Below, one piece after another: positions 1 through 64,000 of a DNA stretch of 64,000 bases. Numbering within the stretch: the first letter of the stretch is position 1; every line of letters starts with the position of its first letter. The DNA comes from Halorubrum lacusprofundi ATCC 49239. GTDB lineage: Archaea > Halobacteriota > Halobacteria > Halobacteriales > Haloferacaceae. The notes below the pieces were generated by a model, which did no database searches, was not told the origin of the DNA, and was given only the letters and a program-made list of their open reading frames with translations. The position numbers were made by a program, and so were the translations under genes. The stretch is from contig NC_012029.1 in NCBI RefSeq assembly GCF_000022205.1, positions 2,604,001 through 2,668,000 of the forward strand, in the 5' to 3' direction.

Positions 1-59
1 CCTTGTGGTCATTATGAACACCCGATCAACCGCATCGATCGACCCACTCCCGCTATCGA

Positions 60-1397
60 TCAGATCGCTTCCCGGTACGCCGCAAGCGTCTCCTCGACGT
101 CTTCCTCCGTGTGCGCATAAGAGGTGAACTGACACTCGAACTGGTTGGCCGTGAGGAACACGCCCTGCTCTTTCATCTCCTGCCAGAACACGCGCTCCCA
201 GCGGTCGGTGGCGGCGCGGGCGACGTCGGCGCCGTTCTTCGGACAGGTGTCGTAGCGGTCGCAGTCGGGGTTCTGTCGGCATCCACCGGCACAGCAAGCG
301 TCCGGGTCGTCGGGCGCGTCTCGGGTGAAAATCGTCTTGAACATCGAATCGGTGCCGACGACGGTGTACTCGGGCGCGCGCTCCGTGCAGATCTCGGTGA
401 TTCCCTCGCGGAGTTTGCGGCCGAGGCGGTTGACGTGCTCGTACACGTCGTTCTCGGCGGCGTACTCCAACGACGCCTTGCCGGCGGCCATCGTCACGGG
501 GTGCCCGGAGAACGTGCCGGACTGGAACACGTCGCCCGCGGGCGTGAACTCCTCGATGATCTCCGCTTGCCCCCCGATCGCGCCGACCGGGAATCCGCCG
601 CCGATGATCTTGCCGAACGTCGTCACGTCGGGGGTGACGCCGAACTTCGACTGCGCGCAGCCGAGGCCGCCGACGCGGAACCCGGTGATCACCTCGTCGA
701 AGACGAGGAGGGAGTCGTGGTCGTCACAGAGGTCCCGGAGCGTCTCGTGGTAGCCGTCGATCGGTGTGACGATACCCATGTTGGCGAGGATCGGCTCGAC
801 GAGGACGGCGGCGATGTCATCGCCGTGTTCCGCGAACACCTTCTTCGCCGCCTGCGGGTCGTTAAAGGGGATCGGGAGGGTGTGTTCGGCGAACGATTCC
901 GGGATCCCCTTCGTTGAGGGATGGGCGTCCCCCGGCGACCCCTCCACGAGCGTCGACTCCTGCGCGCCGTGGTAGCCGCCCTGCATCACGACGATCTTGT
1001 CGCGGCCGGTATGGCCGCGCGCGAGTCGCACCGCCGAGACGGTCGCCTCCGTCCCCGAGTTGACGAACCGGATCGACTCCACGCTCGGGACGTGCCGCGC
1101 CACGAACTCGGCGTGTTCGACCTCGATCTCGGTGGGAGCGCCGTACATCGGGCCCGCGGCGACGTGCGACTGGATCGCCGCTTGGACCGGGTCGGGCAGG
1201 TCGTGGCCGTATAACAGCGGCCCGTACCCCATCACCCAGTCGACGTACCGGTTGCCGTCGGCGTCGATGACGTGGCCGCCGTCTCCGCGCTCGATGAAGA
1301 ATGGGTGCGGCATCGTCGCCCGGACGGAGGAATTGACGCCGCCGGGCATGACCGACAGCGCGCGGTCGTACAGCCCGCGGGAGCGCTCGTGGTTCAT
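60..1397 (-). CDS. hemL: Glutamate-1-semialdehyde 2,1-aminomutase
   Basis: PLP enzyme that converts glutamate-1-semialdehyde to 5-aminolevulinate for tetrapyrrole synthesis in the cytoplasm. The 445-aa product matches the class III aminotransferase fold throughout: N-terminal [10 protein letters not shown], cofactor-contacting [16 protein letters not shown] near residue 115, the acidic [12 protein letters not shown], and the PLP lysine (about K263) in [19 protein letters not shown] chose the ATG at 1397 ([12 protein letters not shown]) because the family alignment begins there; a longer open frame reaches 1445. An unusual five-cysteine patch (about C368, C369, C373, C379, C385) lies before the C-terminal domain; classical HemL proteins lack it, though I recall it in haloarchaeal homologues. 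It lies downstream of the Amt-PII gene on the same strand, with about 216 nt between them. Confidence 0.96.
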
Positions 1398-1613
1398 GTC
1401 CGAGGGTTGGATCGGCAGCGTGAAAGTTGTTGCCGAACCGGGCAACGAGGGGCGGACGAATCGCCGAAGCCGCGCGCCGGCGACGCAGGCGACGCCACCG
1501 CTGGGGGTCGTAGCGTCATCGAAAAGCGTCGATTAAAATCCGCGGTCCGCGTCCGCCGTATCTTCGCCGTCGATTCGCCGCCGATTCGTTGTCGCTCCGT
1601 CGTCGGTCCGGCT

Positions 1614-3302
1614 TTATACCGCCCCCGGGCCGGTCGCGCCCGTCCGGACCTGCAGGGCGTCTTCGACGGGCAGGATGAACACCTTGCCGTCACCGGGCTC
1701 GCCGGTCTTGGCGGCCTCGCTGATGGCCTCCGCGACCTCGTCGGCCGGGATATCGGCGACCACGACCTCGATTTTTACCTTCTGGTGGAGGTCGACGGTG
1801 AACTCCTCGCCGCGCCACTGGCCCGTTTTGGCCGGCTGACTGCCGCGGCCCGAGACGTTCGTGACGGTGAGCGAGGGCGCGTTGATCTCCGCGAGCGCCT
1901 GCTTGATGGCCCCGAGCTTGTCGGGACGGACGACCGCGGTGACCATCTTGATCTCCGAGCCGGCCTCCTCGCCGCCGTCGGCGCGCGGAGAGTTCTCGAC
2001 CGTGTCAGTGGTGTCGACGATCGAGGAGCCGCCGTCGGTCGCGACGTTCGCCTTACCGAACTCGGGGTACGTCTCGACGCCGTGCTCGCTGACGTCGAGC
2101 CCGTCGCGCTCGTGTTCGGAGGTGACGCGGGCCTGACCGAGAGCCTTGAACGCGCCGAACACCACGGCGGTCGCGACGATCGTCCACGCGGTGATGACGA
2201 CGACGCCGATCACCTGCGAGACGAGCACGTCGACCGAGAAGCCGTTGACGCTGACGAACGGCAGCGCGAGCACACCGATGACGCCCGCGGAGCCGTGCAC
2301 CGGGAAGACCGCGCACACGTCGTCGATCTTCATCTTGTCCGAGACGAACTCGAACACGAGCGGGAGCTGGAGGCCGCAGACGAGCGCGACCAGGATGGCG
2401 CCCCACCAAGTGGCCAGGTTCGCGATCCCGGTGACGGCGACCAGCCCGGCGAGTACGCCGTTGGCGACGTACAGGGTGTCGACCTTCTTCGTGAGGTACA
2501 TCGAACCGAGCGCCGCACCGACCGCGCCGGCGCCCATGCCGAGCGTCGTCGTCAGGGCGACGCGACCGACCGCGGCGTAGCCGCCGAGCGCGAGTTCGCC
2601 GGACTCCGTGACCGAGAAGACGGTCGCGGTCGTGCCGACGTTGAAGCCGTACCAGCCGAACGCCAGGATGAGGGTGCCGAGCACCGCGAACGTCATCGAG
2701 TGGCCGGGAATGACGTTCGTGGAGCCGTCCTTCGCGTAGCGGTCCATACGCGGTCCGAGCATGTACGCCGCCGTGAGGCCGGCGATGCCGCCGACGCCGT
2801 GGACGATCATCCCGCCCGCGAAGTCGGTGAACCCGAGCCCGCTCCCGCCGAGGAAGCCGCCGCCCCAAGTGACGCCCGCGACGACCGGGTAGATGACCGC
2901 GGAGATGGCGATCGTGTACGCCACGTACGCGCGGAGCTTCGCGCGACCGGCGACCGCGCCGGAGACGATGGTCGCCGCTGTCATCGCGAAGACGGCACCG
3001 AACAGCCAGCTGTTGATCCAATCGCCGTCGCTGAGAGCCGACGCCGGAGAGAACCCGCCGCCGCCCGCCACGCCTTCGATCCCGAAGCCGATCAGGAAGT
3101 ACACGAGAACGCCGACCCCCCACGTGAGGAGGTTCTTCGTGAGCTGGTTCGCGACGTTCTTCGCGCGCACCTGCCCGGCCTCCAACATCGCGAAGCCGGC
3201 GTGCATGAAGAAGATCAGGAAACAGACCATCGCGACCCACATCAGGTTCACGCCCTCCGCGAGGACGCTCGGGTCGATGCTCGCGAGTACGCCGGTCGTC
3301 AC
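1614..3302 (-). CDS. amt: Ammonium transporter Amt with fused C-terminal PII (GlnK-like) domain
   Basis: Membrane ammonium channel of about 11 TM segments. Amt hallmarks visible are the N-terminal [19 protein letters not shown], the first pore histidine region [16 protein letters not shown], and the second, [16 protein letters not shown]. After an acidic linker (about residues 410-455) comes a complete PII domain: [19 protein letters not shown], a T-loop containing [12 protein letters not shown], then KVKIEVVV and a C-terminal [10 protein letters not shown]. In family knowledge, PII normally plugs Amt as a separate GlnK; here it is tethered. The uridylylated T-loop tyrosine (YRGAEY in E. coli) is Trp here, so uridylylation at that site is not expected. 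I placed the start at the GTG at 3302, with GGGGTGA upstream, because a TATA-like TTTATGTA overlaps the more distal ATG at 3401. Confidence 0.93.
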
Positions 3303-3396
3303 GCGAGAGTCACCCCGAGTGAACGTTCGTCCGATAGACAGCGCGTTTCGTCCGTGTTCATGTTCTGAATCACGTTTCCACAGCGGGGAACGAGAA

Positions 3397-3404
3397 TACA
3401 TAAA
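3397..3404 (-). promoter_or_regulatory. TATA-like box of the amt-PII gene
   Basis: On the minus strand the sequence reads AACGTTTATGTATTC. Placed here, transcription would begin near 3373, downstream of the ATG at 3401. This argues that translation starts at the GTG at 3302, with a leader of about 70 nt carrying a GGTGA-type ribosome binding site. Confidence 0.45.
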
Positions 3405-3868
3405 CGTTTGAGTTGACTTTCACAAGAAATAGGATTGATTATACGAGAGTCGTTAAATATAAGACCAAATAGATGTTATATAAGGACATATATTCCGGAC
3501 TTCGTTGGCAATCTTTGCGTTCGAAGCGGACGAATGTTTTGTCAGCTTATTGTTAATATCTGCCGGATCGGGCGTTTTCGGGCCTCGAAGTGCCGTGCGC
3601 GGTGCTGGGTGGAAATACTTGCCGCCCCGACGATCGTCGTGATACACACGAGACGACCAGATCGGGACGGTATCGGGCGTCTCTGCCGGGTTCTTGAGAA
3701 AATGACGTTTGTCAACCCGGGCGGGAGTTCGTCGACCGACCCGGTCACCCGCGCCACGAACACACCTGGTTCGCCGCGTGTTCCCGAGAAACAGGTTCGA
3801 AACGGTATCGAGTGCGGCCGGACACGCGGTAGTGAACTCGGCCGATCGATCTCCGGGGAGGTGGCCCG
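3405..3868. other. Gene-free AT-richer intergenic region between amt and radA
   Basis: About 460 nt without a credible gene on either strand; the open frames here are short and have poor haloarchaeal composition (little Asp/Glu, many Arg/Cys/Ile). The left half is unusually AT-rich (runs such as GTTAAATATAAGACC and TTATATAAGGACATATATTCC at 3451-3496) and holds several TATA-like words on both strands, so it may carry the nitrogen-responsive control region of amt or an unannotated small RNA. No inverted repeat was strong enough to name an operator. Confidence 0.5.
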
Positions 3869-4900
3869 TTACTCCGGCTTCAGTCCTTCGCCTTGGACGC
3901 GCATCACGGCCTCGCCGTCGGCGAGGTTCGGCGCGTCGACGAGCCGGACGATCCGCTTGTTGCCCTTCGACTTACGGAGGTACATTCGGAACGTGGAGGC
4001 GTGACCGAGGATGTTACCGCCGATCGCTTGCGTCGGATCGCCGAAGTAGGAGTCGGGGTTCGACGCGACCTGGTTGGTGACGAGGATGGCAGTGTTGAAC
4101 AGGTCGCCGATCCGCATCAGGTCGTGGAGGTGCTTGTTGAGCTTCTGCTGGCGGTCGGCGAGCTCCCCCCGACCGACGTACTCGGCGCGGAAGTGGGCGG
4201 TCAGCGAGTCGACGCAGACGATTCGGATGGGCCACTCGCTCTCTTCGAGTTCGCCGGCGAGCTCCTTGGCCTTCTCTGCGAGCAGGATCTGGTGGTTGGA
4301 GTTGAACGCCTTGGCGACGTGGATCTGGTCCAAGAACGCCGCGATCAGCTCCTCCATCGCCTCCTCGTCGTTCGGCGTGCCCTCAATCTCACGGCGCTCC
4401 ATCTCGTCGGCGAGAATATCGTCGTCAAGCCCACGGACCATGTCGTCGATCCGCTCCGGGCGGAACGTGTCCTCGGAGTCGACGAAGATACAACCGCCGT
4501 CGAGGCCGCCGTGCTCCGCCGGGAGCTGAACGTTGACGGCCATCTGGTGGGTCACCTGTGACTTCCCGGAAGCGAACTCGCCGTACACCTCGGTGATCGA
4601 CTGCGTCTCGATGCCGCCCCCGAGCAGGTCGTCGACCTCGTCGATCTGCCAGGAGAGCTTCCCGATCTCTTCGCGGCGCTCGAGTACGGTCGCGCCCGTC
4701 TCGAAGCCACCCACGTCGGCGGCGTCGCGGGCGGCGTTGATGATGTCGCTGGCGGATGATTCGCCGATGTCGGCGGTGTTCGACATCTCGCCGGGGCTCG
4801 CGACGGCGATCGACTGGTAGCTCTCGAATCCGTTCTCGACGAGCTTGTCTGCGGTGGCGGGGCCGACTCCGGGGAGGTCCTCGAGTTCGTCTTCAGGCAT
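3869..4900 (-). CDS. radA: DNA repair and recombination protein RadA
   Basis: Archaeal RecA/Rad51-family recombinase that forms ATP-dependent filaments on ssDNA for strand exchange. The 343-aa product has an N-terminal helix-hairpin-helix ([17 protein letters not shown], residues ~8-25), the linker, Walker [10 protein letters not shown] near residue 105, Walker [21 protein letters not shown], the L2-loop region [14 protein letters not shown], and C-terminal [15 protein letters not shown]. Alanine replaces the usual glycine in GEFGSGK-type Walker A motifs, a mild change. The start at 4900 ([11 protein letters not shown]) is preferred over an ATG two codons upstream because it lies about 25 nt after the TATA box and gives the usual length. 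Monocistronic. Confidence 0.97.
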
Positions 4901-4924
4901 GTACACGACCCTTGTTCGCCATCC

Positions 4925-5007
4925 CGTATAAAGGCTGGTTTACACCCGAGTGAAAGTAAAGATTGGGTGGAAACCGCGCTCCGGAATGGCTCGACACCGT
5001 ATATAAG
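4925..5007 (-). promoter_or_regulatory. radA: radA promoter region with two TATA boxes
   Basis: The proximal box, CTTTATACG on the minus strand (4925-4933), lies about 25 nt before the radA ATG at 4900, predicting a leaderless mRNA. A second strong box at 5000-5007 (TATATAAG on the plus strand, CTTATATA on the minus) is almost symmetric and could serve a longer radA transcript or a short plus-strand transcript toward 5100; no gene follows it on the plus strand. Confidence 0.55.
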
Positions 5008-5106
5008 GCTCCGGGCGGAATCACTGGAGCGGCGTCGCGGCGAAACTGGTCAAAATGAGAGCGGTCGGTCGATGGTGATCGCCTCGTTCCGTACCGTCCC
5101 GCCGCT

Positions 5107-5607
5107 TCAGAACCCGACGCGCCGGACGTACTCCAAATCGCGGATCTCGACGAGCAGATCGCCGGAGAGGTCGGTATCGGTGATCACGTACAGCTTCGGG
5201 TCGTCGGTGAATTCGGGGTCCTCGCTCAACACCTGGCGGATCGAGATGCCGTGGTCGGCCAGGATGCCGGTCACTTCGGCGACGATCCCGGCCTCGCCGG
5301 CGGCCGCGACCTCGATCGTGAGCACCGTGAGGTCCAGCACCGGGGCCAGATCCATCAGGCTCGGCACCGACGAGATGTTCGTGAAGATGCGCTTCAGTTC
5401 GGGGTCGGCCAGTATCGCGTCCGTCGTCGAGTCGACGACGCGGCGGTCGACGTCGAGCTCGCGCGCGATCCCGGTGTAGGGGATCTCGATCCCGCCGGAG
5501 ACGACCCGTCCCTCCTCGTTGACGGAGAAGCCGCGCTCCAAGAACAGCCGGATCACGGCCTGCTGGCTGGGCGACCCCTCGAACTTCTCGAGGATCTCGT
5601 CGAACAT
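5107..5607 (-). CDS. ACT-domain regulator of amino acid metabolism (COG2150-like)
   Basis: 166-aa cytoplasmic protein. The N-terminal 85 residues look like a winged-helix DNA-binding unit (SPSQQAVIRLFLERGFSV, then IARELDVDRRVVDSTTDAIL). The C-terminal half (from about residue 92) is an ACT domain, TVLTIEVAAAGEAGIVAEV followed by ILADHGISIRQVL, the canonical amino-acid-binding beta-alpha-beta. This architecture fits the archaeal family described as predicted regulators of amino acid metabolism containing an ACT domain; target genes and ligand are not known from sequence. A TTTTTAA box about 28 nt before the ATG suggests a leaderless transcript. Confidence 0.82.
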   Translation of the reverse strand: MFDEILEKFEGSPSQQAVIRLFLERGFSVNEEGRVVSGGIEIPYTGIARELDVDRRVVDSTTDAILADPELKRIFTNISSVPSLMDLAPVLDLTVLTIEVAAAGEAGIVAEVTGILADHGISIRQVLSEDPEFTDDPKLYVITDTDLSGDLLVEIRDLEYVRRVGF

Positions 5608-5661
5608 TCGTTGCTACGGTGCTCGTCGCCGAGGGGTTAAAAAGCGGGGTACTGCGAAATC

Positions 5662-6132
5662 TCAGTTCGAGAGCGCCGAGTAGACGCCACCGAGAACCGT
5701 TCCGTAGACGACGTGGCCGACGAGGCTCTCGACGCCGATGTTCGGCAGCGGCGGCGCGCCCGGGAACCCGACGGCGCCCAGCCAGATCGGCATCACGATC
5801 ACCGCGAGCGCGAGCCAGACGAGGAGACCGTAGCCCGCACCGACGCCGAGGCTCGTTCCGATCGAGTCGTCGAGGTCCGGCTTCAGAATCGCGATCGCGG
5901 CGAATCCGAGACCGATGACCGCGCCGTGGGACATGTGGATCGCCCAGCCGACGGCGCCGGCGGGCCCCTCGATGCCGTACATCGCCGGGATCGCCATCTC
6001 CAGTACACCGGGAGTCATCACCGACATCATCGCGCCGAAGACGAGGCCGCCGGCCAGTCCGCCGGCCACGCCGGCCCTCCAGTCACCGTGTTCTATCGAG
6101 ACGTTCGTCGCTGTCGCGGTTTCGGTTGCCAT
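5662..6132 (-). CDS. Conserved haloarchaeal four-TM membrane protein
   Basis: 156-aa integral membrane protein of unknown function. A short acidic N-terminus (MATETATATNVSIEHGDWR) precedes glycine-rich hydrophobic segments (GVAGGLAGGLVFGAMMSVM; VGWAIHMSHGAVIGLGFAAI; GYGLLVWLALAVIVMPIWLG; a C-terminal ESLVGHVVYGTVLGGVYSAL). The ATG at 6132 is used; the open frame runs to 6198 but would cross the promoter and the palindrome. Conserved His and Met residues inside the membrane segments (HMSH, MSVMTPG) might hint at metal or redox sensitivity, but I do not recognise a characterised family. It is divergent from the XPD-like helicase gene. Confidence 0.75.
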   Translation of the reverse strand: MATETATATNVSIEHGDWRAGVAGGLAGGLVFGAMMSVMTPGVLEMAIPAMYGIEGPAGAVGWAIHMSHGAVIGLGFAAIAILKPDLDDSIGTSLGVGAGYGLLVWLALAVIVMPIWLGAVGFPGAPPLPNIGVESLVGHVVYGTVLGGVYSALSN

Positions 6133-6178
6133 AGCAGATTCTGTATCGGCGGATAACCGGTAATAACTGCCGGTAAAG

Positions 6179-6197
6179 TGTGTGCACAGTGCACACA
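6179..6197. promoter_or_regulatory. Perfect 19-bp palindrome, probable operator
   Basis: Reads TGTGTGCAC-A-GTGCACACA, nine-base arms around one central base, in the region between the divergent membrane-protein gene and the helicase gene. It sits just upstream of a minus-strand TATA-like GTTATTACC (about 6161-6170) that lies about 30 nt before the membrane-protein start, the position expected for a dimeric activator or repressor site. A repeated TACCGG word (ACCGGTAATAACTGCCGGTA, 6156-6175) lies between palindrome and start codon. Confidence 0.6.
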
Positions 6198-6309
6198 CCC
6201 CAAACAGATATGTTTACTGAAACGACTGTATCGGAAGGACGGTCACCCGGTCGACCACTTCCACCGCGCCACCCAACCCCTTTTAGCCGGTGGCGACGAA
6301 TCACGTCCC

Positions 6310-8481
6310 GTGTCAGAAGCGCCGCATCTGCGGTTCTTCCCGTACGAGGAGCCGTACCCGAACCAGCGCGAGGCGATGGACAGGGTCGCCAACGCGCTGG
6401 ACCGCGGGCAGGACGTGCTGTTCGAGGGCGCACCCGGGACGGGGAAGACCCTCTCCGCACTCGTGCCCGCCTTGGAACACGCCCGTGAACACGACCGCAC
6501 GGTCGTCATTACGACCAACGTCCACCAGCAGATGCGGCAGTTCGTCGAGGACGCCCGCGCGATCACCCGCGAAACGCCCATCCGCGCGGTCGTATTTAAA
6601 GGGAAGTCGTCGATGTGCCACATCGACGTCGACTACCAGGAGTGTCAAACTCTCCGGGACACCACCCGCGAGATGGTGGAGACCGAGAGCGAGGTCCGCG
6701 AGCTGGAGACCCGCCAGCGCGAGCTGCTGGCCGAGAGCCGCGAGGGCGACGCGGGGGCGGCCGAGGCTCGCGAGTCGGTGATGGACGAGCTCGACGAGCT
6801 GGAGGCCGATATCGACGAGTACGACGCCGCAAACGTCTGTGCCCACTACCGAAATAACCTCGTCGAGGACACCGACGAGTTCTTCGGGTGGCTCTTCGAG
6901 GACGTTCGCACCCCAGAGGACGTGTACGCGTACGCGGACGAGCGTGAACTCTGCGGCTACGAGCTGCTGAAGGAGGGGATGGAGGGCGTCGATCTGGTGG
7001 TCTGTAACTACCACCACCTGCTGGATCCCAACATCCGCGAGCAGTTCTTCCGGTGGATCGACCGCGACCCCTCCGAGATAATCACCGTCTTCGACGAAGC
7101 CCACAACGTCGAGGACGCCGCCCGCGACCACGCCACCCGGACTCTCACCGAGAATACGCTCGACGCCGCCCTCGACGAACTCACGGAGAGCGACGACTCC
7201 CGCGCCGAGGCAGCCGAAAACGTCGTTCGCGCGTTCCGCGATGCCTTAGTCGAGACGCGCGACGATGCGCTCGGCGTCGGCAAGCACGAGTCGATCGGCG
7301 AGAATTGGGAGGATATCTCGATCGCCAACGACGACCGCCGTGACGACCTCACGCTTGCGTTCCTCCGCAACTACGAGGGGAAGGGGATCGACACGGAGAC
7401 CGAGCTCGCCGTCCAGCTCGGACAGGCGCTCGACGAGGAGTACGAGCGCCGCTACCGCGACGGCGAGACCACGACCCGCACCGAGTGCCAGATCCTGCAG
7501 GCCGCCCGGTTCGTCTCGACGTGGATGGAGGAGGGCACGGAGCTCGGCCAGTACCCGGTCGTCTCCGTGCGCCGCGACGGCGCCACCGAGGAGGTGTACG
7601 GCCGCGCGGAGCTGTACACCTGCATCCCCCGTCGCGTCACCGAAGAGCTGTTCGACGAGGTCGCCGCCTCGGTGCTGATGAGCGCGACACTTCGTCCCTT
7701 CGACGTTACCAAGGACGTGCTCGGGCTGGAGGACGTGGCGTCGCTCGCGTACGGGATGGGATATCCCGAGGAGAACCGACGGACGTTCGCGGTCGATACG
7801 CCCCCGCTTTTCGCCTCCGAGCGTAACGACCCGGAGACGCAGGAGACGGTGGCGTCGCTGCTGCGCGACGCGATCCGCTTCACCCCGGGGAACACGCTCG
7901 CCTTCTTCCCCTCCTACGCCGAGGCCGAGCGCTACTACGAGCGGCTCGGAGGCGCCGACCTCGGCTCCCTCTACCTCGACGGTCCCGGCGAGGACGAGGA
8001 GAAACTTCGCCGGCGATTCGTCGAGAGCGACGACGCGACCCTCTTCACCTCCCTCTGGGGAACGCTCGCAGAGGGTGTGAGCTTCGACGGCGACGACGCT
8101 CGGACGGTCGTGGTCGTCGGGGTCCCCTATCCGCACCTCTCGGATCGGATGGAGGCGGTCCAGGATGCGTACAATCGGGTGTTCGCCGACCGCGACCGCT
8201 CTCGGGACCCCGGCTGGGCGTACGCGGTCGAGATCCCGACGATCCGTAAGACCCGACAGGCGATCGGTCGCGTGGTCCGCGGCCCGGACGACTTCGGCGT
8301 CCGGATCCTCGCGGACCGTCGATACACGTCCGCAGACATGGGGAAGTACTCGGTCCGCGGCGCGTTCCCGCCGGAGGAACGCGAGGAGCTACTCGATCTC
8401 GACCCGGAGAAGCTGAAGTTCGCGATGCTGAACTTCTACGGCGATCACGACGCCTACGACGGGGCGCCGCCGGAGCCGTGA
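6310..8481 (+). CDS. ATP-dependent DNA helicase, XPD/Rad3 (DinG-like) superfamily 2
   Basis: 723-aa helicase, probably acting in DNA repair. Motif I FEGAPGTGKT is at residues 39-48; the DEAH box in TVFDEAHNVED is at D262-H265; C-terminal helicase motifs include SATLRPFDVTKDVLG, TLAFFPSYAEAERYYERL, the GTLAEGVSF region and motif VI QAIGRVVRGPDDFG. Cysteines near 103, 110, 177 and 215 are candidates for the Fe-S cluster typical of XPD helicases. I set the start at the GTG at 6310 (MSEAPHLRFFPYEEPYPNQ) because similarity to the family begins there and a CCCCTTTTAG TATA-like box lies about 28 nt upstream; the frame stays open back to 6178. Confidence 0.9.
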   Translation: MSEAPHLRFFPYEEPYPNQREAMDRVANALDRGQDVLFEGAPGTGKTLSALVPALEHAREHDRTVVITTNVHQQMRQFVEDARAITRETPIRAVVFKGKSSMCHIDVDYQECQTLRDTTREMVETESEVRELETRQRELLAESREGDAGAAEARESVMDELDELEADIDEYDAANVCAHYRNNLVEDTDEFFGWLFEDVRTPEDVYAYADERELCGYELLKEGMEGVDLVVCNYHHLLDPNIREQFFRWIDRDPSEIITVFDEAHNVEDAARDHATRTLTENTLDAALDELTESDDSRAEAAENVVRAFRDALVETRDDALGVGKHESIGENWEDISIANDDRRDDLTLAFLRNYEGKGIDTETELAVQLGQALDEEYERRYRDGETTTRTECQILQAARFVSTWMEEGTELGQYPVVSVRRDGATEEVYGRAELYTCIPRRVTEELFDEVAASVLMSATLRPFDVTKDVLGLEDVASLAYGMGYPEENRRTFAVDTPPLFASERNDPETQETVASLLRDAIRFTPGNTLAFFPSYAEAERYYERLGGADLGSLYLDGPGEDEEKLRRRFVESDDATLFTSLWGTLAEGVSFDGDDARTVVVVGVPYPHLSDRMEAVQDAYNRVFADRDRSRDPGWAYAVEIPTIRKTRQAIGRVVRGPDDFGVRILADRRYTSADMGKYSVRGAFPPEEREELLDLDPEKLKFAMLNFYGDHDAYDGAPPEP

Positions 8482-8520
8482 GTCGGTGGCGGGTGAGAGT
8501 TGCCGACGGCGACCACTTCT

Positions 8521-8880
8521 CTACCCCGGCCGCGCCGCGAGCAGCACCGCGATCCCGAGCAGGACGATTCCGAGCAGCGTCGTGATCACCGCGTGGATCA
8601 CGGTCATCCCGACCACGAGTCGGCGGGGCTGGTCGTAGCTCCACGCGAACATGGCGGCGTCGACGAGGAGCGCAGCTGCGACGATCAGCGCCTCGGGGAG
8701 GCCAAAAGCACCCCCGACGACGCCGATAACCGCGGGGAGCGGGCCGACGTAGAGAGCGCGACGCGGGTCGACGTCGCCGAGGACATTCCGGGCGGCGAGG
8801 TGGGCCGTCACGGAGAGGAACAGCGCGAACAGGACGATCGTCCCCAGCACCGACACCGGCGTCACCGTCTGGAGAAGCAT
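8521..8880 (-). CDS. Conserved haloarchaeal membrane protein, unknown function
   Basis: 119-aa protein with four predicted hydrophobic segments: VLGTIVLFALFLSVTAHLA, ALYVGPLPAVIGVVGGAFGL, ALIVAAALLVDAAMFAWSY and VIHAVITTLLGIVLLGIAVL. Polar loops are short (NVLGDVDPRR; DQPRR), with arginines that would lie on the cytoplasmic side. No catalytic motif is visible and I do not recognise a named family. It is convergent with the helicase gene, the two stops being about 40 nt apart, and upstream of the tbp-methyltransferase pair. Confidence 0.7.
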   Translation of the reverse strand: MLLQTVTPVSVLGTIVLFALFLSVTAHLAARNVLGDVDPRRALYVGPLPAVIGVVGGAFGLPEALIVAAALLVDAAMFAWSYDQPRRLVVGMTVIHAVITTLLGIVLLGIAVLLAARPG

Positions 8881-8958
8881 GGGCGACCTACGGGGCGGCA
8901 GGTAAAAGTGGTCGCGGAATCGGAACGGGACCGCGGAAATAGGGAGGCCGTCGACCGC

Positions 8959-9516
8959 TTACGCCAACAGCCCGAGACCGTCGAGCTTCTCGACGATCAC
9001 GTCGACGGCGGCCGCAGCGTCGTCGGGGCTCGTTCCGCCGGTGATGACGAGCTTCCCGCTGCCGAACAAAAGCGCCACCACGTCGGGCTCGTCGATCCGG
9101 TAGACGAGCCCGGGGAACTGCTCCGGCTCGTACTCGATGTGTTCGAGCCCGAGCCCGATCGCGATCGCGTTGAGGTTGAGGCTCTCACCGAGATCTGCGG
9201 AAGTAACGATATTCTGGACCGTGATCTCGGGGTCATCGATCGGGATCTGGAGCCCGCGGAGCTCGTCGAACACGATGGCGAGGCTTTCGTGGACGGCGTC
9301 GATGGAGTTGGCACCCGTACACACGATCTTCCCGGACCGGAAGATCAGCGCGGCCGATTTCGGGTCCGTGGTGCGGTAGACGAGCCCGGGGAACTGCTCC
9401 GGGTCGTAGTCGGCGCCTTCGAGATCCATCGCGACGCTCTGGAGGTCGAGCTCCTGCCCGATCCCCGTGGAGGCAACGACGTTCTCTATCGTGATCGTCT
9501 CCTTCGGATCGGTCAT
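8959..9516 (-). CDS. tbp: TATA-box-binding protein
   Basis: General transcription factor that binds the TATA box and recruits TFB and RNA polymerase. The 185-aa product has the two TBP direct repeats: ITIENVVASTGIGQELDLQ with YDPEQFPGLVYRT (residues ~7-95), and ITVQNIVTSADLGESLNLN with YEPEQFPGLVYRI (residues ~98-180). Each contains the FRSGKIVCTGA / FGSGKLVITGG stirrup motif. The ATG at 9516 (MTDPKETITIENV) is used; an upstream in-frame extension to 9792 overlaps the divergent methyltransferase gene and is not credible. Haloarchaea often carry several tbp paralogues; this looks like a full, conserved copy. Confidence 0.96.
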   Translation of the reverse strand: MTDPKETITIENVVASTGIGQELDLQSVAMDLEGADYDPEQFPGLVYRTTDPKSAALIFRSGKIVCTGANSIDAVHESLAIVFDELRGLQIPIDDPEITVQNIVTSADLGESLNLNAIAIGLGLEHIEYEPEQFPGLVYRIDEPDVVALLFGSGKLVITGGTSPDDAAAAVDVIVEKLDGLGLLA

Positions 9517-9603
9517 TACTACCTCGGTACAGACTTGAAACACGTAAAAAGGTGGCTGGTCGGAACCGCTATCCTCTTGCGACCGGCGGCCCGACTCGGC
9601 GGC
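9517..9603. promoter_or_regulatory. Divergent promoter region between tbp and the tRNA methyltransferase gene
   Basis: Only 87 nt separate the two starts. CACGTAAAAAGGTGG (9541-9555) supplies A-rich TATA-like sequence for the plus-strand gene and, read on the other strand, CCACCTTTTTACGTG about 25-30 nt before the tbp ATG. The two genes therefore probably share a compact bidirectional promoter. Confidence 0.45.
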
Positions 9604-10674
9604 GTGTACTGGCTCGAACTCGCCGGCGAGGAAGACGCGTTCGCCGCCCGTGAGGCCGCCGTCGCGGCGACCGACGTGGAGCTGCTCGCGCCGGGAGTCG
9701 CGAGCGCCGGCAGCGTCGGTCTCGCTCGCGGCGAAGCAGTAGAGGCCGACGGCACCGCGATCCGCCGGCTCGCCTACACCCGCGCCGCCCACGAGGCGAT
9801 CGCCCGGACCGAGGCCGATCTCGCCGCCGCTGCAGCCGCTCTCGACGCGGCGCCGCTCGACCGGTCGGGCACGGTCGCGGTCCGCGCCCGCAACGTCCGG
9901 AACACGACCGACATCTCGACGAGCGCGGCCGAACGGGAACTAGGCGGCGTCCTCGTCGACCGCGGCTTCGACGTCGACCTCGACGACCCCGACCACGTCC
10001 TGCGCGCGCTGTTTGCGGCCGGCGAGCGCGACGACCACGAGGCGGTCCCGGGCGCTGACGGCGGCGATTCCGCGGTCTGCGCGCTGGGCTGGGTCGCCGT
10101 GGAGGCCGCCCGCGACTTCGCGCCAAAGCCGACCGACCGCCCCTTCTTCCAGCCGGGGAGCATGTCGCCGACCGACGCCCGCGCGTACGCTAACCTCGCC
10201 GGCGCGGCGCCCGGACGGACCCTCCTCGACCCGATGTGCGGCACCGGCGGGCTCCCGCTGGAGGCCGGGATCGTCGGGAGCGACGTGATCGCGTGCGATG
10301 CTCAGACGAAGATGGTCCGTGGGACGCGCGAGAACCTCCGAGAGTACCTGAACACCGCTTTAGACGATTCCGGTCCTGACTGGCACGTCGCTCGCGGCGA
10401 CGCCACGGCCCTCCCCCTGCGCGACGACGCGGTCGACGGGGTCGCGTTCGACGCCCCGTACGGCCGTCAGTCGAAGATCGCGCGCCACGAACTCGCGGAC
10501 CTCGTGGGGGGCGCGCTCGCGGAGGCCGCCCGGGTCGCGTCCCGAGCCGTCGTGGTCGCCGATCGCGACTGGCGCCGCGAGGCGCGCGCGGCCGGCTGGG
10601 CGGTCGACGCCGCCTTCGAGCGTCGAGTTCACCGATCGCTCACCCGGCACGTTCTCGTGCTTGATCGCGAGTGA
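9604..10674 (+). CDS. tRNA (guanine(10)-N2)-dimethyltransferase-type enzyme (Trm-G10/THUMP family)
   Basis: 356-aa SAM-dependent RNA methyltransferase. The N-terminal half is a THUMP-type tRNA-binding region (VYWLELAGEEDAFAAREA; TVAVRARNVRNTTDISTSAA). The C-terminal Rossmann methyltransferase starts near residue 195 with FFQPGSMSPTDARAYANL, then motif I LLDPMCGTGGLPLEAGI, and motif IV FDAPYGRQS, a variant of the DPPY/DPPYG motif of N2-guanine methyltransferases. The GTG at 9604 is chosen because conserved similarity begins at YWLELAGE; the frame is open far upstream, antisense to tbp, which is an artefact of high GC. Head to head with tbp. Confidence 0.85.
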   Translation: MYWLELAGEEDAFAAREAAVAATDVELLAPGVASAGSVGLARGEAVEADGTAIRRLAYTRAAHEAIARTEADLAAAAAALDAAPLDRSGTVAVRARNVRNTTDISTSAAERELGGVLVDRGFDVDLDDPDHVLRALFAAGERDDHEAVPGADGGDSAVCALGWVAVEAARDFAPKPTDRPFFQPGSMSPTDARAYANLAGAAPGRTLLDPMCGTGGLPLEAGIVGSDVIACDAQTKMVRGTRENLREYLNTALDDSGPDWHVARGDATALPLRDDAVDGVAFDAPYGRQSKIARHELADLVGGALAEAARVASRAVVVADRDWRREARAAGWAVDAAFERRVHRSLTRHVLVLDRE

Positions 10675-10866
10675 GCGGCGCGGGAACGGCGGCCCGAGAG
10701 CGACACCGACCCGAGGCAGTTCCGGGGCAATTGTGACGCGACATCACCGTCCCGAGAGTGAACGATCGGTCGGCGATACCCGGAGGATGAGCGTCGCAGA
10801 CGACAAGTTTCAGTTTCACTCTCCCCGCGGGTAACGGTTAAGTGGACGGCCTGTCGTGGTGTGCAC

Positions 10867-11994
10867 ATGACCGGGGACGCCGGCGGCGACATGCTCTCGT
10901 GGGACGAGTCGGTGTTCCGCGACGAGTCGGTGTTCGAGATTGACCACGTCCCCGAGACGTTCCGCCACCGCGAGAGTCAACTGGAGAGCCTGAAGTACGC
11001 GCTCCGCCCCGCCGTCCGTGGCTCCCGACCGCTTAACACGATCGTGCGCGGCCCACCCGGCACCGGGAAGACGACCGCGGTCCAGAAGCTCTTCGGCGAG
11101 CTCAGCGCCCGGACAGACGTGCGAACGGTCCGGGTGAACTGTCAGGTGGACTCGACGCGGTACGCCGTCTTCTCGCGGCTGTTCGAGGGAATCTTCGACT
11201 ACGAGCCTCCCTCCTCCGGGATCTCCTTCAAGAAGCTGTTCGGGCAGATCACCGACCGGCTCGTCGAGGAGGACGACGTGCTCGTCGTCGCCTTGGACGA
11301 CGTGAACTACCTCTTCTACGAGAACGAGGCGTCAGACACCCTCTACTCGCTGTTACGCGCCCACGAGGCGCACTCGGGCGCGAAGATCGGCGTCATCGTC
11401 GTCTCCTCCGATCTGGGCCTCGACGTGATCGACGACCTCGACACCCGCGTCCAGTCCGTGTTTCGCCCGGAGGAGGTGTACTTCCCTGTCTACGGCGCAG
11501 CCGAGATCTACGACATCCTCTTCGAGCGCGCGAAGCGCGGGTTTCACGACGGCGTCATCGGCGACGCCGAGCTGGAGCGCATCGCGGACTTGACCGCCGA
11601 GAGCGGCGACCTCCGGGTCGGGATCGATCTCCTGCGCCGGGCGGGGCTAAACGCGGAGATGCGCGCCTCGAAGACGATCGACGAGGAGGACGTGGAGTCG
11701 GCGTACGACAAATCCAAACACGTCCACCTCTCGCGCTCGCTCCGCGGGCTCTCGGAGTCCGAGCGCGCCCTCGTCCGCGTGCTTGCGGAGAACGACGGCG
11801 AGCGCGCCGGGACGGTGTACGAGGCGTTTCACGAGGAGACGGACCTCGGCTACACCCGCTATTCGGAGATCATCAACAAGCTCGACCAGCTCGGCGTGAT
11901 CGACGCCGAGTACGCCGACGTGGAGGGGCGCGGGCGCTCCCGGGAACTCTCCTTAGCCTACGAGGCCGAGACGGTGTTAGACCGGCTGGAGTGA
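10867..11994 (+). CDS. Orc1/Cdc6-family AAA+ ATPase
   Basis: 375-aa protein of the archaeal replication-initiator family. AAA+ motifs in order: Walker A VRGPPGTGKTTAVQ near residue 60, Walker B VLVVALDDVNYLF near 140, sensor 1 GAKIGVIVVSSDLGL, the arginine-finger region DTRVQSVFRPEEVYFPVY, sensor 2 SGDLRVGIDLLRRAG; the C-terminal winged helix (LRGLSESERALVRVLAEND ... YTRYSEIINKLDQLGVID) binds DNA in family members. The ATG at 10867 is used rather than the GTG two codons before it. No origin-type repeats were found in the 190 nt upstream, so this may be an accessory Orc paralogue away from an active origin. rpiA follows after 67 nt. Confidence 0.9.
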   Translation: MTGDAGGDMLSWDESVFRDESVFEIDHVPETFRHRESQLESLKYALRPAVRGSRPLNTIVRGPPGTGKTTAVQKLFGELSARTDVRTVRVNCQVDSTRYAVFSRLFEGIFDYEPPSSGISFKKLFGQITDRLVEEDDVLVVALDDVNYLFYENEASDTLYSLLRAHEAHSGAKIGVIVVSSDLGLDVIDDLDTRVQSVFRPEEVYFPVYGAAEIYDILFERAKRGFHDGVIGDAELERIADLTAESGDLRVGIDLLRRAGLNAEMRASKTIDEEDVESAYDKSKHVHLSRSLRGLSESERALVRVLAENDGERAGTVYEAFHEETDLGYTRYSEIINKLDQLGVIDAEYADVEGRGRSRELSLAYEAETVLDRLE

Positions 11995-12061
11995 ACTCGG
12001 CGGCCGCCGACCCTCCTGCGACCCCGACGCCTTTTCAACGGCTCCGCACGCACTCGACTTC

Positions 12062-12784
12062 ATGAAAACGAGCGGCGGGAGCGATGCGGCGAAGCGACGC
12101 GCCGGCGAGTCGGCGGCCGAGACGGTCACTGACGGCGAGGTGGTCGGACTCGGCACCGGGTCGACGGCGGCCCACGCGATCCGGCGGCTCGGCGATCGGG
12201 TCGACTCCGGCCTCGATATCCGAGGCGTGGCGACCTCCTTCGCGAGCCGGGAACTCGCGGCAGAGTGCGGGATTCCCCTGCTCGACCTCGACGAGGCGGT
12301 GGGTTCGGATGCGACCGGGATCGACATCGCGATCGACGGGGCGGATCAGGTCGCGGTCGGCGAAGGGGAGAGTGAGGTCGGTCCCCTCATAAAGGGCGGC
12401 GGCGCCGCCCACGCTCGCGAGAAGCTGGTCGACGCGTCGGCCGACCGCTTTCTCGTCGTCGCCGATCCCTCGAAGGAGACGCCGGTCCTCAATCGGTCCG
12501 TTCCGGTTGAGGTGCTCCCCGCCGGCCGCTCCGCCGTCGCCGAGGCGGTGCGAGCGGCCGGCGGCGAGCCGACCCTGCGGCGCGCGGAGCGAAAGGACGG
12601 GCCGGTCGTCACGGACAACGGGAACCTCGTGCTCGACTGCGCGTTCGGCGAGATCGCCGACCCGGACGCGCTGTCGACGACGCTGTCGACGACGCCCGGG
12701 GTCGTCGAACACGGGATCTTCGTCGGCCTCGCGGACGAGGTTCACGTCGGGACGGAGACGGGCGTGCGGGTCGCGAGACGGTGA
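12062..12784 (+). CDS. rpiA: Ribose-5-phosphate isomerase A
   Basis: 240-aa enzyme that interconverts ribose 5-phosphate and ribulose 5-phosphate, supplying nucleotide precursors; haloarchaea lack a classical oxidative pentose pathway in several lineages. Diagnostic motifs: GLGTGSTAAHAIRRLGD (phosphate-binding loop, residues ~33-49), GIDIAIDGADQV with the catalytic Asp residues near 84-89, KGGGAAHAREKLVDASADR with the catalytic region near residue 112, and FLVVADPSKE. The ATG at 12062 gives the normal length. Same strand as the Orc1/Cdc6 gene, 67 nt after it, and possibly co-transcribed. Confidence 0.94.
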   Translation: MKTSGGSDAAKRRAGESAAETVTDGEVVGLGTGSTAAHAIRRLGDRVDSGLDIRGVATSFASRELAAECGIPLLDLDEAVGSDATGIDIAIDGADQVAVGEGESEVGPLIKGGGAAHAREKLVDASADRFLVVADPSKETPVLNRSVPVEVLPAGRSAVAEAVRAAGGEPTLRRAERKDGPVVTDNGNLVLDCAFGEIADPDALSTTLSTTPGVVEHGIFVGLADEVHVGTETGVRVARR

Positions 12785-12882
12785 CGGCGGTCCGGTAGAT
12801 TTTGATCGCGTCCAGATCGACAGACGCGTCGCTCACCGATCAGCGGTCCTGCAAAAAATGAAGAACTGAAAGCGCGTCCGTC

Positions 12883-13050
12883 TTAGAGGTCGCGAGGCTG
12901 GACCGTCTTCCGGTCGTTGGCCTCGGCGCGGCGCGCGGCGTCTTCGAGCAGCTCGTCCACTTCGTCGTCCAGCGCGTCGTAGAAGTCCGAAGCGACGTTC
13001 TTGTCGTCCAGCGCTTCCTTGACGGCCGCTTTGACAATAAGGTCTGCCAT
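12883..13050 (-). CDS. Small histone-fold (DUF1931-type) protein, 55 aa
   Basis: Reading the minus strand from the ATG at 13050 gives a 55-aa product that begins MADLIVKAAVKEALDDKNVA and ends ANDRKTVQPRDL. The first helix, the central SDFYDALDDEVDELLEDAAR and the terminal R-x-T-V-x-P-x-D match the alpha-helical histone-fold pattern (compare KTVxxxD in archaeal histones). I recall near-identical 55-aa proteins annotated as DUF1931 in many haloarchaea. A TTATTAAC box (about 13070-13078) lies about 25 nt before the ATG, indicating a leaderless mRNA. It probably dimerises; DNA binding is an inference, and the acidic sequence argues for caution. Confidence 0.88.
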   Translation of the reverse strand: MADLIVKAAVKEALDDKNVASDFYDALDDEVDELLEDAARRAEANDRKTVQPRDL

Positions 13051-13237
13051 GCGCTCGACGCTATCCGTCGATAGTTAATAAGAGTTCCTGAATTCGACCG
13101 CGAGGTACGCCGTGCCGGCGGTTCGCGGCGGTGTCCCGAAGCGCTCGCTTATAAACCTTGTGAGAGCGGAAGGCGAGCGACGACCGGGACCGCACCAAAT
13201 CGATAGGTACGACACCGTTCGGCCCGGACGAGCGACC

Positions 13238-14020
13238 ATGCGCGACACGCTTGAGGCGCTCGACGCCGGGGAGATCGGCGTCGCGGAGGCGGAGTCACGG
13301 CTCGCGGGCTACGCGACAACGGCGGCGGGACGATTCGACGCCGCCCGCGAGAGACGACGCGGCATCCCCGAGGCGATCCTCGCAGAGGGGAAGACGCCCG
13401 CGGAGGTCGCGGCGCTGACGACGACCGCGGTGGAGACGACGGGTCGCGCGCTCGTCACGCGGGCGGACGCGGACGACGCGGCCGCGGTCCGGACGGCGTT
13501 CACAGAGGGCCCCGACACCGACGACGAACTGAGCGCGGCCGTCGACCACGACGAGCGGACCGGCACCGTCGTCGTTCACGCGGACGACTTCGAGCGCCCG
13601 GACCTCAACGCGACCGTCGCGGTCGTCGCGGCCGGCACCGCGGACGCGGCGGTCGCGGGAGAAGCGGCGGTCGTCGCCCGCGAGATCGGCGCGACGATCG
13701 ATCGGATCGACGACGTGGGCGTTGCGAACCTCGACCGGATCCTGGACCAGCGCGACCGGATCCGAGAGGCGGACGTGGTCGTGGTCGCCGCCGGTCGCGA
13801 GGGGGCGCTCCCGACGGTCGTCGCCGGACTCGTCGCCGCACCGGTGATCGCGCTCCCGGTCTCGACCGGGTACGGCGTCGGCGGCGAGGGGGTCGCAGCG
13901 CTAGAGGGCGCGCTCCAGTCCTGCTCGGTGCTCACGGCGGTGAACGTCGACGCCGGCTTCGTCGCCGGCGCGCAGGCGGGCCTGATCGCCCGGGCGGTCG
14001 ACGCGGCGGGAGACGACTGA
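13238..14020 (+). CDS. larB: Nickel-pincer cofactor biosynthesis protein LarB
   Basis: 260-aa protein of the LarB family, whose C-terminal half resembles AIR carboxylase (PurE). In characterised systems LarB carboxylates nicotinic acid adenine dinucleotide, the first step toward the nickel-pincer nucleotide of lactate racemase. Visible features: N-terminal helical domain (MRDTLEALDAGEIGVAEAE, RRGIPEAILAEGKTPAEV), then ATVAVVAAGTADAAVAGEAA, VVVVAAGREGALPTVVAGL and VIALPVSTGYGVGGEGVAAL, the PurE-like signature. LarC and LarE are not nearby. The ATG at 13238 is used; a TTATAAAC box at 13149-13156 would give a leader of about 65 nt. Confidence 0.88.
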   Translation: MRDTLEALDAGEIGVAEAESRLAGYATTAAGRFDAARERRRGIPEAILAEGKTPAEVAALTTTAVETTGRALVTRADADDAAAVRTAFTEGPDTDDELSAAVDHDERTGTVVVHADDFERPDLNATVAVVAAGTADAAVAGEAAVVAREIGATIDRIDDVGVANLDRILDQRDRIREADVVVVAAGREGALPTVVAGLVAAPVIALPVSTGYGVGGEGVAALEGALQSCSVLTAVNVDAGFVAGAQAGLIARAVDAAGDD

Positions 14021-14146
14021 CCGCCGAGTCCGACGCCCGACTCGTGACGAGCGTTTATAAGTGGATCTCCGGAAGATGATGGGGGTGAGGAAGGGTATTT
14101 GCTCGTCGAATCCCTACGATCGATCGCCGGTGAACACCGGTACCAA

Positions 14147-14299
14147 ATGCCACGCTGTGACCACTGCGGGTCGCACGTCTCGGACCGTTTCGCGCGCGTC
14201 TTCACGGACGAGCACGGCGACCTGAACGCCTGTCCGGACTGTTCCGCGAACGCCGGGATCGCCGAGGTCTCCCGGGAACGCACCCACACCGGAGACTGA
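14147..14299 (+). CDS. Small zinc-ribbon protein, 50 aa
   Basis: 50-aa product starting [19 protein letters not shown]. Two CxxC knuckles (CDHC at residues 4-7, CPDC near residue 29) predict one bound zinc. This is one of the many haloarchaeal micro-zinc-finger proteins (DUF7563-like from memory), whose roles are mostly unknown. The ATG at 14147 is used because the conserved CxxC begins immediately after it; the upstream frame to 14099 has no family character. TATA-like sequences occur at 14053-14061 (GTTTATAAG) and 14094-14101 (GGGTATTT). Confidence 0.75.
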
Positions 14300-14369
14300 C
14301 TCGTCGATCTCGCCGCAACGTCGCGTTAAGACCGGCAACTATTCGTTTCGACCGCGCCGATCCGGTGTC

Positions 14370-14636
14370 GTGTCGACGCCGAGTCAGAACTCGTCTCACC
14401 ACGTGTACGTCATCGAGTGCGCCGACGGCACGCTCTACACCGGTTACACAACCGACGTGGAGCGGCGCGTCGCCGAACACGACGCCGGCGAGGGCGCCAA
14501 GTACACCCGTGGCCGGACCCCCGTGACGCTGTGCCACGTCGAGTCGTTCGACTCGAAGTCGGCCGCGATGTCGCGCGAATATGCGATAAAATCGCTCACG
14601 CGCGCCGAGAAGGAGCGACTGATCGGCGACACGTAG
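14370..14636 (+). CDS. GIY-YIG nuclease-superfamily protein (UPF0213-type)
   Basis: 88-aa single-domain protein. The GIY-YIG core is visible as [19 protein letters not shown] (residues ~11-29), with the catalytic Arg and following His in [20 protein letters not shown] and a conserved Glu in [22 protein letters not shown]0213 members are stand-alone GIY-YIG domains related to the UvrC N-terminal domain; cellular role and substrate are not established. Start is the GTG at 14370. uvrB lies about 1.5 kb downstream, but operon linkage is unlikely because hisG intervenes on the other strand. Confidence 0.88.
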
Positions 14637-14659
14637 GGCTCTCTTGCTTTCTCCCGATC

Positions 14660-15550
14660 TCACCCGACGAGCCGCTCGATCTTCGTGACGAGGATCCCGG
14701 TCGCGCCGACCGACTTCAGCTCCGAGATCGTCGCGAACACGTCGCGCTCCTCGACGACGGCGTGGACCGCGACCATGCCGTTCCCGTTCTCGTCGGCCTC
14801 CACGTCCATCACGGTCGGGCCGCCGAGCCCGGGGATCACGTCTTTTACCTCGTCGAGCCGCTCTTTGGGAGCGTTCATCATCAGGTACCGGCGCCCGTCG
14901 GCCGCAAGCACGGACTCGAAGGCGGTCAGCACCTGCTTGACCTTCGCGTCGTCGACCATGTCGGGGCGGGCGAACAGCCGCACCGAGGAGTCGAGCACGT
15001 CGTCGATCACAGCGAGGCGGTTCACCTTCAGCGTCGTTCCCGTGGAGGTGATATCAACGATGGCGTCCGCCATGTCGACGTGGGGAGTCAGCTCAGTCGC
15101 GCCCGTCACAGTGACCACGTCGGCGTCGACATCAACCCGGTCGAGGTAGTCGCGGGTGATGTTCGGGAACTCGGTGGCGACTGTCCCACCGGCGAGGTCC
15201 GCGACGACGGAGATGTCGCCGTCCTCCGGTGCCGCGAGGACGAGCTTGCAGGAGCCGTAGCCTAAATCGAGCAGGTCGACGAGGTCGTCGTCGCCCGCTG
15301 CGCTCGCGGAGTCGGCGACGCCGCCGGACTCCGCGGCCTGATCGAGGCCCGTGATCCCCACGTCGGCCGCGCCGTCGCGGACGTACTCGGGGATGTCGGC
15401 CGCGCGTGCGAAGAGGATCGACACGTCGGGGTCGACGGTGTCGGCGTACAGTTGGCGGTCGGCGGTCTCCTCGGTGTGGAGTCCCGCGCGCTCTAACAGC
15501 GAGAGCGTCGGGTCGTGTAGGCGGCCCTTGTTGGGGACGGCGATGCGCAT
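14660..15550 (-). CDS. hisG: ATP phosphoribosyltransferase (long form)
   Basis: First enzyme of histidine synthesis: condenses ATP with PRPP. The 296-aa protein has the bilobal catalytic part ([40 protein letters not shown]; the PRPP-binding [19 protein letters not shown]) and a C-terminal regulatory domain of ACT-like fold ([20 protein letters not shown] ... [20 protein letters not shown]), which in long-form HisG mediates feedback inhibition by histidine. Start at the ATG at 15550; the frame remains open upstream through repetitive intergenic sequence and is not coding there. Monocistronic, convergent with the GIY-YIG gene. Confidence 0.95.
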
Positions 15551-15631
15551 ACGGAGAGCCTCGCGGGGAGACGGGGAAACGTTTTCGTCCGGCGAGCGAC
15601 GGCGGACGCCGGCGGGCGAGCGATATTGAAG

Positions 15632-15925
15632 AACAGTGCGGTGGCGTCGCCGGCGGCTTTGCCGCCGGCTGCAAGCGAGAGCTTCGCTCTCGCCCTGCTC
15701 GGAGCCCGCGAGGGAGGCGGCGGCCCGGCGTGGGCGGAGCCGCGCCGGGCCGTCCGCCGAGGCTGGGGAGGCGTGAGGCTGCGGTTGCGGTCCCGCGAGC
15801 AACGCGAGCGACTGAAGCGCGTGGTTCAAGAGCGAAGCTCTCTCGTCATCGCCGGAAATTTCCGATGTCCGGCTAGCAGTCAGAATCCGACGGATTCTGA
15901 CGGCATCACGAGACGCCGAAGGCGT
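15632..15925. repeat. Cluster of short perfect hairpins between hisG and uvrB
   Basis: A run of unrelated short inverted repeats: GCCGGCGGC-TTT-GCCGCCGGC (15648-15668), GCGAGAG-CTTC-GCTCTCGC near 15676, GCCGGAAATTTCCG...CCGGC near 15850, GTCAGAATCC-GAC-GGATTCTGAC (15880-15902) and GAGACGCC-GAA-GGCGTCTC (15910-15928). Several have three-base loops. No protein-like frame crosses the region. It lies directly downstream, in minus-strand direction, of the repeated element core at 15.95-16.0 kb, so these could be structured parts of a transcript that starts there and runs toward hisG. Confidence 0.6.
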
Positions 15926-15947
15926 CTCGAACGACAGCGAGCGTGCG

Positions 15948-16008
15948 TCGTCCTCCCGGCTGGGGCTTTGGCGGTGTTCGCCGCCGATCTACCATTGACC
16001 ATTATAAA
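15948..16008 (-). repeat. Dispersed TATA-plus-GAACACC/AAAGCCCCAG element, copy A
   Basis: On the minus strand: TTTATAAT (about 16002-16008), 20 nt, then GGCGGCGAACACCGCC, AAAGCCCCAGCCGGGAGG. GGCGG/CCGCC can form a five-base-pair stem. Matches the copies at 29.66 and 41.09 kb in core sequence and TATA spacing. Unlike them it has GCG rather than GTG at the position of the possible start codon, so a protein-coding reading would be lost here. Confidence 0.7.
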
Positions 16009-16098
16009 CGATCGAGTAGACGAACGAGAACTCCGGCACCACCAACGACTCCGTATCGGCGCGCCGCTCAAGTGTCTCCGCCGCCAACGGTACGTATA

Positions 16099-18153
16099 GT
16101 GAGTGATGCCGATTCCCCTCTCTCTGAGGATCGCCCGACCGTCGACCGCCCCCTCCGCGTCGACGCCCCGTTCGAGCCCGCGGGCGACCAGCCCGAGGCG
16201 ATAGCGGAACTCGTGGAGGGATTTGAGTCGGGCGCCGACAAGCAGACCCTCCTCGGAGTCACCGGCTCCGGGAAGACCAACACCGTCTCGTGGGTCGCCG
16301 AGGAGCTGAACCAGCCGACGCTCGTGCTCGCCCACAACAAGACGCTCGCGGCCCAGCTGTACGAGGAGTTTCGCGAGCTGTTCCCGGACAACGCCGTCGA
16401 GTACTTCGTCTCGTACTACGACTACTACCAGCCCGAGGCGTACGTCGAGCAGACGGACACGTTCATCGACAAGGAGATGTCTATCAACGAGGAGATCGAC
16501 CGCCTGCGCCACTCCGCGACGCGTTCCCTCCTGACGCGCAACGACGTGATCGTCGTCGCCAGCGTCTCCGCCATCTACGGCCTCGGCGACCCGCAGAACT
16601 ATCGCGACATGGCGCTCCGCTTAGAGGTCGGCGAGGAGGTGGGCCGCGAGGAGTTGCTCGCCCGGCTCGTCGACCTGAACTACGAGCGCAACGACGTGGA
16701 CTTCACGCAGGGCACGTTCCGCGTGCGCGGCGACACCGTCGAGATCTACCCGATGTACGGGCGCTACGCGGTGCGCGTCGAGCTGTGGGGCGAGGAGATC
16801 GACCGCATGCTCAAGGTGGACCCGATGAAAGGCGAGGTCGTCTCGGAGGAGCCGGCCGTCATGCTCCACCCGGCGGAGCACTACTCCATCCCCGACGACA
16901 AACTGGAGCAGGCGATCGCGGAGATCCAAGGCCTGATGGAAAAGCGAGTCGGGTACTTCGAGCGACAGGGCGATCTGGTCGCCGCCCAGCGCATCGAGGA
17001 GCGCACCACCTTCGACATCGAGATGCTCCGCGAGGCGGGCTACTGCTCGGGGATCGAGAACTACTCGGTCCACATGGACGACCGCGAGTCCGGCGACGCT
17101 CCCTACACCCTGATGGACTACTTCCCCGACGACTTCCTCACCGTGATCGACGAGTCCCACCAGACGATCCCGCAGATAAAGGGACAGTACGAGGGCGACA
17201 AATCGCGAAAGGATTCGCTGGTCGAGAACGGGTTCCGGCTCCCGACCGCGTACGACAACCGCCCGCTCACCTTCGAGGAGTTCGAGGAGAAGTCGGACCG
17301 CACGCTCTACGTTTCGGCGACGCCGAGCGACTACGAGCGCGAGACCTCCGACCGGATCGCCGAACAGATCGTTCGCCCGACCCACCTCGTCGACCCGAAG
17401 GTGGAGGTGACGGAGGCAACGGGACAGGTCGAGGACCTCCTCGAACGGGTCAACGAGCGGATCGAGCGCGACGAGCGCGTCTTGGTCACCACGCTCACTA
17501 AGCGGATGGCCGAGGATCTCACGGAGTACTTCGAGGAAGCCGGAATCGACGTGGCGTACATGCACGACGAGACGGATACCCTCGAACGACACGAGATCAT
17601 TCGCGACCTCCGCTTGGGCAACATCGACGTACTCGTCGGCATCAACCTGCTCCGCGAGGGGCTCGACATCCCGGAAGTGAGTCTCGTCGCCATTCTCGAC
17701 GCCGACCAAGAGGGGTTCCTCCGCTCCACCACGACTCTCGTCCAGACGATGGGGCGGGCCGCGCGCAACGTCAACGGCGAGGTCGTCCTCTACGCCGACC
17801 GGATGACCGACTCGATGGAGGCCGCCATCGAGGAGACCCAGCGTCGGCGCGAGATCCAGCTCAAACACAACGAGGAACACGGCTACGAGGCGGCCACTAT
17901 CGACAAGCCGGTCAGCGAGACGAATCTACCCGGGTCGAAGACGGACACCTCGAACGTCAGCGTCGGCGACGTGGAGAGCGCTGAGGAGGCAAAGGCACAG
18001 ATCGAGGCGCTCGAAGACCGGATGGACGAGGCCGCGAGCAACTTGGAGTTCGAGCTGGCGGCCGACATCCGCGACCGGATCGCGAAGCTCCGCCGCGCGT
18101 TCGAGCTCGACGGCGGCGACGACGGCGTTCCGGCGCCGATGATCGACGATTGA
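16099..18153 (+). CDS. uvrB: Excinuclease ABC subunit B
   Basis: Damage-verifying helicase-like subunit of the UvrABC nucleotide excision repair system, present in haloarchaea as a bacterial-type pathway. The 684-aa product contains Walker [21 protein letters not shown] near residue 52, the beta-hairpin [39 protein letters not shown], Walker [16 protein letters not shown], motif [21 protein letters not shown], motif [20 protein letters not shown] and a C-terminal UVR motif ([20 protein letters not shown]) that contacts UvrC. Start is the GTG at 16099. The TATA-like ATTATAAAC at 16001 lies between this gene and the repeated element on the other strand. Confidence 0.96.
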
Positions 18154-18241
18154 TATTTCCCGTCCTCTCGCCAGCGCCGATTCTCGCACCGCGAAACTCG
18201 CGACGCCGGGGTTTTTATTCGCGACTGTCGGAACGCGTCAC

Positions 18242-18772
18242 ATGAAGCGCCGCGCGGTGGTGGCTGGTCTTGTTGCCGTCGCTAGCGCGGGCTGTACCGA
18301 TCGGCTTCACGACCTCGCGGCGTCGACGCCGCGGGATATCGCGGTTCGGAGCCGCTACGTCGACGGAAACCCGCTCGTCGAGGGACAGAGCGTGCGCTCG
18401 TTGCCCGAGGAGCTTCTGACGCACGCCGCCTCCTTCCGGTCGAAATCCGCCGCGAAGGCAGCGGTCCTCCCCGACCAGCCGGAGACGCTGGCGTTCGTCG
18501 AGACGACTTCGTTCATCGATGACGGCGGTGAGTCGATCCTCGTCGCCGCCCAACGACTCACCGCGCCCGAGGTGGAGCTCAGACTCGGTTCGATCAGCCG
18601 CACTGGGGAGCAATCTCTCCGGATTGCCGTCGATATCGCGGGCGTTCGCGGCGAGGTCGAAACCGATGATCCCGTGGTCAAGACCCTCCTCCTGCGGCTG
18701 ACGGACGAGCAGGGGATGCCCGAGCGCGTCGTCGTCTCGATCGAGAGTGACCGCGCCGGCGTGACGATCTGA
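18242..18772 (+). CDS. Probable lipoprotein, unknown function
   Basis: 176-aa secreted protein. The N-terminus MKRRAVVAGLVAVASAGCTD has paired arginines, a short hydrophobic stretch and a lipobox-like ASAGC, as in haloarchaeal Tat-exported lipoproteins; Cys18 would be lipid-modified after cleavage. The mature part has beta-rich sequence (FVETTSFIDDGGESILVAAQ, APEVELRLGSISRTGEQSLR, ERVVVSIESDRAGVTI) and no catalytic motif I can name. A TTTTTATT box lies about 30 nt before the ATG. Confidence 0.72.
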   Translation: MKRRAVVAGLVAVASAGCTDRLHDLAASTPRDIAVRSRYVDGNPLVEGQSVRSLPEELLTHAASFRSKSAAKAAVLPDQPETLAFVETTSFIDDGGESILVAAQRLTAPEVELRLGSISRTGEQSLRIAVDIAGVRGEVETDDPVVKTLLLRLTDEQGMPERVVVSIESDRAGVTI

Positions 18773-18859
18773 GGCGGGGCGGCTCCGGATCGTGAATTCT
18801 CCGGCTGCAACCCGTCCGAGTCCCGCGATCATTTAGTGGCTCGGCGGTCTCCCGCCGGT

Positions 18860-19459
18860 ATGGCATCCCTTCGTCGCCGCCTTGTCGGATTCTCGCTGCT
18901 CGCCGTCGCCGCGACCGCGTTCGCCTTCGCGGCCGCCGTCGCGCCCGTGATCGTTCCGGGATCGGCGACCGCTTCCGGTACCCCCGATCTCGTCGTACCC
19001 TCTCCGATCTCACTGCTGGCCGCACCCGCGCTCCTCGCGGCCGGATCGGTGCTACTTGCCTCCGGGGTGGCTGCGGTCGTCGACGCTGACCTCTCCGCAC
19101 GCACCGCCCTCCTCGCACCCGCATTCGGCGCCGTCGGCGCACTCATACTCGGCACCGGCATCAGCACCGATTTCGGGGCGCCACTCGCCGCATTCGCCGC
19201 GTCGGACGCGCTCACGACACTGAGCTCCGGACCACCCGGCGTGATCGCGGCCGGTGCCGTCGCCGGGGCGGCGATCGCACCCGTGGTCCGCGCCGCGACC
19301 ACGGAGGACACGATCACGCTACTCGCCGGCGCATCCCTGCTACTCGCGTCGGTCGCAGCTGCGTCGGACGCTCCGCTCTCGCTCACCGCTGGCGGCGTCG
19401 CCGGCGCGCTCGCAGTGGGGGCGCTTTGGGCGGTTGATCCGGCCACGTGGCGGCCCTGA
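18860..19459 (+). CDS. Multi-pass membrane protein, unknown function
   Basis: 199-aa Ala/Gly/Leu-rich protein with about six hydrophobic segments beginning with LVGFSLLAVAATAFAFAAAV and ending LTAGGVAGALAVGALWAV. Almost no charged residues occur outside short loops. No characterised family is recognised. The opposite strand holds an open frame of nearly the same extent, but its Ser/Ala/Thr-rich translation has no domain character; the plus-strand frame, with an N-terminal MASLRRR positive-inside signal, is preferred. Convergent with the SPFH gene. Confidence 0.6.
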   Translation: MASLRRRLVGFSLLAVAATAFAFAAAVAPVIVPGSATASGTPDLVVPSPISLLAAPALLAAGSVLLASGVAAVVDADLSARTALLAPAFGAVGALILGTGISTDFGAPLAAFAASDALTTLSSGPPGVIAAGAVAGAAIAPVVRAATTEDTITLLAGASLLLASVAAASDAPLSLTAGGVAGALAVGALWAVDPATWRP

Positions 19460-19485
19460 CTGGCCGGCTCGGTCTGGGACCGACC

Positions 19486-20715
19486 TCAGTTCCCCGGCCG
19501 CTCGCTTTCGGCCTCCAGCTCGATATCGCGGTCTGCCTCGCGCGTTTCCTCCTCTTGGCGAGCGAGGTCGACGTCGCGGGCCGTGTCCGCGTCGCGCGTC
19601 TCGTCGGTCCGGAGATCGCTGTCGGCCACCGTATCGAGCTGTTCGAGGGCGCTCTCGATATCCTCCAGTCCGAGCATCTTCTCCGTCTCCTCGTCGAACT
19701 CCTTGCTCTCTAACCCCTCCATCTGTTGCACGTCGGAGCCTGAGAGGGCCTTGCCGTAGCGGCCGACGAGGCTGGTGAGCTCCTGCGGGAGCACGAACGT
19801 GGTGGATTCGCCTTTGCCAATTTCTTCTAAGGTCTCCATGCCGCGCTCGATGATGGCGCGCTCGCCCATCGACTCGGCGGACCGGGCGCGGAGGACGGTG
19901 GAAATCGCGTCACCCTGCGCTTCGAGGATCTGGCTCTGCTTTTCACCCTGTGCGCGAATGATGTTGGACTGCTTGTCCCCTTCCGCCTGCTCGATCGCGG
20001 AGCGGCGTTCCCCCTGGGCTTCGAGGATCATTGCCCGACGGCGACGCTCGGCGCCGGTCTGTTGTTCCATCGCGCGCTGGACCTCCTGTGAGGGGCTCAC
20101 CTCGCGGACCTCGACCGCCTCGACGCGGATCCCCCACTCGTCGGTCGGCTCGTCTAACTCTTCGTTGATGCGGTCGTTGATCTGATCGCGTCGGGAGAGC
20201 GTGTCGTCGAGTTCCATGTCGCCGAGGACGGCGCGGAGGGTGGTCTGTGCGAGGTTCGAGACGGCGTTTTTGTAGTCGTCCACTTCGAGGAACGCCTTCT
20301 TGGCGTCCATCACCTTGATGTAGACGACCGCGTCCGCCGTCACCGGCGAGTTGTCCCGCGTGATCGCCTCTTGCTGCGGGACGTCGAGTGTCTGGGTCCG
20401 CATGTCGAACGCGTAGGTGCGGGAGACGAACGGCGGAATGAGGTGGACGCCCGGTTCGAGCAGCTTCCGAAACTCGCCGAACACCGTGAGCGCCTCCTTG
20501 TCGTAGGCGTCGACGATCTCGACCGCACTAACGATCGTAACCGCCACTACCAACACCGCGAGCGCCGCGACGCCGTAGACGAGGCTCTGGCTGAGGAGGG
20601 CGAAGCCGACGACGAGCGCACCAGCGAGCGCGGTGTACTGCCAGACGGCGTCCGGGATCGACCCCGTCGCCTTCCCGATCTCGAAGGCGTCGCCGCGCGG
20701 ACCTTGTGTTCCCAT
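19486..20715 (-). CDS. SPFH/Band 7 (stomatin/prohibitin-like) membrane protein
   Basis: 409-aa protein. Two adjacent hydrophobic segments (residues ~27-65, including YTALAGALVVGFALLSQ and YGVAALAVLVVAVTIV) anchor it; the SPFH domain follows (VEIVDAYDKEALTVFGEFRK, LEPGVHLIPPFVSRTYAFDM, TLDVPQQEAITRDNSPVTAD, EVDDYKNAVSNLAQTTLRAV, GIRVEAVEVREVSPSQEVQ). Then comes an Ala/Glu/Gln/Arg-rich coiled coil with repeated EAQGE/RAQGE/EAQGD units (about residues 235-280) and an acidic tail. Stomatin-like proteins form membrane oligomers, commonly with a NfeD partner or proteases; no NfeD is adjacent here. Confidence 0.88.
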   Translation of the reverse strand: MGTQGPRGDAFEIGKATGSIPDAVWQYTALAGALVVGFALLSQSLVYGVAALAVLVVAVTIVSAVEIVDAYDKEALTVFGEFRKLLEPGVHLIPPFVSRTYAFDMRTQTLDVPQQEAITRDNSPVTADAVVYIKVMDAKKAFLEVDDYKNAVSNLAQTTLRAVLGDMELDDTLSRRDQINDRINEELDEPTDEWGIRVEAVEVREVSPSQEVQRAMEQQTGAERRRRAMILEAQGERRSAIEQAEGDKQSNIIRAQGEKQSQILEAQGDAISTVLRARSAESMGERAIIERGMETLEEIGKGESTTFVLPQELTSLVGRYGKALSGSDVQQMEGLESKEFDEETEKMLGLEDIESALEQLDTVADSDLRTDETRDADTARDVDLARQEEETREADRDIELEAESERPGN

Positions 20716-20858
20716 AGCCGACCTTACGGGCCGACGCTGTTAACGGTTGTCACGAGGGGACCTCTTCACCGACGTATCGCCGAGGCTCGTCTCCGAGATA
20801 CCGGAAACGCCCGTGACGGTCGGGCGGCTTTAAGCGCTCGGCGCGCGCACACCGAGGT

Positions 20859-22160
20859 ATGCCAGCCGACGACGACGTCGACCACGAGTTCCGCACGCGA
20901 AGCGTTCACGCCGGATCGAGCCCGGACCCGGCGACCGGCGCGCGCGCCACACCCATCTACCAGACCACCTCCTACGAGTTCGAGAACGCCGATCACGCCG
21001 CTCGGCTGTTCGCGTTAGAGGAGGCCGGCAACGTCTACTCGCGGATCATGAACCCGACGAACGCCGCCCTCGAAGAGCGGATCGCCTCGCTCGAGAACGG
21101 CGTGGGCGCGGTCGCCACCTCCTCGGGGATGGCGGCGTTCGACCTGGCGACATTCATGCTTGCGTCCGCGGGCGACAACATCGTCTCCTCGTCCGCGCTG
21201 TACGGCGGCACCTACACCTACCTCACGCACTCGGTCGAGCGGCGGGGGGTCTCGACGCGGTTCGTCGACCCGCTCGACTACGAGGGGTACGCCGACGCGA
21301 TCGACGAGGACACCGCCTACGTCCACCTCGAAACCATCGGCAACCCCGCACTCGTCACCCCGGACATCGAACGGATCGCCGACATCGCTCACGACCACGG
21401 CGTCCCGCTGTTCGTCGACAACACGTTCGCGACCCCCTACCTCTGCCGCCCGCTCGACCACGGCGCCGACCTCGTCTGGGAGTCGACGACGAAGTGGCTC
21501 ACGGGCAACGGCACCACCGTCGGCGGCGTCCTCGTCGACGGCGGCTCGTTCCCGTGGAGCGAGTACGCTGAGAAGTATCCAGAGATCGCGCAGGACAACC
21601 CCGCGTACCACGGGATCAACTACGTCGAGGCGTTCGGCGACGCGGCGTTCACGTTCGCCGCGGTCACCCGCGGCCTGCGTGACTTGGGCGACCAGCAGTC
21701 GCCGTTCGACGCGTGGAACACCCTCCAGCAGACCGAGTCGCTCCCCCTCCGGATGGAGCGCCACTGCGAGAACGCCGGGATCGTCGCCGAGTACCTCGAC
21801 GAGCACGACGACGTGGCGTGGGTGAACTACCCGGGCCTGGAGAGCCACGAGACCCACGATGAGGCCAGCGAGTACCTAGAGGGCGGCTACGGCGGCATGA
21901 TCACGTTCGGGCTGGAGGGCGGCTACGAGGCCGCGAAGGGGACGGTCGAGAACGCCGATCTCGCCTCCCTGCTCGCGAACGTCGGCGACGCGAAGACGCT
22001 CGTTATCCACCCGGCGTCGACGACCCACCAGCAGTTGACGGAGGAAGAACAGGAGGCCGCCGGCGTCACCGGCGACATGGTGCGGCTCTCGGTCGGTATC
22101 GAGGACCCCGCCGATATCGTCGCCGACCTCGAAGCGGCGATCGAGCGCGCGTCGGCGTAG
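20859..22160 (+). CDS. metY: O-acetylhomoserine sulfhydrylase / Cys-Met metabolism PLP enzyme
   Basis: 433-aa PLP-dependent enzyme of the Cys/Met metabolism family, predicted to make homocysteine from O-acetylhomoserine and sulfide. Features: TRSVHAGSSPDPATGARATP at the N-terminus, YSRIMNPTNAALEERIASLE, ATSSGMAAFDLATFMLASAG, PLFVDNTFATPYLCRPLDHG with the cofactor Asp, and the Schiff-base lysine in LVWESTTKWLTGNGTTVGG near residue 213; the late SASTTHQQ-type motif appears as HPASTTHQQLTEEEQ. The length (over 420 aa) and sequence favour MetY over cystathionine gamma-synthase. No metX follows. Convergent with an ABC permease gene 25 nt away. Confidence 0.9.
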   Translation: MPADDDVDHEFRTRSVHAGSSPDPATGARATPIYQTTSYEFENADHAARLFALEEAGNVYSRIMNPTNAALEERIASLENGVGAVATSSGMAAFDLATFMLASAGDNIVSSSALYGGTYTYLTHSVERRGVSTRFVDPLDYEGYADAIDEDTAYVHLETIGNPALVTPDIERIADIAHDHGVPLFVDNTFATPYLCRPLDHGADLVWESTTKWLTGNGTTVGGVLVDGGSFPWSEYAEKYPEIAQDNPAYHGINYVEAFGDAAFTFAAVTRGLRDLGDQQSPFDAWNTLQQTESLPLRMERHCENAGIVAEYLDEHDDVAWVNYPGLESHETHDEASEYLEGGYGGMITFGLEGGYEAAKGTVENADLASLLANVGDAKTLVIHPASTTHQQLTEEEQEAAGVTGDMVRLSVGIEDPADIVADLEAAIERASA

Positions 22161-22185
22161 TCGGCCGCGAGGCAGCCGTTTTCCC

Positions 22186-23016
22186 TTATAAATCGTCGGT
22201 GTCGAACTTCCAGAGCCCGGCCAGCGGCGGTGCGATCGTCCAGAACACGAGCATCGACACCGCCGAGATCTGCTGGTTGACGGCCTCGCCCGAGAGTAGC
22301 TGGCCGCTAAGGAACGCGTTGGACAGCAGTTCGACCCCGGTTATCGGGTTCGCGACCTGTAGGAACACGCTGACCTGCTGTTGGGAGACCGGCAAGGGGT
22401 TGATCAGCCCCGCGTCGGCCGCGGCACCGAGGAACTGTCCGGTGATGGCGCCCCACAGCATCACGAACAGGACGTAGATCGCGACCCCGCCGATGAGCGC
22501 CTGTCGCTGTGTCGTCGCCGCGGCCGAGCAGCCGACCGCAATCGCGACGAAGACGACGCCGAGGACCGCGGCGAAGACGGTGTACCCGAGGTACGAACCG
22601 ACGTTGAACGCCTCGATGTATCCGAGCTGAGAGAGTGCAAGCAACACGAGTGCCGGGAGAAGGAAGCCGGAGAACACCGCGAGCGACAGCGCGGCGCCCC
22701 GCCCGACCACCTTTCCGAAGACCACGTCAGCGCGGGAGTGCGGCAGCGACAAGAGTAGCTTCAGCGAGCCCGACTCGCGCTCGCCGCTGACGGCGTTGTA
22801 CCCGACGACGACGCCCACGAGCGGGACGAGCGTCGTCACCAGGAAGGGGCCAACGGCGGCGCTCAACAGGAACTCCGTCGCGAACTGCTCTCCGGGCGGC
22901 GCGAAGACGTACGCGAAGACGGCGACGAGCAGCGAGAACAGCGCCACGAGGATCAACATCCCCCGAGAGCGCACGGTGTCTTGGAAGTCCTTCTCCGCGA
23001 TGGCGGGGAGGCTCAT
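22186..23016 (-). CDS. ABC-2-type transporter permease
   Basis: 276-aa membrane protein with six TM segments of the ABC-2/NosY-like family. It starts with SLPAIAEKDFQDTVRSRGML, the amphipathic N-terminus typical of these permeases, followed by ILVALFSLLVAVFAYVFA; the conserved cytoplasmic SGERESGSLKLLLSLPHSRAD near residue 80 is the coupling motif. Its ATG overlaps the stop of the upstream ATPase gene by 4 nt (ATGA), so the two are translationally coupled and form one exporter; the substrate is unknown. Confidence 0.88.
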   Translation of the reverse strand: MSLPAIAEKDFQDTVRSRGMLILVALFSLLVAVFAYVFAPPGEQFATEFLLSAAVGPFLVTTLVPLVGVVVGYNAVSGERESGSLKLLLSLPHSRADVVFGKVVGRGAALSLAVFSGFLLPALVLLALSQLGYIEAFNVGSYLGYTVFAAVLGVVFVAIAVGCSAAATTQRQALIGGVAIYVLFVMLWGAITGQFLGAAADAGLINPLPVSQQQVSVFLQVANPITGVELLSNAFLSGQLLSGEAVNQQISAVSMLVFWTIAPPLAGLWKFDTDDL

Positions 23017-24017
23017 CGGTCCACCTCCTCGGGCTCTTCACCGGCACGTTCATCCGGATCGCCACCGTCCGCACCCGGCGCGTCGCCCTCCGTGTACGCC
23101 AAGAAGAGGTCCTCCAGCGACGCCTCGCGGGTATGGAAGTCGGCGACGGCGATGCCGGCGTCCTCTAAGGCGCCGATGACCCGCGTCTTCGCGCCGTCGG
23201 CACAGCTCACGACGAGCGTGTCGCCGTCGCGGTTGACGCGGCTCACGCCGTCGAGATCGCGGATCGCCTCGATGGCCGCGTTGCCCGTGTTGTCCGCATC
23301 GTCCGCGTCGTCCGCGCCGCCGCCACTGATCGCGATCTCCAGCGTCTCCTCGCCGCCGACGGCCTCGCGGAGGCCCTCCACGGAGTCTTCGGTTACGAGC
23401 TCCCCCTCGCGGAGAATGCCGACGCGGTCGCAGACCGCCTCGACCTGTTCGAGGATGTGCGAGGAGAAGAAGACGGTCGCGCCGCGGTCGGCCTCGGCCC
23501 GAACGATCTCGCGCATCTCCTTCGCGCCCGCCGGATCCAGTCCGGAGGAGGGCTCGTCGAGGATGAGCAGGTCGGGATCGCCCGCGAGCGCCATCGCGAG
23601 CGCGAGCCGCTGGCGCATCCCCTTCGAGTAGCCGCCGGCCTTGCGGTCGGCGTCGTCGAGGAGGCCCACGCGGTCGAGGAGGGCGTCCGGGTCGTCGTCC
23701 GCCTCCTTCGAGCGGACCGCGAACTCGACGTGTTGCCGCCCCGTGAGTCGGTCGTACACCGCGAATCCGTCGGGGAGCACGCCGGTCCGCTTGCGGATCG
23801 CCACGCCGTCGGTCGTGGCGTCCTGTTCGAGTACGCGCACCGTTCCCTCGGTCGGCCGGACCAAGTCGAGCACCATGTCGATGGTCGTCGACTTGCCGGC
23901 GCCGTTCGGGCCGAGGAAGCCGTACACCTCCCCCTCCTCGACGGTGAGATCGAGGCCCCGAACGGCCGTGACATCGGCGAACTCCTTGGTCACGCCCCGC
24001 AGTTCGATGGCGGTCAT
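23013..24017 (-). CDS. ABC transporter ATP-binding protein
   Basis: 334-aa ATPase partner of the ABC-2 permease. Walker A FLGPNGAGKSTTIDMVLDL (residues ~36-54), Q-loop, signature GGYSKGMRQRLALAMALAGD near residue 133, Walker B LLILDEPSSGLDPAGAKEM, and the H-loop in ATVFFSSHILEQVEAVCDRV. A C-terminal extension (about residues 215-330) has an acidic Asp/Ala-rich insertion (GGGADDADDADNTGNAAIEA) and a DUF4162-like tail ending in an acidic stretch. I used the ATG at 24017 (MTAIELRGVTKEF); an upstream extension would run into ligA. The gene begins 43 nt after the ligA stop on the same strand. Confidence 0.92.
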   Translation of the reverse strand: MTAIELRGVTKEFADVTAVRGLDLTVEEGEVYGFLGPNGAGKSTTIDMVLDLVRPTEGTVRVLEQDATTDGVAIRKRTGVLPDGFAVYDRLTGRQHVEFAVRSKEADDDPDALLDRVGLLDDADRKAGGYSKGMRQRLALAMALAGDPDLLILDEPSSGLDPAGAKEMREIVRAEADRGATVFFSSHILEQVEAVCDRVGILREGELVTEDSVEGLREAVGGEETLEIAISGGGADDADDADNTGNAAIEAIRDLDGVSRVNRDGDTLVVSCADGAKTRVIGALEDAGIAVADFHTREASLEDLFLAYTEGDAPGADGGDPDERAGEEPEEVDR

Positions 24018-24060
24018 ACCGCCCCGTTGCCGCGTCGTCCGATAAAGGGTTGCGGGTTCG

Positions 24061-26256
<2,196 letters not shown>

Positions 26257-26277
26257 TCACAGGCGGCGTGTGCCCCC

Positions 26278-27453
26278 TTACGCGACCCGCTCGCCGGCGG
26301 CGAACACTGCCTCCGGCTCCTGCCACGCCGCCACGTCCTCGGTGGGGTCGGCCTCGAGGACGACGAGGTCGGCGCGGTACCCCTCCCCGATTCGGCCCAC
26401 GTCGTCGAGCCCGAGCAGATCCGCGGCGTTGACGGTGGCGGCCTCGAGCGCCCGCTCCGGCGAGAGTCCGTGCTCGACCATGTACGCAAGCTCCCGCGGG
26501 ATGTCCCCGAAGAAGTTGAACGGGGTGCCGGCGTCCGTGCCCATTGCGATCGGCACGTCGGCCTCCAGCGCGTGGCCCCACGCGTCGTCGAAGCGGTCGG
26601 CGGCGTCTTCGGCCTTTTCGACGGCGTCCTCCGGGATCCCGGACTCGACGCCGTGATCAACGATTCCGCGGAGCGCACTCGCGGTCGGCACCCAATAGGT
26701 CCCTCGATCGGCCATCATCTCGGCGGCCTCGCGGTCCATGAAGGTGCCGTGCTCGATACTCGAAATCCCGGCCTCGACCGCGTTCTTGATCCCTGTCTCG
26801 CCGTGGGCGTGAGCCGCGGTAGGAGTGTTCGTCGGAGCGGCGGCATCGGTGAACGCCGCGAGTTCTTCGGGAGTCAGCTCCGGGGCGCCGGTCACCGCGC
26901 CCTCGGTAAGGACGCCGCCCGTCGCCATGCACTTGAGCACGTCCGCGCCCGCCTTCAGCTGCTCGCGGGCCGCCTTTCGGACCTCGGCCGGACCGTCGGC
27001 CTCGCGGCCGAACCAGTTGCCGTGGCCGCCGGTCATGATCACGTTGCGGCCGCAGGCGAGGACGCGCGGACCGTCGATGTCGCCGGCGGCGACCGCCTCG
27101 CCCGCGTCGAGCGCGAGCGTCCCGCGGCCCCCCAGATCGCGGACCGTCGTGACCCCCGCTTCGAGGGCGTCTCGGAGGTTGCCGGCGGTCCGGTAGCTCG
27201 CGGTGTAGTCGCTGTCGGAGACCGCGGTGGCGACATCTGGTCGCCCGTCCATCATGACGTGGACGTGCGCGTCGATCAGCCCCGATGCGACCACCGAGCC
27301 GCTCGCGTCGGTCTCGGCGTCGACCGCGTCCTCACCGCCGATCTCGTCGACCGCGTCCGGCCCGACCGCGACGATCTCGCCGTCTGCGACCGCGACATCG
27401 GCCTCGCGAGTCCCGTCGACGTCAGCCACTTGTCCGCCTCGAATCACGTGCAT
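26278..27453 (-). CDS. Metal-dependent amidohydrolase (imidazolonepropionase / Xaa-Pro dipeptidase-like)
   Basis: 391-aa amidohydrolase-superfamily TIM-barrel enzyme. Metal ligands: HxH in GLIDAHVHVMMDGRP near residue 67, the carboxylated lysine in GADVLKCMATGGV near 170, His in TAAHAHGETGIKNAVEAG and SSIEHGTFMDREAAEMM, and the catalytic Asp in IAMGTDAGTPFNFFGD. This binuclear pattern fits the subgroup including microcystinase/prolidase-like dipeptidases and imidazolonepropionase; the substrate cannot be fixed from sequence. The start at the ATG at 27453 (MHVIRGGQVADVDG) begins the beta-sandwich domain directly. Divergent from the DUF1508 repeat protein. Confidence 0.85.
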   Translation of the reverse strand: MHVIRGGQVADVDGTREADVAVADGEIVAVGPDAVDEIGGEDAVDAETDASGSVVASGLIDAHVHVMMDGRPDVATAVSDSDYTASYRTAGNLRDALEAGVTTVRDLGGRGTLALDAGEAVAAGDIDGPRVLACGRNVIMTGGHGNWFGREADGPAEVRKAAREQLKAGADVLKCMATGGVLTEGAVTGAPELTPEELAAFTDAAAPTNTPTAAHAHGETGIKNAVEAGISSIEHGTFMDREAAEMMADRGTYWVPTASALRGIVDHGVESGIPEDAVEKAEDAADRFDDAWGHALEADVPIAMGTDAGTPFNFFGDIPRELAYMVEHGLSPERALEAATVNAADLLGLDDVGRIGEGYRADLVVLEADPTEDVAAWQEPEAVFAAGERVA

Positions 27454-27566
27454 ATCTCCACGAGGGAGCGTTCGACTCGTAAACACTCGGGTCGCGGTAG
27501 TCCATTACAACTGCGTTTGTGTCACACACCCATACCTATAACCGGAGGGCCGCCGATTTTCCCGCC

Positions 27567-29240
27567 ATGGCAAACGACAGACAATCAGGCTCTCCCGGCG
27601 GGCTGTACGAGCAACGCATCGGGACGCCGACGACAGACGACGAGGTGAACGGGTTCTGGCTGTTCGGGTTCGGTGTGCTGCTCGGACTGGCCGGAGTCCT
27701 CCTGTTTTTCCTCACCGAGTCGGCGACGACCGCTCGCGGGATCGCGTACGCGCTCGCGGCGCTGGCTCCGCCGTTCATCATGCTCGGCGCGGTGATCCGC
27801 TTCCCGCTGCGGCGGGCGGGAACGTTCATCGGATACCTCGGGACGACGGTCAGCGTCCTCGGCGTCGTTTGGTTCGTGAACATCTTCCCGGACGGCTGGT
27901 CTACCGCCTCCGGCGAGCCAGCCGTGATCGCCGTGTACGGAATCGGCCTCACGCTCATCGGGCTCGCGGGGACGATCGTCCCGCTCCTGTCCGACCCGGT
28001 CTACGAGGACTACGAGCGGATGCAGGGCGAGGCGGCGGCCGCGACGGCCGAGCGCGACGAGACGAGCGCGGAGTTGGCGTCGACCCGCGAGGAGTTGGAT
28101 GCGACCGAATCGGAGCTTTCGGCGACGAACGAGGAGCTGTCGGAGACGGAGTCGGCGCTCGAAGCGGCCCGCGCGGAGACGGCGGCGCTGCGGGGGAGCA
28201 AGGCGCGGTTCGAGCTGTTCGAGGACGCGGGCGGAAAGCCGCGCTGGCGGCTCCGCCACCGCAACGGCAACGTCATCGCGACCGCCGGGCAGGGGTACAG
28301 CAGCCGCGGAAAGGCACAAAAGGGCCTCCACAGTGTCAGGCGGAACGCGCTCGGCGCCGGGATCCTTCGGATCGAGACCCCGGTCGCGGAGGCCGAGGCG
28401 ATCGCCGTCGACGACGGTCCCGAGCCCGCGGACGCCGCGGACCCGAACGTGGCCGTCCCGAGCGACGACGAGGCGATCGCGAGCAAGGCGACCTTCGAGC
28501 TGTTCGAGGACGCGGGCGGGGAATGGCGCTGGCGACTCCGCCACGACAACGGGAACATCATCTCGGACTCCGGCGAGGGGTACGCCTCCAAGTCGAACGC
28601 GAAGCGCGCGCTCGGCCGGGTCCGCGAGCACGTCGCCGCCGCGGACTACCTCCGGGTCGACCCGACCGCCTTCGAGGTGTTCCGGAACGCCGGCGGCGAG
28701 TGGCGCTGGCGGCTCATCCACGAGAACGGGAACGTGCTCGCCGACTCCGGCGAGGGGTACTCCTCCCGGTCGAAGGCCCGGCAAGGGCTCGACAGCGTGC
28801 AGTCGAACGCCGCCGAGGCGGCCCTCGAAGCGGTCGGCGACGACGGCGTGGCCGGTGACGCCGACGGGAACCCGAACGCGACCTTCGAGCTGTACGAGGA
28901 CGCGGCCGAGGAGTACCGCTGGCGACTCCGCCACCGCAACGGGAACATCATCGCGGACTCCGGCGAGGGGTACGCCTCCGAGTCGAACGCGCGGGACGCG
29001 ATCGGGCGCGTCCGCGAGTACGCCCCCGACGCCGACGTGTTGGAGGTCGGCAACGCCGCCTTCGAGATCTACGAGGACGCCGCCGACGAGTGGCGCTGGC
29101 GGCTCCGCCACCGCAACGGGAACATCATCGCGGACTCCGGCGAAGGGTACGCCTCCCGGTCGAACGCGGTCGAGGGGGTCACGGGCGTGAAGGCGAACGC
29201 CCCCGGCGCGGAGGCGGAGACGGTCGAGGCGGAGGAGTAG
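27567..29240 (+). CDS. Membrane protein with coiled coil and five DUF1508 (YegP-type) repeats
   Basis: 557-aa protein. The N-terminus carries about four TM helices (residues ~25-135, e.g. GFWLFGFGVLLGLAGVLLFF, YALAALAPPFIMLGAVI, YGIGLTLIGLAGTIVPLL); then a Glu/Ala/Thr-rich coiled coil (residues ~150-205); then five DUF1508 repeats starting near residues 211, 306, 367, 437 and 496, each of the form F-E-(L/I/V)-(F/Y)-x-(D/N)-A-(A/G)-x-x-x-R-W-R-L-x-H-x-N-G-N-(V/I), ending G-(E/Q)-G-Y-x-S-(K/R/E). DUF1508 units are usually single or paired in about 60-110-aa soluble proteins. Membrane topology and repeat number make it unusual; the repeats likely lie on one face of the membrane as a binding array. 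Function unknown. Confidence 0.82.
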   Translation: MANDRQSGSPGGLYEQRIGTPTTDDEVNGFWLFGFGVLLGLAGVLLFFLTESATTARGIAYALAALAPPFIMLGAVIRFPLRRAGTFIGYLGTTVSVLGVVWFVNIFPDGWSTASGEPAVIAVYGIGLTLIGLAGTIVPLLSDPVYEDYERMQGEAAAATAERDETSAELASTREELDATESELSATNEELSETESALEAARAETAALRGSKARFELFEDAGGKPRWRLRHRNGNVIATAGQGYSSRGKAQKGLHSVRRNALGAGILRIETPVAEAEAIAVDDGPEPADAADPNVAVPSDDEAIASKATFELFEDAGGEWRWRLRHDNGNIISDSGEGYASKSNAKRALGRVREHVAAADYLRVDPTAFEVFRNAGGEWRWRLIHENGNVLADSGEGYSSRSKARQGLDSVQSNAAEAALEAVGDDGVAGDADGNPNATFELYEDAAEEYRWRLRHRNGNIIADSGEGYASESNARDAIGRVREYAPDADVLEVGNAAFEIYEDAADEWRWRLRHRNGNIIADSGEGYASRSNAVEGVTGVKANAPGAEAETVEAEE

Positions 29241-29287
29241 GTCGGCGCTGACCCGGACGTTTTTCCGGGGTTCTTTTAAATAGTCGA

Positions 29288-29560
29288 TCAGGACGCCGCC
29301 AAGAGCTTCAGCCGTAGCTCTCGCTCGTCGATCTCGTACTTGAACGCGGGGTGGCCGTCGACGAGTACGTAGGGGACGCGCTCGCCGTACTCTTCGGCCA
29401 GTTCGGGATCCTCGTCGACGTCGACCATGTCGAGGTCGATCGTCACGTCGAGGCCCTCGGCGACCGCCTCGATGGTCTCGCGGGCCGCGACGCACAGCGA
29501 GCAGTCCTCGCGGGTGTACACCGTGACGGGGACGGTCTCCGAGGCGTCCGTCTCGCTCAT
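29288..29560 (-). CDS. Glutaredoxin-like thiol-disulfide protein
   Basis: 90-aa thioredoxin-fold protein starting MSETDASETVPVTVYTREDC. The active site is CSLC near residue 20, as in the glutaredoxin-like DUF836 family, followed by the cis-Pro region ERVPYVLVDGHPAFKYEI. Likely role: cytoplasmic thiol-disulfide exchange. The ATG at 29560 is preferred; another in-frame ATG lies 14 codons upstream, but the extension is not conserved in the fold. Its stop is only 47 nt from the DUF1508-protein stop (convergent). Confidence 0.82.
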   Translation of the reverse strand: MSETDASETVPVTVYTREDCSLCVAARETIEAVAEGLDVTIDLDMVDVDEDPELAEEYGERVPYVLVDGHPAFKYEIDERELRLKLLAAS

Positions 29561-29660
29561 AGGCGGGCGTTCGGTCGGTGGCGCCGAGTCGTTTTCGATC
29601 AATCGGGTTCGTGATCGTGGGTGTCAGTACGATCACTCTCGTCGACGCACGACTGCTCGC

Positions 29661-29735
29661 TTATAAATGGCTGATTGCCGATTGGTGGTGAACACCTCCA
29701 AAGCCCCAGCCGCGAGGATTCGCGTGACTCGCTCG
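29661..29735 (+). repeat. Dispersed TATA-plus-GTGAACACC/AAAGCCCCAG element, copy B
   Basis: TTATAAA at 29661-29667, then GTGAACACC at 29688, TCCAAAGCCCCAGCCGCGAGG to about 29717, followed by GTGACTCGCTCGTTCGCTTCG. The GTG is 24 nt from the TATA centre, the normal distance for a leaderless start. Stem GGTG-GTGAA-CACC. Transcription would run antisense into the 3' end of mdh, whose stop codon begins at 29746; the reading frame from the GTG stays open to 30014 only because it is antisense to mdh. Confidence 0.72.
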
Positions 29736-29745
29736 TTCGCTTCGC

Positions 29746-30660
29746 TTACGCGATTTTCTCGTACTGCTCGGAGAGCTTCTCGGCGGCCTCGTCGAGCAGG
29801 TCCGACTCGTACTCGTCGAGTTCCCACTCGACCACTTCCTCGACGCCGTTCGAGCCGAGCTTCGCGGGGACGCCGAACGCGGTGTCCTCGTAGCCGAACT
29901 CGCCGTCGAGTACGACGGAGCAGGGGAGCACCTCGCCGGTGTCGTTCAGGACCGCCTCGACGGTGTGCGCGACGCCGGTGGCGGGGCCCCACTGCGTGGC
30001 GCCCTTGCGACTGATCACGTCCATCGCGGACTCTTGGAGGTCTTCGACGATCTCCTCCTTCTCGTCGGCGTCGAAGCTCGGGTCGCGACCGTCAACGCGC
30101 ACCTTCGAGAAGACGGGCGCCTGCGCGTCACCGTGCTCGCCGAGAATCGTCGCCTCGACGTTCTTCACGGGCGCGTCGAAGCGCTGGGAGAGGACGTACC
30201 GGAAGCGTGCGGAGTCGAGCCGCCCGCCGAACCCGATCACCTGACCGCGGTCGCGGTCGCCCGCCTCGTACAGGTGCCGGTTGAGCAGGTCGACGGGGTT
30301 CGACGTGGTGACGGTGACGAAGTCGTCGTTGTGCTCGGCGAGCGACGAGCCGATGTCCTCCATGATCGGCGCGTTGTTGCCCGCCAGATCGATGCGGGTC
30401 TGGCCCTCCTTGCGCGGGATGCCGGCCGTGATCACGACCACGTCCGAGCCGGCGGTGTCCTCGTAGTCGCCCTGCCGGACGGCCGTGTTCGAGTCGTAGG
30501 CGACGCCGTGGTTCGTGTCGGCCGCCTGCCCGATCGTCGTCTCGCGCTGGTCCGGGATGTCGACGAAGACCAACTCGTCGACCACGTCCCGCAGCGCGAG
30601 ATTGTACCCGGCCGCGGCCCCGACGGTCCCCGCCGCACCGATGACGCTCACTTTTGTCAT
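29746..30660 (-). CDS. mdh: Malate dehydrogenase
   Basis: 304-aa NAD(P)-dependent enzyme that oxidises malate to oxaloacetate in the TCA cycle; length and sequence fit the tetrameric, LDH-like haloarchaeal MalDH. Features: [20 protein letters not shown] Rossmann loop, D40-equivalent in [15 protein letters not shown], substrate-loop arginines in [34 protein letters not shown], and the catalytic His in [18 protein letters not shown]. Start is the ATG at 30660; the longer frame to 30768 overlaps the promoter and the divergent gene. Copy B of the repeated element points at its 3' end. Confidence 0.97.
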
Positions 30661-30779
30661 ACCGTGTGAAGTCGTGTCGGGCGGCGAGTAAACGTTTCGG
30701 AGCCTCACGAACGGATACCAAAGTCTCGACGGATCGCGTCGCGAAACCCCTAACTCCGACGGCCGCACACACCCACTCA

Positions 30780-31373
30780 GTGCCGACGTTCCGCTACCCG
30801 TGCCCCGGCTGTCGGACGACCAACAGCCTCCACGACGCCGACTGCGACTTCGAGGGCGTGAGCTGGCCGACCATCGAGAAGGCGTACACGGATCTCCTGA
30901 CCGTTCTCACCGCCGAGCCGGACGGAATGGCCGAGTCCACGCTCCGCGAGGCGATTCACAGCGAGTGGAGCGGGCTCCACAAGGCCGCGCTCGGCGCCTT
31001 GGAACGCGAGCAGCGCGTCGTCGAGGATGGCGACCGGCTCCGGCTGCTCACCGCCGCCGAGTTCAAGGAACTCGTCTCCGAGCCGACCCGGGACCCCATG
31101 CGAACCGTCTACGAGTACGGCTCCGTCCCGGGCTGCCACGACAACGCCGTCTTCGCGATGGTCGCGTGGTACGAGATGGTCGGGCTCTCGTGGCCCGAGA
31201 CCCGCGAGAACGTCGTCGAGTGGCTCCGCGAGTCCGGCGCGTGGGACCGCGGTGGCTTCGAGGAGTCGACGCCCGAGGAGCTCGTCGACGCCAAGCGCCA
31301 CGTGTACGACGAGGGCTACGGCTGGAAGGAGAAGGGACAGGCCGCGAAGCGCGTGATCGAGCGGCACGTGTAG
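30780..31373 (+). CDS. Conserved haloarchaeal protein with N-terminal zinc-binding motif
   Basis: 197-aa protein. The first 22 residues ([20 protein letters not shown] then CDF) contain CPGC and HDxxC, a likely small zinc knuckle. The remainder is alpha-helical: a winged-helix-like segment TEPDG-type ([20 protein letters not shown], then [20 protein letters not shown]) followed by a C-terminal domain with W/Y-rich helices ([40 protein letters not shown]). The GTG at 30780 begins just before the cysteines. I know of conserved haloarchaeal homologues but no function; a DNA- or RNA-associated role is only suggested. Confidence 0.75.
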
Positions 31374-31448
31374 GCCGCCCGCGAGGCCGCCGGGCGCGTG
31401 GCCCGCGTCTGCCCGGCTTTTTAAGTTCGCGCGCGGCGTCTCGCCACC

Positions 31449-32810
31449 GTGACGCATCCGGAGGCGGGCGCGGCGTCGATCGAGGGCGACGATCCCCCCC
31501 GATCCCCGGCCGTCGCCAACCCCCGCCGCGCGCTCGCCGTAGTGATCGGCGTCGTGTTCATCGATCTGGTCGGTTTCGGAATCGTGATCCCGATCCTCCC
31601 CTTCTACGTGCGCTCGTTCGGCGTCAGCGACGCCTTCATCGGGTTGCTCGCGGCGTCGTACTCGCTCGCGCAGTTCCTCGCGGCGCCTACGCTCGGCCGA
31701 CTCTCCGATCGGATCGGGCGCCGACCCGTCCTGCTCGCGTCGCTCGCGACCGCCGGCGTCGCGTGGGTGACGTTCGGCTACGCCGGGGAGTCGGGCGCGC
31801 GCTTCGGGACCGCCGCCGCGCTGGCGACGCTGTTCGCCTCCCGGACGCTCGCCGGGGCAATGGGCGGCAACATCGCCGCCGCGCAGGCGTACGTCGCCGA
31901 CATCACGCCGAGAGATCGGCGAGCGGGCGCGCTGGGGCTCGTCGGTGCATCGTTCGCGCTCGGCTTCGTCTTCGGTCCGGCGATCGGCGGCCTGCTCGCC
32001 GCCGACGCCGTGGTCGCCCGCGCCGACGCCCTCCTCCCGGCGTTCGTCCCGGCGACGGCGTACTCGCTCCCCAGCTTCGCGGCGGCGGGAATGAGCTTCC
32101 TCGCGGTCGGCGTCGGGTTCGTGTTCTTAGAGGAGCCGAAGCGGACGCGCCCGACGGAGGAGGTCGAGGGGCGACACACGACCGCGATCGGTCAGTTCCG
32201 CAATGCGCTCTCCTCGGTGACGCTCCGGCCGCTGACGGTCGCGTACTTCGTCGTCGCCGTCGCGTTCGCGGGCGTACAGGTCATGTTCATCCCGTACGTC
32301 GCCGACGCCTTCGGCTACGACGCGACCGCCGCGGCGTTCCTGCTCACCTACGTCGGCGTCCTCGGCGCGGTGAATCAGGGCGTTCTCGTCGGGCGGCTCT
32401 CGCGGGTCGTCCCCTCGCGAACGCTCGTCGCGGCCGGTTCCGTGATCCTCGCCGGCGCGCTCGTCGCGATCCCCGCGACCGGACTCGTCGACCGGGCGGC
32501 CGGCGACGTCGCTCTCGGCGGCCCAGCGTGGCTCACACTCCCGCTTGTCGCGCTCCTCATCGCGCTCGCGGCGCTTTCGCTCGGGAACGCCCTCGTGAAC
32601 GTCTCGCTTGCGACACTCGTCTCCGCGTCGGCCGGCGACGCCGAGCAGGGTGCCGCCTTCGGCGTCACGCAGGGCGCGTCGAGCCTCGGCCGGACCGTCG
32701 GCCCGCCCCTAATGGCCGTCCTCTACACCGTCGCCGTCGCGTCGCCGTTCCTCGTCGGCGCGCTCCTTCTCGTTCCTGTGGCCGCGGCGTTCGGACGCCG
32801 AACCGGGTGA
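31449..32810 (+). CDS. Major facilitator superfamily transporter
   Basis: 453-aa protein with 12 predicted TM helices. MFS motif A is present between TM2 and TM3 (LGRLSDRIGRRPVLLASLAT), with a second copy in the C-half (LVGRLSRVVPSRTLVAAGSV), and motif C-like GLVGASFALGFVFGPAIGGLL in TM5, which favours a proton-coupled drug/metabolite efflux-type antiporter (TetA-like subgroup). Start GTG at 31449 with an acidic N-terminal tail (IEGDDPPRSP) before TM1. Substrate not predictable. Confidence 0.88.
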   Translation: MTHPEAGAASIEGDDPPRSPAVANPRRALAVVIGVVFIDLVGFGIVIPILPFYVRSFGVSDAFIGLLAASYSLAQFLAAPTLGRLSDRIGRRPVLLASLATAGVAWVTFGYAGESGARFGTAAALATLFASRTLAGAMGGNIAAAQAYVADITPRDRRAGALGLVGASFALGFVFGPAIGGLLAADAVVARADALLPAFVPATAYSLPSFAAAGMSFLAVGVGFVFLEEPKRTRPTEEVEGRHTTAIGQFRNALSSVTLRPLTVAYFVVAVAFAGVQVMFIPYVADAFGYDATAAAFLLTYVGVLGAVNQGVLVGRLSRVVPSRTLVAAGSVILAGALVAIPATGLVDRAAGDVALGGPAWLTLPLVALLIALAALSLGNALVNVSLATLVSASAGDAEQGAAFGVTQGASSLGRTVGPPLMAVLYTVAVASPFLVGALLLVPVAAAFGRRTG

Positions 32811-32872
32811 CCGCCGGGCGAATCGCCGCCGCACGATAGCTTTACGCCGCGCGTGTCCTTCGTGACCGACAC

Positions 32873-34669
32873 ATGCTCTCCGATCTCGTCCCGGCGTGGC
32901 CCGTCATCGGCTCGCTCGCCGGCGGGGCGGGGGCAGTCGGGCTCGCATGGGCGATCCGCGAACACCGGGGCCGCCCTGGCGTTGACTGGTTCCTCGGTGT
33001 GTTCGCTGCGCAGGCGACGTGGTGCTTCTCCTACGGGATCGGCTTGCTCGTCACGGACCCGACGCTTCGGGCGGTGCTGGAGGCGATGACGTGGCTCGGG
33101 ATCGTCTGGGCCGGCATCACCTTCCTCGGATTCGCGCTGGAGTACACCGGCCGGAGCGACGTGGTCCGCGGCCGGCTGTTCGGCTCCGTGGTCGGCTTCG
33201 GACTCCTCTCGACGGTCCTTCTCGTCACGAACTCGCTCCACGGGGCGTTCTGGACCGGGTTCGAGTTCGAGCCCGCATTCGGCGTCGCGACGGTCTCGTA
33301 CGCGTTCGGCCCCTGGGCGTACCTCGTCGTCGCCGTCGAGACCGTGCTCGTCGCGAGCGCCGTCTTCCTCCTCGTCGACACCCTGCTCAGCTACGGTCCA
33401 CTGTACCGCCGAGAGAGCGCCGCGGTCGCGCTGAGCTCGCTACCACCGGGGTTCGCACTCGTTGCGTGGGCGCTGGAGATCGGACCGGTCCCCCAGCTCC
33501 AGCTCGCGGCCATGATGTTCGTTCCGCACATGCTGCTGGACGCGTACGCGTTCAACCGCGCGGAGATGTTTGACCGAAATCCGACGACCAGCCGCGCCGC
33601 CGAGCGCACCGCGATCGACGACCTCGCCGACCCCATCGTCGCGCTCGCACCCGACCGTCACGTCGTCCGGCTCAACCCCGCCGCCGAGTCGCTACTCGGT
33701 GTCGACGCCGAGACCGCTCGCGACCGCCCGCTCGACGAGTTCATGGCAGTTCCCGGCCTCGACGACGACCGCGCCGCCGCCGAGCCGGACGGGGGCGACA
33801 GCCACGACGACGGCACCCGCGAGACGATCGCGGTCGACGACGGCGCCGCCCGCCGCACCTACGCGGTGTCGACATCGCCGCTGACGGACCCCAACGGGAC
33901 CCACGTCGGGTATACGATCGTCTTTTCGGACGTGACCGAGCGCGAGCGGCGCCGCCAGCAGCTTGAGGTGCTCAACCGGATCTTACGCCACAACCTCCGC
34001 AACGATGCCGGAGTCGTCCACGGCTACGGCGAGATCCTCCGCAACCGCCTCGAGGATCCCGAGCTGGTCCGGATGGCCGACGCGATCGAGCGCCGCGCGG
34101 GGGCGCTGGCCGCGCTCGGCGAGAAGGCCGGCACCGTCGAGCGCCTCGTCGGCGACAGCGACGCGAGCGCCGTCGCGGTCGACGAGATCGTCGCGTCTGC
34201 CATCGCTGACGCACACGAGCGCGATCCCGACGCGAGCGTCGAGTCGAACCCCGTCGACGGCGACTGGACCACGCGCGTCAGGGTCGACGCGCTTCGGGCG
34301 ATCGTCGAGAACACCGTGGAGAACGCGCTCGACCACCACGACGGCGAGGGGTCCGAGCGCGACGACGGCGGACCGTGGGTTCGGGTGTCGCTTCGTCGGG
34401 AGGGGAAGGAGAGGGGAGAAGGGGAAGGCGACGCGATCGACAACTCCCGGTTCGTCCTCACCGTCGAGGACGACGGCCCCGGCATCCCCGATCACGAGAT
34501 TGAGGCGGTCGAGTCCGGCCGTGAGACCGCGCTCGAACACGGGTCGGGGCTTGGGCTGTGGGTCGTCGAGTGGGGCGCCGCGGCGATCGGCGCCGACGTC
34601 GACTACGCCGACCGCGAGCCGCGAGGGACGCGCGTGACGGTGTCGATCCCGATCGTCGGAGAGACGTGA
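32873..34669 (+). CDS. Sensor histidine kinase with N-terminal 7TM domain and PAS
   Basis: 598-aa membrane kinase. The N-terminal 7TM histidine-kinase sensor domain (residues ~5-235) is followed by a PAS domain (DDLADPIVALAPDRHVVRLN ... GYTIVFSDVTERERRRQQ), a HisKA-like dimerisation helix with phospho-acceptor His in VLNRILRHNLRNDAGVVHGY near residue 376, and an HATPase domain with the N-box IVENTVENALDHHD, G1 LTVEDDGPGIPDHE and G2 EHGSGLGLWVVEWGA. A Glu/Lys/Arg insertion (RREGKERGEGEGDAID) sits inside the ATPase domain. No response regulator is adjacent, usual for orphan haloarchaeal kinases. Confidence 0.9.
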   Translation: MLSDLVPAWPVIGSLAGGAGAVGLAWAIREHRGRPGVDWFLGVFAAQATWCFSYGIGLLVTDPTLRAVLEAMTWLGIVWAGITFLGFALEYTGRSDVVRGRLFGSVVGFGLLSTVLLVTNSLHGAFWTGFEFEPAFGVATVSYAFGPWAYLVVAVETVLVASAVFLLVDTLLSYGPLYRRESAAVALSSLPPGFALVAWALEIGPVPQLQLAAMMFVPHMLLDAYAFNRAEMFDRNPTTSRAAERTAIDDLADPIVALAPDRHVVRLNPAAESLLGVDAETARDRPLDEFMAVPGLDDDRAAAEPDGGDSHDDGTRETIAVDDGAARRTYAVSTSPLTDPNGTHVGYTIVFSDVTERERRRQQLEVLNRILRHNLRNDAGVVHGYGEILRNRLEDPELVRMADAIERRAGALAALGEKAGTVERLVGDSDASAVAVDEIVASAIADAHERDPDASVESNPVDGDWTTRVRVDALRAIVENTVENALDHHDGEGSERDDGGPWVRVSLRREGKERGEGEGDAIDNSRFVLTVEDDGPGIPDHEIEAVESGRETALEHGSGLGLWVVEWGAAAIGADVDYADREPRGTRVTVSIPIVGET

Positions 34670-34723
34670 GTCAGAGAGAAGAGTCGGTCGTCGACAGATC
34701 CAAAAACGTCGTTTTCGGCTGTT

Positions 34724-35467
34724 TCAGTCGCTCTGGATGCGAGGGGCTAGCATGAACGTAACGTGCCCGAGCCCCTCAGCGAACCCGTAGTGGAGCTTGA
34801 CGGGGAACTCCTCGCCGAGCTCGATGGTGACCTCGGCGTCGGAGGGAATCGCCTTGTTCATGTCCTTGAGATAGTCGAGGCTGAACAGTGAATCGGCGGG
34901 ACCGGCGGTGAGCGCGATGAGGTCCTCGCGTGCGAGCCGCAGGTCGACGTCGTCGGTGTCGCCCTCGGCTTCGATGAAGAATGCCTCGTCGGTCTCGTCG
35001 ACGCGCAGGCGGATGTGGTCCGAGACCATGTCGGCGGCGGTGATCCCGCGGTTAATCTGGGCGCCCTCGACGACGATCTCGGAGGCGAGATCGAGGTCGG
35101 GGATATCCGGCTCCTGTCGGATGGAGTCGGGGTCGATGAGCGCGAGGGTGTAGGAGAGCCCGTCGATCTCGATGTGGAGCTTGCGGGTCTCCTCGTTGAG
35201 TTCGAGGTGGATCAGGTCGCCGGAGTTGGCCATGCCGGCGATGTCCTCTAAGCGGGCGAGATTGACGCCGATGACGCCGCCGTCGGCCTCGTAGGACTCG
35301 AACGCGGCAGCTTCGAGAGTGAGATCGACCATGCCGACGTTAGCGGGGTCGACAGCCCGAATGGAGAGCTCCTCGTCGTTTAGGCGGATCTTACACTCGT
35401 CGACCAACACGCTCACCGAATCGAGCGCGTCCTGTAGCGTCGACGCGCCTACAATGGCCTTGAACAT
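34724..35467 (-). CDS. pcn: DNA polymerase sliding clamp PCNA
   Basis: 247-aa homotrimeric clamp that tethers replicative polymerases and repair enzymes. The two-domain PCNA fold is evident: [60 protein letters not shown], interdomain region [39 protein letters not shown], and [20 protein letters not shown]. The acidic surface is typical of haloarchaeal PCNA. A TATA-like TTTTTAGG lies about 25 nt before the ATG, predicting a leaderless mRNA. The stop is 54 nt from the convergent kinase gene. Confidence 0.97.
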
Positions 35468-35528
35468 ATACGTTCGGCTAGGGCGGTATCACCTAAAAAG
35501 GCACCCGATCGGACCGGCACGGAAACGC

Positions 35529-35981
35529 TCAAAGCGACCGGATCAGCCGGGCGATGACGACCGCCAGCGTGACCACGATTCGCAACAGTCGGAGGCGTTC
35601 GAGCCGGTATTCGACCGGGTCGGAGTTGCAGTTCTCGTCGGTCTCTTCGTCGCTCTCCGGCCGATCGCTCTCCGGCCGATCGCTTTCCGGCCGATCGCTT
35701 TCCGGCCGATCGCTCTCCGGCCGATCGCTCTCCGTCTCCTCGGGAGGGCCGACGCCGTCGCCGGGGCAGTTGCTGTCGCCGGGACGATCGTTTTCGTCTC
35801 GGTCGTTCCGGGACGATGCCGGTCCGCCGTTTTCTTCCAGTTCGTCGGTCGCGCTCGATCCGTCGGTCGCGCTCGATTCGTCGTTTGGGCTCGATTCGTC
35901 GTTTGCGCTCGATTCGTCGTTTGCGCTCGATCCGTTGATCGAGTCGTTCGGCGTCGAGAGTGTGGATATCTCGTCGTACAT
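35529..35981 (-). CDS. Low-complexity acidic protein with tandem pentapeptides
   Basis: 150-aa protein of simple composition: an N-terminal Ser/Asn/Asp/Glu repeat (SSANDE, SSPNDE, SSATDG), a Pro/Gly/Asp linker, five to six tandem SDRPE units, then EETDENCNSDPVEYRLERLR and a short hydrophobic C-terminus (LLRIVVTLAVVIARLI) that could anchor it in the membrane. No homologue recognised. A minus-strand CGAATACATATG promoter-like sequence near 36030 supports transcription in this direction; the opposite strand is also open, and the repeats give no codon-bias test, so reality is only probable. It lies upstream of pcn on the same strand. Confidence 0.5.
   Translation of the reverse strand: MYDEISTLSTPNDSINGSSANDESSANDESSPNDESSATDGSSATDELEENGGPASSRNDRDENDRPGDSNCPGDGVGPPEETESDRPESDRPESDRPESDRPESDRPESDEETDENCNSDPVEYRLERLRLLRIVVTLAVVIARLIRSL
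35650..35734. repeat. 15-bp tandem repeat, five units plus a partial one
   Basis: Unit TCGCTCTCCGGCCGA, with C/T variation at one position (CTCTCC versus CTTTCC), repeated head to tail. It encodes the SDRPE repeat of the minus-strand protein. The multiple-of-three unit keeps the reading frame whatever the copy number, so copy number could vary between strains. Confidence 0.85.
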
Positions 35982-36124
35982 GGAACCAACTACGGCCGAA
36001 TCGACGACCGCACACGACAGTACGACGTTAATTCATATGTATTCGAGCCGAACGCAAGGCGGAACTGAAAGTTGTCGAACGTCGGCACCGATCGAGGGCG
36101 CGACTGGTGGTATCGCTCGGGCGC

Positions 36125-37525
36125 TCAGATCAGCGGCTCGACGATCTCTCGGCCCTCGGCGAGCAGGTTGTCGACCGCTGCGTCGGAGTCGGCCTCGGCG
36201 TACACCCGTAGTTTCGGCTCCGTGCCCGAAGGGCGGACGAGCAGCCACGAGCCGTTCTCCAAGAGGAGCTTAAAGCCGTCGAGGGTGACCACTTTCGCGA
36301 CCCCATGGCCGGCCACTGATTCGGGGATGTGGTCCTCAAGGTCGGCGAGGACGCCCACCTTGCGGTCGTCGGGGCAGTCGAGCGACACCTTCCCGGACGC
36401 GATCGCCCCGTGCTCGTCGAGCAGGCGATCGACCCGGTTGTCGAACGGCTCCGCGGCGTGGGTGCCCGCGGCGAGCAGCGCCATCAACACGCCGTCCTTC
36501 TCGCGGACGTGGCCGCGGAGGGTGAATCCGCCCGACTCCTCGCCGCCGAACAGCGCGTCGTGCTCGCCCATCGCCTCGGCGACCCACTTGAAGCCGACCG
36601 GGGTCTCGTACACTTCCTCACCGTGCGCCTCCGCGATGCGGTCGACGAGGAACGTCGTCGAGACCGTGCGGACCGCCGGCCCGGAGTCGTTCTCTAAGAG
36701 CCGGTCGTAGCAGGCGGCGTAGAAGAGGTTGGCGTCGAGCACGCCGCGCTCGGGCGTGACGACCGCGATCCGGTCGGCGTCGCCGTCGTTGGCGATTCCC
36801 ATGTCGACATCGCTGTCCGGGTCCGTCACGCGGTCGGCCAGCTCTTGGAGGTGCGCGGCCGAGGGCTCCGGCGAGTCGCCGCCGAAGGTCACGTCGCGGT
36901 CGCAGCGCAGCCGGACGACCTCCGCGCCGGCCGATTCGAGGAGCGCGTCGGTGACGCCGCGCCCGCTCCCGTGCATCGCGTCGTACGCGACGGTGAGCCC
37001 GTCGAGATCGACGCCGTTGCCTCCGGTTGCAGCGCCGACGACCTCGCGGGCCGCGTCGGCGTGGTCGCTCACGAGGTCGACGCGGGAAACCTCGCCGTGC
37101 TCGGCCTCAGGGAGGAGGTCGGGCTCTGCGAGGCGGGCGACGACGTCTTCAGTGACCGCGGGGAGCGCGGGCGCGCCGTCGTGCGGGATGAACTTCACGC
37201 CGTTGTACTCGGGCGGGTTGTGGGAGGCGGTGACCATGCAGGCACCAGCGAGCCCGCGGTCGACGATGGCGTAGGCGATCACGGGCGTCGGGGTGTCACG
37301 CTCGGGGAGGAGTACGTCGAAGCCGTTGCCGGCGAGCACCTCGGCGAGGCTCTCGGCGAACCCCTCCGAGGTCTCGCGGGCGTCGTAGCCGACCGCGACT
37401 GGCTCGTCGTGGCCCGCCGCCGCGAGGTGGTCGGCGACCGCCTGTCCCACGATCCGCACGCGGTCGTCGGTGAAGGTGTCGAGCGTCGCCCGCCAGCCGT
37501 CCGTACCGAAGGCAATCTGGTCCAC
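36125..37525 (-). CDS. Phosphohexomutase (phosphoglucomutase/phosphomannomutase family)
   Basis: 466-aa alpha-D-phosphohexomutase. The four family motifs are present: phosphoserine loop ACMVTASHNPPEYNGVKFIP near residue 93, metal-binding MGIANDGDADRIAVVTPE near 225, sugar-binding LFGGEESGGFTLRGHV near 312, and phosphate-binding LLVRPSGTEPKLRVYAEAD near the C-terminus. Could be GlmM, ManB or Pgm; sequence alone does not decide. Start placed at the GTG at 37525 (DQIAFGTDGWRATLD), where family similarity begins; the TATA box at about 37612-37618 leaves a leader of about 60 nt, so an upstream GTG at 37579 is a possible alternative. Confidence 0.9.
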   Translation of the reverse strand: MDQIAFGTDGWRATLDTFTDDRVRIVGQAVADHLAAAGHDEPVAVGYDARETSEGFAESLAEVLAGNGFDVLLPERDTPTPVIAYAIVDRGLAGACMVTASHNPPEYNGVKFIPHDGAPALPAVTEDVVARLAEPDLLPEAEHGEVSRVDLVSDHADAAREVVGAATGGNGVDLDGLTVAYDAMHGSGRGVTDALLESAGAEVVRLRCDRDVTFGGDSPEPSAAHLQELADRVTDPDSDVDMGIANDGDADRIAVVTPERGVLDANLFYAACYDRLLENDSGPAVRTVSTTFLVDRIAEAHGEEVYETPVGFKWVAEAMGEHDALFGGEESGGFTLRGHVREKDGVLMALLAAGTHAAEPFDNRVDRLLDEHGAIASGKVSLDCPDDRKVGVLADLEDHIPESVAGHGVAKVVTLDGFKLLLENGSWLLVRPSGTEPKLRVYAEADSDAAVDNLLAEGREIVEPLI

Positions 37526-37691
37526 ATCGACCACGTCAGCGGCGGGGACAATAATGCCCGGTGTCCCCTTCCCGGTCACGGACGTTGCCGGAACGAGCTG
37601 CCGGTGGAGGTTTATAAATAACCGGTGAGAGCGAGAGATCCGTCTCTCGTAGACCGCCCGCGTTTTTGGTCTCTCACCCCGAACCCGACGT

Positions 37692-38231
37692 ATGACCCGA
37701 ATCGTCGCCGTCTCCGGCAGTCGGAGCGCGGACAGCACCACACGGGCCGCGCTGTCGGTCGCGCTCGACGCCGCGGCCGACGCCGGCGCCGAGACCGGGA
37801 TGATCGATCTGGGCACGGTCGATCTCCCGCTGTATCACCCGGCCGAGGACGTACAGGGCGACAGCGAGCGGCTGACGCGGCTCGTCCGGGAGGCCGACGG
37901 CGTCCTCGCGGGCACGCCCGTCTACCACGGTTCCTACTCGTCGACGTTCAAGAACTTCCACGACTTCTGCGGCTCCGACGAGTACGAGAACACCGCGGTC
38001 GGGCTCCTCGCGACCGCCGGCGGCGGGTCGTACGGCGGGACGCTCGAACACCTCCGGTCGACGTTCCGGAACGTCCACGCGTGGACGGTCCCCCACGAGG
38101 TCGGGATCCAGGGAGCGTCGAGATACGTCGAGACCGGCGAGGAACCGCGGATCACCGACGACGACCTCCGGCGACGCACGGAGACGCTGGGCCGGGTCGT
38201 CACGGAGCACGCGGAGCGGCTGCGGGGGTGA
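37692..38231 (+). CDS. NADPH-dependent FMN reductase-family flavoprotein
   Basis: 179-aa flavodoxin-fold protein. The phosphate-binding loop is VAVSGSRSADSTTRAALSVA (residues ~5-24) and the second FMN contact is AGTPVYHGSYSSTFKNFHDF near residue 73, typical of the NADPH-dependent FMN reductase / chromate-azo reductase family; GLLATAGGGSYGGTLEHLR forms the third flavin loop. Expected to reduce FMN, quinones or azo compounds in the cytoplasm. Divergent from the phosphohexomutase gene, followed by the rhodanese gene. Confidence 0.87.
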   Translation: MTRIVAVSGSRSADSTTRAALSVALDAAADAGAETGMIDLGTVDLPLYHPAEDVQGDSERLTRLVREADGVLAGTPVYHGSYSSTFKNFHDFCGSDEYENTAVGLLATAGGGSYGGTLEHLRSTFRNVHAWTVPHEVGIQGASRYVETGEEPRITDDDLRRRTETLGRVVTEHAERLRG

Positions 38232-38312
38232 GCACAGCGGCGGGGAGGGCGCGTGACCACGGCGGCACCCACGAACGGTAGGGATTTGTGCGGTGAGACG
38301 AACCCTCCGTCG

Positions 38313-38684
38313 ATGGGTCGTATTCTCCCCGACGAGTTGGCCGAGCGCCTCGGAACAGACGACGAGCCGTTCCTGTTGGACATCCGACCCGAGTCGGACC
38401 ACGAGCGGGACGCGATCGACGCGAGTCGGAACGTGCCCGTATACGACGACCTCCGGGCCGGCGACGAGTCGGCGCTCCGGCGCCGGCTCGACGAGATTCC
38501 CGACGACCGGGAGATCGTCACCGTCTGCAAGATGGGAGTCGTCGCCAAGCGAGCGACGCGGGTGCTCGACGAGGCGGGCTACGACGCGTCGACGCTGGCG
38601 GGTGGCATGAGCGGGTGGAACGGGTACGAGCGGGGCTCGCTGGGGTATCGGATCCGGTCGCTGTGGTGGCGGCTACGGGGATGA
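38313..38684 (+). CDS. Rhodanese-domain protein
   Basis: 123-aa single rhodanese domain: MGRILPDELAERLGTDDEPF, LLDIRPESDHERDAIDASRN and the active-site loop VTVCKMGVVAKRATRVLDEA with catalytic Cys near residue 72, then AGYDASTLAGGMSGWNGYER. Likely a sulfurtransferase or persulfide carrier. The C-terminus is basic and Trp-rich (GYRIRSLWWRLRG), unlike the usual acidic haloarchaeal tails. The ATG at 38313 is used, because the stretch back to 38253 has no family similarity. Confidence 0.85.
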   Translation: MGRILPDELAERLGTDDEPFLLDIRPESDHERDAIDASRNVPVYDDLRAGDESALRRRLDEIPDDREIVTVCKMGVVAKRATRVLDEAGYDASTLAGGMSGWNGYERGSLGYRIRSLWWRLRG

Positions 38685-38761
38685 TGCGGGACAAAGTGGC
38701 TTCGGGGATGATGAGACCGCCGACCCGCTGGGCTTTTGACCGGCTCGCGTCTACGACGCAC

Positions 38762-38797
38762 ATGACCGAATCGGGGGACGACGACCGTGTCCGCTAA
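38762..38797 (+). other. Eleven-residue leader mini-ORF overlapping the hjc start
   Basis: ATG ACC GAA TCG ... TAA encodes [11 protein letters not shown] and ends within the first codons of hjc in another frame. A GCTTTTGACC box near 38731 places the transcription start almost exactly at this ATG, so the mini-ORF would be read as a leaderless message and hjc by reinitiation or internal start. It might be coincidental. Confidence 0.35.
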
Positions 38798-39326
38798 CCG
38801 AAAGGGCGACCGCCGCGAGCGCGAACTGGTGAACGCCCTCGACGGCGCGGGATTCGCCGTGATGCGCGCCCCGGCCAGCGGCGCGGCCACGGAGCGGGAA
38901 CTCCCGGACGTGCTCGCCGGCGACGGCGAGACGTTCTACGCGATCGAGGCAAAGTCGAGCGCGGGCGACCCGATCTACCTCACCGGCGAGGAGGTGGAGG
39001 CGCTGCTCTTCTTCGCGCGAAACTTCGGCGCGAAGGCGCGGATCGCGGTCCGATTCGACCGCGAGGACTGGTACTTCTTCCACCCGGGCGACCTGTACAC
39101 CACCGACGCGGGGTCGTACCGGGTCAAAAAGGAGAAAGCGCTGGGCGACGGTACCGACTTCCCCGAGTTCGTTGGCGATACCGAGAAGGTGACGCTCGAC
39201 GAGGTGGGCACCGGTGGCACCGCCACCGAGGACGGGCCCGATCCCGAAACGGAGGAGCGCCGGGGAATTCTGGAGGCGGTTCGAGACGGGCACATGCCGG
39301 TCGAGGACGCGCTCGACGTGCTGTGA
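38787..39326 (+). CDS. hjc: Holliday junction resolvase Hjc
   Basis: 179-aa structure-specific nuclease that cuts four-way junctions in recombination. PD-(D/E)XK core: [20 protein letters not shown] with catalytic Glu near residue 12, [20 protein letters not shown] with the metal-binding Asp, and the ExK in [21 protein letters not shown] halophile-type acidic C-terminal extension (about residues 125-179) follows the 120-residue core. The GTG at 38787 matches the conserved N-terminus [12 protein letters not shown]. Confidence 0.94.
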
Positions 39327-39399
39327 CCCTCTCGCAGGTGGGTACGCCGCGGCTCCGGACCCACTCGCTTATCCCTCGCGGCGTCGAATGTCGAGGTGA

Positions 39400-40404
39400 A
39401 TGAGCGAGGAGTTCGTCCTGCTTGAACCCGAGGACCAGCCCGGCGACGAGTGGGAGAAACTGGACGTCTCCGACACGGAGGCCGACCGGATCGCCCGCCG
39501 GCAGGACCGAGAGTTCGACGAGTTCCGCAAGCGGATCAAGGACACCGAGCAGTTCAAACTGCAGGAGTCGGTGTTCGACGACGCGACGCTAGCGGCCATC
39601 TACAAGCTCGTACAGGACGGCTACGTCGACGCCTTCGGCGGGCCTGTGTCGACCGGGAAAGAGGCGAGCGTCTTCGAGGCGCTCGGCGGACAAGCGGGCG
39701 AGCGGCCGGAGCCGGGCTCGGCCGCGGCGGGAGGCGGTCCAGAGGGCGTCCATCCGGAGCGCGAGGTCGCCGTGAAGGTGTACCGGATCAACTCCTCGAA
39801 CTTTCGGCAGATGCGCGACTACCTGGAGGGCGACCCGCGATTCGAGGGGATCGCGAGCGACAAGAAGGCGGTCGTACTGGCGTGGACCCGCAAGGAGTTC
39901 GCGAATCTCGAACGCGCACGCAAGGCCGGCGTTCGGGTGCCCGAACCGATCGCGGTCCAGCGGAACGTCCTCGTGATGGAACTCGTGGGGCACGCCGAGG
40001 ACCGCGCCCGCCGGCTCTCGGAGGTCGACGTCGAGAACCCGGAGACCGCCTACGAGGTCGTCCGCGAGTACATGCGCCGGCTCTTCCGCGCCGGGCTGAT
40101 CCACGGCGACCTCTCGGAGTACAACATGATCATCCACGAGGGCGAACTGGTGATCATCGACATGGGACAGGCCGTGACGGTCCACCACCCGAACGCCGGG
40201 GAGTTCCTCGACCGCGACTGCGAGAACGTGGCGACCTTCTTCACTCGGCAGGGGATCGACGTCGACCCCGACGACCTCTACGAGTACGTGACGGAACCGG
40301 AGCCGGACCCGAGCGGGGAGCCGGAGTCGGGCGGAGAGTCGAAGTCGGGCGGAGAGTCGAAGTCGGGCGGGGAGTCGAAGTCGGGCGGAGAGTCCGACAA
40401 GTAG
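39400..40404 (+). CDS. rio1: RIO1-type serine protein kinase
   Basis: 334-aa atypical kinase associated with small-subunit ribosome maturation. Motifs: flexible-loop glycine-poor ATP site FGGPVSTGKEASVFEAL, catalytic Lys in REVAVKVYRINSSNFRQM, STGKEASV signature, hinge VLVMELVG, catalytic loop GLIHGDLSEYNMIIHEGE and metal loop LVIIDMGQAVTVHHPNAGE. The ATP-site region contains an insertion (GGQAGERPEPGSAAAGGGPE). The C-terminus ends in repeats of SGGESK. TATA-like CTTATCC lies about 28 nt before the ATG. Followed by the KH protein gene, a conserved archaeal rio1-Dim2 neighbourhood. Confidence 0.93.
   Translation: MSEEFVLLEPEDQPGDEWEKLDVSDTEADRIARRQDREFDEFRKRIKDTEQFKLQESVFDDATLAAIYKLVQDGYVDAFGGPVSTGKEASVFEALGGQAGERPEPGSAAAGGGPEGVHPEREVAVKVYRINSSNFRQMRDYLEGDPRFEGIASDKKAVVLAWTRKEFANLERARKAGVRVPEPIAVQRNVLVMELVGHAEDRARRLSEVDVENPETAYEVVREYMRRLFRAGLIHGDLSEYNMIIHEGELVIIDMGQAVTVHHPNAGEFLDRDCENVATFFTRQGIDVDPDDLYEYVTEPEPDPSGEPESGGESKSGGESKSGGESKSGGESDK
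40321..40398 (+). repeat. 18-bp tandem repeat encoding the RIO1 C-terminal SGGESK tail
   Basis: Four near-identical units reading TCGGGCGGAGAGTCGAAG (one with GGGGAG), the last degenerate (TCCGAC). It keeps frame and extends a disordered, charged tail; copy number is likely to vary between relatives. Confidence 0.8.
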
Positions 40405-40507
40405 ATCGCGGTGAACTCGTCCTCAAGCGGCCGAAGACCACCGTCACACGGCCACACACCGCTCACGGCGGAACACGTTTAAAAGGCTTCGCCGGGTATT
40501 CACCCAT

Positions 40508-41050
40508 ATGCAACACGTGACGGTTCCGCAGGACCGTATCGGCGTCGTCATCGGCGCCGGCGGCGAGACGATGCGAGAGATCGAAGAGCGGGCGAACGTG
40601 CGGCTCGACATCGACTCGGAGTCGGGTAGCGTCGCCATCGAGGAGCTTGACGACCCGGTCGCCGCGTTGGTGGCACCGGACATTATCAAGGCGATCGGGC
40701 GGGGGTTCAAACCGGAGACGGCGCTGTCGATCCTCGATCACGACCTCCGGACGCTCGATCTGATCGACCTGTCGGAGCACACCCGCAACGACAACGACCT
40801 CCAGCGCAAGAAGGGCCGGATCATCGGCGAGAACGGTCGGACGCGCGAACTCATTGAGGAGCTGTCGGGCGCGAACGTCGTCGTCTACGGGTCGACCGTG
40901 GGCGCCGTTGGCCAGCCCGAGGAGCTAGAGGTCGTCCGCCGGGCGGTCGGGATGCTGCTGGACGGCGCCCCGCACGGCGCGGTGTACTCGTACTTAGAGC
41001 GGATGTCGAACGAACTCGACGACGACGTGAGCTTCAACGCGCCGCAATAA
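40508..41050 (+). CDS. KH-domain RNA-binding protein, Dim2/Pno1-like
   Basis: 180-aa protein with two KH domains: VTVPQDRIGVVIGAGGETMR (GxxG IGAGG near residue 15) and RKKGRIIGENGRTRELIEEL (IGENG near residue 105). This two-KH architecture, next to rio1, matches archaeal homologues of Pno1/Dim2, which bind near the 3' end of 16S rRNA during 40S-type maturation. It has its own strong TATA (GTTTAAAAG, 40477-40485) about 25 nt before the ATG, so it is probably transcribed leaderless and independently of rio1. Confidence 0.88.
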   Translation: MQHVTVPQDRIGVVIGAGGETMREIEERANVRLDIDSESGSVAIEELDDPVAALVAPDIIKAIGRGFKPETALSILDHDLRTLDLIDLSEHTRNDNDLQRKKGRIIGENGRTRELIEELSGANVVVYGSTVGAVGQPEELEVVRRAVGMLLDGAPHGAVYSYLERMSNELDDDVSFNAPQ

Positions 41051-41091
41051 TTGGTACTCGACGTCGACGTTGACGACGCCGTCATCGTTCA

Positions 41092-41225
41092 TTTATAAAC
41101 GACTGCGACTGGCAGTGCGGTGAACACTGCCAAAGCCCCAGTCGCTCGGCAGTACGCGATCGATGACTCCGCAGTGAATACCTTCAAAGCCCCAGTCGCG
41201 ACGACTCGCGGCCTGTCGGCCGCTC
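41092..41225 (+). repeat. Dispersed TATA-plus-GTGAACAC/AAAGCCCCAG element, copy C (two cores)
   Basis: TTTATAAA at 41092-41099, then GTGAACACTGCC at 41120 and AAAGCCCCAGTCG; a second core, GTGAATACCTTCAAAGCCCCAGTCG, starts at 41174. The two GTG codons are exactly 18 codons apart and in frame. The first core can fold as GGCAGTG-CGGTGAA-CACTGCC. The frame from 41120 stays open to a TAA at 41294-41296 (58 codons), and the translation contains the repeated NTxKAPVA motif. Whether this encodes a peptide or is an RNA element is open. Confidence 0.72.
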
Positions 41226-41296
41226 GCAGGCGCACGCCACCGCGGTTAGTTTATAAGCGATCCACGTCCCAGCGCTCGATTCGGATATCTATATAA
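41120..41296 (+). CDS. Possible leaderless small ORF over element copy C, 58 aa
   Basis: From GTG 41120: VNTAKAPVARQYAIDDSAVN, then TFKAPVATTRGLSAARRR and a basic tail ending in RISI. The NTAKAPVAR/NTFKAPVAT repeat matches the peptide reading of copies A (NTAKAPAGR) and B (NTSKAPAAR). Composition is basic, unlike typical haloarchaeal proteins, and copy A lacks a start codon, so the protein reading is the less likely of two options. Confidence 0.25.
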   Translation: MNTAKAPVARQYAIDDSAVNTFKAPVATTRGLSAARRRTPPRLVYKRSTSQRSIRISI

Positions 41297-41338
41297 AGGG
41301 TCGTGTGAACGTGCCCCATACCTAACGATACTCCCCCA

Positions 41339-41380
41339 CCGTGTTGCGTTTTCCCACGGAGTGAGCAAAGGGTTTATATA
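41339..41380 (+). promoter_or_regulatory. Thermosome gene promoter with inverted repeat upstream of BRE/TATA
   Basis: TTTATATA at 41373-41380 is preceded by a BRE-like GCAAAG; CCGTG (41339-41343) and CACGG (41355-41359) form an inverted repeat with an 11-nt spacer just upstream. The TATA box predicts initiation around 41400-41406, so the ATG at 41406 is probably leaderless or nearly so. A further TATATAAAG at 41290-41298 may provide a second, more distal promoter. Heat-shock control is expected for this gene family. Confidence 0.55.
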
Positions 41381-41405
41381 GAATCACAAACAATCAATGG
41401 TTGTA

Positions 41406-43088
<1,683 letters not shown>

Positions 43089-43401
43089 ACGTCCGATAGG
43101 ACAACACCACTCCCACACCGACCGCAATCGCTTCGCTAGACCGACCCGACGACCGACCGTCGCGCGCCCCTTCGGGCCTCGACGACACGCAATTTTTATC
43201 GAGCCGACTGATCGCGGAGCCCTCGGCTCACGTCTCGACCGACGTAGCAGTTGCTCTGCCAACACGACGATAACACCGGTGTAACCACCCGACACGGGTG
43301 TTCGCGAGTCGTTAAGTGTCGTCCGCGCCTCCGATCGATCCACGAGACGGGTTCGCCGCGAGCGCATGTGAGGCGGCGCGATCCGTTCGATTTGATACAT
43401 A
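43089..43401. other. Intergenic region after thermosome gene, with an 11-bp hairpin
   Basis: About 310 nt with no credible gene. It contains a plus-strand CAATTTTTATCG (43192-43203) that could be a TATA box or a T-rich terminator after the GC-rich GCGCCCCTTCGGGCCTC, and the imperfect inverted repeat AACACCGGTGT (43272-43282) / ACACGGGTGTT (43292-43302), about 100 nt before the LUD gene. Confidence 0.45.
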
Positions 43402-44058
43402 ATGTCACAGCAGAAAGCTGACTACGCAGACGACACCGAGATCGACGAGACGCTGGACGAGACAGCTGACGACGCGACCGTCGAGGAGACGGTCGCGAAC
43501 CTCGAAGAACGCGGCTTCGATGTCATCGTTGTCGATGACACCGACGAGGCGCTCGACGCGGTACAGTCGCAGATCCCCGCGGGCGCGTCCGTCATGAACG
43601 GTCACTCGACGACCCTCGAAGAGATCGGGTTCGACAACCTCCTCGGCGAGGGCGACCACGAGTGGGAGAGCCTTCCCGACCAGATCTGGAGCATCGACGA
43701 CGACGCCGAGCGACAGACCGCGCGTCGAGAGTCGCAGACAGCCGACTACTTCCTCGGCGGTATCAACGCGATCGCGCGGACGGGCGAACTCGTCGCCGCC
43801 GACCTCTCCGGCAGCCGGATCGGGGCGTACCCGTTCGCCGCCGGTAACGTGGTCATCGTCACGGGCACGAACAAGGTCGTCCCGACGCTTTCGGACGCGC
43901 TCGACCGGCTGGAGTCGGTCGCGTACCCGCTGGAGAACGAGCGCGCACAGGAGGCGTACGGCGTCGAGTCGTCGATCGCAAAGCAGCTCATCTACCGCCG
44001 CGAGACCGAGGAAGGCCGGACGACGATCGTCCTCGTGCGCGAACGGCTCGGGTACTGA
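43402..44058 (+). CDS. LUD-domain protein (lactate-utilisation LutC-like)
   Basis: 218-aa protein. After an acidic N-terminal tail (residues 1-25), the LUD/DUF162 domain is seen as EETVANLEERGFDVIVVDDT, ASVMNGHSTTLEEIGF, FLGGINAIARTGELVAADLS, GSRIGAYPFAAGNVVIVTGT and NKVVPTLSDALDRLESVAYP. LUD proteins belong to the LutABC L-lactate oxidation system, but this subgroup occurs alone and its job is unclear. It lies about 4 kb from the lutC and LutB/A locus, a second, diverged LUD protein. No Fe-S cysteines. Confidence 0.82.
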   Translation: MSQQKADYADDTEIDETLDETADDATVEETVANLEERGFDVIVVDDTDEALDAVQSQIPAGASVMNGHSTTLEEIGFDNLLGEGDHEWESLPDQIWSIDDDAERQTARRESQTADYFLGGINAIARTGELVAADLSGSRIGAYPFAAGNVVIVTGTNKVVPTLSDALDRLESVAYPLENERAQEAYGVESSIAKQLIYRRETEEGRTTIVLVRERLGY

Positions 44059-44250
44059 ACCCGGAACACGCTCCGCCGTTTCGGCGGCGACGCGTCGCGC
44101 GTTCTCTCCCCCGGTTTTTACCGCAGGAGACGAGCCGGAAGGATCCACGCAAGCAGAGCGAAATGATCAATCGCATCCACCGGATGTGACAGGACTCGAA
44201 CCACGCCCAGACGTGCTCGTTCGCTCCGTTCACTGCGCGCGACTGGTCTC

Positions 44251-44266
44251 GTTCGAATCCCTCCCG
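44251..44266 (+). repeat. Inverted copy of the tRNA-Lys 3' end
   Basis: GTTCGAATCCCTCCCG is identical to positions in the T-arm/acceptor part of tRNA-Lys (minus strand, complement at 44316-44331). Sixteen bases, inverted relative to the tRNA and 49 nt from it. Confidence 0.75.
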
Positions 44267-44311
44267 ATCGGTTCCCTCACCGCCTCGCTGTCGCTCGGCG
44301 GTTCAGTGCAC

Positions 44312-44384
44312 GGGCCGGGAGGGATTCGAACCCCCGACCGTCCGGTTAAAAGCCGGACGCTCTCCCTAACTGAGCTACCGGCCC
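44312..44384 (-). tRNA. tRNA-Lys (UUU)
   Basis: 73-nt cloverleaf on the minus strand. Acceptor GGGCCGG/CCGGCCC, D stem GCTC/GAGC, anticodon stem TCCGG/CCGGA with loop CTTTTAA (anticodon UUU), T stem GGGGG/CCCTC with loop TTCGAAT. CCA is not encoded, as usual in haloarchaea. No intron. Confidence 0.96.
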
Positions 44385-44496
44385 AGACACGAATCCGTAG
44401 GATGAGACCACGGATAAACGTTTAGAAACCGCGTGCGGCGAGGGGGGTCGCCCGTCGACCCGAAACGGTTTCCCGGGGCGCACCCTCGCCGACCGC

Positions 44497-45825
44497 ATGA
44501 ACTTCGACATGCGCGCGTTCGCCGCCGACCTCTGCCGGTTCGCCTCGACGGCCGGCGAGGAGGCGGCCGCCGCCGATTTCGTCGAGGGCGAACTCGACGC
44601 GCTGGGGTTCGAGACGTACGCGTGGGACGCCGACCCGGAACTCCTCGCCGATCACCCCTCCTTCCCGGACGACATCGACGAGTCGGACGTGGCGGGCCGA
44701 CGAAGCGTCGCGGGCGTGCTCGCGCTCGGCGGGAGCAACAACGGCAACCCGAGAGACGACGCCCCCACGATCGTTGTAAACGGCCACATCGACGTGGTGC
44801 CGGCCGAGCCCGCCGAGTGGTCGAGTGACCCGTTCGAGCCGGTGTGGGGGGAGAGCGGGAACAAGAGGGAGGGCAACGACACCGTCGAGACCCTCACCGC
44901 CCGCGGCGCCGCAGACATGAAGTCGGGGGGCGCGGCGTGCATCGGCGCGGCGCTCGACGTTCGAGAGGCGGTCGCCGCCGGTGCCGTTGATCTCCCGGAC
45001 GCGGGGCTCCGGATCGTCGTCGAGGCGGTCGCCGGCGAGGAGGACGGCGGGTACGGAGCCGCGACCGCGGCGCTCGCGAATCCCTATCCCTTCGATCGCG
45101 ACGCCGCGATCGTCGCAGAGCCGACGGAGCTTCGTCCCGTGGTCGCCTGCGAGGGGTCGCTGATGGCGCGGCTGGAACTGGTCGGGCGGAGCGCCCACGC
45201 CGCCACGCGCTGGCGGGGCGAGGACGTGCTCCCGCGGTTCGAAGCGATCCGCGAGGCGTTCGCCGAGCTGGAAACGGAGCGCGGCGAGACGGTCGATCAT
45301 CCCCTGTACCGCGAGTTCCCGGTACCGTGGCCCGTCGTCTGCGGGACGGTGGAGGCCGGCTCGTGGGCGTCGACGGTGCCGGCGACGCTGACCGCGGAGT
45401 TCCGGATCGGCGTCGCTCCGGGCGAAACGGTCGACGAGGTGGAAGAGACGTTCCGCGCGCGGTTGGACGACGTGGTCGCGGACGACCCGTGGCTCCGCGA
45501 ACACCCGCCGACGTTCGAGCGGTTCTCGGTGCAGTTCGAGCCCGCCGAAATCGCCGTCGACGAGCCAATTGTCGAGGCGGCTCGGGCGGGAATTGTCGAA
45601 GCGGGGCTTCCGGACGCGGAGCCGACGGGCGCGACATACGGCGCAGACTCCCGGCACTACATCGCGGCGGGGATCCCGACGGTCCTGCTCGGGCCCGGAA
45701 GCATCACGGAGGCGCACTATCCGGACGAGACGATCGCGTGGGACGAGGTCGAGCGCGGGCGAGAAGCGATCGCGGCTGCGGTCGGCCGGTTCGCGGCGGG
45801 CTACGCCGCGTCAGACTCGAAGTAG
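44497..45825 (+). CDS. M20-family metallohydrolase (ArgE/DapE/acetylornithine-deacetylase-like)
   Basis: 442-aa zinc hydrolase. Metal and catalytic motifs: VNGHIDVVPAEPAEWSSDPF (His and Asp near residue 94), ARGAADMKSGGAACIGAAL, VEAVAGEEDGGYGAATA with the catalytic Glu-Glu near 188, IVAEPTELRPVVACEG, and the late His in SITEAHYPDETIAWDEV. The dimerisation domain lies between residues ~225 and 340. Could be a deacylase or peptidase; its substrate is not set by context. Its 3' end overlaps the convergent HTH gene by 25 nt. Confidence 0.9.
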   Translation: MNFDMRAFAADLCRFASTAGEEAAAADFVEGELDALGFETYAWDADPELLADHPSFPDDIDESDVAGRRSVAGVLALGGSNNGNPRDDAPTIVVNGHIDVVPAEPAEWSSDPFEPVWGESGNKREGNDTVETLTARGAADMKSGGAACIGAALDVREAVAAGAVDLPDAGLRIVVEAVAGEEDGGYGAATAALANPYPFDRDAAIVAEPTELRPVVACEGSLMARLELVGRSAHAATRWRGEDVLPRFEAIREAFAELETERGETVDHPLYREFPVPWPVVCGTVEAGSWASTVPATLTAEFRIGVAPGETVDEVEETFRARLDDVVADDPWLREHPPTFERFSVQFEPAEIAVDEPIVEAARAGIVEAGLPDAEPTGATYGADSRHYIAAGIPTVLLGPGSITEAHYPDETIAWDEVERGREAIAAAVGRFAAGYAASDSK

Positions 45826-46466
45826 TCGGCGAGCGCCTCGGCGACGAGGTCGCCGGGGTCGACGTTCCGGTTCGAGGCGCGGCGTCTGAGCTCCACGTAG
45901 GCGTCGAGCGGGAGCCGGATCCCGACGTGGCCGAGCTCGACGCCGGCCTCGCGGACCGCGGTCTCGATGTCGCTCCCGTCGTTGACGGCGGAGGCGATGG
46001 AGCGCACCTCACGAACCGTGAGGTCGCCGTCGATGGTCGCCCACGCCAGCAGGTAGCGGTCGGTGCCGCCGAGGCGCGCGACGTGTTTCGCCGCGCTCGG
46101 CGCGATCTGTCCGCTCGCGACCTGTCTGCGGATCGCCTGCGGGAGGTCGTGGACGCGTGCCCATTTGCGGATGAACGCCACCGAGACGCCGTCACCGGCA
46201 CGTTCGGCGGCTGCTTTGTACGAGCCGACGCCGCGGACGAGCGCGGCGCAGGCGGCCGCCCCCCGAAGCATCAGCACGTGGTCGTCGTCGCCGACATCGC
46301 CGGCCGCAAAGCGGGCGACCGTCTCGGCCGCCTCGGCGACGCTGTCAGGATCGTCGGGGTCGAACCCCACCGCCTCGGCGGCGCGCTCGCCCGTCACCGC
46401 CGGGTCCGACCGGACGACGGGCTCGCCGACGGGAGAGCGTCTGTCCGCGGGTGACTCCTCGTTCAT
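45801..46466 (-). CDS. Haloarchaeal protein with ParB/KorB-like HTH and C-terminal RHH-like segment
   Basis: 221-aa probable DNA-binding protein. A central helix-turn-helix-like stretch (VSVAFIRKWARVHDLPQAIR, then RQVASGQIAPSAAKHVARLG, residues ~95-130) resembles the HTH of ParB/KorB/Noc proteins, where the second helix selects the site. The C-terminal region VGIRLPLDAYVELRRRASNR resembles a ribbon-helix-helix or dimer-forming unit. The N-terminus is acidic and disordered. I recall a conserved haloarchaeal family (DUF7119-like) of this shape; no parS or partner ATPase is adjacent, though a MinD/ParA ATPase lies about 11 kb away. Confidence 0.72.
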   Translation of the reverse strand: MNEESPADRRSPVGEPVVRSDPAVTGERAAEAVGFDPDDPDSVAEAAETVARFAAGDVGDDDHVLMLRGAAACAALVRGVGSYKAAAERAGDGVSVAFIRKWARVHDLPQAIRRQVASGQIAPSAAKHVARLGGTDRYLLAWATIDGDLTVREVRSIASAVNDGSDIETAVREAGVELGHVGIRLPLDAYVELRRRASNRNVDPGDLVAEALADYFESDAA

Positions 46467-46629
46467 ACCCTACCTCTTCGGGTGCGCGCACATAAGCGGC
46501 CGGCACCGGGGCAGGTTTCGCTGACGACGACGACGGCCGGGACGGCGTCTCGCCGCGCCGTCACTCCGGTGTCTCGGCGCGTGCGCCCCGACGAGGAGGC
46601 CTTTTACCCGCCGACCGAGACCCCTCGAC

Positions 46630-47751
46630 ATGGACGAACGCGTACACGAGCACGCCGAAGTGCTCGTCGATTGGAGCGCACGCATTGAGGCCGGCGACGA
46701 CGTTGTCGTGAGCGTCGCCGAGGATGCCCACGACCTCGGCGTCGCAGTCGTCGAGGCGCTCGGCGAGCGGGGCGCGAACGCCACGACACTGTACGGGTCG
46801 GCGGAGATCTCGCGGGCGTATTTAAAAGGGAGTGAGCAGGGCAGTCACGGCTTCGACGACGATCCGGCCGTCGAGCGCGCGCTGTTCGAGGCCGCGGACG
46901 CCTACCTCCGGATCGGCGGCGGCCGCAACACCACCGCGACCGCAGACGTGTCGAGCGAGACGCGGCAGGCGTACGCGAAGGCGCGGAAGGACGTGCGCGA
47001 GGCGCGGATGGACACCGACTGGGTGTCGACGGTCCACCCCACGCGCTCGCTCGCCCAGCAGGCCGGTATGGCCTACGAGGAGTATCAAGAGTTCGTCTAC
47101 GACGCCGTCCTCCGCGACTGGGAGGCACTTGCCGACGAGATGGCGGCGATGAAGGAGGCCCTCGACGCGGGTGAGGAGGTCCGGATCGTCACCGATCGCG
47201 ACGACGCCCCCGACACCGATATTTCGATGTCGATCGCGGGCCGGACCGCGGTCAACTCTGCCGCGTCGGTCGCGTACGACTCACACAATCTCCCCTCCGG
47301 TGAGGTGTTCACCGCCCCCTACGACACCGAGGGCGAGGCGTTCTTCGACGTGCCGATGACGATCGACGCGACCCGCGTTCGGGACGTGCACCTCGTCTTC
47401 GAGGACGGCGAGGTCGTCGACTTCTCGGCGGGCGCCGGCGAGGACGCCCTCGCAAGCGTGCTCGACACCGACCCCGGAGCCCGGCGACTCGGTGAACTCG
47501 GTATCGGGATGAACCGCGGCATCGATCGGTTCACCGACTCGATCCTCTTCGACGAGAAGATGGGCGACACGATCCACCTCGCGGTGGGACGCGCCTACGA
47601 CGCCTGCCTGCCGGAGGGCGAATCGGGCAACGACAGCGCGGTCCACGTCGACATGATCAGCGACGTGAGCGAGAATTCTCGAATGGAGATCGACGGCGAG
47701 GTCGTTCAGCGCAACGGTACGTTCCGGTGGGAAGACGGGTTCGACGGCTGA
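46630..47751 (+). CDS. M29-family aminopeptidase
   Basis: 373-aa metallopeptidase of the thermophilic aminopeptidase (AmpS/PepS) family. Conserved features: MDERVHEHAEVLVDWSARIE, ADAYLRIGGGRNTTATADVS, VHPTRSLAQQAGMAYEEYQE, the metal-site region NLPSGEVFTAPYDTEGEAFF with Glu near residue 224, LGELGIGMNRGIDRFTDSIL, and EKMGDTIHLAVGRAYDACLP followed by VHVDMISD, which supply His and Asp ligands. Expected to release N-terminal residues from peptides in the cytoplasm. A CCTTTTACCC TATA-like box lies about 28 nt before the ATG. Convergent with the lactate-oxidation gene. Confidence 0.9.
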   Translation: MDERVHEHAEVLVDWSARIEAGDDVVVSVAEDAHDLGVAVVEALGERGANATTLYGSAEISRAYLKGSEQGSHGFDDDPAVERALFEAADAYLRIGGGRNTTATADVSSETRQAYAKARKDVREARMDTDWVSTVHPTRSLAQQAGMAYEEYQEFVYDAVLRDWEALADEMAAMKEALDAGEEVRIVTDRDDAPDTDISMSIAGRTAVNSAASVAYDSHNLPSGEVFTAPYDTEGEAFFDVPMTIDATRVRDVHLVFEDGEVVDFSAGAGEDALASVLDTDPGARRLGELGIGMNRGIDRFTDSILFDEKMGDTIHLAVGRAYDACLPEGESGNDSAVHVDMISDVSENSRMEIDGEVVQRNGTFRWEDGFDG

Positions 47752-47759
47752 TCGAGCAG

Positions 47760-49943
47760 CTACTGCCCGTCGAGCAGCCGCACCGGGTGTGCGGGCCGAC
47801 GCGAGAGCAGCGCGTCGAGCTGTTCGAGACACGACGTACCGCTGGCGACGACAGTCCGATCTGCGGTCTCCTCCGTCGTGAACTGGTCGACGAGCGACTC
47901 GCCGACGTCGACGCTCAGCTCGTAGTACTCGGACTTGTAGCCGAAGCTCCCGGCCATCCCGCAACACTCCACGTCCGAGGTCGTTACGTCGAACCCGGCG
48001 TCTTCGAGGACCGCCACCGTGTGCGGTTCCAGACCGAGCGTGCGCTGCTGACAGTGGCTATGGTAGGCAATCTGCTCGCCGTCGCCTTCCGGGAGCGCGT
48101 CGATGTCCGCGCCGTTCTCCAACAGCCCGTAGACGTACTCCATGACCTCGTAGCTGTGCCCGTCCAGCGCCTCGTAGTCGTCCTCGGGGAGGAGCCGCTC
48201 GTACTCCCGGTGGAACATTGCGAGGTCCGACGGCTCGATGACGACGACATCGTGGCCCGCCGCGACGGCGGGGGCGAGCGCGTCGTAGACGGCTTCGGCG
48301 TTCGACTGCGCGGTCGCCACCATCCCCTGCGAGAGCGGCGCACGTCCGCTCTCGCCGGCGGCCGGGACCTCGACGTGGACGTCGAGCGCCTCGAGGACGC
48401 GGACGGCGGCCTTCCCGCGCTCGGTGCGCACGTAGTTCGTGTACGCGTCGGGGTAGAGCGCGACCTGCCGGCGGGCCTCGTCGGGACCCACGCGCGGCCC
48501 GCGATCATCGAACCACTCGACGAGGGACTCGCGCTCGAACGCGGGGAGCTCGCGGCGGCTGTCGACGCCGAGAGTCCGCTCCATCAGCGAGCGAGCGGGG
48601 CCGGCCTGTGCGACCCAGTTCGAGAGGGGCGCGAACGTCGACCCGAGCTTCGCGAGCGTGTCGAAGTTCCCGAACAGGCGTTTCTGCAGGTCGACGCCGC
48701 CGGGCTCTTCGTCCGGAGTGAGCCCCTCCACGAGGAAGTCGAGGTCGCCGTCCTTCCCGCGGTTGATGCGATCGCGAACGACGGTGTTGATCCACGGGAT
48801 GTCGATCTTCACCGGACACTGGTTCACACACCGACTACACCCCGTACAGAGGTCGTTGAACTCGGCGGCGCTGTCCTGTCCGTGGACGCCGGCCTCCCAG
48901 CCGGTGGCGATGCCGCCGGAGTACGTCTCGCCGCCGAACGCGTGCCCGCCGACGTGCTGGAAGTTCGCACACGAGTTCGCGCACGCCGAACACCGGATGC
49001 AGTACAGCGTCTCCCGGAGCTGGTCGTCCTCGCGCATCTCCATCCGACCGTTGTCGATGAGCACGAGGTGGAACTCGCGGTCGTCGCCGGATTCAAGCTC
49101 AGTCTCGCCGAAGGTCGGTGAGTCGCCGGGCGGCGTGAAAAGCGAGAGATACGAGGTGATGTCCTGTCCGGTCCCCGACCGACCGATGAGCTCCACGAAC
49201 GGCTGGAGGTCCTCGACGCTCGGCACGACCTTCTCGACGCCTGCGACCGCGACGTGGGTGTCCGTCGACTGCACGCATTTCCGGGCGTTGCCCTCGCTCG
49301 TGACCAACGCGAGCGTCCCGGTGTCGGCCGTGACGAAGTTCGCGCCCGTCATGCCGACCTCAGCGTCGAGAATCTTCTCGCCGAGGTACCCACGGGCGAA
49401 TCGCGTCAGTTCCTCTGCGGTTTCGAGCGGCTCGTCCGGCTCGAACACCTCGTTGAACAGGGCCGCGATCTCCTCGCGGGACTTGTGAATGGCCGGAGCG
49501 ACAATGTGCGAGGGTGCCTCGTCGGCGATCTGCAAGACGAACTCGGCGAGGTCGGTCTCCCAGACGTCCGCGCCGCTGGCTTCGAGGGCGTCGTTCACTT
49601 CGAGCTCCTCGCTAGTCATCGACTTCGATTTCACCACGTTCCGGCCGTCGACGACATCCGAGATGTATCGGTTCGCGTCGGCGGCGTCGTCGGCGATATA
49701 AACGGTGCCGCCGTTGTCCTCGATCGCTTCGGTGACCTCGTCGATGAGTTCGGGGAGGCGCTCGATGGCGTCCTCCTTGATCTCGCGAGCCTCGTCTTTG
49801 AGGGCCTCGTAGTCGTCGAGGTCCGCCGTGGATTCGTACCGCCCCTCGTTGAACACCTGCGTGTTCTCGTGGACGCTGTCGCCCTCGGTGTCGAGGAGGT
49901 GGCGGATGTGTCGGGCTTTCCGCTTGCGGTTTTCGACGCTCAT
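47760..49943 (-). CDS. Lactate-utilisation protein: LutB-type LUD/Fe-S protein fused to a LutA-type CCG domain
   Basis: 727-aa protein. Residues ~1-330 are the LutB-like LUD region (GYLGEKILDAEVGMTGANFV, TADTGTLALVTSEGNARKCV); two [4Fe-4S] motifs follow: CIRCSACANSCANFQH near residue 315 and CTGCSRCVNQCPVKIDIP near 370; the C-terminal part carries one cysteine-rich CCG-type domain (YHSHCQQRTLGLEPHTV ... DVECCGMAGSFGYKSEYYEL), as in LutA/GlpC. In bacterial LutABC these are separate subunits that oxidise L-lactate to pyruvate. Here the ATG directly follows the TAG of lutC (adjacent codons), so the two are co-translated. Confidence 0.88.
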   Translation of the reverse strand: MSVENRKRKARHIRHLLDTEGDSVHENTQVFNEGRYESTADLDDYEALKDEAREIKEDAIERLPELIDEVTEAIEDNGGTVYIADDAADANRYISDVVDGRNVVKSKSMTSEELEVNDALEASGADVWETDLAEFVLQIADEAPSHIVAPAIHKSREEIAALFNEVFEPDEPLETAEELTRFARGYLGEKILDAEVGMTGANFVTADTGTLALVTSEGNARKCVQSTDTHVAVAGVEKVVPSVEDLQPFVELIGRSGTGQDITSYLSLFTPPGDSPTFGETELESGDDREFHLVLIDNGRMEMREDDQLRETLYCIRCSACANSCANFQHVGGHAFGGETYSGGIATGWEAGVHGQDSAAEFNDLCTGCSRCVNQCPVKIDIPWINTVVRDRINRGKDGDLDFLVEGLTPDEEPGGVDLQKRLFGNFDTLAKLGSTFAPLSNWVAQAGPARSLMERTLGVDSRRELPAFERESLVEWFDDRGPRVGPDEARRQVALYPDAYTNYVRTERGKAAVRVLEALDVHVEVPAAGESGRAPLSQGMVATAQSNAEAVYDALAPAVAAGHDVVVIEPSDLAMFHREYERLLPEDDYEALDGHSYEVMEYVYGLLENGADIDALPEGDGEQIAYHSHCQQRTLGLEPHTVAVLEDAGFDVTTSDVECCGMAGSFGYKSEYYELSVDVGESLVDQFTTEETADRTVVASGTSCLEQLDALLSRRPAHPVRLLDGQ

Positions 49944-50450
49944 CTATCTGTCCTCCAGAAGGACGACGGTGACGTCTATCGGCCCGTGTGCGCCCTTTAC
50001 GAGCCCGCCCATATCCGCGGTGGCGCTCGGTCCGGTCGCGATGATGGCCTGCCCGGTGCCGCCGCGGATGTCCTCGGCGAGGCGGTCGAACGTCGCGTCC
50101 ATGTCCGGGAGGATGTCGCTGGCGGCGACGACGGCGACGTGTTCGTCGACGTAGAGGCTCACCGGTTCCTCGCCGTTGGCCCCGCCCTGAATGACCACGG
50201 AACCGTAGTCGGCGATACCGTATCCGGCGGCGGTGACGCCGGTCGACGCGGCTTCGAGGTCCGCTACCGACGGCTCGGTCTCCACGGTGTCCGGCAGCGA
50301 GAGGTTCTCGAACGGGAGTGGAGCGCCGACCGCTGGGGAGTCAAGAAGCGGAGCGAGTGACGACTCGAACTCGTCGGCCGTCGTCCGAACGAGCTCGACG
50401 CCAACATCCTCGAGGGACGACTCGAAGGTCGCGATTGGCTCGACTGACAT
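49944..50450 (-). CDS. lutC: Lactate-utilisation protein C (LUD domain)
   Basis: 168-aa LUD-domain protein starting MSVEPIATFESSLEDVGVEL. Features: ASTGVTAAGYGIADYGSVVI, VSLYVDEHVAVVAASDILPD and TGPSATADMGGLVKGAHGPI, the LutC/YkgG signature. In the LutABC complex it is the smallest subunit. Its TAG stop is immediately followed by the ATG of the LutB/A fusion gene. The ATG at 50450 is used; an upstream extension to 50492 has no family similarity. A short palindrome GTTTCTGAAAC (50459-50469) sits about 9 nt upstream of the start. Confidence 0.88.
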   Translation of the reverse strand: MSVEPIATFESSLEDVGVELVRTTADEFESSLAPLLDSPAVGAPLPFENLSLPDTVETEPSVADLEAASTGVTAAGYGIADYGSVVIQGGANGEEPVSLYVDEHVAVVAASDILPDMDATFDRLAEDIRGGTGQAIIATGPSATADMGGLVKGAHGPIDVTVVLLEDR

Positions 50451-50528
50451 AAACAGACGTTTCTGAAACAGCCTAATGGGTGTTTCCCCCAACGCACACT
50501 CACAACCAAATACATAATATATTTTAAT

Positions 50529-50570
50529 TACTGAATCAGCGGCCTGTATTGCGATATTCAGTAGATACTG
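50529..50570. promoter_or_regulatory. Paired inverted repeats in the lactate divergent promoter region
   Basis: TACTGAAT (50529-50536) and ATTCAGTA (50556-50563) form a perfect 8-bp inverted repeat with a 19-nt spacer; overlapping the right arm is CAGTA-GA-TACTG (50559-50570). They lie in the AT-rich intergenic region between lutC and lctP, about 80 nt from each start, next to lctP-side TATA-like sequences (GATAAAAG, ACATATACC). A regulator that responds to lactate and controls both directions is a reasonable inference. Confidence 0.5.
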
Positions 50571-50638
50571 TCAGATAAAAGTAAAAGATTACATATACCT
50601 CGTTGTTAGACGACGAAATACGGTCGAGAACTCTAACC

Positions 50639-52351
50639 ATGACAAACGTGATCTCACTGGCGCTCGTCGGTGTCATCCCGATCGGCGTCGCGTTCGTCCT
50701 GCTCGCCGGTCTCCGGTGGTCGGCGGCCCGCGCGATGGGGGTCGGGTGGCTGCTCGCCGGAGGTATCGGGCTGACGTACTGGAGTATGGAACCCAACTGG
50801 CTGCTGGCGTCAGCTGTCTACGGCGCGCTACAGGCCGTCGATATCATCCTCATCGTCTTCGGCGCCATCCTCCTGATGAACTACCTCGAAGGGAGCGGCG
50901 CCATCGCCACAATCAGGTGGTACTTCGGACAGATCGAAGAGGACAGGCGCATTCAGGTGCTGCTCATCGGTCTCGGCTTCATGACTATCATCGAGGGCGC
51001 GGCGGGATTCGGCACACCCGGTGCGCTCGCCGCGCCGCTTTTCATCGGTCTCGGGTTCCCGCCGCTGGCCGCCGCGGTGTTCGGCCTCTTCTTCAACGCC
51101 CCGAACCCGCCGTTCGGCGCGGCCGGAACGCCGGTGATCGGCGGGACGGGTGCGGTGATCGAACCGGCGCTGTCGGGCTCGATGGGCGTCGGCGAGTTCC
51201 TCTCGATGATCTCCGCGTGGTCCGGCGTCATCACGGGGATCACGTACGTGTTCTGGGGCCTGCTCGGGGTGTTCTTCCTGACGTACTGGTTCGGTGACGC
51301 CGACGGCGGTCGGAGTCTCGGAAACGCCGTGCGTAGCACTCTCCCAATCGCGCCGTTCGCGCTCCTGCTCGGCGCCATCACCGGCGGGACACAACTGGTG
51401 ATCGCGTGGTCCATCGGCCCCGCGCTCCCCGACATCGCCGCCGGGTTCGTGGTGCTCGCGGTCGGCCTCGTGCTCGCGAACAACGACATCCTCATCCCCG
51501 AACGGGAGTGGGACTTCCCCGCCGAGTCGACGTGGACCGACACGTGGCTCGGCGGCCTCGATCTCGACGAGGTCTCCAGGGACCAGCCGAAAAAGGAGAT
51601 GTCCGTGCTGCTGGCGTGGACGCCGTACCTGCTCGTCGCGCTCGCGCTGCTCGTCACTCGGTGGCCCGACCTCGCCGTCGCCGGCACCGACGTCCTCGGG
51701 TGGATCCAGAGCTTCTCCGTCAGCATCGACTCGATCCTCGGGACGGAGCTCGGGTACACGCTCCAGTACCTCTATCTCCCGGGAACGATGCCGTTCATTC
51801 CGATCGCGATCCTCACCGGTCTCCTCCACAAGATGGACACCAGCGAGATGGGGACGGCGTGGCGGCGCTCGATCGAGCAGGTCGCGCCCGCCGCACTCAC
51901 GCTCATCATCGCCGTGTCGATGACGCAGGTGATGATCCAGTCACAGACGAACACGGCCGGCCTCCTCGGCATGATGGAGGCGCTCAGTCGCGCGCTCGCA
52001 ATGGGCGCCGGCGGCCTGCTCCCCATGGTCTCCCCGTGGGTGGGCGCCATCGGCTCCTTCATGACCGGGAGCAACACGTCCTCGAATATCCTCTTCAGCG
52101 TGCTCCAGTACAACGCCGCTGAAACGGTCGAACTCTCCCGGACGATCGTCGTCAGCCTTCAGAACGTCGGCGGCGGCCTCGGGAACATGGTCTCGGTGTT
52201 GAACGTCGCCGCCATCTGCGGTGTGGTCGGGATCACTGGACGCGAGGGCGATCTGCTGCGGAAGGCCATCGTTCCGATGGCGCTGTTCGCGCTGTTCGCC
52301 GGCGTGTTCGGGATGCTGCTGACGTACGTCCTGGTCCCCGGCCTGTTCTGA
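50639..52351 (+). CDS. lctP: L-lactate permease (LctP family)
   Basis: 570-aa membrane protein with about 12-14 TM helices, family of lactate/glycolate:proton symporters. Family features: LLMNYLEGSGAIATIRWYFG, GFMTIIEGAAGFGTPGALAA (the conserved GFGTP loop), FGLFFNAPNPPFGAAGTPVI, MTQVMIQSQTNTAGLLGMME, and GAIGSFMTGSNTSSNILFSV and LLTYVLVPGLF at the C-terminus. Start at the ATG at 50639 (MTNVISLALVGVIP). Divergent from lutC and the LutB/A fusion, so import and oxidation of lactate are paired. Confidence 0.92.
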   Translation: MTNVISLALVGVIPIGVAFVLLAGLRWSAARAMGVGWLLAGGIGLTYWSMEPNWLLASAVYGALQAVDIILIVFGAILLMNYLEGSGAIATIRWYFGQIEEDRRIQVLLIGLGFMTIIEGAAGFGTPGALAAPLFIGLGFPPLAAAVFGLFFNAPNPPFGAAGTPVIGGTGAVIEPALSGSMGVGEFLSMISAWSGVITGITYVFWGLLGVFFLTYWFGDADGGRSLGNAVRSTLPIAPFALLLGAITGGTQLVIAWSIGPALPDIAAGFVVLAVGLVLANNDILIPEREWDFPAESTWTDTWLGGLDLDEVSRDQPKKEMSVLLAWTPYLLVALALLVTRWPDLAVAGTDVLGWIQSFSVSIDSILGTELGYTLQYLYLPGTMPFIPIAILTGLLHKMDTSEMGTAWRRSIEQVAPAALTLIIAVSMTQVMIQSQTNTAGLLGMMEALSRALAMGAGGLLPMVSPWVGAIGSFMTGSNTSSNILFSVLQYNAAETVELSRTIVVSLQNVGGGLGNMVSVLNVAAICGVVGITGREGDLLRKAIVPMALFALFAGVFGMLLTYVLVPGLF

Positions 52352-52654
52352 TCGTCGGGGCGTATTTCGATCTGTTGGCCCTGTTGGAATACGCAACTGC
52401 AGATACATCTCGGCCCTGTGGCGATCGGCACCGGTACAGCGATGGTCGATAGCGAGAGTGGGTGAAGTAGATCCGTTCGGGTGATAAGTTGTCTTCGCTG
52501 TCGCTCGTCGCCTTTTAAATATCGCATCGACACCGCCGAACTGCGACACCCATTCCCGACATCGCGCACAGTTGTTCCGATACTGACCGCAAGCGCGCCA
52601 AGACGTGTCACCCGATCGTGACACAGTGTCGGAGAGAAGACGACCGAGTCCGTA
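52352..52654. other. Intergenic region with orphan TATA box and perfect 7-bp hairpin
   Basis: No protein gene. CCTTTTAAATATC (52511-52523) is a strong TATA-like sequence on the plus strand not followed by a gene, which points to a possible small RNA starting near 52545. GTGTCAC-CCGATC-GTGACAC (52605-52624) is a perfect inverted repeat 30 nt beyond the pheT stop and could help end pheT transcription or be a regulator site. Confidence 0.45.
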
Positions 52655-54391
52655 TTAGCGCAGCGCGTCGAGGTGGAACTCGAAGGCGGCGACGGGCACC
52701 TCCAGGTCGTGTTCGACGAGCACGGCGGGGTGGACCTCGCCGATCACGCCGACTACCTCGCCGTCGATCACGACGGCGGCGGTCCGGCCGTCGATGAAGG
52801 AGGGGTGTTCCGTGCGCGGGGTCTCCAGTTCCGCTCGGAAGTCGTCGCACACAGCCTGTAGCCGGCCCTTCGCGGCCTCGTAGGAGGCGTCGCGCCGGGC
52901 GACCGCGCCGGCGACGTGGCGTCGCTCGGCGACGTTGGTGTTCTCCGAGTCGTCGCGCTCGGCCGCGAAGCCGACCTCCGCGACGTCCTGCGGGTACGCG
53001 TTGTGGGTGTTCCGTTCGAGCAGCATGACGAGCGACGGAATCGCCCACGTCCGGAGTTGGGTGTACTCCTCGCTGTACGGCTCCGTGATCTCGACCGGGT
53101 TGCCGCCGCCGAAGGCGTCGCTTCCAGCCTCCAGGTTCATCCGGTCGTAGTTCTCGGTCCCGCTCGTCATGTGGAAGTTGAGCAGGTCCTCGAAGCCGAG
53201 GCCGACGAGGCTCGTCCGGACCGCGTCCTCCAGCCGGGAGCGCTCGTGGCGCCCGCCGACCGTCCCCACGTCGGGGTAGCGCGGTTCCAAGTTGTCGAAC
53301 CCGTACGCTCGCCCCACGTCGTCGACCAGATCGAGGGGGTGGAGCACGTCGACGCGGTACGGCGGAATCTCGACCTCGTAGGTCACGTCCTCGTCGAGGG
53401 TGTAGGAGGCGTCGAGGCCGGCGCGCTCGAAGCAATCGACGATCTCTTCGGGTTCGAAGTCGACGCCGAGGAGGGTCTCGATCCGATCGTGGCTCACCGA
53501 CTTCTCGTCGGTGTCGAAGTTCGGGCGGACCAGCTCTGCGCCGTACTCGCTCGGAGCGGTCGCGCCGTCGGCGTAGTTCACTTCGACCTGCTCGATCGTC
53601 GCACCCCGCGCCGAGAGCGCGTAACAGACGATGTTACACATCCGGTCGATCGTCCACTGGTCGGTGCCGGTGAGCTCGACGAACAGCTCGCGGGAGCCCG
53701 TCGTCACCTCGGTCCGCTTCCCGTTGATGACGGGCGGGAACGAGAAGAGGCCGAGCTCGTCGTAGATCGCGGGATAGCGATCGAGGCCCTCGACGAGGTC
53801 GGCGTACGTCTGGCCCGTGTCGTGTTCGGCGAGCACCTCGTTCGGCGTCAGCTCATCGTTCGCGTCCAGCGGGACGAACGACACTCCGTCAGGGTCGACG
53901 CCGCGGTAGGTGATCGACGGCTCCGACCCCTCCTGCAGCGGCGCGCCCTTGACCATCGCGAGGTCGTGGATGCCGATCGCACCCTTCGCGCGACCGCGCC
54001 CCATCGTCGCGTGGAGCTTCTCCTGCAGCTGGATCAGCGAATCGAGCGCCCCCTCGTCGAGGTCGACGCCGCGGATCACGGCGCCGGTGACGTACGGGCG
54101 CTCGTCCGGGACCGACTCGTCGACCTCGATGGTCCACTCGGGGTCGTTCGTCTCGGGGACGTAGACGCCGCGGTCGTCGCCGTAGTGGTAGCGCAGCGAG
54201 CGCGCGACGCCCTCGACCGAGAGCCGGTCGAGCCGGTCGGGCGCGAACTCGAACTGAAGGAGGTCCTCGTCGGTCTCTCCCTCGAACTCCAGCCCGAGCC
54301 CGAACAGGTCCTCCTTGAACTCCTCGTCGCTGGTGTCGGTGCGACCGGTGAGCCCGCGCAGCTCGTCGGTGTCGATGTCGACGACGGGCAT
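52655..54391 (-). CDS. pheT: Phenylalanine-tRNA ligase beta subunit
   Basis: 578-aa archaeal/eukaryote-type beta subunit of the (alpha-beta)2 enzyme, acting in tRNA-Phe charging. Features: MPVVDIDTDELRGLTGRTDT, FAPDRLDRLSVEGVARSLRY, the B3/B4 editing region (ATMGRGRAKGAIGIHDLAMV), GLFSFPPVINGKRTEVTTGS, and the B5/catalytic-like part (DLVDDVGRAYGFDNLEPRYP, LLNFHMTSGTENYDRMNLEA). The start overlaps the pheS stop by one base (TGATG), so pheS-pheT are translationally coupled. Acidic, normal length. Confidence 0.95.
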   Translation of the reverse strand: MPVVDIDTDELRGLTGRTDTSDEEFKEDLFGLGLEFEGETDEDLLQFEFAPDRLDRLSVEGVARSLRYHYGDDRGVYVPETNDPEWTIEVDESVPDERPYVTGAVIRGVDLDEGALDSLIQLQEKLHATMGRGRAKGAIGIHDLAMVKGAPLQEGSEPSITYRGVDPDGVSFVPLDANDELTPNEVLAEHDTGQTYADLVEGLDRYPAIYDELGLFSFPPVINGKRTEVTTGSRELFVELTGTDQWTIDRMCNIVCYALSARGATIEQVEVNYADGATAPSEYGAELVRPNFDTDEKSVSHDRIETLLGVDFEPEEIVDCFERAGLDASYTLDEDVTYEVEIPPYRVDVLHPLDLVDDVGRAYGFDNLEPRYPDVGTVGGRHERSRLEDAVRTSLVGLGFEDLLNFHMTSGTENYDRMNLEAGSDAFGGGNPVEITEPYSEEYTQLRTWAIPSLVMLLERNTHNAYPQDVAEVGFAAERDDSENTNVAERRHVAGAVARRDASYEAAKGRLQAVCDDFRAELETPRTEHPSFIDGRTAAVVIDGEVVGVIGEVHPAVLVEHDLEVPVAAFEFHLDALR

Positions 54392-55914
54392 CAGTAGCTC
54401 ACCTCCGCGTCTCGCAGGAACTCGATGTCAGCCAAGGTTCCGTGGAGATCACGGATGTCCTCCGCACCAGTGGTGAGCATGGCGAGCCGTTCCAAGGCGA
54501 GCCCCCACGCCATCACGTCGCAGTCGACGCCGAGCGGACCGGTGACCTCCTCGCGGAAGACGCCCGAATTACCGATCTCGATCTCCTCGCCGGTCTCCGG
54601 GTGTTCCCCGAACAGCTCGAAGGACGGCTCCGTGTACGGGTTGTAGTGCGGCTTGAACCGGATGTCGGTGATCCCGAACTGCCGGTAGAACTCCTCGAAG
54701 GTGCCCATCAGATCGCGCACGGAGAGGTCCTCGGCCATCACCCACCCCTCGATCTGGAAGAACTCGAGGAGGTGCGTCGGGTCGAGCGTATCGTTGCGGT
54801 ACACCTTCTCGACGGAGAAGTACCGCTGTGGGGGTTCAAGCTCTGCGCCCGCGATCCCCGAGAGGTATCGCATCGACAGCGACGTGGTGTGCCCGCGCAA
54901 GGCAATCTCGCGGGCGAACTCCTCGGACCACGGCGAGTGGTAGCCGTCGCCGTCCGTGCCCCAACCGTCGCGGTGGGCCGACTCGACGCGGCGAATCAGC
55001 TCGTCGGGAATGTCTTCCATCGGGTCCACGTCGAGTGCGAACCGGTCCCAGTGGGTCCGCGCCGGGTGGTCCTGTGGCATGAACAGGCAGTCGTTGATCC
55101 AGAAGTCGCTGTCGGCGTGCGGGCCCTCCATCTCCTGAAAGCCCATGCCGACCAAGACGTCTTTCACGCGGTCCGCGGTCCGGCGGAGGACGTGTTTCCG
55201 ACCGCCCCGCGTCGTCGGCGCGTCGGCCTCGACGTTGTATTCCGAGAACTCCACGTCGCGCCACTCGCCGCTGGCGAGCAGTTCCGGGGTGACCTGCGCG
55301 ACCGTCTCCGTCGCCTCGATGCCCATCATCAGCGCGTCGACGCCGTCGTCGGTGAGCGTCACCGATCGGGTCACCGACTCCCCGTGGTCGACGAGCCCGC
55401 GGGAGTCAAGCTGTTCGAGGACCGCGTCGGCGGCGTCCGGAGTCTCGCCGTCAGCGAGCGCCGCGAGTGCGGCCGCCTCGGAGTCGGCGTCGGGGTCGGC
55501 GTCGGGGTCGACCCGAAGCTCGCCCGAGTCGATCGACCCGAAGCCCTTGCGTGCGAAGTTCGATAGCGCGATGTCGACTTCGGGACCGTCGAGGTCGGCC
55601 TCGCCGATGACCTGCCCCATCGAGACCGCGGACTCGTCGGCGTCGAGCGCGAGACCGGCACGGTAGAGCCGCGTCTCGGGGAGTCCGTCGTCGACGTACC
55701 GTCGACCCTCGTCGGTGAGGCCGAGCGTCTCGGCGGCGGTCTCGACGACGGAGCAGAGCCCCTCGTCGCGGAGATCGAAGGCAGCGCCGGTGACCGTCTC
55801 GGGCTTCAGACCGGTCTCCGCCGCGATCTCGTCTATCGTCCGTTCGTCCGTCGCGCTCGCGGCCTCAAGGACCGCGAGCTGTCGTTCCGGGAGTCGCATT
55901 CGAGTTGTCTTCAT
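54391..55914 (-). CDS. pheS: Phenylalanine-tRNA ligase alpha subunit
   Basis: 507-aa catalytic subunit. The N-terminal region is a double winged-helix-like coiled domain (LERQLAVL-type MRLPERQLAVLEAASATDER, TVTGAAFDLRDEGLCSVVET). Class II motifs: motif 1 HVLRRTADRVKDVLVGMGF, motif 2 FSVEKVYRNDTLDPTHLLEF, motif 3 MAWGLALERLAMLTTG, with substrate loop FKPHYNPYTEPSFELFGEHP. An acidic DADPDADPDADSEA insertion near residue 145 is encoded by a short GTCGGC/GGGGTC tandem repeat. The ATG at 55914 is used; one at 55899 is an alternative. A TTACCAACC box at about 55930 supports a leaderless start. Confidence 0.95.
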   Translation of the reverse strand: MKTTRMRLPERQLAVLEAASATDERTIDEIAAETGLKPETVTGAAFDLRDEGLCSVVETAAETLGLTDEGRRYVDDGLPETRLYRAGLALDADESAVSMGQVIGEADLDGPEVDIALSNFARKGFGSIDSGELRVDPDADPDADSEAAALAALADGETPDAADAVLEQLDSRGLVDHGESVTRSVTLTDDGVDALMMGIEATETVAQVTPELLASGEWRDVEFSEYNVEADAPTTRGGRKHVLRRTADRVKDVLVGMGFQEMEGPHADSDFWINDCLFMPQDHPARTHWDRFALDVDPMEDIPDELIRRVESAHRDGWGTDGDGYHSPWSEEFAREIALRGHTTSLSMRYLSGIAGAELEPPQRYFSVEKVYRNDTLDPTHLLEFFQIEGWVMAEDLSVRDLMGTFEEFYRQFGITDIRFKPHYNPYTEPSFELFGEHPETGEEIEIGNSGVFREEVTGPLGVDCDVMAWGLALERLAMLTTGAEDIRDLHGTLADIEFLRDAEVSY

Positions 55915-56195
55915 AGGCGTGTGGCTGGTTGGTAACGGTTCCGGCACGTCGCCGCCGATCCCCCGGTTTCACCGTCCCGCCGCTGGACGGATCCGCCGCG
56001 CGCGACTCACGCGAAAACGAATCCGAACCCGAACGCGTCGCCGTCGGCTCCGCTGGTGATGCTCTCTCCGGCGCGTTCGAGTGCCATGGCATCGCGTGGC
56101 TATCGATCCGGGATAGCTGTTTCGCTCGCCGATGAAAATTTCAATATCGATACGCGTGGGCGGAACTTTATATATTCGTTCGACGCCAAGACGGT

Positions 56196-56501
56196 ATGAG
56201 CAGCGTAACGGCGGAATCAGGGGGTCACGAGGCAATCTCGGAGACGGTCCGCGTCGAACACGGCGACGCCGACCTGTCACCGAGCCGTGCCGTCATCGAG
56301 GCCGTCGCCGGCGCCGCCGGCGTCGACCCAGTCGACCTCGCCGACGAGGCGGGGGTCGTCCTCTACGACTACGTCGACTTAGACGCGCTGGACACGCTCG
56401 TGGCTGGACACTCCGGAAGCGGCGTCGACATCTCGCTTTCTGTCGCCGGCTACGAGGTCAGCGTCGACGCGACGGCGGCTGTCGCCGAGCGCACTCGGTA
56501 A
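56196..56501 (+). CDS. HalOD1 output-domain protein
   Basis: 101-aa stand-alone haloarchaeal HalOD1 domain, of unknown biochemical role. The core reads SPSRAVIEAVAGAAGVDPVD, ADEAGVVLYDYVDLDALDTL and GVDISLSVAGYEVSVDATA, the usual alpha-beta pattern ending in a short beta hairpin. In haloarchaea HalOD1 occurs singly or attached to response regulators, suggesting a signalling output. TTTATATA (56168-56175) lies about 26 nt before the ATG, so the mRNA is probably leaderless. Confidence 0.85.
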   Translation: MSSVTAESGGHEAISETVRVEHGDADLSPSRAVIEAVAGAAGVDPVDLADEAGVVLYDYVDLDALDTLVAGHSGSGVDISLSVAGYEVSVDATAAVAERTR

Positions 56502-56531
56502 CGGGCCCACATCTTCATCGAAAGTGGCGTC

Positions 56532-57227
56532 TCACGACTTCTCCGACCCTTCTCGCTCCCGCAGCGCCGCGATCCGATCGCCGAGCGGCGGCTGCACCTC
56601 GAACCACGTCGACCAGTCGCCGGTTTCCGGTTCGACCCCGCGGACCGCCGCGACTCGCTCGAACGCATCGGCGACGCGACCCGCGCCAACCGCGTCCGCG
56701 GCGCGGTCGTCGGCCACGTACTGCACTCGTCGACCGACCCAGAACGCCGTGAGCCCGACGGCGACGAGCGACGCGAACCCCGCGTCGAACGAAACCGTCG
56801 CGGTGACGATCGCCGCCAGCACCCCGACCACCGCTGCGATCGCAACAGCCCGAAATTCGCCGTAGTATGTCCCGACGCGGCCGGCCTCGGCCGCGAAGAG
56901 ACCGATCACGACATCGTCGTCCACGTCGTCGAGTACGGCCTCCGAGAGGAACAGCACCCGTCGACGGGGCGGGCCGCGGACTGCTACCTCGATGCGGCCG
57001 ACTCCCTCATTCCCGTTTTTCTCCTCCGTCTCGTTTTCACCGCGGCGCTCGATCGCGATCCGATCCACGTCGATCCCGGCCGTTTCGCGGAGGTATTCGA
57101 GGCGGCCACGCTCTGCGTCGGTCGGCTCTCGAAGATCGCGGAACCGGTCGGCCGCGTACAGCGGGCCGATCTCGACGGCGAGGAACGACAGGACGGCGAC
57201 GCCGACGAGGAACGCGACCGTGAGCAT
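56532..57227 (-). CDS. Degenerate M48-like membrane protein (pseudo-peptidase)
   Basis: 231-aa protein with an N-terminal TM (LTVAFLVGVAVLSFLAVEIG) and two further TM helices (FRAVAIAAVVGVLAAIVTAT, FASLVAVGLTAFWVGRRVQY). Its layout follows M48/HtpX-type peptidases: VLFLSEAVLDDVDDDVVIGL in place of the helix before the active site, then LFAAEAGRVGTYYGEF where HExxH is expected, and YVADDRAADAVG where M48 proteins have E-x-x-A-D. Both zinc histidines of HExxH are absent (E present, H lost). So it is probably catalytically dead, a structural or regulatory relative. Same strand as the MinD gene, about 70 nt downstream of it. Confidence 0.65.
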   Translation of the reverse strand: MLTVAFLVGVAVLSFLAVEIGPLYAADRFRDLREPTDAERGRLEYLRETAGIDVDRIAIERRGENETEEKNGNEGVGRIEVAVRGPPRRRVLFLSEAVLDDVDDDVVIGLFAAEAGRVGTYYGEFRAVAIAAVVGVLAAIVTATVSFDAGFASLVAVGLTAFWVGRRVQYVADDRAADAVGAGRVADAFERVAAVRGVEPETGDWSTWFEVQPPLGDRIAALREREGSEKS

Positions 57228-57296
57228 CGTCAGCGGTTCCGTCCCGGAGCGACAAAAAGGCGCGACTTTGCGGCCCGCCAGCAGTTCGCCACCCCG

Positions 57297-57947
57297 TCAG
57301 CCGGGGACTCGCCGAGCGAGTTCGCGAACCGCTTCCGCCGCGGCGCTGTCCGGCGCGGCGTCGACGACCGGTCGCTCCTCGGCGACCGAGCGGCCGACGC
57401 GCGGATCGGCGGGGACGACCGACGCGGGCGCCCCGATGGCGTCGGCGATCGCGTCGGTCGGCGGCTCCTCGGTCACCCGGTTGACCGCGCAGCCGACGAG
57501 CCCGGCGTCGAGCTCGCGGGCGAGCGCCCGAGTTCGGATCGCGTCGGCCAGTGCGAACGCCCGCGGCGACACGACGAGCAGACAGGCGTCAGCGACCGCG
57601 AGCGGCACCCCGGCGTCCGCGCGCCGCCCCGCCGGACAGTCGAGGACGACGGTACCGCGCTCCCGCTCGATCGCCGCCACCGCGGATTCGAGCCGCCGGA
57701 GATCGGCCGCCCGCGCGCCGGCGAGGGTCCGACCGCAGGGGACGATATCGACCGGACCGGCGCGCAGCGCCTCGATCGAATCGGCCTCACCGGCGAGCAC
57801 GTCGTGGAGGTCTGGACCGCGGCCGCCGGGCAGGTCCGCCATGCCGAGGTCGGCGTCGACGACGACCGCGTCGAGCGCGGCGGCGACATTGTACGCGAGC
57901 GTCGTCTTCCCGACGCCGCCCTTCCCGCCGGCGACCGCGAGGATCAC
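57297..57947 (-). CDS. MinD/ParA-family P-loop ATPase
   Basis: 216-aa deviant-Walker ATPase. VILAVAGGKGGVGKTTLAYN at the extreme N-terminus is the deviant P-loop with signature Lys, VVVDADLGMADLPGG is switch I, and GTVVLDCPAGRRADAGVP Walker B. It lacks an obvious C-terminal membrane-targeting amphipathic helix. Likely a spatial organiser or regulator; several MinD paralogues exist in haloarchaea. Starts at GTG 57947, overlapping the partner gene stop by 4 nt (GTGA), so the pair is translationally coupled. Confidence 0.87.
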   Translation of the reverse strand: MILAVAGGKGGVGKTTLAYNVAAALDAVVVDADLGMADLPGGRGPDLHDVLAGEADSIEALRAGPVDIVPCGRTLAGARAADLRRLESAVAAIERERGTVVLDCPAGRRADAGVPLAVADACLLVVSPRAFALADAIRTRALARELDAGLVGCAVNRVTEEPPTDAIADAIGAPASVVPADPRVGRSVAEERPVVDAAPDSAAAEAVRELARRVPG

Positions 57948-58798
57948 GCCAGTCGCTCCAGCGCCTCGATCGGCGCGTCGGTCCCTTCCGCGCGCGCCGA
58001 AAGCGTCGACGCACGCTCGCTCAGCTCTCGGAGTCGCTCCGCGTCCGCGGCGACGCGATCGTCGAGCCCGGAGAGTGCTCCGACGCCATCGGTTTCCGCA
58101 ACCACTTCCGTCGCCGTCGCCAGATCGGCCTCGGTCAGCCGCTCCGCCCGGTCGATCCGTGCCTCGACGGCGTCCAGTCGTGATTCGATCGCGTCGAACC
58201 ACGCCTCCGTCGTCCCGACCGACGGCGGTGCGGAGCCGGCGAGATCTCCATCAGATTTGTCGGGGGCTGCCACTCTACCAGCGTCTGACTCTCTGCCAGC
58301 GTCGACGGTGGGTCCGGTCGAATTCACCGAGCCCGCGTCGGCGGTGGGGTCCGAACCGCCTGCACTGCCTGTCCCACCCGCTCCACCCACCTCGCCCGCA
58401 CCGCCCGCGACCGCGGCGCTCGGCGGCCGGTGGTCACCGAGCTCTCGGAGGGCGACGGCTGTCGCCGACTCGACCGTTTCAGCTCCCTCGCTCGGGTTCG
58501 TCTCTCCCGACTGCTCCGTCGGGTCGACCGCCGCCACCTCGGTCACTTCGACCGGTGGATCGGCCGGCGGGGCGCTGGCCGCAAAGCCGAACGCCCGCCG
58601 TTCGCCGGGGTCGAGACGCAACGTCACGCCCGACTCGTCCCACCCGGTCTCCGGGATACCGCCCCGGCGGGGCGGGAGTACGGGAGCGTCGAGCCGGCTC
58701 TCGATCCGAACGCGCCGCGGGACGGCGTCGTCGTTGCGCACGCGACACCGTACCAGCGACACGTTCCCTTCCCGGTCGACATCCCACGCGAGGTCCAT
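57944..58798 (-). CDS. Partner protein with coiled coil, upstream of MinD-like ATPase
   Basis: 284-aa protein beginning MDLAWDVDREGNVSLVRCRV. Residues ~1-90 look like a beta-rich domain (NDDAVPRRVRIESRLDAPVL, VTLRLDPGERRAFGFAASAP); the middle is disordered and Ala/Gly/Asp/Thr-rich; the last ~90 residues form coiled coil (AWFDAIESRLDAVEARIDRA, ERLRELSERASTLSARAEGT). The ATPase GTG overlaps its stop, implying that the two act together, perhaps as a positioning ATPase with an adapter. I do not recognise a named family. The ATG at 58798 is preferred over the one at 58822. Confidence 0.7.
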   Translation of the reverse strand: MDLAWDVDREGNVSLVRCRVRNDDAVPRRVRIESRLDAPVLPPRRGGIPETGWDESGVTLRLDPGERRAFGFAASAPPADPPVEVTEVAAVDPTEQSGETNPSEGAETVESATAVALRELGDHRPPSAAVAGGAGEVGGAGGTGSAGGSDPTADAGSVNSTGPTVDAGRESDAGRVAAPDKSDGDLAGSAPPSVGTTEAWFDAIESRLDAVEARIDRAERLTEADLATATEVVAETDGVGALSGLDDRVAADAERLRELSERASTLSARAEGTDAPIEALERLA

Positions 58799-58894
58799 AG
58801 GCGGGGTGCCGCGGTATCGCATTTAAACTGCGGGACGGTGAGCGTGTGAATCGACGGGAGAACCGTTTATTGTCCGCGGGATCGTCTGTCCCGT

Positions 58895-60058
58895 ATGAAC
58901 GAGCCGGCGGTGTTCGGCCACGTGGTGACCGCGCTCAACGAGCGGAACTACGAACCGCTGGTCCACGTCCCCGAAGCACACAGCGACGCGTACGCGGACG
59001 TGCTCGATCGCTGTCGCCGCCACGAGATCACGATCCGCGGGCGGTACCCCGACGTGCTTGGCTTCACCGACGCGAACCGCGTGTTCGCGATTGAGGTAAA
59101 GGGATCCTCGAACCTCCTTCGGGGCATCGGACAGGCGCTGACCTATCAGCAGGGGGCACACGCGTCGTATCTCGCCGGCCACGGCGATGCCGTGAGACCA
59201 CACGCCGACCTACTCCACTCGAAGGGCGTCGGCGTCATCGGCGTCGAGGAGGACGGCGCGACCGCGTGGCGCTCGCCGCCGAGCGCGGAATCCACCGCGG
59301 AGGTCACGGACATCGAGGGGCAGCTGTCGCTCCGGCTCCGCGGGAACGAGTTCGGCGGCGACATCACGACGCTGAGCCTCGCACAGCCGCTCAACTACTT
59401 CGCGCCGGTCGTCGCACTCGACCGGTACGGGCCCCTCGCGCGCGACGAACTCGTCGACGCGATCGCCGACGAGTACAGCTTCGGGGCCGGCGACGAGACC
59501 ATCGCGAGCGCGCGCACTCTCGGACTACTCTCTGTGGGATCGCCGCACGAACTAACCGCACAGGGAGAATTAGCCGCGACGGTCCTCCGCGGCTACGGGA
59601 TCGAGGAACTCGACGACCTGCGTCTAACGAAAGAGGACGTGGCCCGGCGCACCGTCGTCGAGGTCCACCCGCCGCTCGCGGTCCTCCTCCGGAACTCGTT
59701 CGTCAGGCACCCCGAGTTCGGTCTGCTACTCGACGCGCTCCGGAAGGAGGGGCCGCGTGTCCACTTCCTCGATCTCGTCGAGCGGCTGGTTCGCGAGTAC
59801 CCGAACGTCTTCTTGAGCGCGTTCTGTACGACCCGCGGCGCGGCCCGCGCCCGAGAGCTGATCGAGCGCGGCGAGACTGCCCGGCTCTATCGGGACCGGG
59901 GCGTCTGGACCGACGTAATCCGAACCAACGTCCTGTTCAACTTCGTCCAGCAGCTGAAACACGTCGGCGTCCTCGCACCCGAGACGCGCAGCCACAGCGG
60001 CGCGATCGCCGAGTATGATCCCGATACGAAGCCGTGGATCGTCGCGGACACGGAGTGA
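58895..60058 (+). CDS. PD-(D/E)XK nuclease-like protein
   Basis: 387-aa protein. The N-terminal ~110 residues carry a restriction-endonuclease-like core: RGRYPDVLGFTDANRVFAIE with the Asp, then VKGSSNLLRGIGQALTYQQG giving the E-x-K and the Q-x-x-x-Y that follows. The remaining ~270 residues are mostly helical (DELVDAIADEYSFGAGDETI; LTAQGELAATVLRGYGIEEL; VFLSAFCTTRGAARARELIE; FVQQLKHVGVLAPETRSHSG) and may hold a winged-helix or specificity domain. No methylase or second subunit is adjacent. A defence or repair role is a guess. Starts with an ATG at 58895; the GC-rich coding region ends at the less GC-rich island. Confidence 0.75.
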   Translation: MNEPAVFGHVVTALNERNYEPLVHVPEAHSDAYADVLDRCRRHEITIRGRYPDVLGFTDANRVFAIEVKGSSNLLRGIGQALTYQQGAHASYLAGHGDAVRPHADLLHSKGVGVIGVEEDGATAWRSPPSAESTAEVTDIEGQLSLRLRGNEFGGDITTLSLAQPLNYFAPVVALDRYGPLARDELVDAIADEYSFGAGDETIASARTLGLLSVGSPHELTAQGELAATVLRGYGIEELDDLRLTKEDVARRTVVEVHPPLAVLLRNSFVRHPEFGLLLDALRKEGPRVHFLDLVERLVREYPNVFLSAFCTTRGAARARELIERGETARLYRDRGVWTDVIRTNVLFNFVQQLKHVGVLAPETRSHSGAIAEYDPDTKPWIVADTE

Positions 60059-60313
60059 GTCGCGGTTTCGAAGAGCGGACGAGTAACGGGGGGACGGAAC
60101 GGCGGTGAGAACATCCGGATAGCCGATCGATCGCTGTCTCAGGGTGCCTATTGACGGGTCAGGAGGTCTCGTCGATCAACTCGAATTCCAGATCGCACGG
60201 ACGGAACGGGGGTGATCTAACGTGACTACTTGGAGGGGGAGGTGGGTGCGTCCGGCAAGACGATAGAGCGGGAGGCACTGCGTAGCAGGTCGTTACAGCG
60301 TCGAAATGAGCAG

Positions 60314-60466
60314 TCAGTTGGATCCAAGAGCGGAAATTCGGGATTCAAGCTCTGTCTGGAACTCGTCCATCGTATCCACTCCCCACTCGATCAGATGGCT
60401 CCGCTGGTCAGCCGACAGTTCGGTGATCGTCCCGTCGAGATCCTTCGGCCGTTTAATTCGGGAGGC
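60314..60466 (-). pseudogene. C-terminal remnant of a decayed gene
   Basis: Minus-strand frame from 60466 to a TGA at 60314-60316 reads ASRIKRPKDLDGTITELSAD, then QRSHLIEWGVDTMDEFQTEL and ESRISALGSN. Acidic, helical, well-ordered codon use, but with no start codon and a TAG immediately upstream. It looks like the last 50 residues of a protein whose front was lost; the IS-like terminus at 60472 abuts the break. Confidence 0.5.
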
Positions 60467-60471
60467 CTATT

Positions 60472-60575
60472 TCTGTTGAAATCCTCAATTGGTGATCTGT
60501 TCTTGGGCTCGTGCTGAATACAGAGCGCGTATTTCGCACGCCACTATTGTCTCCACTGAAACGTTCAACAGAGCC
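60472..60575. mobile_element. Small element with TCTGTTGAA/TTCAACAGA inverted termini
   Basis: TCTGTTGAA (60472-60480) and TTCAACAGA (60564-60572) are a perfect 9-bp inverted repeat flanking about 83 nt; the right end continues as GCC. TTCAACAGAGCCA recurs at 62840-62852. I recall GGCTCTGTTGAAA-type ends in haloarchaeal IS6-family elements, so this may be a miniature derivative. No transposase gene lies inside. Confidence 0.45.
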
Positions 60576-60632
60576 ACCGAAGCCTGTTCCAGCAAAGTGG
60601 CCACTTGACGCCGTGTCTCCCGACACACGTGA

Positions 60633-61502
60633 CTACAACGCTTTCTTGATGCAATGGCTGGCGACCGCGTACAGTTCCCTGAAGACGACGGCGGCGCACG
60701 CACCAAGTGATCCAAGTGCGGTTGCAGTCATAACTCCGGGTACGAGGAAACCGGGATCGGCGACATAGTCAGGACTAGCAGCGATGAACGCGATTGCGGT
60801 GGTGTGCCCAAGGAAGACCACAGCGTTGCTGAGCCACGCGAGTACAATCCCGCGCCAGTACAAATAGACGAGCGCCGCAATCGGGGCGCCGAACACGCTG
60901 TATGAAAAGGGCTGGTAGGTTGGATATGCGGCGTACAACCAGAACGTGAACGGGACCGAGAGAACGGCGACAATAACGATGACGGCGAGCGCCCTGTAGC
61001 GGTCCTCCGACGAGCCGAAGAAGCGTTCCAGCAGTGAACGTTCACCTGGCGGCCTCCAACGTCGGAACACAGACCCAACAACGACTACGACAGCGCCGAC
61101 AGCGAGGCCGAGGCCGACGAGGGTCGGAAGTGCGTCACCGAGGAAAGTGGCTTCTTTAATATCCGACCACGGGCCGAATGTCGCGCGCGCAAGTGCCGAT
61201 GCGACCGGCGGGACGGGCGCCATCGCGAGCGTGTACAGTACGGCACCACCGTGATAGTGGACGACAGCAGCGAGCGCCGCTGCGGGCATGTACAAGATGG
61301 GGCCAGCGTAAGCATGGCCGATGTCACTAAGCTGTGGAGAGACGACGCCGACAGCTCCAACTCTGTAGTCTACCCCATAAGCCGCATTCGACCGCCAATA
61401 TGCGGCGTAGACGAGGAACAAGAGGACGAACACGACAGCGATGGTGCCGGCAAGACGGCGGCGTGCGTCAGGGTTGCCGAGGAGGGCACGCAGAATATCC
61501 AT
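60633..61502 (-). CDS. Multi-pass membrane protein, unknown function
   Basis: 289-aa protein with seven or eight hydrophobic segments: AGTIAVVFVLLFLVYAAYW, ILYMPAAALAAVVHYHGGAV, LGDALPTLVGLGLAVGAVVV, ALAVIVIVAVLSVPFTFWLY, APIAALVYLYWRGIVLAWLS, AVVFLGHTTAIAFIAASPD, FLVPGVMTATALGSLGACAA. A charged loop RRWRPPGERSLLERFFGSSE separates halves. Tyr/Ala-rich, with less biased codon use than the window core. No family recognised. In the accessory stretch, its 3' end about 60 nt from the IS-like terminus. Confidence 0.68.
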   Translation of the reverse strand: MDILRALLGNPDARRRLAGTIAVVFVLLFLVYAAYWRSNAAYGVDYRVGAVGVVSPQLSDIGHAYAGPILYMPAAALAAVVHYHGGAVLYTLAMAPVPPVASALARATFGPWSDIKEATFLGDALPTLVGLGLAVGAVVVVVGSVFRRWRPPGERSLLERFFGSSEDRYRALAVIVIVAVLSVPFTFWLYAAYPTYQPFSYSVFGAPIAALVYLYWRGIVLAWLSNAVVFLGHTTAIAFIAASPDYVADPGFLVPGVMTATALGSLGACAAVVFRELYAVASHCIKKAL

Positions 61503-61737
61503 TACGTGTCAGAGTATGTGGGTCGAATAAAACGGTTGTCCTGCCCGTTGGGTATGCTGTCTCTATCCTCCGCATCTGACAGTTTTCAGAAGCCGTGCAA
61601 GAGTTAGAGCATGAGTCCAGTACGGTACCTCCATTATATTACGCCGAAATCAGTAAACAAACCGCTCGGTAGCCCGATATCGCCACGATCCATCTCAGAA
61701 AGCTTATTCGAGATCCGGGGGAATAGCAACCGACCCC

Positions 61738-62232
61738 ATGCCCTCCTCGTTTATTCGAGCCAAGCCCCTCCAAGCCCTCAAGCTCACCGCTGTTATCGGT
61801 TCCCTTGCACTCGGTGTTGCCAGCTTCGCCGGGGTTCTGCCAGGACAGAATCTAACCGGCCTGCTGTCCCTCGCATTCTTTCCCATGATCCTCGCTGTCG
61901 TAGTCAGTGCTGAGGCGCTGCTTGCGGGATATCGACTTGTACGAGCTGACGATCCGGCTGCTCGGCTGACGGCTCAACGCGGGTACACCGCGATTCGCGT
62001 GATTGAGTTGGTCGTGACCGTCGCCGCACCCGGGATATTCTACGCCCTCATCGTTCGGATCGGCGGCGAGGTTCCCGGTCCGGGCGCTATCGGACTGCTG
62101 TTCATCGGGATCGGCCTCGGTCTGCTGGCCTACGGCGCGGTATTACTGCGGACGCTCGTCGAGTATTACTATCACCGGCAGCGTACTTCCGTGTCGAGAA
62201 CCGATGAACGCGGCGGAGATCTTGCGGAATAA
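61738..62232 (+). CDS. Four-TM membrane protein, unknown function
   Basis: 164-aa protein: TM helices around LKLTAVIGSLALGVASFAGV, GLLSLAFFPMILAVVVSAEA, VIELVVTVAAPGIFYALIVR and GAIGLLFIGIGLGLLAYGAV, then a basic C-terminal tail (LLRTLVEYYYHRQRTSVSRT). No family recognised. Codon use is more relaxed (CTC, TTC, GGT mixed), in line with the surrounding island. ATG at 61738. Confidence 0.65.
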   Translation: MPSSFIRAKPLQALKLTAVIGSLALGVASFAGVLPGQNLTGLLSLAFFPMILAVVVSAEALLAGYRLVRADDPAARLTAQRGYTAIRVIELVVTVAAPGIFYALIVRIGGEVPGPGAIGLLFIGIGLGLLAYGAVLLRTLVEYYYHRQRTSVSRTDERGGDLAE

Positions 62233-62337
62233 GCCGGTAGGTCACTCGTAGTGAGAACAGTTGAGGGAAATCACTGAACAAACCGCGTACCAGGTATCCG
62301 GCGACTGAGCAGCTCTAAGGACCTGTAAGTTGTCGGT

Positions 62338-62703
62338 TCACTCGCTAGAGTCGGATTCGTTGGTAGCCGTCGATTCGACCGGGAAAACCTGCGTGTCAGG
62401 TGCGTTGAGTGGGCTATCCGAGCCGGTAAGCCACGCGGTGAGGTAGACGACGCAGGCTGCGATGACAGCAATGGGAAGTTGGAGCGTGAAAACGCCGTAA
62501 ATGAGTGTGATGATGATCGTTACGCGAGTGACCGTCTGCCGGTTGGCGTCTCCGTAGTATGCGAATACTGCGACGACGAAGGACGCGAACGCGACGCCCG
62601 TGCCGAGGAGGGGTCGAGACGCGATAATCCAAGAGTACAGGAGTGTACCGATGCCGAACAGGACAAACGCTGCTACTATGTGGACGCGTTTTAGGGAGGG
62701 CAT
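62338..62703 (-). CDS. Small membrane protein, unknown function
   Basis: 121-aa protein with four TM helices: HIVAAFVLFGIGTLLYSWII, ASFVVAVFAYYGDANRQTV (partly), VTIIITLIYGVFTLQLPI, AVIAACVVYLTAWL, and a polar C-terminus (TNESDSSE). The ATG at 62703 sits 22-30 nt from the TATA-like CTTAAGTA that lies inside a 9-bp inverted repeat, so this gene is probably controlled by a dedicated operator. An ATG at 62721 would lie too close to that TATA sequence. Confidence 0.65.
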   Translation of the reverse strand: MPSLKRVHIVAAFVLFGIGTLLYSWIIASRPLLGTGVAFASFVVAVFAYYGDANRQTVTRVTIIITLIYGVFTLQLPIAVIAACVVYLTAWLTGSDSPLNAPDTQVFPVESTATNESDSSE

Positions 62704-62710
62704 ACGGCTG

Positions 62711-62745
62711 ACGTGTTTCAATTACGTACTTAAGAAACACGTGTT
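62711..62745. promoter_or_regulatory. Inverted repeat enclosing the TATA box of the small membrane protein gene
   Basis: ACGTGTTTC (62711-62719) and GAAACACGT (62734-62742) are perfect complements with a 14-nt spacer containing TTAAGTACGTAATT (minus strand); the right arm also forms AACACGTGTT (62736-62745), a 10-bp palindrome. A protein bound here would cover the TATA box of the gene at 62338-62703. Confidence 0.6.
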
Positions 62746-62837
62746 CTCAATTGGAGATAGACTGAATACATCACTGCGGTACTCACTACGCAATATTCAG
62801 TGATCGGCCATTTCACATAGTATTATGTCTGAAAATA

Positions 62838-62851
62838 GTTTCAACAGAGCC
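62838..62851. mobile_element. IS-like terminal sequence remnant
   Basis: GTTTCAACAGAGCC; its last 12 bases, TTCAACAGAGCC, match 60564-60575 exactly in the same orientation. An isolated right-end relic, with no transposase or left end found next to it. Confidence 0.45.
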
Positions 62852-62978
62852 ATTCTCTATTCAATAGTCGAATCTTGATGGAATTCGGGCATTCTCTCAG
62901 GTCACCCAAGAGGAGTGAGTCAATCGGCGATTGATTTTCTCTCCCTACACCAGGTTTGGATGTACGCGAACCCCACCG

Positions 62979-63137
62979 ATGGACCAGCGGACGATCACCT
63001 ATCGAACGAAAGCACGCGCCTCGCACTATTACGGCGTCTACCCCGACGCTGTCATGCGATTAGAACGATACGGGCGCGACGGGATCCTCGCGAGTGAGCG
63101 GAGCGAACGAGCGAGGGTCAGTCGCGCCCGTGACTGA
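62979..63137 (+). CDS. Possible small protein, 52 aa
   Basis: MDQRTITYRTKARASHYYGV, then YPDAVMRLERYGRDGIL looks like real helical protein sequence; the last 15 residues (ASERSERARVSRARD) come from the GAGTGAGCGGAGCGAACGAG-type repetitive DNA next to the tRNA and are probably not original. Could be a truncated gene whose 3' end was replaced at the tRNA boundary. No family assigned. Confidence 0.35.
   Translation: MDQRTITYRTKARASHYYGVYPDAVMRLERYGRDGILASERSERARVSRARD
63070..63085 (-). repeat. Direct duplication of the tRNA-Arg 3' end
   Basis: ACGGGCGCGACGGGAT occurs here and at 63151-63166, where it is the complement of the tRNA-Arg 3' end. Same orientation, 81 bp apart; such tRNA 3'-end duplications are the usual trace of integrase attachment sites. 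An inverted GTCGCGCCCG copy lies at 63121-63130. Confidence 0.6.
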
Positions 63138-63152
63138 ACGAAGTGAAGGAAC

Positions 63153-63224
63153 GGGCGCGACGGGATTTGAACCCGCGGCATCTTGGTCCGGAACCAAGTG
63201 CTCTGTCCGCTGAGCTACGCGCCC
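63153..63224 (-). tRNA. tRNA-Arg (CCG)
   Basis: 72-nt cloverleaf on the minus strand. Acceptor GGGCGCG/CGCGCCC, D stem GCTC/GAGC, anticodon stem CTTGG/CCAAG with loop TTCCGGA (anticodon CCG), T stem GCGGG/CCCGT with loop TTCAAAT. CCA not encoded; no intron. Marks the right edge of the accessory stretch. Confidence 0.96.
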
Positions 63225-63251
63225 TCACGACCGGGTATCCGCGGCGAGCGT

Positions 63252-64000
63252 TTAACGCTTCTGACTGCGGTCGTCCGGATCGCCTCCCGCTCCCCGACGA
63301 TCCGCCTCGTTCAAGGGCGGACTCCACTGGAAACGGCCCTCCGCATCGCCTTCGACGACCCCGCCGTCAGTACGCGCGTCTTCGGCGGTGCGCTCGACGC
63401 TGTCAGGAGTCCCAGTCCCGCCATCACTCCCGGATCCCAACCCACCGACCAGCCGACCGGTCCACAGCAGGTCGGGTCGGCGCTCGACGACGGCAGCCCA
63501 GACGATGAGCGCCGGCGGCAACACCACGAGCGAGGCGACGTACGCGAGCGAAATGCTCGCGGCGGTCAGGAGGCCGAACTGGCCGAGGATCGGGGTGATT
63601 GCGAGCACGAGCACGCCCGTGCCGAGCGCGGTGGTCGCCATCGTACCGGTGAGCGCACCGCCGGTTCCTCGGAGGGTGGTCTCGACCGCGGCGTCGGCGT
63701 CGCCGAGTTCGACGTACTCGTCGTGGAAGCGGTGAGCGACGTGAACCGTGTAGTCGACCCCGAGCCCGATGGTGATGGAGAGGATCGTCGCCGTAAGCGC
63801 ATTGAAGGGGATCCCGGCCAGCCGCATCGTCGCGGTGAGTGTCGCGACGGTGACGGCCACGGGCAGGAGCGTGACGAGCCCGAGCGCGGGGCTTCCGAGG
63901 AACAGCCGGAAGAGGACGATCAGGAGCAGCGCCGAGAGCCCGAGCGCGGCCGACAGCGAGACGATCGCCGAACTGAAGATCGTCTCGCTCACCGCCTGAA
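63252..64000 (-). CDS. RND/MMPL-family transporter, C-terminal part (runs off the window)
   Basis: At least 249 residues are in the window; the frame continues past 64000 without a start. Hydrophobic helices (SAALGLSALLLIVLFRLFLG, LVTLLPVAVTVATLTATMRL, NALTATILSITIGLGVDYTV, TLRGTGGALTGTMATTALGT, LLTAASISLAYVASLVVLP) match the C-terminal six-TM half of RND-superfamily/MMPL proteins; the G-(L/I)-G-V-D-Y-(T/A) in TM4 is diagnostic, with the proton-relay Asp. A disordered acidic tail (DSVERTAEDARTDGGVVEGD) ends the protein. Likely a lipid or hydrophobic-compound exporter. Confidence 0.85.
   Translation of the reverse strand, partial: QAVSETIFSSAIVSLSAALGLSALLLIVLFRLFLGSPALGLVTLLPVAVTVATLTATMRLAGIPFNALTATILSITIGLGVDYTVHVAHRFHDEYVELGDADAAVETTLRGTGGALTGTMATTALGTGVLVLAITPILGQFGLLTAASISLAYVASLVVLPPALIVWAAVVERRPDLLWTGRLVGGLGSGSDGGTGTPDSVERTAEDARTDGGVVEGDAEGRFQWSPPLNEADRRGAGGDPDDRSQKR

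Follow-up and report, generated by a model that had tools for sequence, protein, structure and literature searches.

Organization of the locus

The window, by which we mean the whole stretch of 64,000 nucleotides analysed, holds a minus-strand gene for a DUF6789 membrane protein, a divergent helicase gene and, between them, a set of promoter-like elements. The features considered are:

5107..5607, minus strand: downstream gene for a TrpY-family regulator with an ACT domain (NF053754, 232 bits against a cut-off of 180); a candidate regulator by adjacency only
5662..6132, minus strand: gene for a four-helix DUF6789 membrane protein of 156 aa, ATG at 6132 (profile match, alignment, AlphaFold2)
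6155..6173, minus strand: downstream TATA-like box T2 between CCGG repeats, consensus CCGGCATATATTACCGGTT (T6162, A6161, C6160, C6172 and G6170 each in 29/29 promoters)
6178..6194, minus strand: putative pseudo-palindromic operator GTGCR-N7-CRCAY, 17 bp, axis 6186 (29-promoter alignment and positional statistics)
6178..6198, no strand: perfect odd-centred palindrome with 10-bp arms, axis 6188 (direct reading and count; not conserved as such)
6208..6213, minus strand: upstream TATA-like box T1, consensus TATATA (A6209 29/29, T6210 26/29, A6211 24/29)
6218..6223, minus strand: GTTTCA element upstream of T1, in Halorubrum only, its spacing to T1 varying by ~2 bases (G6223 24/29, C6219 24/29, T6220 25/29)
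6310..8481, plus strand: divergent Rad3/XPD-type helicase, GTG start at 6310, which has a TATA-like CTTTTAG of its own at 6280; not judged to be under the control of the operator

The assignment of the membrane protein to Pfam DUF6789 (PF20587) is marginal, with 27.7 bits against a curated cut-off of 27.1. The first-pass annotation had described a four-TM protein with conserved His and Met, and this description holds: AlphaFold2 (pLDDT 86.3) predicts long helices at residues 18-39, 56-81, 91-120 and 134-155 along with some short helices, and H66, M114 and H140 are invariant in 24 aligned relatives, as are W18, P115 and N131. A search of solved structures gave no PDB match at E <= 0.001, and the globin rows, with a TM of about 0.3, are meaningless. 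Related proteins occur in 126 of the 148 genomes of the family and in 90 of the 116 genomes of the class (E <= 1e-10), counts that take in paralogues and fusions. In the literature searched, DUF6789 is named in an unrelated nematode paper.

Two observations concern the gene itself. In L063 (1254-2801, minus strand) a 515-aa protein, which by eye resembles a membrane histidine kinase, ends at its C terminus in a DUF6789-like region, and other long reading frames among the family and class matches suggest that DUF6789-kinase fusions are common. In L029 and L014 the promoters are nearly identical, while the DUF6789 proteins belong to two distinctly different types, ~58% and ~85% identical to that of the window, as would be expected from a swap of the coding part at the locus.

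A perfect palindrome overlies a conserved site

A perfect palindrome, TGTGTGCAC-A-GTGCACACA, had been reported at 6179-6197; it is present, and one more base pair at either end is symmetric too, giving GTGTGTGCAC-A-GTGCACACAC, 21 bp long, at 6178-6198. The accompanying statement that nine pairs per arm lie far beyond chance was not borne out. A script count over the window located odd-centred palindromes with arms of 9 bp or more at four positions (5422, 6178, 6608 and 15879). In 40 sequences of equal length simulated with a first-order Markov model the mean was 1.4, and on this count we rejected the palindrome as a statistical exception. The same count returned a longer perfect palindrome, GTCAGAATCCGACGGATTCTGAC, with 11-bp arms at 15879-15901.

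The exact 19-mer is single-copy in the 64-kb window. In the genome search that the annotation had proposed, its 15-bp core recurred elsewhere in the 3.69-Mb genome only with two or more mismatches, so that no second copy comes close. Since uniqueness is expected of any one particular sequence, this is no evidence of function, and the functional evidence has to come from conservation across species. The upstream stretches of orthologues were cut by start codon and aligned with MAFFT, the alignment being made without reference to the repeat. Of 43 aligned rows, 29 are distinct Halorubrum-type promoters and define the footprint; the other 14 are rows from outside the genus or L051, which at the site has GTGT-N7-ACAC in place of GTGC.

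The footprint consensus of the 29 promoters is GTATATATAnGTTnnGGGnnnGTGCGnCnCGAnCGCACnnTACCGGCATATATTACCGGTTnTC. On the minus strand, GTGC at 6194-6191, C6182 and C6180 are identical in all 29, and the right half-site is weaker, with A6179 in 24 and either G or A at 6181. Further invariant columns are T6162-A6161-C6160, C6172, G6170, A6209, T6204 and G6200, while the adjacent columns 6226-6235 carry at most 0.35 bits. Perfect 5-bp arms around a 7-bp loop at axis 6186 are found in 8 of 30 Halorubrum promoters, whereas two control axes had no such repeat and shuffled sequences had 0.2. The alignment thus shows that the site and its position are conserved and that the surrounding intergenic sequence is not.

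The perfect palindrome fares differently. At axis 6188 at least 9 of the 10 arm pairs form in one of the 29 promoters compared, which is the window itself, and the others reach at most 8/10; mean complementarity is nearly equal at the two candidate axes (4.83/10 at 6186, 4.72/10 at 6188). What is conserved in relatives is the shorter pseudo-palindrome GTGCR-N7-CRCAY, which comes through the comparison by which the annotation had proposed to be judged. Its idea of a regulator site in the promoter is supported by the strong conservation of the footprint, and its basis, a symmetry beyond chance, is not; none of the results speaks to a metal or redox response.

The perfect symmetry in the window's species is either a species-level elaboration of the conserved site or a coincidence upon it, possibly without added function. 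A chance origin from the alternating GT/AC stretch, with no function beyond the GTGC site, is a serious possibility, if somewhat short of an even one. About one palindrome of such size is expected per window, none of the other promoters among the 29 has it and its axis stands 2 bp off the conserved axis; yet it coincides exactly with the conserved site and takes in all the conserved positions, and the inner bases are palindromic too in some other genera (for example GCGGC-AGT-GCCGC in L121, seen by eye; loop-3 repeats were counted). Perfect symmetry in a single genome can, as this case shows, mislead both on the bases under selection and on the position of the axis.

Two other origins of the conservation were rejected. 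An RNA hairpin or known RNA found no support, the consensus fold reaching -1.57 kcal/mol with a covariation of -0.15, and no Rfam match being found in window positions 5000-7000. An N-terminal coding extension was considered as well, some leaders outside the genus being open in frame with the gene (e.g. L129, L130 and L036); however, the distances from site to ATG, 58-63 bp, break the frame between close relatives. The putative operator is thus neither coding extension nor RNA hairpin, and its position is tied to the DUF6789 start codon.

Conservation beyond Halorubrum

To follow the site outside the genus, GTGC was counted in the interval 58-63 bp ahead of the ATG. It is present in 29 of 30 Halorubrum promoters, 32 of 59 other promoters of the same family and 12 of 37 promoters of other families, compared with 0, 0-5 and 0-1, respectively, in four equally wide control windows. 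This count needs no anchor and so serves as the control for a site scan that chooses the best site in each promoter and failed in 13 of 89; among the 40 other-family stretches, three had no usable start or motif. GTGC is missing at this distance from 27/59 and 25/37 of the same-family and other-family promoters, and some of these carry variants.

In other families the commonest inverted-repeat loops are of 13 (7/37) and 12 (4/37), so that the exact symmetry depends on the lineage. In three related promoters from a single genus of another family (L272, L274 and L275), both halves have changed in step to GTGGG-N7-CCCAC; such matched changes, like the repeats, were counted as sequences and not as independent events. 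Outside Halorubrum, CCGAG occurs 40-43 bp upstream of the ATG in 13, 6, 5 and 3 of the 59 promoters at the four distances. In two Haladaptatus promoters (L060 and L061) the region ~45-80 bp ahead of the DUF6789 ATG holds the site doubled into a ~34-bp palindrome, in which GTGCGGGGCGAACGCAC is followed by its own overlapping inverted copy.

Activation or repression

From its sequence the DUF6789 promoter is composite, with the putative operator lying between two TATA-like boxes. T2 stands ~30 bp upstream of the ATG and reads TTATTA in the window (about 6165-6160). The palindrome had been placed upstream of the minus-strand TATA and start, which is correct for TTATTA and ATG 6132; a second conserved box, 6213-6208, lies across the palindrome, so that this is one of two possible arrangements.

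A short conserved inverted repeat near a TATA-like box, with no RNA-folding support, suggests a site for a dimeric regulator, and the site is very probably a conserved binding site for a putative regulator. Our main reading, to which we give a probability of roughly 0.6, is that the palindrome overlies the conserved operator of a putative dimeric factor controlling the DUF6789 gene, mainly as an upstream activating site. A protein dimer would bind GTGCR-N7-CRCAY and act mainly from this position, ~23 bp upstream of T2, and T2 would then drive a nearly leaderless mRNA starting at about 6135-6139. Near-leaderless mRNAs are common in haloarchaea, and the distance of T2 from the ATG suits one.

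For the activating role taken by itself the odds are about even. Haloarchaeal activators bind just upstream of TATA/BRE, as described for the GvpE UAS in the relevant passages of PMC4390858 and stated in general terms in those of PMC4287449, and the position of the putative operator would fit half-elements next to BRE/TATA as in a GvpE-type UAS if T2 is the box in use. What counts against an activator is that T1 resembles a TATA box no less than T2 does, and its use would put the operator on the transcription start, which suits a repressor.

We consider it rather unlikely that T1 (6213-6208) is the working box, with a start near 6185 and a bound dimer that blocks the polymerase. T2 and the CCGG repeats would then fall within a leader of roughly 50 nt, which would need to be conserved without RNA structure, and no Shine-Dalgarno-like sequence is evident by eye next to the ATG. 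T1 is strongly conserved inside and outside the genus and the operator axis lies ~25 bp downstream of it, on the expected start; moreover, most binding by archaeal repressors takes place downstream of the pre-initiation complex, according to the passages of PMC4287449 on this point. T2, however, is at least as conserved (T6162, A6161 and C6160 in 29/29) and is placed as a leaderless mRNA needs. An activator beside the leaderless-type T2 is more probable than a repressor acting with the upstream T1.

Neighbouring genes

That the TrpY-family neighbour is the regulator of the operator appears highly improbable. Each of the 29 Halorubrum rows in the alignment has its gene downstream; however, the protein is single-copy in 116 of 116 haloarchaeal genomes, including those that lack a DUF6789 match, and this makes adjacency in Halorubrum weak evidence. 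Outside the 29 rows it is not adjacent, except in L051, and the site persists there. The TrpY of methanogens binds TGTACA-type boxes, and this TRP box is absent from 6178-6198.

More improbable still is a site for the divergent helicase, or an operator shared with it: the two TATA-like boxes do lie at a similar distance (~24-25 bp), so that T1 could be read in the reverse direction, and the helicase is the divergent neighbour in 29/29 Halorubrum rows, but it has its own TATA-like box, its distance from the DUF6789 ATG ranges over 170-371 bp while the site keeps to 58-63 bp, and the site is retained in L035, L060, L061, L066, L070 and L071, where the helicase does not occupy the adjacent divergent position. 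The near-fixed distance to the DUF6789 ATG, together with this persistence, indicates that the site goes with the DUF6789 gene.

Copies of the motif elsewhere

When the window's own genome was searched with a 64-column profile of the footprint, a single true match was obtained, at 57.7 bits, and no convincing second site was found. The only other match (14.3 bits) lies inside a reading frame, which we take to encode an MmgE/PrpD-like protein. The composite promoter is thus unique in this genome, and the reading as a binding site has no backing from a regulon.

In pattern searches, 29 Halorubrum genomes yielded 28 matches to the strict pattern GTGCGNNNCGANCGCAC, compared with 3 for a reversed control; many of them are coding (an AAA ATPase and a kinase, by eye) and the noncoding ones lie at unrelated genes, which by eye are an alcohol dehydrogenase, a ubaA-like gene and a zinc-ribbon protein, and for these reasons no regulon is claimed. 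For GTGCGNNNNNNNCGCNCNNCCGAG, found in 47 of 148 genomes, the controls gave comparable counts. GTGCRNNNNNNNCRCNNNNNNNCCGG showed no clear excess over its control, and a less strict pattern, applied to the own genome, matched 219 times per strand against 247 for the control.

Some individual copies were recorded. A similar, compound site, GTGCG-N7-CGCAC-NTCCGAG, precedes a second, ubaA-like E1 gene (L182 1501-1524; own genome C2:1276582), which by eye stands beside SAMP-like and cysteine-synthase-like genes, and it is found also in L177, L178, L183, L082, L086 and L101. With its CCGAG it is retained by Halorubrum and by a single genome from a different genus (G114), and it is absent in four paralogues from outside the genus (L216-L219). 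In three Halorubrum genomes an alcohol-dehydrogenase-like gene has GTGCG-N7-CGCAC right at its start (L073 2010-2026, own genome C2:231810; L097; L103). GTGCGGTCGGCGCGCGCCTCCGAG recurs after a TATA-like box in many Halorubrum genomes (L179, L180, L181, L184 and more places), possibly as a repeated leader or element.

Comparison with known systems and significance

In the literature searched we found no description of GTGCR-N7-CRCAY, which is not proof that none exists. The closest likenesses are to three haloarchaeal systems. In the UAS of the gas-vesicle promoters, as the relevant passages of PMC4390858 describe it, two half-elements adjoin BRE/TATA and are presumably bound by a dimer. That UAS has a known activator and consists of two 8-nt elements with a 4-nt spacer, whereas the putative DUF6789 operator has 5-bp inverted half-sites, a 7-bp spacer and a different sequence, so that GTGCR-N7-CRCAY does not have the GvpE-type geometry.

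The denitrification promoters of Haloferax mediterranei contain the semi-palindrome CGAAYATDKTYG at 66-79 nt upstream of the ATG, and its mutation affects promoter activity (PMC10062603, in the passages on this motif). It differs in sequence and spacing and is common to several genes, whereas the DUF6789 site is single-gene in the window's genome; on direct reading, CGAAYATDKTYG is absent from the conserved site. The RosR palindrome of Halobacterium, TCGnCGACGAGnTCGnCGAC, is likewise an imperfect palindrome of ~20 bp in haloarchaeal promoters; its sequence is different, and the average RosR motif is found no more than 18 bp from the start of the ORF (PMC4287449, in its description of the motif), compared with ~60 bp for the DUF6789 site. 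The RosR core TCGnCGA is absent from 6178-6198.

Judged by its conservation across genomes, the site is a real promoter element of a known kind, and the depth of that conservation is unusual. A bolder reading, which we regard as speculative and doubtful, is of a haloarchaea-wide, essentially single-gene switch, in which a putative dedicated dimeric regulator would use an operator ~60 bp upstream of DUF6789 across several families, and in some lineages the two halves would have changed in step (GTGCG/CGCAC to GTGGG/CCCAC). If this were true, the membrane protein, with its two invariant intramembrane His and its Met, would be the output or the sensor partner of an undescribed pathway. Few archaeal regulators have mapped operators, and a conserved site at a near-fixed position offers a precise handle on the regulator of this widespread, uncharacterised gene, whose signal could in turn hint at the role of the DUF6789 protein.
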